A stretch of 55,102 nt of DNA. It comes from Longimicrobiales bacterium. Lineage in GTDB: Bacteria; Gemmatimonadota; Gemmatimonadetes; Longimicrobiales; Gaopeijiaceae. The stretch lies in assembly GCA_028823235.1 (NCBI GenBank), contig JAPKBW010000019.1, forward strand, positions 1-55,102, in the 5' to 3' direction. The notes below the pieces were generated by a model, which saw nothing but the letters and a program-made list of their open reading frames with translations, searched no databases and was not told the DNA's origin. Shown piece by piece: positions 1 to 55,102 of this stretch (position 1 is its first letter; every line of letters starts with the position of its first letter). The position numbers were made by a program, and so were the translations under genes.

Positions 1-115
1 ACCCCGATTGGGTTCGACCCCTGACCGGATTCGAACCCGTTGATCGTCGTATGTGCCAAGGGTACCTTTCTCGGCCTCCGAACACCCGGAAAACACCGAA
101 GATACAAGGCTTTTC

Positions 116-1432
116 ATGGCTACCGCCGATCTGATGGACAAGCTCGTTTCCCTCGCCAAAAGGCGCGGATACGTATTTCAGTCTTCGGAGATTTACGGCG
201 GAACCGGATCAGTGTGGGATTATGGTCCTCTCGGAGTTGAGCTCAAGCGCAACATCAAGGACCGGTGGTGGTCCTCCATGGTGCATCGCCGGGCCGATAT
301 CGAAGGGCTCGATGCAGCCATCCTGATGCATCCGAAAGTCTGGGAGGCATCGGGGCACGTCGAGAGCTTCACTGACCCCCTCGTCGAATGTACGAACTGT
401 CACCGACGCTTCCGCGCGGACCTGCCCGAGGTAGAGAAAGGCCAGTGTCCATCGTGTGGGACCAGGGACGTGTTCACCGAGCCTCGCCTGTTCAACTTGA
501 TGTTCAAGACCTTCATGGGACCGGTCGAGGATTCGTCCGCCACGGTCTACATCAGGCCCGAAACGGCTCAAGGAATTTTTGTAAACTTCCTGAACGTGCA
601 GGGGGCGGCTCGGCAGAGGGTCCCGTTCGGGATCGCGCAGATCGGAAAAGCCTTCCGGAACGAAATCACGCCTGGCAACTTCATCTTCCGTACGCGTGAG
701 TTCGAGCAGGCGGAGATGCAGTTCTTTGTGAAGCCTGGTGACGACGAAGAGTGGTTCGATCGCTGGATGGAGACGCGCATGCAGTGGCATCTCGACCTCG
801 GTATCAGGGAAGAGAAGCTTCGCTTCCATGAGCACGGACCGGACGAACTCGCCCATTACTGCAAGAAGGCCTACGACGTGGAGTATGAGTTCCCGTTCGG
901 CTGGAAGGAATTCGAGGGCATCCACAACCGCACGGACTACGACCTCTCGCGTCACCAAGAGTTCTCGGGCAAGCGCCTCGAGTATATCGATGCGCCGACG
1001 AATGAGCGATTCATTCCCTTCGTGGTCGAGACCTCGATGGGTGTGGATCGTACGACCCTCGTCGTACTCGCTGACGCATACCGCGAGGAGGAGATCGAGG
1101 GAGACACGCGAGTCATGCTAGCGCTCAACCCGTCGATCGCTCCGATCAAGGCCGCCGTCTTCCCACTCGTGAAGAAGGATGGAATGCCGGAGATCGCCCA
1201 CAAGCTGAACGACGACCTGCGGGCGGCAGCGATCCCTTCGTTCTACGATCAGGCGGGTGCGATCGGACGGCGCTACCGCAGGCAGGACGAAATCGGGACG
1301 CCTTGGTGTGTGACCGTCGATGGCGAGTCCGCCGAAGAAGGGACGGTCACGATTCGTGATCGTGACTCACTCAAGCAGGTGAGGATATCGACCGAGAAGG
1401 TGGTGTCCTGGATTCGAGAGCGGCTACTCTGA
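116..1432 (+). CDS. glyS: Glycyl-tRNA synthetase, homodimeric class II type
   Basis: Charges tRNA-Gly with glycine in the cytoplasm. The 438-residue protein is the single-chain (eukaryote/archaea/Bacteroidota-like) form, not the alpha2beta2 form. Visible marks are the N-terminal YGGTGSVWDYGPLG segment, a four-cysteine ribbon (CTNC...CPSC), the class II motif stretch RPETAQGIF followed by RNEITPG and FEQAEMQFF, and a C-terminal anticodon-binding domain with AFPLVKKD-type sequence. The frame is open from 53, but ATG 116 is preferred: it gives the family's usual N-terminus (MATADLMDKLVSLAKRRGY) and has AAGG about seven bases upstream. The stop overlaps the start of ytoQ (TGATG), so the two are probably translated together. 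Confidence 0.96.
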   Translation: MATADLMDKLVSLAKRRGYVFQSSEIYGGTGSVWDYGPLGVELKRNIKDRWWSSMVHRRADIEGLDAAILMHPKVWEASGHVESFTDPLVECTNCHRRFRADLPEVEKGQCPSCGTRDVFTEPRLFNLMFKTFMGPVEDSSATVYIRPETAQGIFVNFLNVQGAARQRVPFGIAQIGKAFRNEITPGNFIFRTREFEQAEMQFFVKPGDDEEWFDRWMETRMQWHLDLGIREEKLRFHEHGPDELAHYCKKAYDVEYEFPFGWKEFEGIHNRTDYDLSRHQEFSGKRLEYIDAPTNERFIPFVVETSMGVDRTTLVVLADAYREEEIEGDTRVMLALNPSIAPIKAAVFPLVKKDGMPEIAHKLNDDLRAAAIPSFYDQAGAIGRRYRRQDEIGTPWCVTVDGESAEEGTVTIRDRDSLKQVRISTEKVVSWIRERLL

Positions 1433-1875
1433 TGGGTGATATCGTCGTCTATGCTGCGGGTGAAATTCATTCTAAATGGCGCGAGGAACTCCGTAGTCAT
1501 CTGGAGTCGCTCGCGGTCGAGGTGGAGATCGTGGGGCCCCACGCGGTCCACGACCGTTCGGACACCGTTGGTGAGGACATTCTCGGTGAGCAACCGGGAC
1601 CGATGTATCGCGACCTGATGGGCGCGCGTGTGAATGCACTGCGGACCCGAGTGCTGATGCAGCGCGCCGATCTTTGCGTGGCGTTCTTCGGTCCCAAGTA
1701 CAAGCAGTGGAATACCGCGTCTGACGCTGGGGCTGCAGTGGCCAGTGGTTTGCCGCTGGTCTTGGTACGTGCGGATGAGCATGTGCACGCACTCAAGGAA
1801 ATGGATGCGCTCGCGACGCTCACCGTAGAGACGCTGGAGCAGGCGGCACAGGCAATCGCGTACATCTTCGAGTAG
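1432..1875 (+). CDS. ytoQ: YtoQ family protein
   Basis: A 147-residue protein of the YtoQ family, recognised from its N-terminus (VYAAGEIHSKWREEL), the GPHAVHDRSDTVGEDILGEQ stretch, KYKQWNTASDAGAA and the terminal VETLEQAAQAIAYIFE. The family has a small alpha/beta fold resembling nucleoside 2-deoxyribosyltransferases, but I know of no established biochemical role. Its ATG overlaps the glyS stop, so it is the second gene of a glyS-ytoQ pair. A perfect 8-bp hairpin about 20 bases after the stop may end this unit. No signal peptide or membrane segment is visible. Confidence 0.85.
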   Translation: MGDIVVYAAGEIHSKWREELRSHLESLAVEVEIVGPHAVHDRSDTVGEDILGEQPGPMYRDLMGARVNALRTRVLMQRADLCVAFFGPKYKQWNTASDAGAAVASGLPLVLVRADEHVHALKEMDALATLTVETLEQAAQAIAYIFE

Positions 1876-1878
1876 GCC

Positions 1879-1925
1879 TATAATCTCAGCCGGCACCGTC
1901 ACGTGTTCGTGACGGGTCTTTCTCA
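1879..1925 (+). promoter_or_regulatory. TATAAT box followed by a perfect 8-bp hairpin ahead of the NSS transporter gene
   Basis: A perfect TATAAT lies at 1879-1884. At 1896-1915, CCGTCACG pairs with CGTGACGG around a TGTT loop, followed by the T-rich GTCTTTCT. It could be an intrinsic terminator for glyS-ytoQ, or, if TATAAT is a -10 box (no good -35 is visible), a hairpin at the 5' end of the transporter mRNA. The stem is seen directly; the role is inferred. Confidence 0.5.
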
Positions 1926-1945
1926 CCGTGTGTCGGAGTGCATTC

Positions 1946-3412
1946 GTGTCGTCGAAATCCGAAGTCTTTACCTCTCGCTGGGGCATGCTCCTGGCCATGC
2001 TCGGAATGGCTGTCGGGACGGGAAATATCTGGCGCTTCCCCCGCATAGCGGCGAGCAATGGAGGGGGGTCCTTTCTTGTCGCGTGGGTGGTGTTCCTCAT
2101 CGCCTGGTCCATTCCTCTTCTCATTCTCGAGTTCGGGATGGGCAAAGCGACACGGCAAGGTGCGGTCGGGTCGTTCGTGAAGACCCTGGGGCCGGGTTTC
2201 GCGTGGATGGGCGCGTGGGTCGCGTTTGTCGCCACCGCGATCATGTTCTACTACAGCGTCGTCATGGGATGGACGCTCCGCTTCTTCGTCGGGACGCTCA
2301 CAGGCGAGGTTCCGGGTGCGACGCCAAGCGCTTTCTGGGACAGCTTTCACTCCACGCCCGGTGCGATTTTGACGCATGCGATCGCCATGGCCATGGCCCT
2401 CTTCGTGGTCTCGAAGGGAGTCAGAGGCATCGAGACGGCGGCTAAGGTGCTCATTCCCAGCTTGATCGCGCTCGTGCTGGTTCTGGCGATTCGTGCGGTC
2501 ACATTGCCGGGAGCTACAGAAGGCCTCGCGTTCTTATTCACACCCAAGCTGTCTGACCTCACGAACTACTCGATCTGGATTGAGGCGCTCACGCAGAACG
2601 CCTGGGACACGGGGGCCGGGTGGGGTCTGGTCCTGACGTACGCCATCTACATGCGCGCAAACGAAGACACGGCCCTCAACGCCTTTGTCATCGGATTTGG
2701 CAACAACGCGATGTCCCTCCTCGCGGGCATCATGGTTCTCTGCACGGTATTTTCCGTGATGCCGGCCGCGGAAGCGACAACGATGCTGGCCACGTCAGGC
2801 AACGAAGGACTCACCTTCATATGGGTGCCACAGCTCTTCGCGCAGATCCCCGGAGGGCGCTTCTTTCAAGCGCTCTTTTTCCTAGCGCTCGTGTTTGCCG
2901 CGTGGACGAGCCTGGTGGCCATGATCGAGATGGCGTCCCGCCTGCTCATGGATCTGGGTGTCGAGCGAGGAAAGGCCATCAAGATGGTCGGGGCCGCCGG
3001 ACTGCTCTTCGGTATTCCGAGTGCGCTTCGGCTTGAGTTCTTCCAGAACCAGGACTGGGTCTGGGGTGTAGCACTAATGGTCAGTGGCTTTTTCTTCGCC
3101 TTCGCGGTGCTGCGTTATGGCGTCACCAAGTGGCGGGAGACCTTCATCAACCAGGAAGGCTCCGACATTCATATCGGCGCCTGGTGGGACTGGGCGATCC
3201 GACTTGTCGCATTCGAGGCGGTATTCCTTGCGGGTTGGTTCCTGTGGGCGGCTCGCGGCGAGGACTTCCAGTCCACGTGGACGCTGTTCAGCCCATACAA
3301 CGTGGGTTCGGTCGTCATTCAGTTCGCGATCGTCGCCGGGGTGTTCCTGATGTTGAACAAGAAACTCGCCGCTGCGGTCGAACGAGGACATTCCCTGCGC
3401 TCCGGTGACTGA
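1946..3412 (+). CDS. Neurotransmitter:sodium symporter (NSS/SNF) family transporter
   Basis: A 488-residue polytopic inner-membrane protein that should couple sodium entry to uptake of an amino acid or related small molecule. The hallmark N-terminus is present: SRWGMLLAMLGMAVGTGNIWRFPR, with the unwound first helix (GMAVGTGNIWRFP) that binds sodium and substrate. Hydrophobic segments consistent with about 11-12 helices follow. The frame is open from GTG 1928; GTG 1946 (VSSKSEVFTSRWG) is an equally plausible start and is used here. Its small-subunit candidate is encoded separately at 9431. The substrate cannot be read from sequence; MetP-like NSS proteins with such subunits carry methionine or alanine, and the neighbouring glycyl-tRNA synthetase is at most a hint of an amino-acid substrate. 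Confidence 0.92.
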   Translation: MSSKSEVFTSRWGMLLAMLGMAVGTGNIWRFPRIAASNGGGSFLVAWVVFLIAWSIPLLILEFGMGKATRQGAVGSFVKTLGPGFAWMGAWVAFVATAIMFYYSVVMGWTLRFFVGTLTGEVPGATPSAFWDSFHSTPGAILTHAIAMAMALFVVSKGVRGIETAAKVLIPSLIALVLVLAIRAVTLPGATEGLAFLFTPKLSDLTNYSIWIEALTQNAWDTGAGWGLVLTYAIYMRANEDTALNAFVIGFGNNAMSLLAGIMVLCTVFSVMPAAEATTMLATSGNEGLTFIWVPQLFAQIPGGRFFQALFFLALVFAAWTSLVAMIEMASRLLMDLGVERGKAIKMVGAAGLLFGIPSALRLEFFQNQDWVWGVALMVSGFFFAFAVLRYGVTKWRETFINQEGSDIHIGAWWDWAIRLVAFEAVFLAGWFLWAARGEDFQSTWTLFSPYNVGSVVIQFAIVAGVFLMLNKKLAAAVERGHSLRSGD

Positions 3413-3462
3413 CGCTGGCGGTCTTGGCGCATCCCATGCTACCCCGGAGGCGCCGACAGGAC

Positions 3463-4197
3463 ATGACGTTCGACGCATTTATGTTGTTTGCGCAGGACGC
3501 TTTCGAAGAAATCCCTGCGCTCTACCGGGAGGGCGTGGACGGATTGTCCGTACGAAGGGACGCACCGTCTCATCCGGATCTCGAAGGTGTATGGACGCTC
3601 GGCGAGTGTCTGACTGAAGAGCACCCTTCGGACTTCGGCAGTGCCGAGACGACGCGCTCCGTTCTGGCTCTCTACTGGGGGGCGTTCCGCGAGGTCGCGA
3701 CGGAGGACCCGGATTTCGATTGGGAGGGCGAGATCTGGGAGACGCTGACCCACGAACTTCGTCACCACCTTGAGTCACTTGCTCGGGAAGACGACCTCGA
3801 GGGCGTCGACTACGCGATGGACGAGACGTCCAAGCGGTTTGACGGCCAGGACTTTGATCCGTGGTACTACCAGTACGGGGAAGAGGTCGAGGCAGGGACG
3901 TACCGGGTCGAGAACGCCTGGTATCTAGAGAAAGAGTGGACAGCCGGAGAGCGAGCGGCGCTCACGACCATGACGTTCGACTGGGACGACGGACACTACG
4001 CCTTCACCAGTCCGCCTCAATGGACTGACGTTCACTTTGTCCTGATTCACGGCATCGACATCGGTGACCGGACTCTCGAGATCGTGCTCGTGATGAAGCG
4101 CTCGTGGCGGCAGTCGCTAAGGCGATTGTTCGTTCGGGTTGGACGAGAAGCGACCGAGAGTGAGGCCCATGCGGAACCGCTCGACGGAGAGGGGTAG
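3463..4197 (+). CDS. Small zincin-like metallopeptidase family protein
   Basis: A 244-residue cytoplasmic protein. Residues roughly 1-130 resemble the Zincin_1 (DUF1025) putative metallopeptidases: an N-terminal F...A.D.F.EIP segment, an ALYWGAF stretch where the family has LLGLY.G, and the zinc motif HELRHHLE (HExxH). The remaining ~120 residues, rich in acidic and aromatic residues (FDPWYYQYGEEVEAGTYRVEN), are not recognised. The frame is open from TTG 3424, but ATG 3463 gives the family N-terminus (MTFDAFMLFAQDAFEEIP) with GGAGG upstream at 3446. No signal peptide is seen. Peptidase activity is inferred only from the motif. Confidence 0.7.
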   Translation: MTFDAFMLFAQDAFEEIPALYREGVDGLSVRRDAPSHPDLEGVWTLGECLTEEHPSDFGSAETTRSVLALYWGAFREVATEDPDFDWEGEIWETLTHELRHHLESLAREDDLEGVDYAMDETSKRFDGQDFDPWYYQYGEEVEAGTYRVENAWYLEKEWTAGERAALTTMTFDWDDGHYAFTSPPQWTDVHFVLIHGIDIGDRTLEIVLVMKRSWRQSLRRLFVRVGREATESEAHAEPLDGEG

Positions 4198-4205
4198 GTT
4201 TCGGC

Positions 4206-5009
4206 ATGTCACTTCATGATGCGTATGCGCGGGTCACCCCGTTCGAGTTCGCCTTCCGGGACCAGTCTAGGGCGGATCAACTCGTCGCGGATGTCGAGGA
4301 GGAAGCAAGGGGCCGCGGTGCCGACGTGGCTGCCCCTCACGCATTCGTGACGATGGGGGCGGTGGCGGGGTTTGTCGCTGAAATCGAGGGCCCCGACGCT
4401 CCTGTCGGCGCAACCCATCAGTATGGCGCGCTGGCCTTTCAGGGGTATCACTTCACCAAGGCGTCCTTTCCTCTCTACCTCCTGACGACCCACGCGGTCA
4501 GATATCTCGTAGAGGGCTCGCCGGGGGGCGTGGCCTCGGCCCCGACTCCCGCCGGCTATCTGCAGCTTCCGCAGCACCTGTTCTGGACGGACAGTGGCCA
4601 GGGTCCGGAGTCTGTGGACGGCGTTTTCTGGACCACCACCGAGGACGGCGCGCTCCACGCGCTTCTCGCTTCGGGGGTTCGCTCGGATGGCTCGGGGCTC
4701 GGTGTCGTTCCCCTGCCTGAGGCCCCGATGGCGGATGCGAGCGACTGGTTGGGGCTCGACGCTCGCGGTGATGGCCGTGACTTCGCGAGTGATCTGCCCG
4801 GAGCCGACATCGACGGCCTTTATTCCGTTGCCTCCTCCGGAGAAGTTCTCAAACTTCTCTCTCGGTTCTGGGCGTACATGGAGGCGGTCCCAGGCGCGGC
4901 CGAGCGGAGTGCCCCGACGACGGAGGTCGCCGCAGGTGATGATGGGAGCCAGAATGCCGACCCAGAGCCATCTGCTCTACCCTATACGAGAGTCACTTTG
5001 TCCGGCTGA
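4206..5009 (+). CDS. Conserved-looking protein of unknown function
   Basis: A 267-residue protein I do not recognise. ATG 4206 follows the zincin stop by eight bases with GAGGGGTAGG upstream, so the two probably share an mRNA. There is no signal peptide, membrane helix or catalytic motif. The first ~200 residues look like a compact globular domain with many aromatics (HQYGALAFQGYHFTKASFP; LPQHLFWTDSG; VFWTTTEDGALHALL). The last ~40 residues are low-complexity and acidic or polar, probably a disordered tail. Codon use matches its neighbours, and the length, ribosome site and tight packing support a real gene. Confidence 0.7.
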   Translation: MSLHDAYARVTPFEFAFRDQSRADQLVADVEEEARGRGADVAAPHAFVTMGAVAGFVAEIEGPDAPVGATHQYGALAFQGYHFTKASFPLYLLTTHAVRYLVEGSPGGVASAPTPAGYLQLPQHLFWTDSGQGPESVDGVFWTTTEDGALHALLASGVRSDGSGLGVVPLPEAPMADASDWLGLDARGDGRDFASDLPGADIDGLYSVASSGEVLKLLSRFWAYMEAVPGAAERSAPTTEVAAGDDGSQNADPEPSALPYTRVTLSG

Positions 5010-5022
5010 GGCCTGACCGCGA

Positions 5023-5673
5023 ATGCCCCGAGAATCGAAGAAAGCGCGAATCGAGAGAGCGGCCGAGGTCTATGGCCTTCTCGAGTCCGAGTATCCGAAT
5101 GCCCACTGTGAGTTGACGTTCGGGAACCCGTTTCAACTGGCAGTTGCGACGATTCTGTCGGCTCAGACGACAGATGTCAGGGTCAACATGGTCACCCCAC
5201 CGCTTTTCGCGCGGTACCCGACGGCCGAGGCTCTCGCCAACGCTCAGCAGGAGGACGTTGAGGGGATTGTCCGAACGACCGGTTTTTTCAGGAACAAGGC
5301 GAAGAACATCATCGGGTTCGCGCGCGGGCTCATGGGGGAGCACGGGGGAGTCGTCCCCCAGACCATCGCCGAACTGTCAGCACTGCCGGGCGTCGGACGG
5401 AAGACTGCGAATGTCGTGCTGGGCAACGCGTTCAGCATCAACGAAGGTGTGGTCGTTGATACGCATATCAAGCGTCTGTCCACGCTCATGCGCCTTACGA
5501 AAGAAAAGACGCCCGAAAAGATCGAGCTGGATCTCATCAGGACGTTCCCGAGGGAGCAGTGGACCATGCTGGCCCATCTTCTCATCTGGCATGGCCGTCG
5601 CGTCTGTGATGCTAGGAAGCCACGTTGCGAGGCCTGTCTCGTGTCCCACCTGTGCCCATCGTCCCGCGTGTAA
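5023..5673 (+). CDS. nth: Endonuclease III (DNA glycosylase/AP lyase)
   Basis: A base-excision repair enzyme that removes oxidised pyrimidines and cleaves at abasic sites. The 216-residue protein has the helix-hairpin-helix LPGVGRKTANVVLG with catalytic lysine K127, the catalytic aspartate D146 in VVDTHIKRLS, and a C-terminal iron-sulfur loop with spacing C-x6-C-x2-C-x5-C (CDARKPRCEACLVSHLC). AQTTDVRVN near the N-terminus is also typical. Length is normal for the family. It begins 13 bases after the unknown 267-residue gene and is followed by a 6-bp GC hairpin. Confidence 0.96.
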   Translation: MPRESKKARIERAAEVYGLLESEYPNAHCELTFGNPFQLAVATILSAQTTDVRVNMVTPPLFARYPTAEALANAQQEDVEGIVRTTGFFRNKAKNIIGFARGLMGEHGGVVPQTIAELSALPGVGRKTANVVLGNAFSINEGVVVDTHIKRLSTLMRLTKEKTPEKIELDLIRTFPREQWTMLAHLLIWHGRRVCDARKPRCEACLVSHLCPSSRV

Positions 5674-5718
5674 GCATGCCATTCCATGGGAGCACTCGTC
5701 CCATCTCACACTTTTCCT

Positions 5719-5736
5719 GGCCGCCATCGAGCGGCC
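5719..5736 (+). terminator. GC hairpin between nth and the HD-domain gene
   Basis: GGCCGC (5719-5724) and GCGGCC (5731-5736) form a perfect 6-bp stem around CATCGA, in the short gap before the HD gene at 5751. There is no T-run after it, so it is a weak terminator candidate or a leader hairpin. Confidence 0.3.
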
Positions 5737-5750
5737 GATGAGAACACTTT

Positions 5751-6320
5751 ATGCCTGACCGAAATGACGCTGTCGTCCTCGTCGAGGAGTGGGTCGAGAA
5801 TGACGGACTCAGGAAGCACATGTACTCGGTAGAGGCGGCGCTTCGGCACTATGCCCGCATGCGAGGCGAGGACGAAGATCTCTGGGGGATGGCAGGATTG
5901 CTGCACGATCTCGATTGGGAGAAGTACCCAGATCGACACCCACTGACCGCCGTTGAGCATCTGCGCGAAGCCGGGTACCCCGAAGAAATTCTTCAGGCGA
6001 TCCTGGCGCATCGAGCCGACTATACCGGCGTCAATCCGACCACTGATCTGCAGAAGCACTTGGTCGCCTGTGACGAACTCTCAGGACTGGTGTTCGCGAC
6101 CTGCCTAGTTCGTCCTTCGGGAATCGACGATCTCAAGCCGAAGTCGGTGACCAAGAAGCTCAAGGACAAGGGTTTCGCAGCTGGTGTGAGCCGAGACGAG
6201 GTCCAGAACGGGATCGAGCTGCTCGGATTAGATCGTGTGGAGCACATTCAAAATGTCATCGATGGCCTGAGAGTGGCGGCTGCCGAACTTGGGATCCGCG
6301 GAGAAGACGTCAGTGGCTAG
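5751..6320 (+). CDS. HD-domain phosphohydrolase-like protein
   Basis: A 189-residue cytoplasmic protein of the HD superfamily. The metal-binding histidines appear as RKHMYSVEAAL (first His), GLLHDLDWEKYPDRHP (the HD doublet) and AILAHRADYTG (later His). Many such proteins are annotated only as hydrolases; the superfamily includes nucleotide phosphohydrolases, but the substrate is not evident. The C-terminal third is helical with a lysine-rich stretch (KPKSVTKKLKDKGF). Start ATG 5751 is the only sensible one. It stands between nth and the secreted protease with no obvious functional link. Confidence 0.85.
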   Translation: MPDRNDAVVLVEEWVENDGLRKHMYSVEAALRHYARMRGEDEDLWGMAGLLHDLDWEKYPDRHPLTAVEHLREAGYPEEILQAILAHRADYTGVNPTTDLQKHLVACDELSGLVFATCLVRPSGIDDLKPKSVTKKLKDKGFAAGVSRDEVQNGIELLGLDRVEHIQNVIDGLRVAAAELGIRGEDVSG

Positions 6321-6379
6321 CGGAACCGCGGTTTTCACGACTGGGTAGGTACCCCGCCCGCTTCTCTCGGCCGACACCC

Positions 6380-8881
6380 ATGCCTCGCACTCTCGTCCTC
6401 CTCGCCTTCGGACTCCTAGCGACGCTCCCAATTGGGATGCGTGCGCAGGATGTCGAGATGCTGGGGGAGCGATATGGCACGCCCGTGCCCGATGGATATC
6501 GCCGAATGAGGGCTGCGGATCCGGGGGCATTCGAGTTCGAGCGTGCCTGGGTGGCTCGAGGCGTGGGCGAGGCGATGCTCGCGCCGTATATGGCTGCGGG
6601 TGCAGCCGCGATACGCGGGGCCCCACTCCCGCTCGGTCCTCGCGATGGTCCGGTGCAGGGAACGTTCGAGATCCCGGTCGTGCTGGGGCTCTTCAGCAAC
6701 TCCGGATCTCAACCTCCGTTTTCCCGGGATACCATCCAGGAGGCGTATTTTGGCGCGGTTGGACAGACGATTACCGACTACTACGAAGAGGTCTCAGGTG
6801 GTCGGGTGACGCTTCGGGGTGACGTGCTCGACTGGGTTCAGACAGACCGGCCAGACACTGCGTACACGGTGGGTGAGAGCGGGCTGGTTGGCGACTCCCT
6901 GGGCGGTGGTGGTACCGGAAATTTTATCGTTGACCTGCTTGACCGGATCCCTCCGGTCGACTGGGGCCTCTACGACAGCGACGGCCCTGATGGGATTCCC
7001 AACTCCGGTGATGACGACGGATTCGTCGATTTGCTCGCACTCGTGCAGCCTACTCGTGGCGGTGAATGTGGCGGGAGCGGATCTGAGAATCGTATCTGGT
7101 CGCACCGCTGGTCCCTGTCCTCCGCGACGAGCGGGATGCCGCACACCACGGCGACACCCGCGGCCGGCGGAGGCTTGATCCGAATCAACGACTACACTGT
7201 CCAGCCGGCGGTCGCGTGCTCAGGTGGCGGTCTGTCCCAGATCGGTGTGTTCACGCATGAACTCGGTCACGCTTTCGGCCTTCCCGATCTCTACGACCCT
7301 GATCTGATCCACGCTGGCGCAGGAGCGTGGGATCTGATGTCCTCGGGTTCGTGGGGCTGCAACAATGTGTCGCCTCAGACGCCGTGCCACATGGGTGCGT
7401 GGAGCAAGGCTGCCCTGGGCTGGGTGGACGTCATCACCCTCGCGCCGGACACGGATCATGGAACGCTGGTCGTGGACCCGGTGCAGGGCAGTGGCACCGT
7501 GTACCGAGTTGACGCTGTCGATGGCTCTGGGGAGTACTTCCTCGTCGAAAATCGACAGCGTGAGGGCTACGATCTCGAGATCTTCTCAGAAGGTCTTCTC
7601 ATCTGGCAGATCGATCCGGCTTTGATCGAGACGAAGTGGCCCGCGAATCGGGTGAATGCCGGCGAGCACATGGGAGTCTGGCTCCGTCAGGCCGACGGTC
7701 TTGGGGATCTCCAAGCGGGGTCCGGTCGAGGCGACGCCGGGGATCCGTTCCCAGGACAGTCCGGGAATCGAGCGTTCCATTCGATCACGACGCCGAGTGC
7801 GCTGTCCTGGCCGGGGGCTGAGACCGGCTTCACGCTGTTCGACATCGTTCCCGCTGGTGACCAGATCAGCCTTCACGTGGTGACGGGCTTTTCCGAGGTG
7901 ACGGTTCGTGCCGATGGCGCTGCGAGCAGCGACGATCTGTTCACGGTGAACGGAGTCCCGGTTAGCCCCCCGGCGACGACCTTTCTCTCGTCTCCGTTCG
8001 TTGAGCACGCGATCGAGGCGGCATCGGGTGAGTTTACCGGCCCTGGGGTTCGAACGCCGTTCCTGTCATGGGCGGACGACGATGACGCGATGCGTGCACG
8101 CACCATCATCACATCGGTCACCGATGTGGAATACGTAGCGAACTATTCGGGTATCGAGTACGAGTTGGCGCTGACTCTGACCGGGGGCGTCGCTGGAGTC
8201 GAACCAGCCTTGTTCTCGAGCAAGCCGGTGGGAGAGGACCTCTGGTTTGGCCCAGGTGAGGCCGTAACCCTGGAGGCCGTCCCCGTCACTGGATTTGAAT
8301 TTCTTTCCTGGTCAGGGGCTCTGGCAGGGCAGCCGAATCCGGCTGTGTTCACGATGGCAGGACCGCTGGCTGCCGGCGCAGACTTTGCTCTCACATATGC
8401 CGTTCCGGAGACCACACTCGAACTGCCTTCTGGGACGCACTTGGAGGTGCAACTCGAGGTAGCGAACGGGACCGCCCCTATTCGGTGGACGCTGGTTGAT
8501 GGTACGCTCCCTGACGGGCTGGCGCTCTCAATAGTGGGGGAGATCACGGGCGCGGCTCTCGACCTTGGACCGGTCCCGCTCACTTTCGACGCCGTAGATG
8601 CGAACGGGCTACCGTCCACCGGGGTGATCACGCTCGATCTCGTGCCCCCGCTGATACCGATTGAACAGTTGGTGCAGCAATTTCTGCTCGTTGGAGAGGG
8701 GCTGAACAGCGCCCAGATCAGTTTGCTCAACCGGCAGGGCAACGGAATCGGCGCGTACGATCTTGGCGATTTCCGCGCCTGGGTTTTGGGTAATCCAGTG
8801 TTAGCGCTTAGTGCCAATTTTTCGGCGGTACACAGAGAGACCTTGGTGATCCCGATGGGCCCGAAGAACAGGAAGTGGTGA
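6380..8881 (+). CDS. Secreted M6-family metalloprotease with dockerin-like C-terminal motif
   Basis: An 833-residue exported zinc protease (immune inhibitor A-like M6 domain). It starts with a signal peptide (MPRTLVLLAFGLLATLPIGMRAQ). An acidic, probably calcium-binding stretch (YDSDGPDGIPNSGDDDG) is followed by the catalytic site HELGHAFGLPDLYD, with zinc ligands at residues 293 and 297, and a Met-turn (GAWDLMSSGSWG). The protease domain ends near residue 510. Beyond it lie beta-rich repeats, one with 'YTVEATPxxGYxFxxWSG'-type sequence and one like a putative Ig domain (GTAPIRWTLVDGTLPDGLAL). The last ~45 residues carry NRQGNGIGAYDLGDFRAW, which resembles one dockerin EF-hand. The stop overlaps the next gene (TGATG). 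Confidence 0.88.
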   Translation: MPRTLVLLAFGLLATLPIGMRAQDVEMLGERYGTPVPDGYRRMRAADPGAFEFERAWVARGVGEAMLAPYMAAGAAAIRGAPLPLGPRDGPVQGTFEIPVVLGLFSNSGSQPPFSRDTIQEAYFGAVGQTITDYYEEVSGGRVTLRGDVLDWVQTDRPDTAYTVGESGLVGDSLGGGGTGNFIVDLLDRIPPVDWGLYDSDGPDGIPNSGDDDGFVDLLALVQPTRGGECGGSGSENRIWSHRWSLSSATSGMPHTTATPAAGGGLIRINDYTVQPAVACSGGGLSQIGVFTHELGHAFGLPDLYDPDLIHAGAGAWDLMSSGSWGCNNVSPQTPCHMGAWSKAALGWVDVITLAPDTDHGTLVVDPVQGSGTVYRVDAVDGSGEYFLVENRQREGYDLEIFSEGLLIWQIDPALIETKWPANRVNAGEHMGVWLRQADGLGDLQAGSGRGDAGDPFPGQSGNRAFHSITTPSALSWPGAETGFTLFDIVPAGDQISLHVVTGFSEVTVRADGAASSDDLFTVNGVPVSPPATTFLSSPFVEHAIEAASGEFTGPGVRTPFLSWADDDDAMRARTIITSVTDVEYVANYSGIEYELALTLTGGVAGVEPALFSSKPVGEDLWFGPGEAVTLEAVPVTGFEFLSWSGALAGQPNPAVFTMAGPLAAGADFALTYAVPETTLELPSGTHLEVQLEVANGTAPIRWTLVDGTLPDGLALSIVGEITGAALDLGPVPLTFDAVDANGLPSTGVITLDLVPPLIPIEQLVQQFLLVGEGLNSAQISLLNRQGNGIGAYDLGDFRAWVLGNPVLALSANFSAVHRETLVIPMGPKNRKW

Positions 8882-9270
8882 TGAGACCGTTCAGATCGCG
8901 ACTTCGGGTGGTGGCTATCGCGGGCCTCATTGTCTCGGCGGCGTCCTGCGATTCGGGACCGAAGGGCCCGGGCAGCCTGCTGGCTCGAGCGACCGGCGAA
9001 GAACTCGCTGGGGTTCTGATCCAGGTGGAGGGCCTAGGTATCCAGAGCTTTTCTGGACGTGGCACGACCCGGGTGTACGCAGCGGAGACCCCCGGGGCCG
9101 CGAACACGCACCGCGTACTTCTGATCGATCCCGTTGGAGGCGATCTCGGCTTTGAAATTTTCGTCGAGGACCGAGCGATGGAGGGGCCGATCATCACTGT
9201 ACTCCAAGCCTCTCTCCTAAACGATCGTACGGCGTCCGCAGCCGTCGCCACAGTTGCCATCGAGCGCTGA
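8881..9270 (+). CDS. Small lipoprotein coupled to the M6 protease
   Basis: A 129-residue protein with a lipoprotein signal (RLRVVAIAGLIVSAASC, acylated Cys about residue 23) and a mature domain of ~105 residues that is mostly predicted beta strand (LAGVLIQVEGLGIQSF; HRVLLIDPVGGDLGFEIFVED). ATG 8881 shares its A with the protease TGA; GTG 8875 and 8878 are alternative starts. I do not recognise the domain with certainty. Its size, beta character, small-residue glycine turn (GGDLGFEI) and position after a protease with a dockerin-like tail make a cohesin-like outer-membrane anchor conceivable. That is inference. Confidence 0.75.
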   Translation: MRPFRSRLRVVAIAGLIVSAASCDSGPKGPGSLLARATGEELAGVLIQVEGLGIQSFSGRGTTRVYAAETPGAANTHRVLLIDPVGGDLGFEIFVEDRAMEGPIITVLQASLLNDRTASAAVATVAIER

Positions 9271-9345
9271 AGCTCCGGTCTAATCGGGGCTGTCGGACCG
9301 CTTGCCGACCTATCCTCGTTCCACCATCTTGCGCGGGCCGTTTTT

Positions 9346-9363
9346 CACACCCTGCGGGGTGTG
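9346..9363 (+). other. Stem-loop in the gap before the MetS-like gene
   Basis: CACACCC (9346-9352) pairs with GGGTGTG (9357-9363) around TGCG, preceded by TTTTT. The T-run is on the wrong side for a plus-strand terminator. No SAM riboswitch pattern was found in the 160-base gap 9271-9430. Confidence 0.3.
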
Positions 9364-9404
9364 TGGTGCGGTCCGCCAGAAGTGCCTTAAAACTGATCAT
9401 TTGG

Positions 9405-9422
9405 CCGCCCGTGAGGCGGAGG
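9405..9422 (+). promoter_or_regulatory. Hairpin overlapping the ribosome binding site of the MetS-like gene
   Basis: CCGCC (9405-9409) can pair with GGCGG (9415-9419). The second arm overlaps the GGAGG ribosome binding site (9418-9422), which sits eight bases before ATG 9431. Folding would partly hide the site. The RBS itself decides the short start. Confidence 0.4.
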
Positions 9423-9430
9423 AACCGCCC

Positions 9431-9544
9431 ATGACCGCATCGACTTGGATCACCATGATCGTGGTCATGACGTTCATTTGGGGTGGTTTCGCGACGGTGC
9501 TTCTCACCGCGATCCGGAAAGAATCCGGCAAGAGCGATGGGTAA
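9431..9544 (+). CDS. MetS-like small subunit of an NSS transporter
   Basis: A 37-residue peptide with one transmembrane helix (TWITMIVVMTFIWGGFATVLL) and a short positive tail (AIRKESGKSDG). The pattern M-V-V-x(4)-W-G-G then A-x-R-K resembles the MetS/MaAIMP small subunits that pair with NSS-family methionine/alanine importers (known in Corynebacterium MetPS). The frame is open from 9302, but ATG 9431 has a clear GGAGG eight bases upstream and gives the family length. The only NSS transporter in the window is about 6 kb upstream at 1946, with unrelated genes between; pairing them is inference. Confidence 0.7.
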   Translation: MTASTWITMIVVMTFIWGGFATVLLTAIRKESGKSDG

Positions 9545-9583
9545 CATCCGCTACTCCGTGCGACCGCGGCATCTGCGAGGCCC

Positions 9584-12500
9584 GTGCCCCGACGCGACGA
9601 CCTAGAGACCATACTCATTCTGGGGTCCGGCCCGATCATCATCGGCCAGGCCTGTGAGTTCGACTATTCCGGTACTCAGGCCGTTCGCGCCCTGAAAGAA
9701 GAAGGCTACCGGGTCGTCCTGGTCAATTCGAACCCTGCCACCATCATGACCGATCCGGATCTCGCGGATCGGACCTACATCGAGCCTATTACGGCCGAGT
9801 GGGTTGAGATGGTGATCGAGCGGGAGAAACCTGATGCGCTCCTTCCGACCATGGGCGGTCAGACCGCGCTGAATGTCGCGATGGATCTACACCATGCCGG
9901 GGTGCTCGGAAAGCACGGCGTGGAGCTGATCGGGGCCAATGCTCGCTCGATCGAGATGGCAGAGGACCGCGAGAAATTCACGGAGGCGATGCATCGTATC
10001 GGCCTGAAGGTGCCGACCGGGGGCTTCGCCAAGACGATCGAAGAGGCGTTCGAGGTCGTCGAGACGACGCACTATCCCGCGATCGTGCGCCCGTCGTTCA
10101 CGATGGGCGGGACCGGCGGTGGCATCGCGTACAATCGCGAAGAATTCGAAATCCAGGTCCGCAAAGGCCTCGACGCATCTCCGATCACCGAAGTGCTCAT
10201 CGACCGCTCCGTCATCGGGTGGAAGGAATACGAACTCGAGGTCGTTCGCGACGGCAACGACAACGTCATCATTGTGTGCTCGATTGAGAACTTCGACCCG
10301 ATGGGCGTACATACCGGTGATTCGATCACCGTTGCACCCGCTCAGACGCTCACCGACGTCGAGTACCAACACATGCGTGATGCCTCGATCGCGATCATTC
10401 GCGAGATCGGTGTCGAGGCTGGTGGCTGTAACGTCCAGTTCGCGGTGAACCCGGACAATGGCGAGCTCCTCGTAGTGGAGATGAACCCGAGGGTCTCTCG
10501 GTCTTCTGCGCTCGCTTCGAAAGCGACGGGATTCCCGATCGCCCGGGTTGGGGCGAAGCTCGCCGTGGGATATCACTTGGACGAGTTGCCGAACGACATC
10601 ACGGAGACCACACCGGCCTCGTTCGAGCCCACGCTGGACTATGTCGTCGTCAAGCTGCCCCGCTTTGCGTTTGAGAAATTTCCGGGAGTCGACGACACCC
10701 TCGGTGTCCAGATGAAGGCCGTCGGCGAGACCATGGCGATCGGCCGTACGTTCCGGAGTGCCTGGCAAAAGGGATTCCGTGGACTTGAGACCGGAAGGCA
10801 TGGCTGGGTCACCGGTAAGACTTTGGAGGACGACGGACTCGCGAATGGTGAGGTCTCGACGTTGGTCTCTTCGCTACGACGCCCGACTGCTGAGAGGCCA
10901 TATCAGTTGAAGCGAGCCTTTGAGGCTGGGCTCGGCGTTGAAGAGATTTTCGAGGCGACGAAAATCGATCGATGGTTTCTGGACCAGCTCCAGCAGATCC
11001 TGGAGTGGGAAGGGCGTTACTCCGGGGCAGACGAGGTCAGCACCGACTTCCTCCGGGCGATGAAGCGCGAGGGATTCAGTGACCTGCAGCTTGCCGAACT
11101 GCGCAACGAAGACGAAGTCGCGGTGCGCGAGCGGCGCTGGGACGTGGGTATTCGAGCCACGTTCAACGTCGTCGACACGTGTGCCGGAGAGTTCCCTGCG
11201 GAGACGACCTACTACTACTCGTCGTACGAAGACGAGACTGAGAGTGTGCGGTCGGAACGGGACAAGATCGTGATCCTCGGCAGCGGGCCGAACCGCATCG
11301 GGCAGGGCATCGAGTTCGACTACTGCTGTGTCCAGGCGGTCCTCGCGTTGAAGGAGGCAGGGTACGAAACCATCATGATCAACTCCAACCCTGAAACTGT
11401 TTCCACGGACTTCGACGTCAGCGACAAGCTCTACTTCGAACCGCTCACGCTCGAGGATGTCTTAGAGATCCTCCATCTCGAGCAGCCCAAGGGCGTCATC
11501 GTCCAGCTTGGCGGACAGACGCCGCTCAAACTGGCGGAGGGCCTTGAGGCCTTCGGTGCCCCCGTACTGGGCACTCCAGTCGACGCGATCGATCGCGCAG
11601 AGGATCGAGACCGCTTCGATGAAGTCTGTCGGATCATTGGGGCTCGTACACCAGACAACGGCATGGCAACGAGCGAAGAGGAAGCCATTGCCGTGGCTGA
11701 AAAGATTGGGTTCCCGGTTCTGGTCCGCCCAAGCTATGTCCTCGGCGGCCGTGCCATGCGGATCATCTACGACGAACCCTCGCTCAAGCAGTACTTCGAG
11801 GAGGCCGTAAAGGCGTCTCCGGACCACCCGGTGCTGATCGATCGATTCCTCGAAGACGCGTTCGAGGCAGATGTCGATGCGCTTTGCGACGGCACCGACG
11901 TAGTGATCGGCGGAATCATGCAGCATATCGAGGACGCAGGAGTTCACTCGGGCGACTCGGCCTGTGTTATCCCTCCGTACGCCTTGTCCGGCGATTCGCT
12001 CGAGGAGATCCGTGCTCTGACCCGCAAGTTCGCGCTCGAACTCGGAGTCATTGGACTCATGAACGTGCAGTATGCCATCCGAGACGGGGTGGTCTACGTG
12101 CTTGAGGTGAATCCGCGAGCCTCCAGAACGATACCGTTCGTCAGCAAGGCTACAGGCTACCCGCTGGCCCGTATCGCATCGCGAATCATGGCCGGAGAGC
12201 GACTTGCTGATCTCGACGTCCCAGAGGAGCCGCCGGTGCCCGGGGTCGCGGTGAAGGAAGCGGCCTTCCCGTTCAACCGGTTTGACGTCGATGTCCTTCT
12301 GGGTCCCGAGATGAGATCTACCGGTGAGGTCATGGGTTTTGATGACTCCTTCGGGATGGCATTCGCAAAGGCGCAGGTATCCGCGGGCAACGATCTTCCG
12401 GAGGCCGGCAAGGTTATCGTCACGGTGAACGAGCGTGATCGCGAGACGGTGACGCCCATGCTGCGGCGCCTGCGGGACCTCGGATTCGAGTTGATGGCGA

Positions 12501-12826
12501 CCAAAGGCACACAGGCGTATTTGAGCCGCCTCGGCGTACCTGCCGAAATGGTTTACAAGGTCGGCGAGGGGCGTCCGAACATCGTCGACCACATCGTGAC
12601 GGGTGATATCGCGCTGCTCATCAACACGCCGCTCGGCAAGAAGTCGCAGTACGACGATTACGCCATGCGACGGGCTGCGATCACCCACAGTGTCCCCTAT
12701 CTAACCACGATGTCGGCGACGTCGGCGGCCTGTGATGCACTGATCGCTCTGAAGTCCCGACGCCGCGAGGTTCTGTCGATCCAGGAACGTATCGCCTCCC
12801 TCCAGACGCCTGTCGGCGCAGCCTAG
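9584..12826 (+). CDS. carB: Carbamoyl-phosphate synthase large subunit
   Basis: Makes carbamoyl phosphate from ammonia (delivered by CarA), bicarbonate and two ATP, for arginine and pyrimidine synthesis. At 1,080 residues it is full length. The two homologous ATP-grasp halves are clear: [22 protein letters not shown] opens the first and [22 protein letters not shown] (about residue 560) the second, each with an ATP-grasp [13 protein letters not shown] / [14 protein letters not shown] motif. An oligomerisation region lies between and an MGS-like allosteric domain forms the last ~145 residues. The start is GTG 9584. No carA is present in the window, so the subunits are encoded apart. Confidence 0.98.
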
Positions 12827-12876
12827 GACTGCGCAGCACACAACCGCGCCGACGCTGAACCCAGGGCAGGACCAGC

Positions 12877-13884
12877 ATGACTGATCGGACCGGCTTCTTT
12901 TTGCACCATGCCTCGCCGCTGCATGACACAGGCTGGGGGCATCCTGAGCATCAGGGCCGCCTGCGCGCACTGGCTTCGACCGTGGGAAGGGACTTGCTGA
13001 CGCTCCACGGTCATGTAGAGCAGATGGCCCCTGCCGATGCGTCACTCGTCGATATCGGCCGTGTTCATTCCGAGTCTCAGATCGCCAACGTGCGGGCTGC
13101 GTGCGATCAGGCTTCGGCCTCGGGCAGCATCGCGGCAATCGATCCCGATACGAAAGTGTCTTCCGCGTCGTGGGAAGCTGCTCTCGGCAGTGCTGGGACT
13201 GCGATCGTTGCGGTCGCTGCCGTGGCGCGCGGCGAGCTGGCGAATGCGTTTGTTGCCACACGGCCGCCGGGGCACCATGCCACGCCAGATCAGGCGATGG
13301 GCTTCTGTCTGTTCAACAACGTGGCCGTGGCGGCCCGCTTCCTGCAGGCCGCAGGACTTGCCGAGCGGGTGCTCATCGTCGACTGGGATGTCCACCACGG
13401 AAACGGCACTCAGGACACGTTCTATTCCGATCCGACCGTGTTTTTTCTGTCGTTGCACCAGTGGCCGCACTATCCCGGATCCGGCGCGGTGCATGAGACG
13501 GGCGAGGGGCCAGGCGTGGGCACGACCCTGAATGTGCCTCTCCCTGCGGGCACGAGCGCAGATGTCTATCTCAAGCACTTCGAGGCGGCGATCCAGACCG
13601 CTCTCGAGCGCTTCCAGCCAGATTTTGTGCTGGTCTCCGCGGGATTTGATTGCATGGCAGGAGACCCGCTCGGGGAGTTCCTGCTGGAGCCGGAGCACCT
13701 CCACGGCATGACCCGTTTCATTATGGACAGGGCGGCCGCTACCTGTGGTGGGCGGGTGGTGGCGCTCCTGGAGGGTGGGTACGACCCGTCACGTCTTGGC
13801 CACGGCACGGTTGCCGTCATTCGTGCGCTGGCCAGCCTAGAAGGACCGGTCAGCGGTAGCGACGCTACGCGCGTTGCCCCGTAG
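12877..13884 (+). CDS. Histone deacetylase family (class II-like/acetoin utilisation) hydrolase
   Basis: A 335-residue cytoplasmic zinc amidohydrolase of the HDAC/AcuC/acetylpolyamine deacetylase superfamily. Characteristic residues are GHPEHQGRL, the catalytic histidine pair in RPPGHHATPDQAMGFCLFNN, the zinc site VDWDVHHGNGTQD (Asp and His), a second Asp in SAGFDCMAGDPLG, and the terminal LEGGYD tyrosine. Bacterial members deacetylate polyamines, acetyl-lysine or other small amides; the substrate is not determinable here. It follows carB by 50 bases and precedes the methyltransferase by 25 bases. Confidence 0.93.
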   Translation: MTDRTGFFLHHASPLHDTGWGHPEHQGRLRALASTVGRDLLTLHGHVEQMAPADASLVDIGRVHSESQIANVRAACDQASASGSIAAIDPDTKVSSASWEAALGSAGTAIVAVAAVARGELANAFVATRPPGHHATPDQAMGFCLFNNVAVAARFLQAAGLAERVLIVDWDVHHGNGTQDTFYSDPTVFFLSLHQWPHYPGSGAVHETGEGPGVGTTLNVPLPAGTSADVYLKHFEAAIQTALERFQPDFVLVSAGFDCMAGDPLGEFLLEPEHLHGMTRFIMDRAAATCGGRVVALLEGGYDPSRLGHGTVAVIRALASLEGPVSGSDATRVAP

Positions 13885-13909
13885 GCGGGCGCAGGTACCT
13901 TTCTCCCCC

Positions 13910-14926
13910 ATGTCATCCGCCGAAGACACCGAGGTGTACGCACCCTCAGTCCCGTCCATGCTCGACCTCGTCCGGATGAGTCCCAAGCGGCTCTTTCCTC
14001 CGGGCGGTGTCGATCTGTACAGGCAGATCGCAGTTCTCACTGAGATGGCGCCGGGGGTTGAAGTCCTCGACGTCGCTGCGGGGAAGGGCGTTCCACTCGA
14101 ATATTTCGCCACTGAGTTTGGTGTCACGGCCTCTGGCGTGGACGTCAACCCCGAGATGGTCTCGGAAGCTGAATGGTGGAGTCGTGAGCTTCAGCAGGGC
14201 CAGCGGATGCAGTTTCAGTCCGGACGGTCCGATGCCTTGCCCTACCGCGACGGCATTTTCAACACCACAATCGGCGAGATCGGCTTCTCCAACCATTGTG
14301 AGCCGGCCGATGCGATTCGCGAGCTCGTACGGGTAACGAAGCCCGGTGGTTTCGTCGTGCTGGTTCAGCTGGTCTGGAAAGCACCCGTAGACGCGAGTCG
14401 CCGCGAGGTGTTAGCAGCGCACCTCGGGGCCCGACCGCTCATGGTTGTGGAGTGGAAGCGACTTTTGAAGGAGTGTGGCGTCGGCGAAGTGCACGTAGAG
14501 GACTGGTCGGACGATGAGACCGCCTTTCGGCCGGCCGTAGTGAAACCCTTTTCGGATTTAGCCGAGATGTTCTCGCTTGGTGAGCGCATCGGCATTCTCC
14601 GTCGGGTCTGGCGTCGGTGGGGCTGGAGGGGTGTGAGCTCGGCGATTGCTCGAGGGAACGAAGTCCACAAACTCCTCACGAGTGAGAGAATTCTCGGGCT
14701 GGACCTGCTGCGCGGTCGGAAGGAGGGTGGGCGGGTGGCGGAATCGAGTGCCGAGGTCAGCGACAGTGAGACTTCCGATACTGTGGAAAGTCCAGAATCC
14801 GTCGCAACGCTCCCGCATCCAGCAGATCTCGACTCCAGTCAATCAGAAAACGAAGAGAGTGAAATGGCCGATACGCACGGTCTCCCGCTCTTCCAAGGTG
14901 AACCGCAGGGAGAAACCGATGAGTGA
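13910..14926 (+). CDS. SAM-dependent methyltransferase with acidic tail
   Basis: A 338-residue class I methyltransferase. Motif I is VLDVAAGKGVPLEYFA, the acidic residue ending strand 2 is in GVDVNPEMV, and DALPYRDGIFNTTIGEIGFSNHCEPADAIREL and VTKPGGFVVLV give the post-motif pattern of the UbiE/Methyltransf_11 type. After residue ~270 comes a low-complexity Ser/Glu-rich tail (about 60 residues), probably disordered. The frame is open from 13874, inside the upstream gene; ATG 13910 is preferred. Its last eight bases overlap the M24 peptidase start. Substrate unknown. Confidence 0.85.
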   Translation: MSSAEDTEVYAPSVPSMLDLVRMSPKRLFPPGGVDLYRQIAVLTEMAPGVEVLDVAAGKGVPLEYFATEFGVTASGVDVNPEMVSEAEWWSRELQQGQRMQFQSGRSDALPYRDGIFNTTIGEIGFSNHCEPADAIRELVRVTKPGGFVVLVQLVWKAPVDASRREVLAAHLGARPLMVVEWKRLLKECGVGEVHVEDWSDDETAFRPAVVKPFSDLAEMFSLGERIGILRRVWRRWGWRGVSSAIARGNEVHKLLTSERILGLDLLRGRKEGGRVAESSAEVSDSETSDTVESPESVATLPHPADLDSSQSENEESEMADTHGLPLFQGEPQGETDE

Positions 14927-16112
14927 CGCATTGTTGTGCACACAGGAAGGTGTTGAGCGGGTCCAAGCCGCGCTTTGCGATCAGGGGCTTGATGGCTGGT
15001 TGTTGTACGAGTTCCATCATTTGAATCCCATTCCCGTCACACTGCTTGGGCTAGGCAAGACTACCCGCCGGGCCTTTGTGCTCATTCCGGCTGAGGGGGA
15101 GCCCGTGGCGATGATTCACGCCATCGAAGCCTCGTCCTGGCGGCACTGGCCCTTCGGTCGAAAGAGCTACTCCGGCTGGAGGGACATGGAGGAGCAAATC
15201 GCGGAACTGGTCGAGGGTCGAGCACGACTGGCCATGGAGGTGTCGCCAGGTGCAGCGGTGCCTACGCTCGACTACGTGCCTGCCGGAATCGCGGGTGTCC
15301 TGCTCGGGCACGGGGTCGAGATCTCGAGTTCAGGTGATCTGATCTCGCAGTTCCACTCTGTCCTTTCCGACAAGCAACTCGACGATCACCGGCAAGCTTC
15401 TGAAATCGTAAAGGACGTCGCTCGACGTGCCTTTGACTTTGCCGCAGATGCCATTCGCGCGGCCGCACCGATGACGGAAGGTGCGGTGTCGGAGTGGATC
15501 GTTTTGGAGCTCAATGCTGCGGGGCTGGTCGATCAGGTGTCGTGCATCGTCGCGATCGGGCCACGCGCCTCGGATTCTCACTACGCTCCGATTGGTGATG
15601 GGGAGACGATCAAGCGTGGGGACCTTCTTCTGATCGACCTCTGGGGGTCCTTCGAAGGTTCTGTAGCGGCAGATCAGACGTGGATGGGCATCATGGCATC
15701 GTCGGTCGACACCCGGACTCAGGAGATCTGGGAAGCGGTCCGTGATGCACGTGACGCTGCCGTGACGTTCTTGCAGGAGCGGTCCGATGCCGGCGAGGAG
15801 GTCAAGGGCTTCGAGGTGGACGACGTCTCGAGAGCGGTCATCACCGAGCGCGGATATGGCGAGTATTTTGTCCACCGTACGGGCCACTCCATCGACACCG
15901 ACCTGCACGGCAGTGGTCCGAACTTGGACAATCTAGAGAGCCGAGATGACAGACGCCTCCTGCCTGGCGTGGCATTCTCGATCGAGCCCGGGATCTACAT
16001 CACCGATGATATCGGTGTGAGAAGTGAGATCAACGTCCATTGGGGCGTTGAGGGCCCAGAGGTCACACCCCTAGAGTATCAGACCGAAATCTTCTTGCTA
16101 CTGGACGATTGA
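14919..16112 (+). CDS. M24 family metallopeptidase (Xaa-Pro peptidase-like)
   Basis: A 397-residue two-domain creatinase/prolidase-fold protein. The C-terminal pita-bread domain keeps all five metal ligands: Asp in LIDLWG, Asp in VAADQTW, His in HRTGHSIDTDLHG, Glu in SIEPGIY and Glu in RSEINVHW. It should hydrolyse Xaa-Pro peptides. The frame is open back to 14646, but ATG 14919 (MSDALLCTQEGVERVQ) has GGGAGA just upstream and lies in an 8-base overlap with the methyltransferase. It is distinct from the second M24 enzyme at 36096. Confidence 0.9.
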   Translation: MSDALLCTQEGVERVQAALCDQGLDGWLLYEFHHLNPIPVTLLGLGKTTRRAFVLIPAEGEPVAMIHAIEASSWRHWPFGRKSYSGWRDMEEQIAELVEGRARLAMEVSPGAAVPTLDYVPAGIAGVLLGHGVEISSSGDLISQFHSVLSDKQLDDHRQASEIVKDVARRAFDFAADAIRAAAPMTEGAVSEWIVLELNAAGLVDQVSCIVAIGPRASDSHYAPIGDGETIKRGDLLLIDLWGSFEGSVAADQTWMGIMASSVDTRTQEIWEAVRDARDAAVTFLQERSDAGEEVKGFEVDDVSRAVITERGYGEYFVHRTGHSIDTDLHGSGPNLDNLESRDDRRLLPGVAFSIEPGIYITDDIGVRSEINVHWGVEGPEVTPLEYQTEIFLLLDD

Positions 16113-18637
16113 ACCACGCTGGTCCTGAAAAGGTGCGGTCGTCTGTTCGAGTCGACGTCGCGCTTCCGCTTCCTATTTATAGGACCTTTACCTATCGGGT
16201 CGATGGAGTAGCTCCCCCGGTGGGGACGCGTGTACTCGTGCCGTTCCGCCAAGAGGAACGCATCGGGTGGGTGGTCGGACCGGGTAGTGATGCAATGATT
16301 GATCGTATCAAGCCTGTCTTGGCGGTCCTCGACGAGACTCCGACCGTTCCGCCCGATCTCCTCGAGCTTTGTCGATGGATCGCGTCGTACTACGTCGCCC
16401 CGCTGGGCATCGTTCTGAAATCAGCTCTTCCCGCTGTGTTGTCGGATGTGTCCCGCGACATGGTGACGCTCCAGCCGGGCCCTAGCAAAGGGCTTCGCGG
16501 GCGGGAAACAAAGCTCCTTGACTGGCTCTCGACGAAGGACGGTCCGCAGCGGGTCAAATCGATGCGAAAGGCCTTGGGCATGGGCTCCGTCTGGCCTGAA
16601 ATCCGATCACTGACTGCTCGGGGCCTTCTACACCACGAGACCGTAGCCCCGCCGCCGCCTTCGGTGAAGACCCGCCGGACTGTGACGTTGGTCCGGCATC
16701 TTGAGACCCTCGCGGAGCGCGAAGAGGCGTTTGGTCGAGCGGGTCGGCAGAGAGAGGCCTACGAATACCTAGAGGCCGGCGGAGGTGCAGCCGAACTATC
16801 TCGCCTGACGGGCACCGAGGGCTTCAGTCGGCCCGTGATCACAGGACTTGAGGAGAAAGGGCTCGTGTCCGTGACGGACGAGGAGGAGTACCGGGATCCT
16901 TTCTCCAATACCCCAGTGGTGCCGCCGCCCAACTTCACCCTCACCGATCACCAACGCGTTGCGCTCGACGAACTGACATCGGCTCTCGGTGTCGAAAAGC
17001 CTAGGCCTTTTCTCCTGCAGGGCATCACGGGCTCGGGCAAGACGCTCGTGTACATCGAGCTGCTGCGCAAAGTGTTGGCTCAGGGGCGCACGGCCATCGT
17101 GCTCGTGCCCGAGATCTCTCTCACCCCGCAGACGGTGACCCGTTTTCGCTCACACTTCGGCGACGAAGTTGCTGTGCTTCACTCGGGACTCTCCGACGGC
17201 GAACGATACGATGCCTGGCGCCGCCTTCGACGAGGCGAGCGTCGGATCGCTGTGGGAGCGCGTTCAGCCTTGTTTGCGCCCCTGGAGAACATCGGTGCGA
17301 TCGTCGTTGATGAGGAGCATGACGGGAGCTATAAGCAGTCGGACGCTCCGCGGTACCACGCGCGCGATCTTGCTGTCGTTCGTGCCCACGCTCACGGGGC
17401 GATCTGCGTTCTCGGGAGTGCCACCCCGTCACTCGAAACATGGCATAACGCGAACACCGGAAAGTTTGGGAGATTGCTCCTGCCGGAACGCGCCGGTGGA
17501 GGGAGCCTGCCTGAGGTCCGGCTTGTCGATCTGCGCACGGAGCGGAAGAAGCGAGGAGGAGGGGATTCCAGAGGTCAGGTGAAGGGCCGGCGATCGGAGC
17601 GTGGGGCCGGCGTGCTGTCCAAAGAGCTGGTGGAGGCCGTGGACGAGAGGCTCCGTAAGGAAGAGCAGGTCATACTTCTGCTCAACCGAAGGGGTTACTC
17701 GGCATTCGTTCAGTGCCGGGAGTGCGGTGAGGTCGAGCAGTGCGAGAACTGCTCTATCTCGCTCACCTACCACAAGGTCACGCAACGGATCGTGTGTCAT
17801 CACTGTCGCTTTGAGGCCGCGGCGCCGAGTCGTTGCCCACGTTGCGGGTCCGATGACCTGTCATTTCGCGGTCTCGGTACGGAACAGGTCGAGCGAATCG
17901 CCACCGAGACCTTCCCGACCGCGCGTATCGCCCGAATGGATGTCGACACGACGTCGGGCAAGTGGGCCCACCAGCGTATTCTGGAGCGGGTTGAGCGGCT
18001 CGAAGTCGACATTCTCCTCGGCACACAGATGATCGCGAAAGGACTCGACTTCCCGCGGGTCACACTGGTGGGCGTCGTCAACGCGGACGTCGGGATGAAT
18101 CTCCCCGACTTCAGGGCGAGCGAGCGCACCTTCCAACTCCTCAGTCAGGTGGCAGGCCGAGCAGGTAGGAGCTCGCTTGGAGGCGAGGTCTTGATTCAGA
18201 CGTCGCTGCCTGATCACTACGCGATTCGGGCCGCGGTCACGCATGACCTCGAGACGTTCGCGAAGCGCGAACTCTCAGAGCGCGCGCACCCGAGCTATCC
18301 GCCGCACGTGCGAGTCATCAATGTGGTCATCAGCAGTCCCGACCAACTTCTGGCGGCGAGCGCGGCCGAGGGTGCGGCCGGGTGGATGCGCCGAGGGCTG
18401 ACGGGACAGGTCGCGTCGTCTGGTGAGGCCAGCCAAGCGGCAGGTCAGGTCGAGATCGTTGGCCCGGCTCCCGCCCCGATCGAGCGACTGCATGGCCGCT
18501 GGCGGTGGCACTTCCTGCTCCGTGGGAGCTCCCCGGCGGCACTTGGGCACGCGGCTCGGGCTCTGGCCGAGTATCACCGGCTACCGTCCGGAGACGTCAG
18601 GTTGTCCCTGGACCGGGATCCCGTGGCGGTTCTGTAG
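16109..18637 (+). CDS. priA: Primosomal protein N' (replication restart helicase PriA)
   Basis: A DNA helicase that reloads the replisome at stalled forks. Of 842 residues, the first ~190 form the 3'-DNA-binding and winged-helix region (VALPLPIYRTFTYRV). The helicase has GITGSGKT (Walker A), VVDEEHDGSYKQSD (DEEH box) and GSATPS. An eight-cysteine zinc region follows (CREC..CENC..CHHC..CPRC), then LLGTQMIAKGLDFP and SQVAGRAGR. A basic Gly-rich insert precedes the zinc region. Start is uncertain: TTG 16109 overlaps the M24 stop, while GTG 16133 gives an N-terminus closer to E. coli PriA. Confidence 0.96.
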   Translation: MNHAGPEKVRSSVRVDVALPLPIYRTFTYRVDGVAPPVGTRVLVPFRQEERIGWVVGPGSDAMIDRIKPVLAVLDETPTVPPDLLELCRWIASYYVAPLGIVLKSALPAVLSDVSRDMVTLQPGPSKGLRGRETKLLDWLSTKDGPQRVKSMRKALGMGSVWPEIRSLTARGLLHHETVAPPPPSVKTRRTVTLVRHLETLAEREEAFGRAGRQREAYEYLEAGGGAAELSRLTGTEGFSRPVITGLEEKGLVSVTDEEEYRDPFSNTPVVPPPNFTLTDHQRVALDELTSALGVEKPRPFLLQGITGSGKTLVYIELLRKVLAQGRTAIVLVPEISLTPQTVTRFRSHFGDEVAVLHSGLSDGERYDAWRRLRRGERRIAVGARSALFAPLENIGAIVVDEEHDGSYKQSDAPRYHARDLAVVRAHAHGAICVLGSATPSLETWHNANTGKFGRLLLPERAGGGSLPEVRLVDLRTERKKRGGGDSRGQVKGRRSERGAGVLSKELVEAVDERLRKEEQVILLLNRRGYSAFVQCRECGEVEQCENCSISLTYHKVTQRIVCHHCRFEAAAPSRCPRCGSDDLSFRGLGTEQVERIATETFPTARIARMDVDTTSGKWAHQRILERVERLEVDILLGTQMIAKGLDFPRVTLVGVVNADVGMNLPDFRASERTFQLLSQVAGRAGRSSLGGEVLIQTSLPDHYAIRAAVTHDLETFAKRELSERAHPSYPPHVRVINVVISSPDQLLAASAAEGAAGWMRRGLTGQVASSGEASQAAGQVEIVGPAPAPIERLHGRWRWHFLLRGSSPAALGHAARALAEYHRLPSGDVRLSLDRDPVAVL

Positions 18638-18734
18638 TGCTCCACCCGGGCGATGCGAGGGATTGAGAGCGCTCCGTCCGCACCGTAGCTTCGTCAACTA
18701 GGGTTGATGACTGGCGAAGGTGAGGAGGGGGAGC

Positions 18735-19334
18735 TTGGGCTGCCTTGCACTGAACGCATCATTTGAGCCGTTGACGATCGTCCCGACCAGGCGTGCGGTT
18801 CGCCTCGTGCTCGACGGGAAGGCTGAGATCCTAGAGCAGGAAGAACTTCGTACTTACCGGTCGGCGCGACGCTCCGTTCCTTGTCCGTCCGTGATTCGGC
18901 TCGTCCGCTATGTGCACGTCCCGTACCGGTTCAGGCGTCAGGTCACGAACACATTCCTCTTTGCCCGCGATGAGTACACTTGCCAGTACTGTGGCCGGCA
19001 TCGGAGCGACCTGCGCGGCCGGCAGGTTCTGACCCGAGATCACATCGTACCGGTCTCACGGGGCGGTGAGAATCGGTGGGACAACGTCGTGACCAGCTGC
19101 TCATCCTGTAACAACCGGAAAGCAGACCGGCTGCCGCGCGAGGTTGGATTGCACCTGCGCTCGGAGCCAACTGAGCCAAATTACGTACACTTGGTGTGGG
19201 TCGTCCGCCGGGTCACCAACACGCAGTCGAAGTACATCCAGATGTTCTATGGCCAGGATGCGCTCGATGCAGTGGACCTTGACTCCTCTTGGCTCGACTC
19301 GGAGAGCCCGCCCCAGTCTTCTAGCCAAGCATAA
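18735..19334 (+). CDS. HNH endonuclease family protein
   Basis: A 199-residue protein. The N-terminal half carries LNASFEPLTIVPTRRAVRLVL, typical of a widespread HNH family in bacteria. The C-terminal half has the zinc-supported HNH site: CQYCG, then RDHIVPVSRGGENRWDNVVTSC, then CNNRKADR. It may nick or cut DNA, but the family's cellular role is unsettled. The frame is open from GTG 18720, but AGGAGG at 18723-18728 lies inside that extension and is well placed for TTG 18735, so the TTG start is chosen. A dyad (CTTCGTCAAC...GTTGA...CGAAG, 18689-18719) sits just upstream. Confidence 0.85.
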   Translation: MGCLALNASFEPLTIVPTRRAVRLVLDGKAEILEQEELRTYRSARRSVPCPSVIRLVRYVHVPYRFRRQVTNTFLFARDEYTCQYCGRHRSDLRGRQVLTRDHIVPVSRGGENRWDNVVTSCSSCNNRKADRLPREVGLHLRSEPTEPNYVHLVWVVRRVTNTQSKYIQMFYGQDALDAVDLDSSWLDSESPPQSSSQA

Positions 19335-19735
19335 AGACGCTCACAGATCTGCGAGTACCCGCGTATGGTTCCCTTATGCGTGTACTCTGTTCCAACAGAT
19401 CATTCACCCGTGGACCGGGTCCTGAACCGCTTAGTACGTGAAGCCCGGCTGGTCGGCGTGCTACGCTAGGAATCACTGCAGTGCATAGGAAAATTCGAAA
19501 TTCCCTGCATGTCAAAGGATGCGTCGGCGTGGGTTTTGACGACCACAACCTCCTGATGATGGAGCCTCGCACTGGCATGCGCAGGGAATCGAAGGTAGTT
19601 AGGTGAGTCCAGTCCGGCCTGCAACCTTCCGACCTCATGGCTGAATTACCCGAGTGCCCAGAATACTCCCAGCGGCCGCCGGCACCGATTCCGGCCCGGG
19701 CGAAGCCAGCTGTTATCGTCGAGGGGAAGGAGGGT
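19335..19735. other. 401-base gap with an imperfect palindrome
   Basis: No convincing coding sequence. The clearest structure is an imperfect 20-bp palindrome at 19487-19506 centred on TTCGAA, in form AGGaAAaTTCGAAaTTcCCT, with two mismatched pairs. It could be an operator for the downstream sigma-factor cluster. No tRNA or riboswitch pattern was recognised. If ATG 19637 were the real start of the next gene, the gap would be 302 bases. Confidence 0.35.
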
Positions 19736-20164
19736 ATGACCCCTAATTCCACCGATCCCGTTCTCTCGCAAATGGATCGGGCGGCAGGCGCTCCGCTGAC
19801 TTCGGCACGTGAGATGACTGCGACGGATGCCCTGGTGGAGCCACCGGAGACCCCGGACGAAACCGAGCATACCGAGGCTGACGGGCAGGATTGGGTGATC
19901 CGGGTGCTTGGCAGTTCCGGGGGGTCGCGTGGATCCTCGGCTCCGCTCCTGCTCCTTGGCTTCTGGAAGTCCGGTGAAGAAGATGGCCCGCACGCGCTCG
20001 AGACTCTTACCGTTGGCCACACGATGTCTGGACTCTCGAGATCCACTTTGGAGCATGCACTCAGCGTGGCCGGGCCGCCGACAGTGCGACCGGACCGCTC
20101 GCGCGACCCTGAACCGCGAAAGCGTGGTGGAAAAAGTAGTGCGGGCAAGCCCCGCCGCAGGTAG
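19736..20164 (+). CDS. Small hypothetical protein upstream of the ECF operon
   Basis: A 142-residue protein I do not recognise. A compact central segment (DWVIRVLGSSGGSRGSSAPLL, then LLGFWKSGEEDGP) is flanked by a polar Thr/Pro/Glu-rich N-terminus and a basic tail ending RKRGGKSSAGKPRRR. ATG 19736 is preceded by GAGGGGAAGGAGGG, a strong ribosome-binding region; the longer frame from ATG 19637 lacks one. It has no signal peptide. It ends 80 bases before the sigma factor and may belong to the same unit. Confidence 0.55.
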   Translation: MTPNSTDPVLSQMDRAAGAPLTSAREMTATDALVEPPETPDETEHTEADGQDWVIRVLGSSGGSRGSSAPLLLLGFWKSGEEDGPHALETLTVGHTMSGLSRSTLEHALSVAGPPTVRPDRSRDPEPRKRGGKSSAGKPRRR

Positions 20165-20244
20165 ATTTGTCGGTCAGACTTTCGAAATCCGATCCGCGAC
20201 CGGTGGATCGCAGCTGGGTCCCCTCAACACGGTACCGCAACACG

Positions 20245-20829
20245 GTGTCAAATAAGTTGTCCGAGCCCTCGACAGATGGGGAACTGGTTCTCAGAGCGCG
20301 GAAGGGTGATGAAATCGCCTTTGGTCTCTTGGTGGAGCGGTATCAGCGTGCTGTATATGCAGTCGCTGTGTCGGTCACAGGACGGCATGAAGATGCCGAG
20401 GATGCGGCTCAGGAAGCCTTTTTGGTCGCACTGCGTCGTCTCGACGAATGCCGGAGTCCCGATCGTTTCGGGGGATGGTTGATGACCATAGTGAGAAATC
20501 GGTCGAAAAATCTCATTCGGAGAGAATCGCTACGGGAGACCGATCAGGTTCCGCCAGGCGCTCGTTCCTGGGCGCCGATGCCGGATCGAATCGCGGAGAC
20601 GAGAGAATTGAGAGACCTTCTGGAACAGGCTTTGGCTGGCCTGCCGGAAGTGCAGCGACAGATCGTACTTTTACATGACTTGGAAGGTTGGAAACATAGG
20701 GAGATCGCGGATAGGCTGGAGCTCCCAGCTGGGACTGTCCGGTCTCACCTTCACTTCGCAAGAAAAACGCTTAGGCTGGCGTTGAAAGAGATGCCCGGTG
20801 TGCCTGAAGTACTGAGGAAAGTGCAATGA
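20245..20829 (+). CDS. ECF-family RNA polymerase sigma factor (first)
   Basis: A 194-residue alternative sigma factor with only regions 2 and 4. Region 2 spans AFGLLVERYQRAVYAVAVSVTGRHEDAEDAAQEAFLVAL and the following RFGGWLMTIVRNRSKNLIR; region 4 spans LAGLPEVQRQIVLLHDLEGWKHREIADRL and the recognition helix LPAGTVRSHLHFARKTLRL. The frame is open from TTG 20167; GTG 20245 gives the usual short N-terminus. Its stop overlaps the next start (ATGA). It heads an operon ending in an export pump, so it probably controls an envelope or toxic-compound response. Confidence 0.93.
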   Translation: MSNKLSEPSTDGELVLRARKGDEIAFGLLVERYQRAVYAVAVSVTGRHEDAEDAAQEAFLVALRRLDECRSPDRFGGWLMTIVRNRSKNLIRRESLRETDQVPPGARSWAPMPDRIAETRELRDLLEQALAGLPEVQRQIVLLHDLEGWKHREIADRLELPAGTVRSHLHFARKTLRLALKEMPGVPEVLRKVQ

Positions 20830-21239
20830 ATAGAACATTCGATCGCTCAAGCGGCTCGCCTGCCGAACTCGGCCGCGACATGGTCCTCGCGGAAGCCTTG
20901 GCTTCATTGGATCCCGCGACTAAGGACCCGAACTACTGGTTACTATTTCGTGGCTGGGTCATGACTGGCGCGGCTGGTGAGCTGGCGCGCCGCCGTGTGA
21001 TGGCGGAGTTGACGGTCTCCGACGTCTTGACCTCTTGGTCTCGGACGGTAGTCCCGACGGCACTCCTCGCGGCGGCCATTGCCGGGATCATGTTGTTACA
21101 GGCGGGAGACGCTCCCAGCGCGAGGCATGTCGGGGTCGAGGAATTACTGGTCTCCGAAGTCTCCAGTGAGACTGTGGCAACGCTCTTGTTCGACAACGGC
21201 GCGGAAGGCGTTGTGATGTTTGCCTCGGACGGCTTCTAA
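20826..21239 (+). CDS. Single-pass membrane protein, candidate anti-sigma factor
   Basis: A 137-residue protein with about 75 cytoplasmic residues, one transmembrane helix (VVPTALLAAAIAGIMLL) and about 45 periplasmic residues. Position and topology fit an anti-sigma factor: it overlaps the sigma gene by ATGA. It has no cysteines, so the zinc-binding HxxxCxxC motif is absent. The cytoplasmic part (DPNYWLLFRGWVMTGAAGELARRR) is helical. Anti-sigma function is inference from context. Confidence 0.7.
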   Translation: MNRTFDRSSGSPAELGRDMVLAEALASLDPATKDPNYWLLFRGWVMTGAAGELARRRVMAELTVSDVLTSWSRTVVPTALLAAAIAGIMLLQAGDAPSARHVGVEELLVSEVSSETVATLLFDNGAEGVVMFASDGF

Positions 21240-21241
21240 TC

Positions 21242-21679
21242 ATGGGACACAGCGCATGGACTCGGTTCGTGACCGTGCTGGTTTTGGTTGCGGTATTCGG
21301 CGCCGGCGTGCTGCTCGGCTTCGCGGCGGACAGCGATCTCGATGAGGAGACGCACGACGGGGTGGAATCTTCCGCAGTTGCGGGGGAAGCCACTGCTGAG
21401 GAGACGGCGGATCCCCGTCCTCCGCAATACACGCTGGTCGGTCCTAACGAAGCGCAGCTCGTGCGCATCGACTCTATAGTGGCGGAGCATCGCACCCGGA
21501 CAAACGCATTAGCGGAACAGAACGAAGAGACCCGCACCCAGTACCAAGAAGACTTTGCGGAGATCGTTCACTCCACGCGTGAGGCCATCAAGGGTGTGCT
21601 GTCTCCGGACCAGGCTTCGCAATACCAGCGGTTGCTCGATGAGCGCTACGGTAGATCCGACGCCGTTCGAGAGAACTAG
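21242..21679 (+). CDS. Membrane-anchored periplasmic protein, Spy/CpxP-like in layout
   Basis: A 145-residue protein starting two bases after the previous stop. An N-terminal membrane anchor (FVTVLVLVAVFGAGVLLGFA) is followed by an acidic linker and a helical domain (residues ~75-140) with EAQLVRIDSIVAEHRTRTNAL and IKGVLSPDQASQYQRLLDERY. The 'vLtPeQ..q...ll.er' pattern is like periplasmic stress sensors and chaperones of the Spy/CpxP/CnrX type. No metal-binding histidine cluster stands out. Within the ECF operon it could sense envelope stress; this is inferred. Confidence 0.7.
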   Translation: MGHSAWTRFVTVLVLVAVFGAGVLLGFAADSDLDEETHDGVESSAVAGEATAEETADPRPPQYTLVGPNEAQLVRIDSIVAEHRTRTNALAEQNEETRTQYQEDFAEIVHSTREAIKGVLSPDQASQYQRLLDERYGRSDAVREN

Positions 21680-21701
21680 GACCACCGGAATCCAACCTGA
21701 C

Positions 21702-23009
21702 ATGAAGAATGTGGTAAGAGGATATTCCCTCCCATTGGCCTGTGCCTTGGTGTGCAGCGCCTTCGCCTTACCGGAAGCTGTCGGTGCCCAGCAGAGCATC
21801 TCACTCGACGAGGCCCTCGATCGGGCACTCATTCGCAGTCCGGTCATGGCGCAGCAGCAGCAATCAGTCGACAACGCGTATCTGACGCGGAAGACCACGT
21901 GGGCGACGTTTCTACCATCGCTGAGCGCGAGTGGCTCCGGGTCTTTACGCAGTGCGCAGACCTTCAACGACGCGACCGGCGTGCTTGAGTCCGGAAGCTC
22001 CGATTCCTACGGAGCCGGGTTCTCAGGCAGCTGGACCGTATTTGAGGGCACGCGGCGATTCCGTGAGTACGATGCGGCCAAGGCAGATGTCCGTGCCGCG
22101 GAAGCTCGATATGCGGACTCCCGCTTTTTGGTCACACTCCAGACAAAAAATGCGTTTTTCAACGCCCTGCGGCAGGCTGACCTGTTAGAGGTTCTGGTTG
22201 AGCGGGTCGCGCAGGCGGAACAGAACATGGCCATCGTCCGCACACGGACGCTTGTTGGCGAGGCCACCGTATCTGACTCCCTGCGTGCGCGTCTCGACGT
22301 CATGAACGCTGAGCAGGCGGTGCTTCAGGGGCAGACATCGGTCAGGGCGGCTCGCTTTGCACTCGGTCGACAGATTGGGATGGCGGAGCCCGTCCTGCCA
22401 CTGCGTCCCGGGGATCTTGATCCGACACAGCTTCCATTGACTGAAGACGAGATCATGCGGCTTGCCGAATCGGTCTCCCCCCGAGTGATTGCGGCTAAGG
22501 AGGCCACGGTTGCGGCCGGAGCCAACGTGTCGTCGGCCAAGACGGTGTATATCCCCAGTCTTCGCATGTCATCGGGGTACAACTGGTCGAACCAGACCGT
22601 GTCGTTCAGCGGTGGCAACACCAGCTGGAACATGTCGCTCAGCATGAGCTACCCGATATTCAACGGCTTCCAGCGTGAAACAAGTATCGATCGGGCTCAG
22701 TACGTACAGAGAGTGACGTCGCTTCGGGAGAACGACGCGCGGCTTGCTGCACGGGAAGAAGCAGATGCTGCGCTTCAGAATCTTCTGACGGCTGAACAGG
22801 CGATTGTAATTGCAGAAGGCGCCGCATTGGTAGCAGCAGAGGATCTCCGTGTCGTCCGCGAGCGTTATGCGGTCGGAGCAGCGACGATTCTCGACATCCT
22901 CGTGAGTCAGAACGCCGTGACGCAGTCGGACGTGGACGTGATCACCACGAGGTATGACTACATCCTGGCCCGAGCTGAGCTCGAGGCGATTCTGGGGAGG
23001 GAATTGTGA
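21702..23009 (+). CDS. TolC-family outer-membrane efflux channel
   Basis: A 435-residue exported protein with signal peptide ([31 protein letters not shown]) and the two-fold TolC repeat: [23 protein letters not shown] opens the first half, and [29 protein letters not shown] the second. [21 protein letters not shown] near the C-terminus is typical. It forms the trimeric duct across the outer membrane. The frame is open from 21555, but ATG 21702 begins the signal peptide. It overlaps the ATPase gene (GTGA) and works with the ABC and adaptor proteins downstream. Confidence 0.93.
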
Positions 23010-23710
23010 GCGAAATCATTCGCACACAGGGACTGACGAAGCATTACGTACTCGGGGCCGAGACGGTTCGTGCCTGTCGAGAAATTGATCTCCTCATCGA
23101 GAGGGGCGAATTCGTCGCGATCATGGGCCCGTCCGGTTCTGGAAAGTCGACCTTCATGAACATGATCGGCTGCCTAGACACCCCGACTTCTGGCGAATAT
23201 TGGCTGAATGATCAGCCGGTGAGTTCGCTCTCCGATGATCAACTCGCGAGGGTTCGTAACCGCGAGATCGGATTTGTCTTTCAGACCTTCAATCTTCTGC
23301 CCCGCGCCACTGCGCTTCACAATGTCGAACTCCCGCTGATTTATGCGGGCGTTGGAAAGAAGGAACGTAGACGCAGGGCTACCGAGAAGCTTGAGTTAGT
23401 GGGACTTGGTGATCGTATGGGCCACAAGCCTCCGGAAATGTCAGGCGGTCAGCGCCAACGTGTCGCGGTGGCACGAGCGCTGGTGAACGAGCCGGCCCTT
23501 CTCCTAGCAGATGAACCAACAGGCAATCTCGACTCAGTTACCAGTGACTCCATCATGCGCCAGCTCGGGGAGCTTAACCAAGCGGGGCAGACGATCGTCA
23601 TCGTAACACACGAACACGACATTGCACTTCATGCGAGGCGGCAGGTGCACCTGAAAGATGGCTTAATTGAGCGAGATTTTCTCAATGAGCCTATGGAGAC
23701 TCCAGTATGA
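23006..23710 (+). CDS. MacB/LolD-type ABC transporter ATPase
   Basis: A 234-residue ATPase with Walker [11 protein letters not shown]-loop [11 protein letters not shown], signature [15 protein letters not shown], Walker [13 protein letters not shown] and the switch His in VTHEHD. The sequence is of the LolD/MacB/FtsE class, which serves FtsX-type permeases. In E. coli MacB this domain is fused to the permease; here it is a separate gene, and the permease is two genes downstream. The GTG start overlaps the TolC stop and its own stop overlaps the adaptor start (ATGA). Confidence 0.95.
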
Positions 23711-25278
23711 CGCGGTTCACGAAAAATCTTGCTCTCGCTTCGTTCGGCTTTCTCTCGGTGGCTGGTTGCCAAACTGGCGAGTCCCCTGAGGACACCGGGC
23801 CGACACTGATCACTGCGACGGCGTCGATCGGCGATCTGCTGATCCGAGCCGAGGCGACCGGCACGGTGGAGCCGGTCCGCGAAGTGGAAGTGAAATCAAA
23901 AGCGTCGGGCGAGGTACTGCGGCTTTATCACGACATCGGGGCCGTCGTTACTCGTGGCACACTGCTCGCCGAAATTGATCCCCGTGACGTCAGGAATCGT
24001 TACAACCAGACAGAAGCGGACCTCGCGGTAGCGCAGGCTCAGCTTAAAATCTCCGAAGCGCAGCTCACCCGTCAGCAGCGGCTGTTGGACGCTCAGGTCA
24101 TTACTGAGGCGGAGTTCGAAAACGCCACGTTGTCCTTTGCGAATGCGCAGGCCTCACTCGTTCGCGCGCAGACGAGCTTCGACCTGGCCGAACTACAGGT
24201 GGCAGATGTCAGCATCCGGGCCCCAATGGACGGCACGATTCTCCAGAAGAACGTCGAGGAGGGCGCCGTGATTCAGTCGGCTTCCTCGAACGTCTCCGGG
24301 GGAACGGCATTGTTCGTCATGGCGAACCTCGCCGACATGCAGGTGCGCACCCTGGTCGATGAGACTGACATGGGAGAACTGGCGCCAGGCCTGATCGCGG
24401 ACGTCCGGGTGGAGGCTTTTTCCGATCGGAACTTCCGCGGTGTGATCGACAAGATCGAGCCTCAGGCGACGGTCGTACAGAATGTCACCATGTTCGCTGT
24501 CATCGTGTCGATCGATAACCAATCAGGGCTCTTGAAACCCGGCATGAATGCGGAGGTTGAGGTGCACATCGACGAAGCCAGAAACGTCGTTGTTGTGCCG
24601 AACAACTCGATTGTGCAAAGGTCAGACGTCGGACCGGCAGCGATGGCACTCGGTCTGGATATGGAGTCGATCGATCTGACTCCGTTCATGAGTGCAGGCC
24701 GAGGTGGTCGCGGGGGACGTGGTGGTGCGGCCGCAGGGAGCCGGGGGCGTGAAGCTCGCGGTGCCCTTGAGAGTGCGCAGGGCGGGGCACCTGCTGAGGG
24801 AGCGGCGGATGCATCCGGTGGTGGTCGACAGGGAGGCTCAGGAGTTGAAGACGGTGCCGCTATGGCTCAAATGCAGGGACTCCGTGCGCAGTTGGAGGCC
24901 GGTGAGATCACTCAGGACTCGATGAGGACTGCCATGCAATCACTCCGAGCAGCGGGTGGATTCGGTGGTCGTCGGGATGGCGGACAATTGGATGCAGGTG
25001 GCGATGCCGGAAGCGGCCCTCCGGAAGAGTCGCAGCCCGCGGTCGTGTTCGTACTTGGCCCGGACAGCATTCCTCAGCCCCGTGCGATTCGAATTGGACT
25101 CGGTGACTGGGACAACACGCAGGTCGTGAGCGGTCTCGACGAAGGAGAGACACTCGTCATCGTCGGTGCTGCCCAGCTTCAGGCTCAGCAGCAGGCCTTC
25201 CTTGACCAGATGCGTTCTCGGATGGGCGGAGGTAGTCCCTTTGGTAGCGGTGGTGGCGGCTTCGGCCGCGGCCGTTAA
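23707..25278 (+). CDS. MacA-like periplasmic adaptor lipoprotein with Gly-rich insert
   Basis: A 523-residue membrane-fusion protein linking the inner-membrane ABC permease to TolC. The lipoprotein signal ends SVAGC. Then come the barrel-sandwich halves ([20 protein letters not shown] and [19 protein letters not shown]), a helical hairpin (~90-160) and the beta-barrel domain. A long Gly/Ala/Arg-rich insert (24688-25038, containing RGGRGGRGG and a short helical stretch) interrupts the C-terminal domain, which resumes at [22 protein letters not shown]. The chain ends in a second Gly-rich run. Usual MacA proteins are about 370-400 residues. Confidence 0.9.
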
Positions 25279-25292
25279 GGAGACAAGGCGAC

Positions 25293-26507
25293 ATGCTCGT
25301 ATTTGAGATCATCATGGTTGCGATGAGTGCCGTGCGCGCGAACGTCATGCGCTCGATCCTCACGACTCTGGGAATCGTGATCGGCATCGCTGCCGTGATC
25401 ACCATGGTCGCGCTCGGAGAGGGCGCTCAACAGCGTGTCGAGCAGCAGATCAGCCGGATGGGTACGAGCATCCTCACGATCCGACCGGGCCAGCAGATGT
25501 TCGGGGGCGTCTCGCGAGGAGATGCCGAGCTGTCAATCGAAGACGCCATTGCTCTGCGAGCGGAGTCAGGCGGGCTGCTTAAGGTCTCGCCGGAGCAGCA
25601 GTCTCGCCTGCAGGTAGCGTACAAGCGCTGGAACTCGAATACACAGATCATGGGTGTGTGGCCTGAGTACTTTGAGATATACAACCATAAAGTGAAAGTC
25701 GGGCGATGGTTCGATCAGGGGGAGGTCCAGGGCCGTCGTCGCGTCGCCGTGCTCGGATTCAACCTGCCCGAAACGCTCGGTGACACACCAGCGGAGCTCC
25801 TGGTCGGCGAGACGATTCAGATTCGAGGGATCCTCTTCGAAGTTATTGGTGTGCTTGAGGAGAAGGGGGATGCCGCTTGGGTGCGTCCTGATGATCAGAT
25901 CTTCGTGCCCCAGTCGACCGCTCAGTACAGGGTCATGGGGGGGCGCGATCGCCTCAACTCGATTTACGCGGCGACCGAAACGCCCCAAGAGCTTGATCTG
26001 GCCTTCGCGGAGATCGACCGGATCGTTCGGCGGGAGCATCGCTTGAAGATGGGTGAGGACGCCGACTTCAACATCCGAAACTCCGCCGATTTAATCGCGA
26101 CGTTCAACGAGGCGAATCAGACGATGAATGTGCTCCTCGCGGGCATCGCCGCTGTGAGCCTTCTCGTCGGGGGCATCGGCATCATGAACATCATGCTGGT
26201 CTCCGTGACGGAGCGGACGCGTGAGATTGGGGTGCGAAAAGCCTTGGGTGCCACGCGCGGAGGGATTCTGACGCAATTCCTCGTCGAGGCGCTCTTCCTC
26301 TGCATTATGGGTGGGATTATCGGCGTCGCGGCTGGGTACGGCGCGGCTGAGGTTGTGACGCGAATCACTTCATGGGATACCGCCGTCGCGCCGGAAGCGG
26401 TGTTCATAGCGATCGGATTCTCGGCCGCGGTCGGGCTGTTTTTTGGAATTTGGCCCGCGAGCCGAGCTGCAATCCTCAACCCGATCGACGCGCTGCGCCA
26501 CGAGTAA
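25293..26507 (+). CDS. MacB/FtsX-type ABC transporter permease
   Basis: A 404-residue inner-membrane permease. The first helix (RSILTTLGIVIGIAAVITMVALGEGAQ) leads into a periplasmic MacB core domain of about 210 residues. Three further helices near the C-terminus follow, including LLVGGIGIMNIMLVSVTERTREIGVRKALGA and GLFFGIWPASRAA. It should use ATP hydrolysis by the ATPase at 23006 to drive substrate through MacA and TolC by the MacB mechanotransmission model. It ends the ECF operon, 15 bases after the adaptor, and faces the second ECF operon across 21 bases. Confidence 0.93.
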   Translation: MLVFEIIMVAMSAVRANVMRSILTTLGIVIGIAAVITMVALGEGAQQRVEQQISRMGTSILTIRPGQQMFGGVSRGDAELSIEDAIALRAESGGLLKVSPEQQSRLQVAYKRWNSNTQIMGVWPEYFEIYNHKVKVGRWFDQGEVQGRRRVAVLGFNLPETLGDTPAELLVGETIQIRGILFEVIGVLEEKGDAAWVRPDDQIFVPQSTAQYRVMGGRDRLNSIYAATETPQELDLAFAEIDRIVRREHRLKMGEDADFNIRNSADLIATFNEANQTMNVLLAGIAAVSLLVGGIGIMNIMLVSVTERTREIGVRKALGATRGGILTQFLVEALFLCIMGGIIGVAAGYGAAEVVTRITSWDTAVAPEAVFIAIGFSAAVGLFFGIWPASRAAILNPIDALRHE

Positions 26508-26511
26508 CCCG

Positions 26512-26538
26512 CAGGCGCGGATCCGCTACTAACGCCTG
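26512..26538. terminator. Candidate bidirectional terminator between the two ECF operons
   Basis: CAGGCG (26512-26517) pairs with CGCCTG (26533-26538), and the loop holds a perfect palindrome GCGGATCCGC (26517-26526). It lies where the two operons converge. There are no T-runs, so the role is tentative. Confidence 0.35.
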
Positions 26539-27809
26539 AGTAGCACCTGGACGCTGGCGCCCTGACGAACTAGCGAAACTGGAAGGGATTCTCCGGCCAT
26601 CGAGATGCCGAAGCGCAGGTCTTCAACGGACCGCACACCCACCTGATCGAGCCTCGTGATCACATCACCCGGCACGATCCCGGCCAGGGCTGCAGGCGTA
26701 CCCGCTGACACGTCCAGCACGAGGACGCCACCGCTCACACCGAAGTACTCAGCCAGCTCAGGTCGGATGTTGGTGACCTCCGCACCCGCGACCCGATTCC
26801 GTCCCACAAGATACGGTGTGAGGGGCCGAAACTCGGCCCGGGGATTCCCTCCTTCTGGGACGAGAACGTTGGGTTGCCCGCCGGAGGGCGCAATCGTGTA
26901 CTCTAGGCCCGCTGTCTGGCGTGCGGCCTCTGCCATCGTTGTCTCGAGGCCACTGGACCGCAGCGCGGCCTCATTGAGCAGCGAGCTGAGACGAAGGAAC
27001 TCATTGTCCTGCCTGATGTGCACGTCGCCCTGTCCCCCGACGCGCCGGAGCTGTTCCTCACGTTCGCCCATGCGCAGCTCCAGCTGCGTCACCATCTGAT
27101 TCAGCTCCACCATCTCCTGACGGAGCGAATCGTGCTCCTCTCCACGGAAGATGAAGAACTCAAAGGGCACCTGAACTGTGCTGCCTCCGGCGATGACGGT
27201 CACTTCGGGGTCCGCACTCGAGGCCTGCCGGATTCGGATTCTCTGAGTTGTGCCATCACGCTGAGCCGATCGAATCTCGACCTCGCGACCTTCGCTTCTG
27301 ATCAACTCGACTCTCATCGAGTCCATCGCACGCACCCACCTTTCGACCATGTCCGGTGCGTATCGGACCTCAACCACCTGCGAAGGCACGAAGTCATCGG
27401 GGCGCACAGATGCGGTCAGGCGTACCCGGTGCTTCGTCCCGGCTCGACCAACCTCCATGACTACGCCGTCACCAGGATACACTTCCAGCCGTTCGGCAAG
27501 CTCCGCAAGCTCCCGAGCCTCATCTAGGTGATTGATCGCGAGCAGTCGATCTCCCGGCCGGACACCCGCTTCATCGGCGGGACTGCCCGCGACGACACCA
27601 ATGATGATGACGCTTTCGGTGCGACCCCATTCGTCCTCGAGCACCTCCAAGGAAATCCCGATCCAGCCGCGCTCTTCAACCTCGGTCCATCGACTCTGTG
27701 AAACAGCCTCGACCGGAGTGCTGGCCAGACTGAGGACGGAAAGGGCCGACATGAGGGTGATGCCTAGGGCCCGGTGCAGGATCCGGTCGGTGTCGTGAGA
27801 GAGTCGCAT
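26529..27809 (-). CDS. Exported protein with two PDZ domains
   Basis: A 426-residue envelope protein with an N-terminal signal or anchor segment (ALGITLMSALSVLSLASTPVEA). PDZ 1 (~48-135) contains GWIGISLEVL and VVAGSPADEAGVRPGDRLLAIN. A middle region contains a coiled-coil-like heptad stretch (EMVELNQMVTQLELRMGEREEQL), and PDZ 2 (~340-426) contains GVLVLDVSAGTPAALAGIVPGDVI. There is no HtrA Ser triad or site-2 protease HExxH, so it is a binding or sensing protein. The frame extends to 27881, but ATG 27809 fits the signal peptide. It is third in the sigma/anti-sigma operon. Confidence 0.85.
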   Translation of the reverse strand: MRLSHDTDRILHRALGITLMSALSVLSLASTPVEAVSQSRWTEVEERGWIGISLEVLEDEWGRTESVIIIGVVAGSPADEAGVRPGDRLLAINHLDEARELAELAERLEVYPGDGVVMEVGRAGTKHRVRLTASVRPDDFVPSQVVEVRYAPDMVERWVRAMDSMRVELIRSEGREVEIRSAQRDGTTQRIRIRQASSADPEVTVIAGGSTVQVPFEFFIFRGEEHDSLRQEMVELNQMVTQLELRMGEREEQLRRVGGQGDVHIRQDNEFLRLSSLLNEAALRSSGLETTMAEAARQTAGLEYTIAPSGGQPNVLVPEGGNPRAEFRPLTPYLVGRNRVAGAEVTNIRPELAEYFGVSGGVLVLDVSAGTPAALAGIVPGDVITRLDQVGVRSVEDLRFGISMAGESLPVSLVRQGASVQVLLRR

Positions 27810-27816
27810 GGTCGGC

Positions 27817-28467
27817 CTAGAACCAGTTGTCGCGCTTGGAGGACACCATGCGGGCGGCGACGTCGCGCTCTGCCATCGCACTCGCGAGCATCCCGTTCAG
27901 GAATGGATCGCCGGGTGCCTGCCGCACAGCGGCCTGACTAACCATCACCAGGTGCTCCAGCGCCGCGAACCGGCTGACCGGATCGCCGCCGTAGTTATCG
28001 CCACCACCTGCAGCGAGGATTTCCCGGTACCGGGAGACGGCTGTCACATATTCCTGTTCGGCGACGAGCACAGCCGACGCGGCCCCCTCGACGTTCGCGA
28101 AATCCATTGCGACCGGCTCGATTGTGCCTGGATCGGCGTGCGTCAGAGCGACACCAGTGCCCGTGCCGCTCAGGAAAAGGACGAGCGCTGCTGCAGTCTT
28201 CATCCAGCCAGGTGTCCTCACGAACCCGAGCCGCTGAACGAGGCCTGGATCTTTCATCAGGCCTTCCGAGCGAAGTCGCGCCTCGAGCACGTGCCAGTCG
28301 CCCTGGGGTGGCACCATGACCGGGAGGGCGCGCAGCGCTTCGGTCTGACTGCGCAATGCGTCCGACTCGTCCGAGCATGCCTTGCACGTGCTCAAGTGAT
28401 CGGCTTCCTCCGGGGTCGGCTGCTCATCAACGAGCCGAGCGAGGTGCTCTGCGTTCAAATGCTCCAT
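27817..28467 (-). CDS. Zinc-binding anti-sigma factor
   Basis: A 216-residue membrane protein. The N-terminal ~80 residues carry the ZAS-type motif HLSTCKAC (H-x3-C-x2-C) of zf-HC2 anti-sigma factors; a transmembrane helix follows (MKTAAALVLFLSGTGTGVAL), then ~110 periplasmic, mostly helical residues. It should hold the ECF sigma factor encoded just upstream inactive until an envelope signal. It overlaps the sigma gene by 13 bases. The periplasmic PDZ protein next to it is a plausible partner in signalling. Confidence 0.9.
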   Translation of the reverse strand: MEHLNAEHLARLVDEQPTPEEADHLSTCKACSDESDALRSQTEALRALPVMVPPQGDWHVLEARLRSEGLMKDPGLVQRLGFVRTPGWMKTAAALVLFLSGTGTGVALTHADPGTIEPVAMDFANVEGAASAVLVAEQEYVTAVSRYREILAAGGGDNYGGDPVSRFAALEHLVMVSQAAVRQAPGDPFLNGMLASAMAERDVAARMVSSKRDNWF

Positions 28468-29036
28468 GCTTCTGCTCCGTGTTCCTGCGCGGCTCCGTCG
28501 AGGCCTGCGAGCATGACTCGCATTTTGGCCCGAGCTTTGAATAACTGTGATTTAGATGTCCCGGCAGTAACCCCGAGCACGTCACCGATTTCTTCATGGG
28601 TATATCCCTCCACATCGTGGAGGATCAGGACTCGGCGCATGCCTTCGGGGAGACCGTCGAGCGCGCCTTCCAGTCTCTTCTGAAGCAGGGAGTCGCTTGC
28701 CGCCGGTGCGATGGCGATGTCCGCGACCACCGGGGCCTCACGCTTCTCGCGGGTCTCTGCCTTTCGCAACGCCTGCAGTGCCGCGTTTACCGCGATCCGG
28801 TGCAGCCAGGTGGAAAAACGGGCATCGCCTCGAAACGTTGGAAGCGCTCGAATCGCCCGAATCCAGGCTTCCTGTGCGTAGTCCTCTGCCAGATCGTCGT
28901 CGCCGGCGATCCTGCGAACAACAGCGTAGACTCGAGGCGAGTACCGGTCATACAGCGACCGGATCGCGCGGGCATCACCATCCGCTGCGAGGCGAATGAT
29001 TTGATGGTCGGTGAGGTTGATTGAGTTTGTCTTCAT
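28455..29036 (-). CDS. ECF-family RNA polymerase sigma factor (second)
   Basis: A 193-residue sigma factor of the RpoE/SigW type. Region 2 contains RSLYDRYSPRVYAVVRRIAGDDDLAEDYAQEAWIRAI and RFSTWLHRIAVNAAL. Region 4 contains GLPEGMRRVLILHDVEGYTHEEIGDVLGVTAGTSKSQLFKARAKM. It differs clearly from the first sigma factor at 20245. It is followed by its anti-sigma gene and by the PDZ protein in a three-gene minus-strand operon. A GGCAACC/CATCG promoter-like pair lies immediately upstream. Confidence 0.94.
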   Translation of the reverse strand: MKTNSINLTDHQIIRLAADGDARAIRSLYDRYSPRVYAVVRRIAGDDDLAEDYAQEAWIRAIRALPTFRGDARFSTWLHRIAVNAALQALRKAETREKREAPVVADIAIAPAASDSLLQKRLEGALDGLPEGMRRVLILHDVEGYTHEEIGDVLGVTAGTSKSQLFKARAKMRVMLAGLDGAAQEHGAEAWSI

Positions 29037-29047
29037 TCCAGCTACTT

Positions 29048-29075
29048 CGATGTATTTGGGCGCTGCAGGGTTGCC
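29048..29075 (-). promoter_or_regulatory. ECF-type promoter candidate for the second sigma operon
   Basis: On the minus strand GGCAACC (29075-29069) and CATCG (29052-29048) are separated by 16 bases. The AAC-containing -35 is typical of ECF-dependent, self-regulated promoters. The -10 lies only 11 bases before ATG 29036, so the transcript would be nearly leaderless, which lowers confidence. Confidence 0.3.
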
Positions 29076-29229
29076 CCCCGAATTACGACTGTCGTTGGCG
29101 TCGGAGGGCGCGAGTTCGAAGATGGGATGCCTCAGGCGATACCGTACCCTTTCGGGCGGCGGGAGTTCGCCGGATCGGGTAGATTTTCTTAGCTTCTACG
29201 CCCTTATCTTGGCTCTCCAATTCGCACTG

Positions 29230-29967
29230 ATGATACGGTTTCCGCGCTGCACGAAGCGCTATGGGTCGCTCGAAGCGGTTCGAGACCCGACGCTTACAAT
29301 CGCCCCGGGCGAGGTGTACGCCCTGCTGGGGTCCAATCGGGCGGAGAAAACCACGGCGTTTCGTTGTCGCGCCATACGGCTGAAGCCTTCGTCGGGAACG
29401 GCATCACTCCTCTCATGGCGTTCTACCCGGCGATCAGAAGGAGCGCGGCACGCTGGAGACGCTCCTCCACGGTGCCCATGTCCTCTAGAGAGACATCGCC
29501 ATCGGAACGTTCGTGACCGTGGCGTTGGTAGATGTGGCGGCGGGACTCAATCTCGGTGGCATGCTGCTCACGTTCCAACCCGGGCCCATTCACATTGGTG
29601 TTGGTGACCTTCCTGACGCTGCTGCCGCTCGCAGTTCTCTTCGGATGGATCTTTCTCGGCGTCGCTGCTGCTTCGCCGTCGTTCCAGAAAGCTCAGAACG
29701 CACTGACGCCGGTCTACTTGCTGGTCCTCACCCTGGCGATGCTACCAGTCTTCAGGGGCATCGACTTCGGGCCACTCTTGGCGATCACTCCTGTCGCTGG
29801 AGTGTCTTTCCTGATCCGAGGCTTGATAACCGGGGGTGCGAGCGCTTCTCTCGGGTTCCTCATGCTTTCCTCCACCACGGTTTACGCGGTTGGCGCGCTG
29901 GGTCTTGGCGGCCCGAGCGTTTGGGAGCGAGCAGGTGTTCTTTGGTGTTGGCGAGGATGAGGCAGTC
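29230..29967 (+). pseudogene. Remnant of a NatA/NatB-type ABC transporter (ATPase start and permease parts)
   Basis: Decayed remains spread over several frames. At 29230-29412 an ABC ATPase N-terminus is legible (TKRYGSLEAV, then IAPGEVYALLG), but the Walker A reads GSNRAEKTT instead of GPNGAGKTT. The text then jumps to an ABC-2 permease: GNGITPLMAFYPAI (29394-29435), KERGTLETLL in another frame, an in-frame TAG, RDIAIGTFVTVALVDVAAGL, then a third frame with FQKAQNALTPVYLLVLTLAMLP and ITPVAGVSFLIRGLITG, and a last shift to LAARAFGSEQVFFG near 29895. The rest of the ATPase and the permease N-terminus are missing. The final frame runs straight into the CPBP domain, so the original permease was probably fused to it. 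Confidence 0.78.
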
Positions 29968-30819
29968 GTGACCGCCGAGATATGGATCGAGCGCTGGCGC
30001 AGCCGCAGGTCCGACCGACCGGTCCCCGACCCACAGGCAGCCATGCTCTTCGTCGCGGGTGTCGCGGTCCTCTTCTTCTGGGCTGGGAGTCAGCTACAAC
30101 TGTGGTTGGGTGAACGCGGACTTCTCGCAGCCGAGTGGCTGCTGCTCTTCGTCCCGTCCGTGCTCGTGGTTTCGCTCTACGGGTTTGATCCGGTGCGTAC
30201 GTTGTCACTTCGAAAGCCGTCGGGCCTAGGTGTCCTGGGCAGTGTCCTACTGATCATGGGCGCCGTGCCTCTGGTCTGGTTCATCGGCTGGATTCAGACG
30301 TTCATTTTTCCTGTGCCATGGGAACTGCTTGAGGGTCTGGAGGACCTGGTGACGGCGGACACGATGGGTCGTCTGGTCTGGTTGCTACTGCTTCTGGCTG
30401 TGACACCGGCAGTGTGCGAGGAAATCCTTTTTCGCGGGATGCTCCTCGGTGGCACGCGGACGCTCCAACCCTGGCGAATGATCGTGCTCAACGGGGTAGT
30501 CTTCGGAGCGTTCCATTTGTCCTTCGAAACGGCGATTCGATTTGTGCCGACTGCGACGCTCGGGATGGTGATCGCTTGGGCCGTCTGGCGGACCGGTTCC
30601 ATCTGGGCGGGCGCGCTCATGCACTTCCTGAACAACGGCGCCATCGTCGCTCTCGCCTCCGCTCCCGCGGCGCAGAAACTCTTTGCGACTCCGGACGCAC
30701 CGCCTCCGTGGTGGCTAGTTCCGGTGGGGGCGGTCCTCTTCGCGCTCGGGGCACGTATACTTCTGCGACACCAGACCCCTGTTGGGGTTGATGCATACAC
30801 ACTGATTGAGGAATCATGA
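29968..30819 (+). CDS. CPBP-family intramembrane protease domain, survivor of a broken ABC permease fusion
   Basis: A multi-pass membrane protein of about 283 residues with all three CPBP (Abi/Rce1-like) motifs: EEILFRG (EExxxR), FGAFHLS (FxxxH) and HFLNN (HxxxN). At least six hydrophobic segments surround them. The frame is open from 29836; GTG 29968 is chosen tentatively. Upstream sequence in the same frame still encodes the end of an ABC-2 permease (LAARAFGSEQVFFG), so the ancestral protein was probably a permease/CPBP fusion. Whether the leftover domain is expressed is uncertain. Its stop overlaps the thrC start (ATGA), which would keep it under selection if co-translated. Confidence 0.72.
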   Translation: MTAEIWIERWRSRRSDRPVPDPQAAMLFVAGVAVLFFWAGSQLQLWLGERGLLAAEWLLLFVPSVLVVSLYGFDPVRTLSLRKPSGLGVLGSVLLIMGAVPLVWFIGWIQTFIFPVPWELLEGLEDLVTADTMGRLVWLLLLLAVTPAVCEEILFRGMLLGGTRTLQPWRMIVLNGVVFGAFHLSFETAIRFVPTATLGMVIAWAVWRTGSIWAGALMHFLNNGAIVALASAPAAQKLFATPDAPPPWWLVPVGAVLFALGARILLRHQTPVGVDAYTLIEES

Positions 30820-32003
30820 CGGACGACGACCGCATGCCGGGCGCCACACATCTTGAGTGCACCGCCACCGGAGAACACTTCGAGAGCGAAACACTGTCCG
30901 GCCTATCTCCGACAGGGAAGCCATTGTTCGCGCGCTATGACCTAGACGCTGTCCGTCCTGGATTTGGTCTCGCCGACATGGCTACACGTCGGGCCGATCT
31001 TTGGCGTTATGCGGAAGTTCTTCCTGTTCGTGATCCCAAGGCGAGGATCGCCCTGGGAGAGGGGTGGACTCCACTGATCGATGCACCGCGCACCGCGGCT
31101 CGGCTTGGCGTCGAGAAGGTGTGGGTGAAAGACGAGGGGCAGAACCCGACTGGAAGCTTCAAGGCGCGGGGTCTGTGTCTCGCTGTGTCACGCGCGTTCG
31201 AACTGGGTGCCGAGGCAGTGGCACTTCCGTCGGCCGGAAATGCGGGAAGCGCTGCGGCCGCCTATGGCGCCGCTGTGGGGATGGATGTGCACGTGGTGCT
31301 TCCATCAGACACGCCGGCGCCCATTCTCGAGGAGATGCGGGCACTGGGGGCCGACGTCCAGCTCCTCGACGGACTCATCAGCGACTGTGGCAAGGTTGTG
31401 AAGAAGGGTGTCGAAGAGCATGGATGGTTCGATCTGTCAACGCTGAAGGAGCCCTACCGCGTCGAAGGCAAGAAGACGTTGGGTTACGAGCTGGCCGAGC
31501 AGCTCGGGGGACGTCTCCCCGACGCGATCGTCTATCCGACGGGTGGTGGCACCGGGCTGATCGGGATGTGGAAGGCGTTCGACGAGATGCAGGCGCTCGG
31601 GTGGGTCGACGAGAAGCGTCCAAAGATGTTCACTGTGCAGGCGACCGGGTGCGCCCCGATGGTCCGCGCGTGGGAATCCGGAGCCGATCACGCTGAGATG
31701 TGGGAGGGCGCGACGACGTACGCATCAGGCCTTCGAGTCCCGGGCGCTGTGGGCGACTTCCTGATTCTGAATGCGCTGAGAGAGTCGGGTGGTGGCGCAG
31801 CGGCAGTTCCCGACCATTTGATGGCTGAATGGGTGTTGAAACTCGGTGCGGACACCGGCATCTTCGCGGCCCCGGAAGGCGGTGCCACGGCGGCCGCGGT
31901 GCCGATGCTGATGGAGAAGGGACTGATTTCACCAGATGACGAGGTCGTCCTGTTCAACACTGGCAGCGGGCTCAAGTACGCCGGCATGACCCCTGTCGAC
32001 TGA
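30816..32003 (+). CDS. thrC: Threonine synthase
   Basis: Converts O-phosphohomoserine to threonine with pyridoxal phosphate. The 395-residue protein opens with a short ribbon-like segment (LECTATGEHFE...GLSPTGKPLFARYDL) as in class I-like threonine synthases, though with a single cysteine. The PLP lysine is in NPTGSFKARGL, PLP phosphate contacts include SAGNAGSAAAAY, and PTGGGTGLIGMWKAF is the glycine loop. Homologous PLP enzymes such as threonine dehydratase are less likely, given the N-terminus. ATG 30816 overlaps the upstream stop. No other threonine gene lies nearby. Confidence 0.93.
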   Translation: MTDDDRMPGATHLECTATGEHFESETLSGLSPTGKPLFARYDLDAVRPGFGLADMATRRADLWRYAEVLPVRDPKARIALGEGWTPLIDAPRTAARLGVEKVWVKDEGQNPTGSFKARGLCLAVSRAFELGAEAVALPSAGNAGSAAAAYGAAVGMDVHVVLPSDTPAPILEEMRALGADVQLLDGLISDCGKVVKKGVEEHGWFDLSTLKEPYRVEGKKTLGYELAEQLGGRLPDAIVYPTGGGTGLIGMWKAFDEMQALGWVDEKRPKMFTVQATGCAPMVRAWESGADHAEMWEGATTYASGLRVPGAVGDFLILNALRESGGGAAAVPDHLMAEWVLKLGADTGIFAAPEGGATAAAVPMLMEKGLISPDDEVVLFNTGSGLKYAGMTPVD

Positions 32004-32260
32004 TGTCGGCTGTCGCGCTCTTTTCGTTTGGGTTGGGGGTCGGGTTCGGACTGCTCGTCGTTGCTGCCGCGGTCACGCTGCGCGCACGTCGGAGGAAAAC
32101 GTTCAGGCCGCGCTGTCTAATCGACGACTCAGCAATCGAGAGGATCATCGAGGACGGCGAGCTGGCGATCGAGGAGGAAGCGCTTGATCTAGATGAGATC
32201 GAAAACGAAGAGGATCGCTTCTGGTCGGAGAGCTGGGATGAGCCGACGGGGGACTGGTGA
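32003..32260 (+). CDS. Small membrane protein with acidic tail
   Basis: An 85-residue protein whose ATG overlaps the thrC stop (TGATG). One N-terminal helix (VALFSFGLGVGFGLLVVAAAVTL) is followed by an arginine-rich stop-transfer segment (RARRRK), then about 45 residues rich in Glu and Asp (EDGELAIEEEALDLDEIENEED). The predicted topology puts the acidic tail in the cytoplasm. I do not recognise the family. Coupling to thrC and a normal codon pattern support a real gene. Confidence 0.65.
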   Translation: MSAVALFSFGLGVGFGLLVVAAAVTLRARRRKTFRPRCLIDDSAIERIIEDGELAIEEEALDLDEIENEEDRFWSESWDEPTGDW

Positions 32261-32271
32261 CTCCGTCGGGC

Positions 32272-32772
32272 TCAGCGACCGATGCGGTAGTACATCTCGG
32301 GGAGTGGGACGAGTCGGCCGACGGACGGGGACGTATCGTCCGGGTTGTTGCGCCGGATCCAGAGAGCTCGGTTCACGTTCAGAAAGACACCGATCGCGTG
32401 GGGTTCGTGGATTTTCCAGTCGACCCCGATCGGGGCTCGGAATACAAGAGCCCAGCCGGTGCGTTGATTCGGAGGTCCACCGGATCGGACGAGCCAGGCT
32501 CCGGCGCCTACGACCGGTTTTGCCGCTGCTGCTCCGAAGTACCGCTTGAGCACCGTGGAGAAGCTGACGTCCTTGAAGCGCCAGGTGCCAAGCGCGAAAT
32601 CGAGACTGGAGGAGTTCCGGAACAACTCGACATTGAGCGCGATCGTGCTGCTCCCTCCGATGGATATCCCGAACCGCACCCCGTCGCCGACGTCCGGGCC
32701 CGGCGTCTGAGCCAGTACAGGGGTGGTCACGAGGGACAGCGCGAGCACCAGTGCGGCAGCGGTTCTCTTCAA
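32272..32772 (-). CDS. Small exported protein, possibly an outer-membrane beta-barrel
   Basis: A 166-residue protein with a clear signal peptide (MKRTAAALVLALSLVTTPVLA, cut after AQT-like sequence). The mature part alternates hydrophobic and polar residues as in a small beta-barrel or lipocalin-like protein (VRFGISIGGSSTIALNVEL; TGWALVFRAPIGVDW; IGVFLNVNRALWI). It ends in YYRIGR. Family not recognised. It is transcribed towards the threonine cluster and divergently from the phosphodiester glycosidase gene. Confidence 0.7.
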   Translation of the reverse strand: MKRTAAALVLALSLVTTPVLAQTPGPDVGDGVRFGISIGGSSTIALNVELFRNSSSLDFALGTWRFKDVSFSTVLKRYFGAAAAKPVVGAGAWLVRSGGPPNQRTGWALVFRAPIGVDWKIHEPHAIGVFLNVNRALWIRRNNPDDTSPSVGRLVPLPEMYYRIGR

Positions 32773-32904
32773 AGCAAATCAGCGGAGTGGAGTAGCGGGG
32801 ACGGGGGCGAGACACCCGCCTTCCGATCACGTCAGGGTCGCCGGAGTATAGGCACGGTCCGACGACGGGTCCACGGAGGTCGTGTCGGGCTGTTTGTCGG
32901 ATCG

Positions 32905-33810
32905 GTGGGTATGGTGGCGCTGGCCGCCGGGTGCGCCGCACCGGACGCGCCTGACGCTCTTGAACTTACGCTTCCAGCAACGGCCATGGCGCTGCTTGTA
33001 CCGGATTCCGTTCGAACTGTTGAACTTCATTCCGGAGTCACGTACCGGTACCTCTGGTCACCTGAGGGGCCGTGGGCAATCCACGTCGTTCAAGCGGATT
33101 TGCGTGCGCGATGTGATCTGGAGTTGGGGGTGCTCCGCCCGGACGTGCGGCAGCGTGGCGGCAACGGCCACGCGACCGTGAGCGACATGGTGCTGAGGGT
33201 GAGTGATCGAGTGTTGGTGGCGGTGAACGCGGACTTCTTCACCCCCGAAGGCACGACCCTCGGTGCAGAGGTTGTCGGTGGAGATGTTCAGTATGCCGCC
33301 GAGAGACCGACTGTGGCGTGGCGACTTGGTCTCGATCCGTGGATAGGGCCAGCCAGCATCGATGCCGCGGGCCTGCATCTGGGTTGGCTGGTGGGTGCCG
33401 TAGCGGGGGACGGAGTGACCGAGGCGGTGGGCGGATTCCCTGACCTGATCGATAGGGGAGAGATAGTGGGCGATCTGGAGGTCGGACGGCGGCCAGCCTT
33501 CGCGGCGGTGCGGCACCCGCGGACGGGTGTTGGATTCGACAGCCGTTCTGGTCAGTTCTGGATCGTGGTTGTCGACGGGCGTCAGATGCCCCACTCAGCC
33601 GGGATGTCACTTCCGGAGTTCGCGGCGTTATTCGACGCGTTGGGCGCCGATGAGGCGCTCAACCTGGACGGAGGTGGTTCCTCAGCCATGGTCGTTGGAC
33701 AAGGCCTGGTCAACCGACCGTCTGATGCCACAGGTGAGCGCGCCGTGGTCAACGCACTGGCCTTGACTCAGAATCCGCACGGCTGTGCCGCAGGCCAAGC
33801 ACGCCCCTAG
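32905..33810 (+). CDS. Phosphodiester glycosidase (NAGPA-like) family lipoprotein
   Basis: About 300 residues of a NAGPA/DUF2233-type domain, related to the enzyme that uncovers mannose-6-phosphate and to bacterial exported glycosidases. Diagnostic sequences are VNADFFTPEGTTLG, GFDSRSGQFWIVVVDGR and the hallmark ALNLDGGGSSAMVV. A lipobox-like VALAAGC lies at the N-terminus. The start is a problem: the frame is open from 32257 across a gene on the other strand, and the only near candidates are GTG 32905, ATG 32911 or a non-standard CTG 32890 after GGAGGT, all giving a short signal. GTG 32905 is listed provisionally. Confidence 0.78.
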   Translation: MGMVALAAGCAAPDAPDALELTLPATAMALLVPDSVRTVELHSGVTYRYLWSPEGPWAIHVVQADLRARCDLELGVLRPDVRQRGGNGHATVSDMVLRVSDRVLVAVNADFFTPEGTTLGAEVVGGDVQYAAERPTVAWRLGLDPWIGPASIDAAGLHLGWLVGAVAGDGVTEAVGGFPDLIDRGEIVGDLEVGRRPAFAAVRHPRTGVGFDSRSGQFWIVVVDGRQMPHSAGMSLPEFAALFDALGADEALNLDGGGSSAMVVGQGLVNRPSDATGERAVVNALALTQNPHGCAAGQARP

Positions 33811-33817
33811 AGGTTGG

Positions 33818-35908
33818 TCAGCGGCCCCAGGTGATGCCCAGTCCGACGCGGTAGGTACGCGTTGGGCCTGGTTCGAAGTACCGACTGCCAAACGCGTTGG
33901 GGACCACCGACGAGTTGTACGTCGCGTCGAGCATGTTCGCGACCCCGATGAACGGAGCCAGGTTGAATTGACCAAGAACCAGCCCGTACAGGCCGACGCG
34001 GGCATCGGTGATGAAGTAGGCCGGAGAGTAGGCTGAGCCGTCATCGCGCACGACCAAGCCGTCCTGCCACAGACCCCGGAGCTCGATGAACCCGACCCCG
34101 CGGTCGAAGAGCAGCACAGCATCGAATCTCTGTGGGGCGAGTCCTGGAATGTTGTTGCCGGAGAAGACGGCGTCGTCGGTTTCATAGAACTCGTACGTCG
34201 CGTCGATGTTGGTGTAAGCAACTCGTAGTTTGAGATCCTGTAAGAGACTCGCGTCCGCTGCGATCTCCCACCCGAAGTGCTTCGCCCGCGCGGCATTCCG
34301 GTAGTAAGTGCGACCCGGGTCGCTCGGTACGTCGAATGGAACCAGCCCGTCCTTGATTTTCGTCTGAAAGATCGACCCCTCTAAGGAGACGCGGTTCGCG
34401 ACGACGGTGCGTACCCCACCTTCGACCGTGACACCCGACTGTGGCTCGAGGCCGGGATTAAAGCCGCCGGCCCCTGACGGCTGATTCGCGAGCTCCGTCG
34501 TGGTGGGAGTCTCGAAGGACCGTCCGATCGACCCAAAGATCTCTGCTTCGTCGGCGACGGCGATGACAACACCCACGGAGGGGCTGAGTGCGCCCATGGA
34601 GCGCTTGCCCGAGTCGTCAGGGTCTCCGTCAACCAGATTGTCGTCGACACTGAAGTTGATGTTGTCGTAACGCAGTCCCGTCAGAATTGAGACATTCGAG
34701 CCAGCGTCGAGACGTGCTTGCACGAAGATCCCCGAGCCACGAACACGCTCATTCTGATCCAGTCGGAGGTCGGCGAAATCTGGCTGACCGGCATCGTTAC
34801 CGTAGTTCAACCGGTCGTCGTTCTGCATTTCCGCTTCGAAGCCCGCTCCCCAACCGAAGGAAGCTCGGTCTCCAAGCGGCATCGCGCCCTGGAAAAGGCT
34901 CCGAATTCCTCCGGCGCTTCGACTTAGGTCGATCACGCGGCCAGGAATAGGATTGTAGAGGTCGCGCGTGATGCCCCATGTCGCGAATTCAGCAGTCGTG
35001 GACTCGCCGAGATTCCCAGTCCAGGAGGCGCCGAGCTGTCCCTGGGTCACCTCCTTGATCGCGCCGCTGCGCACGTTGAAGCCCCAAGCCGAACGCTGCC
35101 CTTCTTCCAGGGTCCTCTGGGGCAGAGAACCAGGGTTCTCCGCGTCCAGGCTCATCCCGTTCCCGACCACGCGGAGTGTACCGTTTCCGACAGGGAAGCT
35201 CACCGTGGCATTGAGCGTGGATCGACTCGCCGCCCCATAGGCGGTGCCATCGTCTGCGACGGGATCACGGCGGAATCCGTCGTAGTTCATGTTGGTGTAG
35301 CCGACTCGATAGCCGGCGTTTCCGGCGGTGCCAGTCGCGTTGCCCTCGATGCTGAGCATTCCGAAGTCACCTGCCGTGGTACGGAGGCTGACCGAAGCGG
35401 GCACCAAGGCCGGGTCGGTCGTGCGGAAGTGGAGTACGCCCCCTGCGGCGTTTCCATACAATGCGGCGTTGGGGCCCCGCAGAACCTCAACCCGCCCGAG
35501 TCCCGCGAGATCCAGGTGGTCCAGAGTGGCCTGACCGTCGGGGAGAGTCGCCGGGATCCCATCCACCAGAACTCGTACGCCACGGACGCCGAATTGTGAG
35601 CGGGCGCCGAAGCCACGTATCGCGATGCGCTCACCCACCGCAAAGTTGAAGCGGTTGTGAATCTGCACGCCGGGGACCGCTCGGAGTGCCTCTTCGATGA
35701 ACGAGGACGCCGTGCCGCGCGTCAGTTCTGGACCGGCCACGACCGAAACGGGATAGGGAGCCTTTGTGCCAATCGTGCTGCCTAGCACCCGCACGAGAAT
35801 CGGCTCGATCGCGACGACGGAATCGGGATCCTGGGCTTCGACGCCTGGTCCGAGTGAACCAAGAATCAGCAGGACGGAAGCTGCTACCACTGGACAGGAA
35901 CGAATCAC
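33818..35908 (-). CDS. TonB-dependent outer-membrane receptor
   Basis: A 696-residue receptor with signal peptide (MIRSCPVVAASVLLILGSLGPGVEA), an N-terminal plug (IEEALRAVPGVQIHNRFN; IAIRGFGARSQFGVRGVRVLVDGIP; LGRVEVLRGPNAALYGNAAGGVL) and a ~550-residue 22-strand barrel ending in an aromatic-rich terminal strand (YRVGLGITWGR). The layout resembles FecA/siderophore-type receptors, but the ligand is not readable. It uses TonB energy to import a large nutrient. The upstream region was searched for cobalamin and TPP riboswitch signatures without a match. Its 3' end nearly touches the converging glycosidase gene. Confidence 0.94.
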   Translation of the reverse strand: MIRSCPVVAASVLLILGSLGPGVEAQDPDSVVAIEPILVRVLGSTIGTKAPYPVSVVAGPELTRGTASSFIEEALRAVPGVQIHNRFNFAVGERIAIRGFGARSQFGVRGVRVLVDGIPATLPDGQATLDHLDLAGLGRVEVLRGPNAALYGNAAGGVLHFRTTDPALVPASVSLRTTAGDFGMLSIEGNATGTAGNAGYRVGYTNMNYDGFRRDPVADDGTAYGAASRSTLNATVSFPVGNGTLRVVGNGMSLDAENPGSLPQRTLEEGQRSAWGFNVRSGAIKEVTQGQLGASWTGNLGESTTAEFATWGITRDLYNPIPGRVIDLSRSAGGIRSLFQGAMPLGDRASFGWGAGFEAEMQNDDRLNYGNDAGQPDFADLRLDQNERVRGSGIFVQARLDAGSNVSILTGLRYDNINFSVDDNLVDGDPDDSGKRSMGALSPSVGVVIAVADEAEIFGSIGRSFETPTTTELANQPSGAGGFNPGLEPQSGVTVEGGVRTVVANRVSLEGSIFQTKIKDGLVPFDVPSDPGRTYYRNAARAKHFGWEIAADASLLQDLKLRVAYTNIDATYEFYETDDAVFSGNNIPGLAPQRFDAVLLFDRGVGFIELRGLWQDGLVVRDDGSAYSPAYFITDARVGLYGLVLGQFNLAPFIGVANMLDATYNSSVVPNAFGSRYFEPGPTRTYRVGLGITWGR

Positions 35909-36095
35909 GCGCCCTCCACCTCACCAGAAAAGTACGAACGGGACCTCGATGGGACCGGCACATGATAGCCCGCGGTGAAGGGGTCGCCTATCCCCGCCGG
36001 GACGAGTGCACCCCCCTCTTTTGTGGATCCGTGCTTCTGGGCCTTGAAGAGCGGCCCGTCTCCCGAAGGCTGGCTCCTCTCGCTAGACTTGGCGC

Positions 36096-37424
36096 ATGAT
36101 CCCGGATCAGCACGGGGGCGTTCACCCCGATGACCTTTCGCGACGACGAACCGCTGTGCTCGAGCGCCTCGGAGGGGGTGCGATGGTCCTCGCCTCTGCG
36201 CCCATCCAGTTCGCATCCCGTGACACGGAGAGGCTCTACGTCGCCGACCGGGAACTCTTCTATGTGGCCGGTCTGACCGAACCGGAAACGGTCGCGGTGC
36301 TGGTCGGGGGCTCTGAGCCACGTCTGGTCATCTTCGCTCGCCCGCGCGACGCTGATGCTGAACTCTGGTCGGGTGTGCGCCTTGGGGTCGAGGCGGCCGT
36401 CGAACAGGCGGGTGCCGACCAAGGTTATCCCGTTTCGGAACTTGCGGCGGAGCTCCCTGCCTTGTTGGCGGGTGCCGATCGGATCCACTACCGGCTCGGG
36501 CGAGAAGATCTCGTGTCCTCACTGGTTACTGGCGCCCTCACGACCGCGCGCGCCGGTGGCGCGAGGCAAGGGACAGGTCCGCGTGGGTTGATCGATCCGG
36601 GGGAGATTCTCGATGAACTCCGGTTGATCAAGGACGACCGCGAGCTGTCAGCGCTCCGAGCCGCGTGCCATGTGACGGCCCACGGACACCGTGCGGGAGC
36701 GTCGCGGATCCAGTCTGGGGTTGGCGAATGGGTAATCGAAGCAGCGATCAACGGCGCCTTTCGAGAATCCGGAGCGACCAGGCCGGGCTTCGACACGATC
36801 GTCGGCGGCGGACAGAACGGATGCGTGCTGCACTACGTGAGCAATGACATGCGCATCCCCGAGGACGGACTCGTCCTAGTCGACGCCGGCGCAGAAGTCG
36901 CCCACTACCATGGGGACATCACAAGGACTTGGCCGGCCTCAGGGCGTTTCACAGATGTGCAACGCGACGTCTATGAACTGGTGGACGCAGCCAAACGAGC
37001 CGGAGTGGAAGCGTCGACGCCTGGGAACACCATTATGGGTGTGCACGCGGCGGCGACCGCCGTGCTCGTGGCGGGCCTGGTTGATCTAGGTGTGTTGAAA
37101 GGGGCGCCTGAAACCCTGATCGAAACCGGCGCGCACAAACCGTTCTTCCCCCACCAGACGTCACACTGGCTCGGCCTCGACGTCCATGATCCGGGGGACT
37201 ACCAGAGGGCGGGGAAGCCACGAGAACTCGTGCCGGGGATGGTCTTCACTGTGGAGCCAGGACTCTATTTTCGCCCTGAGCTTTGTTCAGGGCGTGCCTC
37301 TCGCTTCGCTGGGATCGGTGTGCGGATTGAGGACGACGTAGCGATCACACCAAATGGTTGCGAGGTGCTTACTGCTGACATTCCCACCGCAGCTGATGAA
37401 GTCCAGGGAATGGTCGGCGGATGA
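36096..37424 (+). CDS. pepP: Xaa-Pro aminopeptidase (M24B)
   Basis: A 442-residue cytoplasmic aminopeptidase P. The N-terminal creatinase-like domain (ERLGGGAMVLASAPIQFASRDTE, FYVAGLTEPETVAVL) precedes the metallopeptidase domain with all ligands: VDAGAEVAHYHGDITRTW (two Asp), HQTSHWLGLDVHDPG (His), TVEPGLYF (Glu) and GVRIEDDV (Glu). HHTSHWLGLDVHD-type sequence is typical of PepP. The start is ATG 36096; the next gene overlaps by ATGA. It differs in domain detail from the M24 peptidase at 14919. Confidence 0.93.
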   Translation: MIPDQHGGVHPDDLSRRRTAVLERLGGGAMVLASAPIQFASRDTERLYVADRELFYVAGLTEPETVAVLVGGSEPRLVIFARPRDADAELWSGVRLGVEAAVEQAGADQGYPVSELAAELPALLAGADRIHYRLGREDLVSSLVTGALTTARAGGARQGTGPRGLIDPGEILDELRLIKDDRELSALRAACHVTAHGHRAGASRIQSGVGEWVIEAAINGAFRESGATRPGFDTIVGGGQNGCVLHYVSNDMRIPEDGLVLVDAGAEVAHYHGDITRTWPASGRFTDVQRDVYELVDAAKRAGVEASTPGNTIMGVHAAATAVLVAGLVDLGVLKGAPETLIETGAHKPFFPHQTSHWLGLDVHDPGDYQRAGKPRELVPGMVFTVEPGLYFRPELCSGRASRFAGIGVRIEDDVAITPNGCEVLTADIPTAADEVQGMVGG

Positions 37425-38263
37425 ATCTGCTTCTCGAAGCGCTGACAAAGCCGGGACCCTTGGTCACCGTTGAACTGCGACCGCCACGATCTGATTTGGC
37501 ACCGGAAGCGGGTATGTCGGCCTGGATCGACCTCCATCACTCGCTCGGACGACTCGCGAAGCAGGAATTGTTCGTCTTTCTCACGGACAACGCTGTTGGG
37601 GCCGCAGAGGAGGAGAACCTCGTGCACGTCGGGGGGAATGTCGGAGACTCCGTCGACTTGAGGCGCATCGTCCCGATTTTGACCTGCAAGCACAGCCGTG
37701 ACTATTGTGAGACCTTCGCCGCACGCGCGGGCGCGGACGGCTTCGAGTCGCTGACGGTTCTTGGGGGAGATGTGTCGGTCCCACCCCCTCGCTGTGTCCC
37801 CCACGGGCGGGATCTTCGTGAGATTCTTGGAGAGCGCATGCCCGAGATGGCACTGGGCGGGTGGGTGAATCCTCACCGAGACACGGCCCAGCAGGTGGGT
37901 TTCCTAGAGTCGCCCGATGCCTGTGCTAGCTTCGCGCTGAGTCAGGTCGTTTCCCACCACTCTCTGGACAGGGTGTCGAAATTTCTCGAGACGCACGCTT
38001 CGACTGGCTCGACAAAGCCCGTTGTGTTTGGTGTGTTCTACTATCGCTCGGCAAACCCGAAGACACTCGACATCCTTTCGCACTTCTTTCCTGTGCCGGT
38101 TGAGGAGATCTCCGAGGAGTTCGCCGCGGGCAGCTCAGCGGAGGAGATCTGCGCGCGATCGATCCGTGAGTTGCGGGCAATTGGTGCGGAAAAGATCTAC
38201 GTCAGCAACCTGGGGGAGCGTGGAGTTGGGCGTCGCCTTCGCTCCATTCTGGAACTCGTCTGA
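37421..38263 (+). CDS. Divergent methylenetetrahydrofolate reductase-like protein
   Basis: A 280-residue protein overlapping pepP by ATGA. It follows the MetF barrel pattern: VTVELRPPRSD (like ElfPPk), VPILTCKHSRDY, ESLTVLGGD (like LRGD), GGWVNPHRD, and SFALSQVVSHHSLDRVSKFLE where MetF has the TQ.FFD helix, then KPVVFGVFYYRSANPKTL and IRELRAIGAEKIYVSNLG. It probably binds FAD and folates, but key residues differ, so another flavin or folate role is possible. It converges on a fused homocysteine methyltransferase/MTHFR. Confidence 0.65.
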   Translation: MNLLLEALTKPGPLVTVELRPPRSDLAPEAGMSAWIDLHHSLGRLAKQELFVFLTDNAVGAAEEENLVHVGGNVGDSVDLRRIVPILTCKHSRDYCETFAARAGADGFESLTVLGGDVSVPPPRCVPHGRDLREILGERMPEMALGGWVNPHRDTAQQVGFLESPDACASFALSQVVSHHSLDRVSKFLETHASTGSTKPVVFGVFYYRSANPKTLDILSHFFPVPVEEISEEFAAGSSAEEICARSIRELRAIGAEKIYVSNLGERGVGRRLRSILELV

Positions 38264-38269
38264 CCCCAG

Positions 38270-38302
38270 GTCAGGCAGAGTCAGAACAGCTCTTCACCTG
38301 AC
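38270..38302. terminator. Bidirectional hairpin between converging folate genes
   Basis: GTCAGG (38270-38275) plus AGAG (38277-38280) pair with CTCT (38290-38293) plus CCTGAC (38297-38302) around a 9-base loop. The whole gap of ~41 bases lies between two converging stops. The decamer GGTCAGGCAG occurs at 38269-38278 and again at 38303-38312. A two-way terminator is the likely role. Confidence 0.45.
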
Positions 38303-38304
38303 GG

Positions 38305-40149
38305 TCAGGCAGTAGATCGAAGTCCGCTCTCGCGGAGCACGCGAAGAGCGATTCCAACGCGCCGGTGGGGTGCGGTCAGATGGAATCCCTGAACGAGCGG
38401 TCGAATCGCATCGATGGTTTCGAGAGCGATTTGCACGCCCTCTTCGGTCGCAGCGTCCGGGCCGGATTCCTGGGCTCGCCTCATACGTTCGACGATCTCC
38501 GGGGGCACCTGTACACCGGGCATTTCGTTGGCGAGGAACTCGGCACTCCGCAGGCTCTGAAGCGGCCAGATGCCGGCCAGGACAGGGATGACTGAGTCCG
38601 TTTGATCGAGGAAGCTCCGCAATCCGTCGACATTAAACACTGGCTGGGTTATCGCGAAGTCTGCCCCAGCCTCCACTTTGTATCGGAAGCGCGAGATCTC
38701 TCGCTCTTGATCCACGACTCCCTGATTCAGTGCAACGCCCTGGACGAACTCGGTCGGTGGCCCGATGGAGTTGTTCCCTGGATCCACCCCCCGGTTCAAC
38801 CCGTGCAAGACGTTCGTCAGCCCGATCGAGTCGATATCGAAGACGGCGGTCGCATCCGGGTAGGGACCCATCGGCGGAGGATCTCCCGAGACCACGAGCA
38901 CGTTTCTCAGTCCGCAAGCCGCGGCGCCTAGGAGGTCCGAGATCATGCTGAGCATGTTCTTGTCGCGACACGTGTAGTGCACGATGGGCTCGATCCCGAC
39001 CTCGCGTTCGATGATTAGGGATGCGGCGAGGGCTCCCATCCGGCTACCACTTCGTGGGCTCTCGACGATACTTACCGCGTCGACCCCGGCCACTTTGAGC
39101 TCTCGGGCGGGCTCCGTAAGTGCCGAGGCGTCCCAACTATGGGGCGGAATGATTTCGACTGAGGCAACGCTGAGGCCACGGGCCAGTTTGCGTCCCCAGG
39201 CAGATCGAGCTTCCAGTGGGATCGGGTCAGAAAGTGTGGGTTGTTCGACCACCGTAGCCGCTACAGACACCGATACGTGCCGTGGCTGCAGCACCTCAAC
39301 AGCTTCGCGCATTTTGCGTGTGTGGTCCGGCGTCGTTCCGCAACATCCACCCACGAAGCTCACGCCGACGTCGATCATGCGACTCGCGTACTGCCCCATG
39401 TACTCGGGGCTTGCGAGGTACATCTTCCGATCTCGGACGGTCCTAGGTAGCCCTGCGTTGGGCTGCGCAGAGAGTGGCAGTGAGGTTGCCTCGCTCATGT
39501 CCTCGATCGCATCGAGCATGACCGCAGGACCGACCGAGCAATTGAGCCCGATCACGTGGGCACCAGCGGCTTCCAGTCCCGCGGCTACATGGGCTGCGTC
39601 ACTTCCATACGCTGTCTTGCCGTCCTGCCCCAATGTCATCTGCGCAAAGATCGGGAGGTCGCAGCAAGCCCGAACTGCTTCAATGGCACACCCGATCTCG
39701 CTCATGTCGGAGAACGTCTCGAGCACGAACCCTTGCACCCCGCCTTCCAGCAAGCCTGACACTTGTCGCCGAAAAAAATGGGTCGCTTCGGCCAGAGAGG
39801 TCGGGCCCCACGGTTCGATCCGGATCCCCAGAGGACCGATCGCGCCCGCGACCACGGCCTGACCCGATGCGGCTGTCTTCGCAAGCTCCGCCGCGACGCG
39901 ATTCAGTTCCTCCGTGCGATCCTCCAGCCCGTAGGAGGACAGCTTCACCGGATTCGCGCCGAACGTATTGGTCTCCAGCACTTCGGCACCCGCCGCGACA
40001 TATTCTGCGTGAATACTGCTAACCAGTTGCGGCCGGCTGAGGTTCAACTCGTCGTAGCAGACATTCACGAAGACGCCGCGGCTGTATAGAAGCGTGCCCA
40101 TGGCGCCGTCGAAGACGTGGACTCGCCCGTCGTGGATAAGATCCTTCAT
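38305..40149 (-). CDS. yitJ: Bifunctional homocysteine S-methyltransferase / methylenetetrahydrofolate reductase
   Basis: A 614-residue fusion. Residues 1-~300 form a homocysteine methyltransferase barrel: [36 protein letters not shown] and the zinc cysteines in [15 protein letters not shown]. Residues ~330-600 form an MTHFR barrel: [42 protein letters not shown] and [12 protein letters not shown]. This matches YitJ-type proteins. It provides methyl-THF and may methylate homocysteine from another donor. The frame runs to 40215, but ATG 40149 ([15 protein letters not shown]) overlaps the metH stop by ATGA, so it is the second gene of the metH operon. Confidence 0.92.
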
Positions 40150-43100
40150 GGGGCGGTTCCGGGCTCGTAACCGAGATTGGGCTGCAGCCAGCTTTCGGCT
40201 TCCTTGAGAGTCCATCCCTTTCTTCGGGCGTAGTCTTCGACTTGGTCACGGCCGACCCGTCCGATCCCGAAGTACCTCGACTCGGGATGAGAAAAGTACC
40301 AACCGCTTACAGAAGCGCCCGGTGTCATCGCAAAGCTTTCGGTCAGTGCGACGCCAATGGTGGCCTCCACGTCGAGGAGTTTGAACAGTGTGAGCTTCTC
40401 CGTGTGGTCAGGGCACGCGGGGTACCCCGGGGCCGGGCGGATGCCCGAGTAGCGTTCAGCCACCAGGGCATCGTTGTCGAATGCTCCGGAAGCAGCGTAG
40501 CCCCACATGTCGGTTCGCACGTATTCGTGCAGATATTCTGCGAATGCCTCGGCAAGGCGATCAGCAAGCGCCTTGACCATGATCGACGAGTAGTCGTCGT
40601 GCTCCGCCTCGAAGGCGCGGGCCATACGCTCGGGTGCGTCCCCTGCGGTGACCACGAACGCACCCAGCCAGTCCGCCCGTCCCGAATCGGCTGGGGCCAC
40701 GAAGTCAGAGAGAGCCACGTTGTCTCGGTCACCCTTCCCGAACTGTTGTCGGAGCCCATGAATGACGGACGAGTCGGCGGAGACCGATTGACCGAGGCCT
40801 ACCCGGATGTCGTCTCCTTCGGCTTGCGCAGGGAAAAGGCCGACGATCCCTACTGGTGATACTCCACCATCGGCGATCATGCGGGCCAACATCGCTTCGG
40901 CGTCTACCAACAGCGCGCGAGCCTGTTCGCCGACCGTCTCGTCCTGTAGGATCGCCGGGTATTTGCCGTGGAGTTCCCACGCCGTGAAGAACGGGGTCCA
41001 GTCGATGTAGGGGCGCAGAGTGTCGACGGTGACGTCCTCGATGACGCGTACACCCGGGGACGCCGGCGTGGGCGGCTCGTAGGATGCCCAGTCGAGCTTC
41101 AGGGCTCTCCGTCGTGCTTCGTCGAGGGGCAGGAGCTGGCTCTTTGCGCCGCGTTCGGCACGGCGCGCGCGCAACTCCGAGTAGTCTGCCCGAGTCGCTG
41201 CGAGGAAGTCGGGACGACGGGCATCGTCCAGAAGTGTGGCCACTACACCGACCGCACGGGAGGCATCGTGCACGTGGACGACGGGGCCGTCGTACTTGTC
41301 TTCGATCTTGACCGCTGTGTGTGCTTTCGAGGTCGTCGCTCCTCCGATGAGGAGAGGCGTGTCGAAGCCCGTTCGCTTCATCTCACTTGCCACGTGAACC
41401 ATCTGGCCGAGCGACGGCGTGATCAGGCCGGAGAGTCCGATCACATCCACTTTCTCAGCACGGGCGACTTCGAGGATCTTCTCCGCAGGGACCATTACGC
41501 CGAGGTCCAGCACCTCGTAGCCGTTACACTGCAGAACCACACCAACGATGTTCTTCCCGATGTCGTGAACGTCACCTTTCACGGTAGCCATCAGGATCTT
41601 GCCTTTCCCTTTGTTGTCCGTCTTTTCCGCGTCGAGATAGGGAACGAGCCACGCCACGGCCTTTTTCATGACCCGGGCACTTTTCACGACTTGTGGCAGG
41701 AACATGCGTCCGCTCCCGAAGCGATCGCCGACAACGTTCATGCCGTCCATGAGAGGACCCTCGATGACGTCGAGCGCGCGTGGAAGTGCGATGCGCGCTG
41801 CCTCCGCATCCTCGTTGACGTACTGGTCGATCCCATTCACGAGTGCGTGAATGATGCGCTCTCGGACCGGAAGTTCCCGCCAAGAGAGATCCTCAAGAAT
41901 TCGATGTTCTGTCGTGCCCGTACGCTCCTGAGCGATATCCGTGAGCACGTCGGTGGCGTTGCTGGTGCGGGCGAAGATCACGTCTTCGACCGGCTTCAGA
42001 AGGTCGTCCGGAATGTCATCGTAGGCGGACAGTGCTCCCGCGTTCACGATGCCCATGTCGAGGCCCGCCTCGATGGCATGATAGAGAAAGGCCGCGTGCA
42101 TGGCTTCGCGAACCTCGGGGCTTCCTCGGAACGAGAACGATACGTTGCTGACTCCGCCGCTCGTCAGTGCGCCTGGGCACGTTTCTTTGATCCGGCGAAC
42201 CGCTTCGATGAACCAGATTGCGTACTGCTCGTGTTCCTCGATTCCTGTGGCGACGGCGAAGATGTTCGCGTCGAAGATCACGTCCTCGGGAGGGAATCCC
42301 TCCTCATTCACGAGGATGTCGTACGCCCGAGAGCAGATCGTGACCTTCCGCTCCAAGGTGTCAGCCTGGCCGGCCTCGTCGAACGCCATGACGACAGCGG
42401 CCGCCCCAAATCGCCTCACGAGCCGAGCCCGTTCTCGGAATTCTTCCTCCCCGTCCTTCATGGAGATCGAGTTGACCACGCCCTTGCCCTGCAGGGTCTT
42501 CAGGCCCGCCTCGATAACGGCCCAGTCAGACGAGTCGACCATGACTGGGATGCGCGCGATGTCTGGTTCCGAACCCAGGAGGTTGAGAAAACGGCTCATC
42601 GCGGCCACCGCGTCGAGCAGGCCTTCATCCATGTTCACGTCAAGAATCTGAGCGCCGCTCTGCACCTGCTGAAGTGCGACCTCCACCGCGGTCTCGTATT
42701 GATCGTCACGGATAAGTCGCGCGAACCTTCGTGATCCGGTGACGTTCGTGCGCTCTCCGACATTCACGAAAAGAGACTCGGGCCCGATGGTCAGCGGTTC
42801 CAGTCCGGAGAGGCGAGTGCGTGTCGGCAGCTCTGGCATCGGCCTCGGTGCAATGTCGGCGACAGCATCGGCGATCGCTCGGATATGATCCGGCGTGGTG
42901 CCACAACAGCCGCCGACGATGTTGAGGAATCCTGCCGTGGCGAAATCCGCCGTGATCTGCGCCATGTGTTCGGGCGTGTCATCGTACTCTCCGAACTCGT
43001 TCGGCAGGCCCGCGTTCGGATAGCAGCTTACAGGCACAGTGGCGGCGTCGGAAAGCTCCTCGAGGAAGGGGCGCAACTGGTCGATACCGAGCGCGCAGTT

Positions 43101-43886
43101 AAGACCGACCGATAGCAGGCCGCGCCGCTTACCGGGGCCGGGCTGCACACCGTGCGAGACTGAATTCCACATCGCCTCGGGCGTTTGGCCCGAGAGGGTC
43201 CGGCCACTCTGATCGGTAATCGTGCCCGAGATCATCACCGGGACATCGTCTTCGAAACCTTCAAGGACATTGGATACTGCGAAGAGCGCGGCTTTCGCAT
43301 TCAGGGTATCGAATGCGGTCTCGATAAGAAGCACATCTACTCCTCCAGACAGCAGGCCCCGAGTCTGCTCCGAGTACGCCAGTACTAGGTCGTCGAAGGT
43401 GACGCCCCGGGCGCCGGGGTCACCGACATCGGGGGAGATCGAGGCCGATCGGGTCGTGGGCCCAAGCGCCCCTGCAACCCAGGCGGTACGCCCGGGATTG
43501 CGGTCTTCAAAACGATCGACGGCCGCCCGCGCGACTCGGGCCGCGGCTTCGTTCAACTCCTCAGCAATGTCGTCCAGACCGTAATCGCGGAGTGAAACAC
43601 GGTTCGCGCTGAAGGTGTTCGTCTCGACAAAATCGGCTCCCGCGTCGAGGTATTGCTCATGGATGTCGCGGATCATTTCCGGCCGCGTCATGCACAACAG
43701 ATCGTTCGCGCCGAACAGCGGGATCTCGTTGTCGGCGAACCGGGCACCCCGGAAATCCTCTTCGGTGGGTTCATGACGCTGGATCATGGTACCCATCGCG
43801 CCATCGATGATCAGGATGCGCTCCGTGAGAGCCTCGTCGAGGAGCCTAGTGCGCTCGGTTCGCGGGAGGTGGCCGGCCGTCGTCAT
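40146..43886 (-). CDS. metH: Cobalamin-dependent methionine synthase
   Basis: A 1,246-residue four-module enzyme that transfers the methyl group of methyl-THF through cobalamin to homocysteine. Modules in order: homocysteine barrel ([28 protein letters not shown]; zinc site [13 protein letters not shown]); pterin barrel ([28 protein letters not shown]); B12 domain with axial His in [19 protein letters not shown] and [13 protein letters not shown]; and the C-terminal SAM reactivation domain ([31 protein letters not shown]-like). The frame extends to 44000, but ATG 43886 fits homologues. No SAM or cobalamin riboswitch was recognised upstream. Confidence 0.97.
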
Positions 43887-44333
43887 CGGTTGTCTCTCCA
43901 ATGCAAAGCCCCTCGCAGAATACACGATGGGGCCCAGCTTTTTAGCTTGTTTGCCGCCAGACTCCGATGAGCCTGTCGTGCGGGCCGCAATACGCTTCAA
44001 ATCGCCCCTGCATGATTGTACCTCAAGCTAATGTCACCCCATCGGCTCATCCAGTATGCGAACTTGATCATGAAGATGTTGTCCGGAATGATCCTGAAGA
44101 ATTAGTCTGTATTTTTGCGAAATCCCAGGCCTCATAGCTTGCCGGCGTGGCCTAGATGATGAGTGGTCAAGCGGAGCATCGCCCCGATATGGTATCGTCG
44201 GATCTAGGCGTTTCACCGCCACCCACCTTGTTCGACGTACACTCGAATCGGTTGGTTGCGATGACGTCTGTCTCTACGTTCCTGGCCGTTGGCCGGTTTC
44301 GACTGGTTCCCTTGGTTTTTTACGGTCCCATTC
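43887..44333. other. 447-base divergent gap between metH and the dapF homologue
   Basis: No coding sequence is supported. It must hold promoters for both genes. On the minus strand TACAAT occurs at 44020-44015 with GTGACA only 12 bases upstream, too close for a standard sigma-70 pair. B12-box, SAM and THF riboswitch consensus elements were looked for upstream of metH and not found. No tRNA was found. Confidence 0.4.
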
Positions 44334-45281
44334 ATGGTTCGTTGGCTTCCACGTCCTCGTCTTGATCGCGCCTTTTACAAGGCACATGGCCTTGGGAACG
44401 ACTACCTAGTCTTCGAAGAGGGTGATGACTGGGACGCCTCGCCTGAGAATGTGCGTGCGGTGTGCGACCGCTTCTCGGGAGTCGGATCTGACGGGATCGT
44501 TGTGCTGGCTGATCCGGGGCAACCGAGGCGTTCCCAGGTATCTGTGGAACTCCGGATGTTCAATCCTGACGGTGGAGAATTTGAGCGAAGTGGCAACGGC
44601 CTTCGCATACTCGGGTCCTACCTTGCCCGATCGATCGAAGGGCTCAGGAACATTGATGTCCGTGTCGGCGGCGAGGAGGTGCACATGATCGTTCATGGGC
44701 GCGCTGGTGCCGTGCATGACCTCTCGGTGGAGATGGGGATCGCCCGCACTGGGCCACCGGCCGTCGACCTGAATGTCGGCGCGATCTCGCGGACAGATGG
44801 CATGCGGATTTTTCTCCCCGGGCCGGCAAGAGAGTCACTTGAGATCGTTCCTGTTTCGATCGGAAATCCTCACCTTGTCGTTGTCGGTGTCGATGGTAAG
44901 AGTACAGGGATGACCGAGTTCCAACTCGCGCGCCTTGGCCCTTTTTTGGCTGGACATGCGGCCCTGGAAAACGGGGCCAATGTTCAGCTCGCGGTACCCG
45001 ACGGACTCTCTGAGTGCCGAGCCTTGATCTGGGAGCGCGGGGTCGGGCGCACCGCTGCCTCGGGTACGAGTGCATGTGCGGTTGCCGTCGCGATGGTTTC
45101 CTCAGGCCAGTTATCGCCCTGTGAAATCGCGGTTGCGATGCCCGGGGGCAGTCTGTCCGTCACCGTCAGCTCCGACCTCGATGTTGTCCTGCGTGGGCCG
45201 GTCGAGGAGGTGTGTGAAGGGCAAATCAGCACACGGCGTCTGGCCGAGATGACGCGTTGTGCAGGCCAGGACTGTGCCTAG
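44334..45281 (+). CDS. Diaminopimelate epimerase homologue lacking both catalytic cysteines
   Basis: A 315-residue protein aligning along its whole length with DapF. Substrate-contact sequences are kept: HGLGNDYLVFE, GVGSDGIVV, FNPDGGEFE, SIGNPHLVVV, ENGANVQLA and WERGVG. The two catalytic cysteines are replaced: the usual DGSE..xCGNGxR reads FERSGNGLR (Ser86), and TxACGTGACA reads TAASGTSACA (Ser243). In known DapF the pair acts as the two acid/bases of racemisation, so normal activity is doubtful, though a Ser-based or different reaction is possible. ATG 44334 is preferred over the longer frame at 44289. Its stop shares CTAG with lptG. Confidence 0.85.
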   Translation: MVRWLPRPRLDRAFYKAHGLGNDYLVFEEGDDWDASPENVRAVCDRFSGVGSDGIVVLADPGQPRRSQVSVELRMFNPDGGEFERSGNGLRILGSYLARSIEGLRNIDVRVGGEEVHMIVHGRAGAVHDLSVEMGIARTGPPAVDLNVGAISRTDGMRIFLPGPARESLEIVPVSIGNPHLVVVGVDGKSTGMTEFQLARLGPFLAGHAALENGANVQLAVPDGLSECRALIWERGVGRTAASGTSACAVAVAMVSSGQLSPCEIAVAMPGGSLSVTVSSDLDVVLRGPVEEVCEGQISTRRLAEMTRCAGQDCA

Positions 45282-46348
45282 GTTCGCACCCGAGCCATGA
45301 AGAACAGCCCTGCGATCGCGAAAATCGTATTGGGCAGCCAGGCCGCAGTTAGTGGGGCCAGGGCGCCTGCTTCTCCTAGGGCGCCCGTCACCCGCAGCAG
45401 CATCATGAAAACCAGCACTGTGGCCAGGGATAGACCAATTCCGTAGGCCGCGCCACCGCGCTTGGCGCTGGTCGCTAGGGGCGCGCCAAAGAGGATGATC
45501 ACGAGTGTGGTGAACGGTATCGAGATCTTCTGCTCTCGTTTCACCAACAGCTCGTTGGCGTTTCCACCGGTGCGCTGGATGATGTCGGCGAAGCGGTCGA
45601 TCTCCGCATACGTCATCTCGTCTGGCTCTGGCGGGACCTCAAGCAATTCGTCCGGCTTTTCCAGGATTGCTGGAATCACCATCCGGTCGAACTCAAAGGT
45701 GGTTACCGAACTGTCGGTCGGGAATGTCCGGAGGTAGCCCTGAGCAAGCGTCCACCCACCGCCTTCGTCATACCGAGCGGCCTGGGCCGAAACATGCATG
45801 GGGCCGTCAGAGTTGCCGGGGCCTCGCTCCATGATGAGGCCTGTCACACGCCCGTCTGAGGCCGTGAGGCGGTCGACCTGCCATGTAACGCCGGCTTCTG
45901 ACTCGTATACGAAGTCAGAACGCCAGGATCGACCCGGGGTCTCCGATCGCAGGATCTGCGCCGAAATTCGGTTGGCTCGTGGCACAAGTTCAGACAGCCC
46001 CAGGGCCGCTCCGGTCAGGAGAACCCCGATGAGAAGCAGGGGCAGTGAGAGCCGATGAAATGAGATCCCACCTGCTTTCGCAGCCACGATTTCGTGATGC
46101 GTCGTCATGCCGTGAATCGTGAACACTGTCGCTAGCAGGGCAGCGACGGGAAACGACCACTGGATGAACAGCGGAAGCTGGTAGAGATACGACTGCGCTA
46201 CCTCAGCGCCTGAGAGTCCCCGGTCGATGTAGTCGTCGAGGTTCTCCGCGATGTCTCCGATTATAAAGAGTGGTGGTGAGGCTGCGAGCACCATCAAGAA
46301 GAGCTTGAGGAAGGTGCTGACGACCAGCCGGTCCAGGATCCTGAACAT
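45278..46348 (-). CDS. lptG: Lipopolysaccharide export permease LptG
   Basis: A 356-residue inner-membrane permease of the YjgP/YjgQ family, with helices at both ends (LFLMVLAASPPLFIIGDIAENLDDY; FPVAALLATVFTIHGMTTHHEIVAAKAGGISFHRLSLPLLLIGVLL; and three C-terminal) around a periplasmic jellyroll. With LptF and LptB it extracts LPS from the inner membrane for the Lpt bridge. The frame runs to 46681, but ATG 46348 gives the family N-terminus (MFRILDRLVVSTFLKLFL) and overlaps the lptF stop (ATGA). LptB is not in the window. It converges on the dapF homologue, sharing the 4-base CTAG. Confidence 0.92.
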   Translation of the reverse strand: MFRILDRLVVSTFLKLFLMVLAASPPLFIIGDIAENLDDYIDRGLSGAEVAQSYLYQLPLFIQWSFPVAALLATVFTIHGMTTHHEIVAAKAGGISFHRLSLPLLLIGVLLTGAALGLSELVPRANRISAQILRSETPGRSWRSDFVYESEAGVTWQVDRLTASDGRVTGLIMERGPGNSDGPMHVSAQAARYDEGGGWTLAQGYLRTFPTDSSVTTFEFDRMVIPAILEKPDELLEVPPEPDEMTYAEIDRFADIIQRTGGNANELLVKREQKISIPFTTLVIILFGAPLATSAKRGGAAYGIGLSLATVLVFMMLLRVTGALGEAGALAPLTAAWLPNTIFAIAGLFFMARVRT

Positions 46349-47763
46349 CAGCTTGCCCCCTCGCCCGACCGGTTCGACCCGAAGAATCCCGCGATCGTAT
46401 CTCCGATCCCACCGCCGCGACTGGTGCCCGCGGAATGCCCCATGCGGGCCAGCAGGAAGAGTGCCGCCACAAAGAAGACCACATTCCCGAGCCACATTGA
46501 TATGGCTGGGTCTGCGATGCGCCGGTCGGCGAGCGATTCGCCGCCCAGAAGCCCTACCCAGTAAACGAAGAAGATCACGGCCGACGCCACCACAACGAAA
46601 CCAACTCCCGCCGTCGGGAATCGGAGAGCGAGCGGCGGTCCGATCAGGACGAATACCAGACACGCGATCGCGATCGCCCACTTCTTGTGGATCTCTACAC
46701 GGAAGCGATTGATTGATTGCTCGAGTGCGGCCGCACGGGCTGCGCGCGCGCGGGTCCCCGCGACGACCTGCTGAGTCAACGCGTCCCGGGAGAGGTAGGT
46801 GCCGCGGGTGCCGACGATGTCTCTCCTCCGGGCCTCACCCGTCCAGGCCGTATCAGCGGCTATGGGCTGGTTGAGCGCGACGCGCACCGACTGCATCGAG
46901 AGTTCCCGGCTCTCCGTGCGGATCGTGTCCAGTTGGGCTAAGCGGTTCCGTACGTTTTCGCGGAGCAGCGCAAAGCCCATTTCGCGATCCGAACGGTCGG
47001 AACCGCCGAGCCGACGCTCAAGCTCGTTCCCCACGTTACGAAGAGGAATAATCTGCTTTTCGAAGTACAGGCGTTGGAAGCCGCCGTCGACCTGTACCTC
47101 ATGCACAACGCCGTCGTAGAGGGTGAGGTAGAGATCAGTCCGCTCATCGTTGAACGCCATTTCACCCGATGCAGCATAAGTGGTGTTTTGACGCTCCGGA
47201 TCGTTCGAATTAAAGATCCGAACGTTTTCCATTTCGTTGGCCTTGTGATCAATTCGGTCGGCGGTCAAGAAGAATCGATCGATTCCGTTACCTGTCCTAA
47301 GTTCGTTGACGACCTGCTCACGCAATTCGAGCGTCGGACTCTTGCGGCCAATGTCGAGTAGAAGATTTTTTAATGCGTGATTCGATTCAGGCAGGATGGT
47401 GTCATTGAAAAACAGCATGATGAGCGTCGCGATGATGCCGAGGCCGACCACGGGTGTCATGATACGTGCAGGTCGTACACCTCCAGCGGACATCGCGGTT
47501 AGCTCATTGGACGAGGCCATCTCGCTAAATGCATACAGGACCGCGACGAGAACGGACATCGGGAGGGACAGCGCGATCGTATGAGGTAAGGACAAGTAGA
47601 GAAACTCACCGATCACACTCCAGGGGAGGCCCTTGCCAACCAAGGAATCCACGCGCTGCGCGAGCGCATTCACAAAGATCAATCCCGTGATCGCGGTCAG
47701 CGAAAAGAGAAAAGGGCCGAGGTGGGCCCTGATCAGGTATCTGGCTAGAACACCTATACGCAT
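46348..47763 (-). CDS. lptF: Lipopolysaccharide export permease LptF, long form
   Basis: A 471-residue partner of LptG with the same fold: N-terminal helices (LARYLIRAHLGPFLFSLTAITGLIFVNAL; LPHTIALSLPMSVLVAVLYAFSEMASSNELTAMSAGG) and C-terminal ones (KKWAIAIACLVFVLIGPPLALRFP onward). About 100 extra residues sit before the C-terminal helices, rich in Arg, Ala and Glu (ELERRLGGSDRSDREMGFALL to ALEQSINRFRVEIHK), likely helical; E. coli LptF has about 366 residues. ATG 47763 (MRIGVLARYL) with AAGAGGAAA upstream is preferred over ATG 47796. It runs opposite to the SprA-like gene. Confidence 0.9.
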   Translation of the reverse strand: MRIGVLARYLIRAHLGPFLFSLTAITGLIFVNALAQRVDSLVGKGLPWSVIGEFLYLSLPHTIALSLPMSVLVAVLYAFSEMASSNELTAMSAGGVRPARIMTPVVGLGIIATLIMLFFNDTILPESNHALKNLLLDIGRKSPTLELREQVVNELRTGNGIDRFFLTADRIDHKANEMENVRIFNSNDPERQNTTYAASGEMAFNDERTDLYLTLYDGVVHEVQVDGGFQRLYFEKQIIPLRNVGNELERRLGGSDRSDREMGFALLRENVRNRLAQLDTIRTESRELSMQSVRVALNQPIAADTAWTGEARRRDIVGTRGTYLSRDALTQQVVAGTRARAARAAALEQSINRFRVEIHKKWAIAIACLVFVLIGPPLALRFPTAGVGFVVVASAVIFFVYWVGLLGGESLADRRIADPAISMWLGNVVFFVAALFLLARMGHSAGTSRGGGIGDTIAGFFGSNRSGEGAS

Positions 47764-47805
47764 CGCAGCGGTTCTCGTTTCCTCTTGGGTGGACATGCGT
47801 CCGGC

Positions 47806-50800
47806 TTGATTCCGCGACTCGTTACACTGCTTGTGGCCCTTGTGGTCCCCTTAATTGCGAGGGATACAGACGTGCGTCCGGGCGCCACCCGCAGCGGCGT
47901 GGAATCGACGGACTCCCGAGGCCTGGGGCCAGCCCCCAGGCCGGCGATCTCGGACACCATCCTGCGGCCTGATCTGACACTGCCGAGCGGTGCGGTTCGG
48001 GCAGGGCTCACCGCCTCGGCGGATGAGCCACACGTGACGCTTGGCATGCGCCGGATTCGGGTCGGACCAGGGGGGCTGGGGCAACCGCGGACGGTGCCGG
48101 TCGGGACTGCGTCGACGATCGGCCCACTTCCTAGGATTACTCTAGAGCCGATCGATCAAATCGTCCTCAGAGGAAACGTTCGAAATCTGGGCCTGTCGGG
48201 TGCCGATCTTTTCTTGCCCCCGGCGCCGCGGTCGAGGGTTCTCCAAGTTCCGGAGGATACCGACGGCCGCTTCGTCACCGATTACGCAGACCTGGCGTTG
48301 AATGTCCGCAGTCGCATGGAACTCGGTGGCGCTTGGAGTCGCTTCGAACCGTGCGACGCGACGTTCGGAGTGGGTTGTAACCCGTCGCTCATTCCACAAC
48401 TGAGTCCGGACGTGCAGTTCGGGGTCCAAGTGAACGGATCCATTCTGGACCGGGTCTTCGTGGATGTCGATTTTGATCAGGCACGGGAGTTCGATGCCGC
48501 GAACCGGATCAACTTTTTCTATCAGGGCGGTGAAGATGACGTGCTCCGAAGGCTCGAAGTTGGTGACGTCACTTTTCGTCTCCCTCAATCCCGATTCCTG
48601 ACCGAAGGGATCCCAGCAGGGAACTTTGGATTTCAGGCTGAGGGTCAGGTGGGCGCCGTCGATTTTCAGACCGTCTGGGCTCAGCAACGTGGCGATCTCA
48701 ATTCGCGCGTATTCCAGCTTTCCGGCCTGGGTGACCAACGTGGCTTCGTCCAGGAAGACACGCTGGTTCTAGACGACGCGGACTACGTACAGGGTCAGTT
48801 CTTTTTCCTGGTGGATCCAACGCAGATCGATCTTTATCCGCACGTCGATGCACTTCAGTTGGATCCGGCGTCAGCGCCGGCCAGAATCACACCGGGTGAC
48901 CAGCCGCTGCAGCTTTACCGCTTCGAGGACGATCCTGTCTTTCGTCAGCAGGTCGAAGGCTTCATCCAGGCCGATGCGGTCGCTGATGACGGGGTTACCG
49001 AGGTCCGCGAGTCCGGCTGGTTCCGGTATCTCCAGGAAGGAGTCGACTATTCCGTGCACTCCAGTGGACTGTGGGTCGCACTCCGACAGCCACTGAGCCG
49101 AGAGGAGATGCTGGCGGTCACGTATATAACGGCGGTGGGCGACACGATCGGCGACTACAACCCCGAATTGATCTACAACCAGGGAGGCCGGCCTGAACTG
49201 AGGCTTCTCAAGGCTTCTGGCGCGAATCATCAGCCTGGCAGGCCGACGTGGGAGCGAGAGATGCACCAGATCTACCGCGTCTCGGGGTCACCGGATGTCG
49301 AGGCTGGATCCGTCGACCTTTCGGTGTCGCTTGGAGAGCTATCCGCCGGTCGCACGTTCAAACGCAGGCCGAACGGGTCGGACATCACGTTCCTCCGGCT
49401 CTTCGGACTCGATGAGGAAGCGCCGACAGATCGCATCGATCCATCGTTCGTGTACTCACCCGGCCAGGATTTCTTCCAGGATCAGCCACCCGTACAGGGG
49501 ACGTTCATCGTATTCCCGACGCTTCGGCCGTTTGTCGAGCCGCCGCCCGTCCCGGCGCTCAGCCTCAACGAGTTCGTGGCTGGACAGATTCTGGGCGATG
49601 ACGCGAACGTCGGGATCTACGAGCAGGAGGACCCTTTCGAGCGGAGGAACGCTGGTCGCTTCCGACTGACCCTTTCGTACCGAATCCGTTCTCAAGGGGT
49701 CATCTCATCGTTCTCCCTCGGCGCCTTCGGAATCCGTGACGGGAGTGAGCGGATATTGCTCGACGATCGCGCGCTCACGCGTGGGATCGACTATGAGATC
49801 GACTACGATGTGGGCCAAGTGCGTCTCCTGGAACCTGAAATACTGTTCGCATCAGCGCCCAATGCGTCTGTTCGGGCCACTTGGGAGCAGCGTTCTCTTT
49901 TTCAGGTTACGCCGACGCAGGTGTTTGGCTTCAAGACCCATGTGGACCTCGGCTCGAAGGGCGGCATGGACCTTCTCGGGCTCTACCGTTCTGAGAGGTC
50001 GGTTGCCAATCGGCCGATCCTTGGGACCGAGCCAGGCGCGGCACTCCTTGGTGGACTCAATGGTCGGTACGACACCTCGGTCAGCTGGGCGGACCGGGTG
50101 CTGGAGTCGATTCCAGGTCTGAATGTCGCAGGGGTTTCCACGTTCTCCACGAACGGAGAAATCGCTCTGTCGGTACCGAATCCGAACACGCTTGGGCAGA
50201 GCTTCGTCGACGACTTCGACGGTGCTGCGGAACTCCCGATCGCTCTCCGGGCACCGAACTGGATCCTCGGCAGCGCACCGGAGTTTAGAGACGGCGCCGA
50301 GTTGGTGCTGCCAGACGTGGTCGACGAATCAACAGCCGGTTCACTGGTCTGGCAGCACACCTGGGTACTACGGTCGCCTTCGGGGGACAGTCTCGGGGTG
50401 CACGAAGGTCTATTCCCCCGTGCGGACATCGACAACCAGATCAGAGTCGCGGGGTCCGAGGTGCGTGAGTCTGGCCTCCTTCTCTCCCTCGGCTCTAGTC
50501 TGTCAGGTGCTCCCCCTGGCTGGCGATCGGTCACGACACCGCTATCGACGAACGGCTTGGATCTTACGAAGACCGAATTTCTGGAGTTCTACGCGGCGGG
50601 CGGTCAGAGCCTCTCCCTTGTCATCGATCTCGGAATAGTCAGCGAAGACGCGTTTTTCGTCGATGATCAGGGAAACACCGCGGGCACGCGGTCCGACGGG
50701 AGGCCATGGGGACTCGGTATGCTCGATCAGGAAGCAGACCCACGCCTTGGGGAGATCTGGAGTGATGCCCGAGATCAGGTCGGGGTGTGGGACAAGTCGT

Positions 50801-53800
50801 GTCTGGCCGAGCGCGGCAGGATCTATCCGATCGGTGATCCGAGCGCGGTATGCACCAGGGGCAACGGCCGTCCCGACACGGAGGACGTCGATTCCGACGG
50901 GAATCTCGACACAGCGGAGCGACACCTGCGGTACGTCGTGGAGCTGAGCGGCAGCTCGCCGTTTCTCGAGCGCACCACCCAGGAGACTGGGACGGGCTTC
51001 CAACTTTACCGGGTGCCGATCCGTGGTTCGGGTGCGGTCGAGGTCGGCGGCGCGATCTCTGATGCCGACCTCCGTGCCGTTCGGCACCTCCGCATAACGG
51101 TGTCGGGAGCCGGCGGTGAGGTACAGCTCGCGCGGATGCGTTTGGTCGGCTCACGGTGGATCAAACGGGCGGGCGGGGGCGTGCTCGATGGGATCATCGG
51201 CGACACGCTTTCTATTGGCGGCCGGCTCGAGGTCTCCACGGTCTCGGTCGTTACGGAGGGAAGCGACTATGTCTCGCCTCCCGGAGTACTCGAGGAGATG
51301 GCCGACCCGACGCAGGCTTTCATCGGGCAGGGAATCGAATTCAATGAAAAGTCGTTGGGGCTCGTATTCGAGGACGTGCCCGATCAAGGTCGGGCTGAGG
51401 TCTATTTTCGCTTTCCACAGCGCCCGAGGGATTTTCTGTCGTATCGTGAGGCCCGCCTTTGGGCGGTCGCCCGCTCAGGGGATTTCGGCACGACCCGCGG
51501 CAATCGATTCTTCTTCAAGGTCGGGAGTGACTCCGAGAATTTCTATCTCTTCCGGACCGCTCTGAGCCCTCCTGTGTCGGGCGGATTGACGTCGGCCGAC
51601 TGGCTTCCGGAGGTCGTAATCGATTTCACCCAATGGCTGGACCTGAGACGTCGGGCAGAGGAATTGCTGTCGACGGCGCCCCCGGCGCCCGGCGATCCTC
51701 CGGTCCAGGTCTGGTCGACTGACTCGACGTATGCGGTCGTTCTGGGCGATCGTGGTCGGGCGCCGAACCTGGCAGCGGTGCGGGAGCTCTCCATGGGCGT
51801 CTGGAACGAGAGTGGTCTCCCCTCTACCGGCGAGATCTGGATCGATGAACTTCGCCTTGGCCGCCCCGTTCGGGACCCAGGCTTCGCAGGTTCCTTCAAC
51901 GCTGAATTCGACGCTGCCGGCGTCCTCGTGACCCGCCTGAACTTCACGGATCGCGGTGCGTTCTTCAGACAACTTGGGGATCGGGCGACCTACCAGAACG
52001 ACCGCACGCTGAACCTCTCGTCAGCGCTGGCTATCGATCGCTGGCTGCCGAGTGGTTGGGGATTGGACATCCCGGTCACCTTCGATCTGGCAAAATCCAG
52101 TCAGGCTCCGGTCCTCCTCGCGAATTCCGACGTTCGTGCCGATCAGATTGCAAGTCTGCGCAATACGGAAGCTAATCAGACTCGCGTCGGCATTTCCTTG
52201 CGGAAAAGGACGCAGACCGCGAATCCCGTCCTCAGCTTCCTCTTGGACGGCCTCGACGCGCGAGCCTCTATGAGCAGCGTAGATGGTTCGACGGTCACGA
52301 CAGAGAACGAGTCGACCACGTTAGATGCGGGGGTGGGGTGGTTCCGGGAGCCGGAGACCAAGGACTTCGGGATCGTCCCGGGTTTTGCCCAGGACGTGGT
52401 TCGTGCCGTATTGCCGGGATTTCTCGAGGACAAGATCGCAGACTCTCGTCTCCGGCTGACGCCTGTGCGTCTTTCGTTGGGGACGTCCTATTTCCAGCAA
52501 CGCAGTGAGGTCTTCCGTTACGAAGAGATCGTAGTCCGCCCGGACGACGCACTCGCGATCGCGACGTTTGCCCCGCGCGAGTTGCTACAGTTTGCTGCAG
52601 ACATGCGCCTGCGTCCGCTCGAGCCACTCACTGCCGACTTCACCTTCCTCTCGGTGCGTGATCTTCTCGAGCCGGTGAAGGCCAGCGCGGATATGGATGT
52701 GCAGGAGCTGATTGAGGCGGAGCGAGCTCGGCTCGCGGGCCTCGATCTCGGCTGGGAGACGAATCGGACGCTACGTACTGACTTCGTCTACCGCCCCTCC
52801 ATCGTATCCTGGCTCAGGAGTGACATCGACTGGTCTACGGTCTATCAAAGCGATCGGAATACGAACTTTGTCGAGCGCAAGACCGCGGGGGCTGACACGA
52901 CCACGGTGCTCGCCCGAAATGCCCGCGGCCAGCGCGATTGGGGGGCTACGACCGGCGTGAATCCGTCTGCACTGGCAGTCGCCTGGTTCGGGGAGGCGTC
53001 CGATGGTGACGATCTAGCGGTCGCACAATTGCGTTCGATCGTCTCCGCCGTCCGTCCAATTACGGTGACGTATCGTGACGGGATCACGTCGCGGTTCAAT
53101 CGTGCCCCGGTTGATCCACGTTTCGATTATCAGTTGGGCTGGGGCGATTTCGACACCTATCGGTTCATTGATGCGGACACTGCTGCCTCCCTCACTGATC
53201 GATCCAGCTGGCGGATCGCGTCGGGAGTGACACTGCCCGGAGGTGCCGGTATTCAGGTCGGGTACATGGAGAGCGACGCGGAGACGATCGACACACGGAG
53301 TGACCGTCGGACGGTTCAGAGAAATTGGCCCGACGTTCAGGCGACGCTCCCAACGCTCCGGCTGCCGAGCTACACTGGGATCCAGGCGATCAACCTCTCG
53401 ACCGGTGTTGTGAAGACCAAGAGAGAAATCGAGTTCGGAGGCCGGGCGCTACAGCGGCGCTTTGACTCGGACACGCAGGTTCCACTGGACGTGTCCATCC
53501 AATGGTGGCGGACGTTGGTAACGACCTACCGTGGCGCCTATCGCAACGGGACTGGCGTTGATCCGACCGGTGACACGGAACGAGAACAGGTGAGCCACCG
53601 TGTTTCACTCAATACGCAGCTTCTCCCTCCAGTCGCGATCGCCCGTCGCCTGGATCGACCGATCAGCCTGTCGCTCATCGGCGCCTACCGGTCAGATTTG
53701 AATTGCCGCGTCACGGTCACTGGAGACGATTGCGTCGCGTTCATTGACCTGGTTACGAAGACGGCGAGCATGTCCATGAACACGAGCGTTGGGGGCTTTG

Positions 53801-53934
53801 AGTTTGGCATTCAGTTGAGCTATGACGACCGCCAGTCCTTCGTGGGGCAGCAAACGGGGTCCACGCAGTTCCAGGTCGGAATCTTCGGTCAGCTCGATTT
53901 CGCCGCAGGGGGCCTGCCGATCGGGGGCAGATAG
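47806..53934 (+). CDS. sprA: SprA-like giant outer-membrane protein (type IX secretion translocon homologue)
   Basis: About 2,042 residues, one uninterrupted frame. The N-terminus is a membrane-targeting segment (LVTLLVALVVPLIARD). SprA-type sequence includes ANRINFFYQGGEDDVLRRLEVGDVTFRLP with GNFGFQAEGQVGAVDFQTVWAQQRG (~residues 240-300), NPELIYNQGGRPELRLL, SFVDDFDGAAELPIALRAPNW (~800) and repeated beta-rich SprA_N/C modules to a terminal strand (STQFQVGIFGQLDF). In Bacteroidota SprA (about 2,300 residues) is the outer-membrane channel of the type IX system. TTG 47806 is chosen; TTG 47785 would extend it. It diverges from lptF. Confidence 0.85.
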   Translation: MIPRLVTLLVALVVPLIARDTDVRPGATRSGVESTDSRGLGPAPRPAISDTILRPDLTLPSGAVRAGLTASADEPHVTLGMRRIRVGPGGLGQPRTVPVGTASTIGPLPRITLEPIDQIVLRGNVRNLGLSGADLFLPPAPRSRVLQVPEDTDGRFVTDYADLALNVRSRMELGGAWSRFEPCDATFGVGCNPSLIPQLSPDVQFGVQVNGSILDRVFVDVDFDQAREFDAANRINFFYQGGEDDVLRRLEVGDVTFRLPQSRFLTEGIPAGNFGFQAEGQVGAVDFQTVWAQQRGDLNSRVFQLSGLGDQRGFVQEDTLVLDDADYVQGQFFFLVDPTQIDLYPHVDALQLDPASAPARITPGDQPLQLYRFEDDPVFRQQVEGFIQADAVADDGVTEVRESGWFRYLQEGVDYSVHSSGLWVALRQPLSREEMLAVTYITAVGDTIGDYNPELIYNQGGRPELRLLKASGANHQPGRPTWEREMHQIYRVSGSPDVEAGSVDLSVSLGELSAGRTFKRRPNGSDITFLRLFGLDEEAPTDRIDPSFVYSPGQDFFQDQPPVQGTFIVFPTLRPFVEPPPVPALSLNEFVAGQILGDDANVGIYEQEDPFERRNAGRFRLTLSYRIRSQGVISSFSLGAFGIRDGSERILLDDRALTRGIDYEIDYDVGQVRLLEPEILFASAPNASVRATWEQRSLFQVTPTQVFGFKTHVDLGSKGGMDLLGLYRSERSVANRPILGTEPGAALLGGLNGRYDTSVSWADRVLESIPGLNVAGVSTFSTNGEIALSVPNPNTLGQSFVDDFDGAAELPIALRAPNWILGSAPEFRDGAELVLPDVVDESTAGSLVWQHTWVLRSPSGDSLGVHEGLFPRADIDNQIRVAGSEVRESGLLLSLGSSLSGAPPGWRSVTTPLSTNGLDLTKTEFLEFYAAGGQSLSLVIDLGIVSEDAFFVDDQGNTAGTRSDGRPWGLGMLDQEADPRLGEIWSDARDQVGVWDKSCLAERGRIYPIGDPSAVCTRGNGRPDTEDVDSDGNLDTAERHLRYVVELSGSSPFLERTTQETGTGFQLYRVPIRGSGAVEVGGAISDADLRAVRHLRITVSGAGGEVQLARMRLVGSRWIKRAGGGVLDGIIGDTLSIGGRLEVSTVSVVTEGSDYVSPPGVLEEMADPTQAFIGQGIEFNEKSLGLVFEDVPDQGRAEVYFRFPQRPRDFLSYREARLWAVARSGDFGTTRGNRFFFKVGSDSENFYLFRTALSPPVSGGLTSADWLPEVVIDFTQWLDLRRRAEELLSTAPPAPGDPPVQVWSTDSTYAVVLGDRGRAPNLAAVRELSMGVWNESGLPSTGEIWIDELRLGRPVRDPGFAGSFNAEFDAAGVLVTRLNFTDRGAFFRQLGDRATYQNDRTLNLSSALAIDRWLPSGWGLDIPVTFDLAKSSQAPVLLANSDVRADQIASLRNTEANQTRVGISLRKRTQTANPVLSFLLDGLDARASMSSVDGSTVTTENESTTLDAGVGWFREPETKDFGIVPGFAQDVVRAVLPGFLEDKIADSRLRLTPVRLSLGTSYFQQRSEVFRYEEIVVRPDDALAIATFAPRELLQFAADMRLRPLEPLTADFTFLSVRDLLEPVKASADMDVQELIEAERARLAGLDLGWETNRTLRTDFVYRPSIVSWLRSDIDWSTVYQSDRNTNFVERKTAGADTTTVLARNARGQRDWGATTGVNPSALAVAWFGEASDGDDLAVAQLRSIVSAVRPITVTYRDGITSRFNRAPVDPRFDYQLGWGDFDTYRFIDADTAASLTDRSSWRIASGVTLPGGAGIQVGYMESDAETIDTRSDRRTVQRNWPDVQATLPTLRLPSYTGIQAINLSTGVVKTKREIEFGGRALQRRFDSDTQVPLDVSIQWWRTLVTTYRGAYRNGTGVDPTGDTEREQVSHRVSLNTQLLPPVAIARRLDRPISLSLIGAYRSDLNCRVTVTGDDCVAFIDLVTKTASMSMNTSVGGFEFGIQLSYDDRQSFVGQQTGSTQFQVGIFGQLDFAAGGLPIGGR

Positions 53935-53948
53935 AAAGCTAGTTCATA

Positions 53949-53995
53949 CGTGCATGGGAGAGCCCAGGGTGACCTGTCATCCTTGCCCATGCATG
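53949..53995 (+). terminator. Nested stem-loop directly after the SprA-like gene
   Basis: TGCATGGG (53951-53958) pairs with CCCATGCA (53986-53993), extended by two weaker pairs, and encloses a second stem AGGGTGA/TCATCCT around CCTG. It begins 15 bases after the stop. There is no T-run, so a mRNA 3'-end stabiliser or factor-dependent terminator is as likely as an intrinsic terminator. Confidence 0.45.
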
Positions 53996-54299
53996 ATGCC
54001 GAAGCTAGGTCGCAGAAACGCGCGGAAAGGAGGTCGTTCACTCCTTTCTGATATTTGTCCTGAGCGTCAAAGAAGCCACGGATGGTAGCAGGGCGTGCAT
54101 ACGGAATTCCCGACGGGGTCTGGGACAGCTCTCGAAGGATCGTCTTACGTGGTGACATGCGGTTCGGTGTTTCTGTGGGACGTTACAGGGTGCTATTTCT
54201 TGAATGGTCCTGCGGCACTGAGAGTTGCGAAGTGTCATCACTGGACGGAGCCTCCCGGCTTCGCGAGGATGGTGCGGTTACCGTCTACCGGAGCTTGGT
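53996..54299. other. Gap before the TauE/SafE gene with a second hairpin
   Basis: No gene is supported, although short frames exist. A perfect 8-bp hairpin GAAAGGAG (54025-54032) / CTCCTTTC (54041-54048) with an 8-base loop is present, containing a ribosome-site-like AAAGGAGG. Nothing else was recognised. Confidence 0.4.
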
Positions 54300-55055
54300 G
54301 TGCCTGAAGATCTCTTGACCCCGTTGTTGCTTGTGGGCGCTGGCCTGATCGCCGGTACGATCAATTCGATCGCCGGGGGCGGGTCTCTTCTGACTCTGCC
54401 GCTGCTCATCTTCCTGGGTTTGCCCCCAACGATGGCGAATGCGACGAATCGCATCGCGATCTTCATCGGTGGAGTGGGCGCGACGGGCAGTTTCCACAAA
54501 CGAGGACTGATCCCGACCGAGTGGGTGAAGTTTGCGCTTCCTCCGGCCTTGGTGGGTGTTGCGCTCGGGACCTGGGGTGCCATGACGATCGGCGACGTCG
54601 CCTTCGAACGGGTGCTCGCGGGTGTCCTTGTCATGGCGGCCGCTTGGATGATCTGGCACCCGGTGAAGTTTCCAACGGGAACCGAGATCCTAGCACCCGC
54701 CCCAGAGAAGAGATGGATCCGTCGCGGGGCGTTCTTCTTGTTTGGCTGCTACGGTGGCTTCATCCAAGCAGGGATCGGATTCATGTTTCTGGCGCTCCTT
54801 TCAGCCAATGGATTGGACCTGGTTCGTGGCAACGCTGTGAAGGTGCCGCTGATCCTAGCTTTCACGGCCCTGGCGATCCCGATCTTTGCCTACGCCGGGC
54901 TGCTCGACTGGACCGCGGGACTGACCCTGGCCGCCGGCCAATTCTTCGGTGCCAAGCTGGGAGTTCACCTTCAGGTTCTGAAGGGACAGGCATGGGTGCG
55001 GAAGGTACTGACCGTGGCGATCGTCGCTTTCGCGATCAAGCTCGTTCTCGGCTGA
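54300..55055 (+). CDS. TauE/SafE-family membrane permease
   Basis: A 251-residue inner-membrane protein of the TauE/SafE (sulfite/organosulfonate exporter, DUF81) family. The family repeat opens both halves: GAGLIAGTINSIAGGGSLLTLPLL with PTMANATNRIA, then FLFGCYGGFIQAGIGFMFLALL with RGNAVKVPLILAF, followed by QFFGAKLGVHLQV near the end. About eight helices are expected. The family exports small sulfur anions or related compounds, but the substrate cannot be read. The frame is open from 54225; GTG 54300 with CCGGAG six bases upstream is chosen. It ends 47 bases before the window edge. Confidence 0.9.
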   Translation: MPEDLLTPLLLVGAGLIAGTINSIAGGGSLLTLPLLIFLGLPPTMANATNRIAIFIGGVGATGSFHKRGLIPTEWVKFALPPALVGVALGTWGAMTIGDVAFERVLAGVLVMAAAWMIWHPVKFPTGTEILAPAPEKRWIRRGAFFLFGCYGGFIQAGIGFMFLALLSANGLDLVRGNAVKVPLILAFTALAIPIFAYAGLLDWTAGLTLAAGQFFGAKLGVHLQVLKGQAWVRKVLTVAIVAFAIKLVLG

Positions 55056-55102
55056 CTTCGTCTTCGCCCGGGCTGTAATAGCGACGCCCCGGCCCGCCGC
55101 AC

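Follow-up and report, generated by a model that had tools for sequence, protein, structure and literature searches.

Gene and protein product

The window, by which we mean the whole analyzed stretch of 55,102 nucleotides (contig JAPKBW010000019.1 of the Longimicrobiales assembly GCA_028823235.1), carries on its forward strand an open reading frame that translates into a protein of 315 amino acids (Table 1). The gene stands alone, with metH upstream and two LptF/LptG permease genes downstream, all on the opposite strand. This neighborhood is kept in close relatives and is uninformative on function. Elsewhere in the window, a homocysteine S-methyltransferase/methylenetetrahydrofolate reductase fusion (38305-40215, minus strand) adjoins a full B12-dependent methionine synthase (40146-44000, minus strand). 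A 280-aa open reading frame (37421-38263, plus strand) overlaps the end of an aminopeptidase P gene and has no Pfam match at an E-value of 0.001, and a 2049-aa frame (47785-53934, plus strand) lies divergent from the LptF/LptG genes and is kept beside them in relatives.

The 315-aa protein was matched by the DapF (diaminopimelate epimerase) model TIGR00652 over residues 13-299 with 162.7 bits (cut-off 114.65) and by PF01678 with 108 bits. Proline racemase models were absent among its Pfam and NCBIfam matches, and the score for the bifunctional DapF/glutamate racemase model NF038284 (42.2 bits, cut-off 350) lies below membership. An AF2 model of the protein (pLDDT 94.1) displays the two-domain DapF fold with the catalytic residues at helix N-termini. 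In this predicted structure Ser86 and Ser243 are located just before helices 87-100 and 244-256, respectively, which is the placement of the cysteines in DapF. The top structural matches were DapFs with Z-scores of about 31 (8qzy, 31.4; 4ijz, 31.3) at an rmsd of 2.5-2.6 Å.

Table 1. Positions in the window of the dapF-like gene and of the codons for the residues discussed (counts refer to the Ser/Ser proteins of the order unless stated otherwise)
Feature	Position	Strand	Occurrence or source
dapF-like gene, Ser/Ser variant of diaminopimelate epimerase, 315 aa (ATG 44334 to TAG 45281)	44334..45281	+	family models, AF2 model
Asn22, DAP contact (CgDapF Asn15)	44397..44399	+	85/85; PMC5296763
Asn77, DAP contact (CgDapF Asn74)	44562..44564	+	85/85; PMC5296763
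Arg85, basic, directly before Ser86	44586..44588	+	R 69, K 16 of 85; M/T/L/S in Cys/Cys proteins
Ser86, codon AGT, first catalytic Cys position, motif E-R-S-G-N-G-L-R	44589..44591	+	S 85/85 in order, C 24/24 outside
Asn88, DAP contact (CgDapF Asn85)	44595..44597	+	85/85; PMC5296763
Asn178, DAP contact (CgDapF Asn159)	44865..44867	+	83/85; PMC5296763
Asn216, DAP contact (CgDapF Asn194)	44979..44981	+	85/85; PMC5296763
Glu234-Arg235, DAP contacts (CgDapF Glu212-Arg213)	45033..45038	+	85/85; PMC5296763
Ser243, codon TCG, second catalytic Cys position, motif A-S-G-T-S-A-C	45060..45062	+	S 85/85 in order, C 24/24 outside
Thr245, DAP contact (CgDapF Thr223; H. influenzae and E. coli DapF have Ser)	45066..45068	+	T 68, S 17 of 85; PMC5296763
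Ser246, +3 of Ser243	45069..45071	+	S 84/85; G 23/24, A 1/24 in Cys/Cys proteins

Both catalytic cysteine positions are occupied by serine

Among epimerases, DapF is the textbook example of a two-cysteine enzyme, and its thiols make it a target for covalent inhibitors and antibiotics. In an alignment with solved DapFs, Ser86 and Ser243 of the window protein occupy both catalytic cysteine columns. The original prediction had placed serines at both acid/base positions (AGT at 44589 and TCG at 45060), and codons and alignment agree with it. The thiolate/thiol pair of DapF is absent from the protein. We therefore class it as a Ser/Ser variant homologous to DapF and not as a DapF of the two-cysteine type.

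To place this state in a wider context, homologues were searched for in the order (154 genomes), the phylum (298 genomes) and the GTDB contig collection, and 109 distinct full-length homologues were recovered. Ser/Ser was found in every one of the 85 distinct homologues from the window's order, which represent three families (coded f1 to f3; the NCBI titles include 'Longimicrobiales bacterium') and at least 42 genera. The 24 homologues from outside the order all carry Cys/Cys; 21 of these are from Gemmatimonadota of different orders and a different class, and one each from Planctomycetota, Chloroflexota and Pseudomonadota. In a tree calculated with the catalytic motifs masked, all Ser/Ser proteins group together as a clade (SH-aLRT 99), and the state changes once on the tree. 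Judging from this tree, the change from Cys/Cys to Ser/Ser arose once.

The Ser/Ser homologues diverge down to about 37% identity, and neither serine changed along a tree length of 36 substitutions per site. Ala, Gly and Thr never occur at either site among the 85 sequences. The codon box changed from AGY to TCN at Ser86 in one homologue (L030, TCG) and from TCN to AGY at Ser243 in three others (L091, L111 and L112, AGC). Since both serine codon boxes are used with the amino acid unchanged, selection appears to act on serine itself, and the Ser/Ser state is, by this codon usage, the opposite of relaxed selection. The original prediction had asked whether Ser/Ser is a conserved clade feature or a product of relaxed constraint. 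The first applies: all homologues of the order share it, no close relative is Cys/Cys, and the pattern is one of invariant serines with switching codon boxes.

The DAP pocket and the residues that accompany the serines

In C. glutamicum DapF (CgDapF), D,L-DAP is contacted by eight residues, and replacing any one of them with alanine all but abolishes activity (PMC5296763). All eight (five Asn, Glu, Arg and Thr/Ser) are retained in the window protein, and seven of the eight are matched in every Ser/Ser protein when Thr or Ser is counted at the Thr223 site. The pocket motifs named beforehand (GNDYLV, FNPDG, GNPH, GANV and WERG) are all present, and the claim of an intact substrate pocket is strongly supported by the retention of the eight contacts across the Ser/Ser set. 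As an observation on the Cys/Cys relatives, the equivalent of Asn159 is lost in 15 of 24 (Val, Thr or Ile), although it is an essential contact in C. glutamicum; within the class, the Cys/Cys DapFs of the remaining orders often lack it (L099-L107, L120-L126).

The Ser/Ser (n = 85) and Cys/Cys (n = 24) sets were compared. Near the active site, three positions are fixed in the Ser/Ser set only: a basic residue, Arg or Lys, directly before Ser86, a serine at position 246, and Gln218, the last in 85/85 Ser/Ser proteins. Taken together, the comparisons confirm, at the level of sequence, that both catalytic cysteines have been lost from the sole DapF throughout the order, in a change that is fixed and of single origin, with the DAP pocket unchanged.

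Copy number and DAP pathway context

Among 59 related genomes, 57 contain exactly one homologue matching the DapF model TIGR00652, and 55 have a match above its cut-off. In a few of the 59, one DapF gene is split between pieces. The search for a second, canonical dapF, proposed as a check in the original prediction, came out negative both in the window's own genome, which is 97% complete (PF01678), and in the 59 genomes (TIGR00652). The only extra match, a weak one in G052, shows SG at the second motif and appears PhzF-like. Two genomes of family f2 (G041 and G043), both fragmented assemblies with LysA and DapB present, gave no DapF match by protein or family model.

The route through dapA, dapB and an acyl branch ends in LL-DAP, and LysA acts on meso-DAP. 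Most genomes of f1, f2 and f3 contain dapA, dapB, and dapD or a DapH-type acyltransferase, often together. LysA was found above cut-off in 53 of the 59 genomes, including the window's own (472 bits, cut-off 298), MurE with the DAP-type DNPR motif in 16/16, and the MurE of the window's genome exceeds the cut-off of a DAP-ligase model. DAP dehydrogenase (Ddh) had no match above cut-off in any of the 59 genomes, so that this model search gave no sign of a Ddh bypass of the epimerase step. An epimerase is thus needed to connect the LL-DAP end product of the route with the meso-DAP substrate of LysA, and the Ser/Ser DapF is the only candidate of a known kind for this step.

The context is different in the window's own genome, where model searches found LysA and MurE and did not find a DapA equivalog, DapB or DapD. 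The same three are mostly missing, by model searches, from the window's genus and from G025, G032 and the single-contig genome G034; DapB and DapD were not found in G021 and G031. One genome (G006) contains a 76-residue C-terminal relic of DapD (L220:7384-7611) that shares 66% identity with the intact DapD of G008. Two candidates from the window's genome were considered and rejected. L170 scored 25 bits as a divergent DapB and 76 bits as a 2,4-diaminopentanoate dehydrogenase (cut-off 400), and a comparable match is absent in close relatives. The DapA-like protein scores below the cut-off and is a paralogue also found in members that possess a true dapA.

Genomes without dapA, dapB and dapD still retain LysA, MurE (DNPR) and a constrained DapF; the ratio of the DapF to the MurE evolutionary rate is 1.31 in these genomes and 1.08-1.20 elsewhere, a weak signal of slightly faster DapF evolution. 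With dapA, dapB and dapD gone, the protein cannot serve in these genomes as the final step of ordinary de novo synthesis. These genomes would either import DAP or make it by an unrecognized route, and the role of DapF in them is less certain. The original prediction had offered two options, a serine-based racemase or epimerase and an altered reaction with a DAP-like substrate. Here, the pathway context across the order favors DAP epimerization, and in the window's own genus, without dapA, dapB and dapD, that context is incomplete.

Proposed mechanism and alternative explanations

The best explanation, which we regard with modest confidence as the probable one, is that the protein is a Ser/Ser DAP epimerase that still acts on LL-DAP and, jointly with this chemistry, serves as the sole diaminopimelate epimerase of the order. 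LL-DAP would be bound as in DapF, and the two domains would close and exclude water. Of the two serines, each at the N-terminus of its helix (87-100 or 244-256), one would take the alpha proton and the other would return a proton to the opposite face. Both Arg/Lys85, which is invariant, and Ser246, which is specific to the clade, may tune or position the serines; Ser246 might hold Ser243 in the way the +3 Asn does in the proline racemase superfamily. Such an enzyme would probably be slower than Cys/Cys DapF, and neither a disulfide redox switch nor thiol reagents would affect it.

Engineered Cys-to-Ser mutants of PddB have less than 0.1% activity, and the same was reported for MtDapF (PMC8225329); in HisR the exchange greatly reduced activity (PMC11602996). 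As these mutants are nearly inactive, simple substitution is insufficient, and one has to suppose either some compensation or a slower enzyme. Natural precedents come from the proline racemase superfamily. It includes a Ser/Cys 4-hydroxyproline epimerase and a cysteine-free Ser/Thr dehydratase that abstracts the alpha proton for dehydration (PMC4113996; PMC4364671), as well as a member of the Ser/Thr cluster observed to epimerize 3-hydroxyproline (PMC4113996). In its natural serine-containing members a +3 Asn positions the catalytic serine (PMC4113996).

The order's only DapF, needed for cell walls and lysine, is Ser/Ser, so that either the reaction is done with serine or there is a hidden replacement. 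If the protein is not an epimerase, some other route to meso-DAP must exist in the order. The main rival supposes exactly this: DAP would be bound but undergo another reaction, such as dehydration or elimination on hydroxylated DAP or a one-way proton exchange, and meso-DAP would come from an unrelated, unrecognized epimerase. We consider it rather unlikely. The hydroxyl-only Ser/Thr member of the proline racemase superfamily is indeed a dehydratase (PMC4113996), DapF-like enzymes engineered to carry serine have almost no epimerase activity, and the gene is retained in genomes without dapA, dapB and dapD. However, this explanation needs a second invention, of which nothing was seen, and no Ddh that could bypass the step scored above cut-off. 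Moreover, the pocket equals the plain DAP contacts residue for residue, and nearly every genome keeps the gene, as expected of a housekeeping step.

Less probable still is a DapF that has lost catalysis and persists as a binding or regulatory protein, either as a DAP sensor or as a partner, as E. coli DapF is for RppH in the solved complex (6d13). Pseudoenzymes are usually marked by loss of both catalytic thiols, but serine is strict at both sites in 85 sequences with both codon boxes in use, the proximal catalytic sub-site (N88, E234, T/S245) is retained, and serines at both faces would be superfluous for a pure binder.

It is very improbable that LL-DAP is used directly in the wall and lysine is taken up from outside, so that DapF activity was no longer needed and the cysteines were free to drift. 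The loss of dapA, dapB and dapD in the window's genus and the dapD relic of G006 do indicate that DAP metabolism is changing there. Drift, however, predicts varied residues rather than invariant serine, LysA is kept at full score, and Ser/Ser is equally fixed in families with the whole pathway. Finally, a sequencing, assembly or codon-reading artefact that hides a true cysteine has a negligible chance, and a pseudogene or recoding is excluded with it, by the agreement of 85 homologues from dozens of independent assemblies, the use of both TCN and AGY codons, and the ordinary catalytic or metal-binding cysteines encoded in the same genome (GuaA, GICYGMQ, L148; MetH, GGCCGTT).

To return to epimerization by the serine pair, we regard it as evenly balanced whether the protein is the first natural cofactor-independent amino acid epimerase that works on a Ser/Ser pair, as the order's sole and essential DapF, with Arg/Lys85 and Ser246 as parts of an altered acid/base machinery. 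Our literature search found no published description of a Ser/Ser DapF or of usable Longimicrobium wall chemistry, which is weak evidence, as subscription journals lay mostly outside the search. With an order that has only a cysteine-free DapF and a whole DAP pocket, abstraction of an unactivated amino-acid alpha proton by a hydroxyl pair becomes directly testable, and Arg/Lys at -1 and Ser at +3 offer natural sequence clues to such chemistry. If the serines do catalyze the reaction, redox control and thiol inhibition of the DapF step can be lost naturally.

Comparison with known systems

The window protein resembles DapF (TIGR00652, PF01678; E. coli 4ijz, P. aeruginosa 8qzy, C. glutamicum 5m47) in full-length homology, fold, the eight DAP contacts and the presence of one copy per genome. 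It differs in having serine for both catalytic cysteines, Arg/Lys before the first, Ser at +3 of the second, and Gln218. The H. influenzae DapF mutants C73S and C217S (2q9h, 2q9j) are engineered single Cys-to-Ser exchanges at the same two sites. In contrast to these, the window clade has both serines, natural and fixed, together with residues that look compensating.

The overall fold is shared with the Ser/Cys 4-hydroxyproline epimerase (B9JQV3, Avi_0518) and the Ser/Thr t3HypD (B9K4G4, Avi_7022), as would be a natural serine base and a +3 positioning residue. The second residue is Cys or Thr in the proline racemase types and Ser in the window protein, and the +3 residue is an Asn after the first serine in the former and a Ser after the second in the latter. 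Among the structural matches, proline racemase and hydroxyproline epimerase chains have 11-16% identity to the window protein, and their substrates differ. The Cys/Thr aspartate/glutamate racemase EcL-DER (PMC8142540) is a natural cofactor-independent racemase that lacks one catalytic cysteine, but it belongs to another fold family, keeps one cysteine and works one-way. HisR, CntK, PddB and O-ureidoserine racemase have a DapF-like fold in which the substrate changed and Cys/Cys was kept. The window clade reverses this pattern: the DAP pocket was kept and the cysteines were lost.
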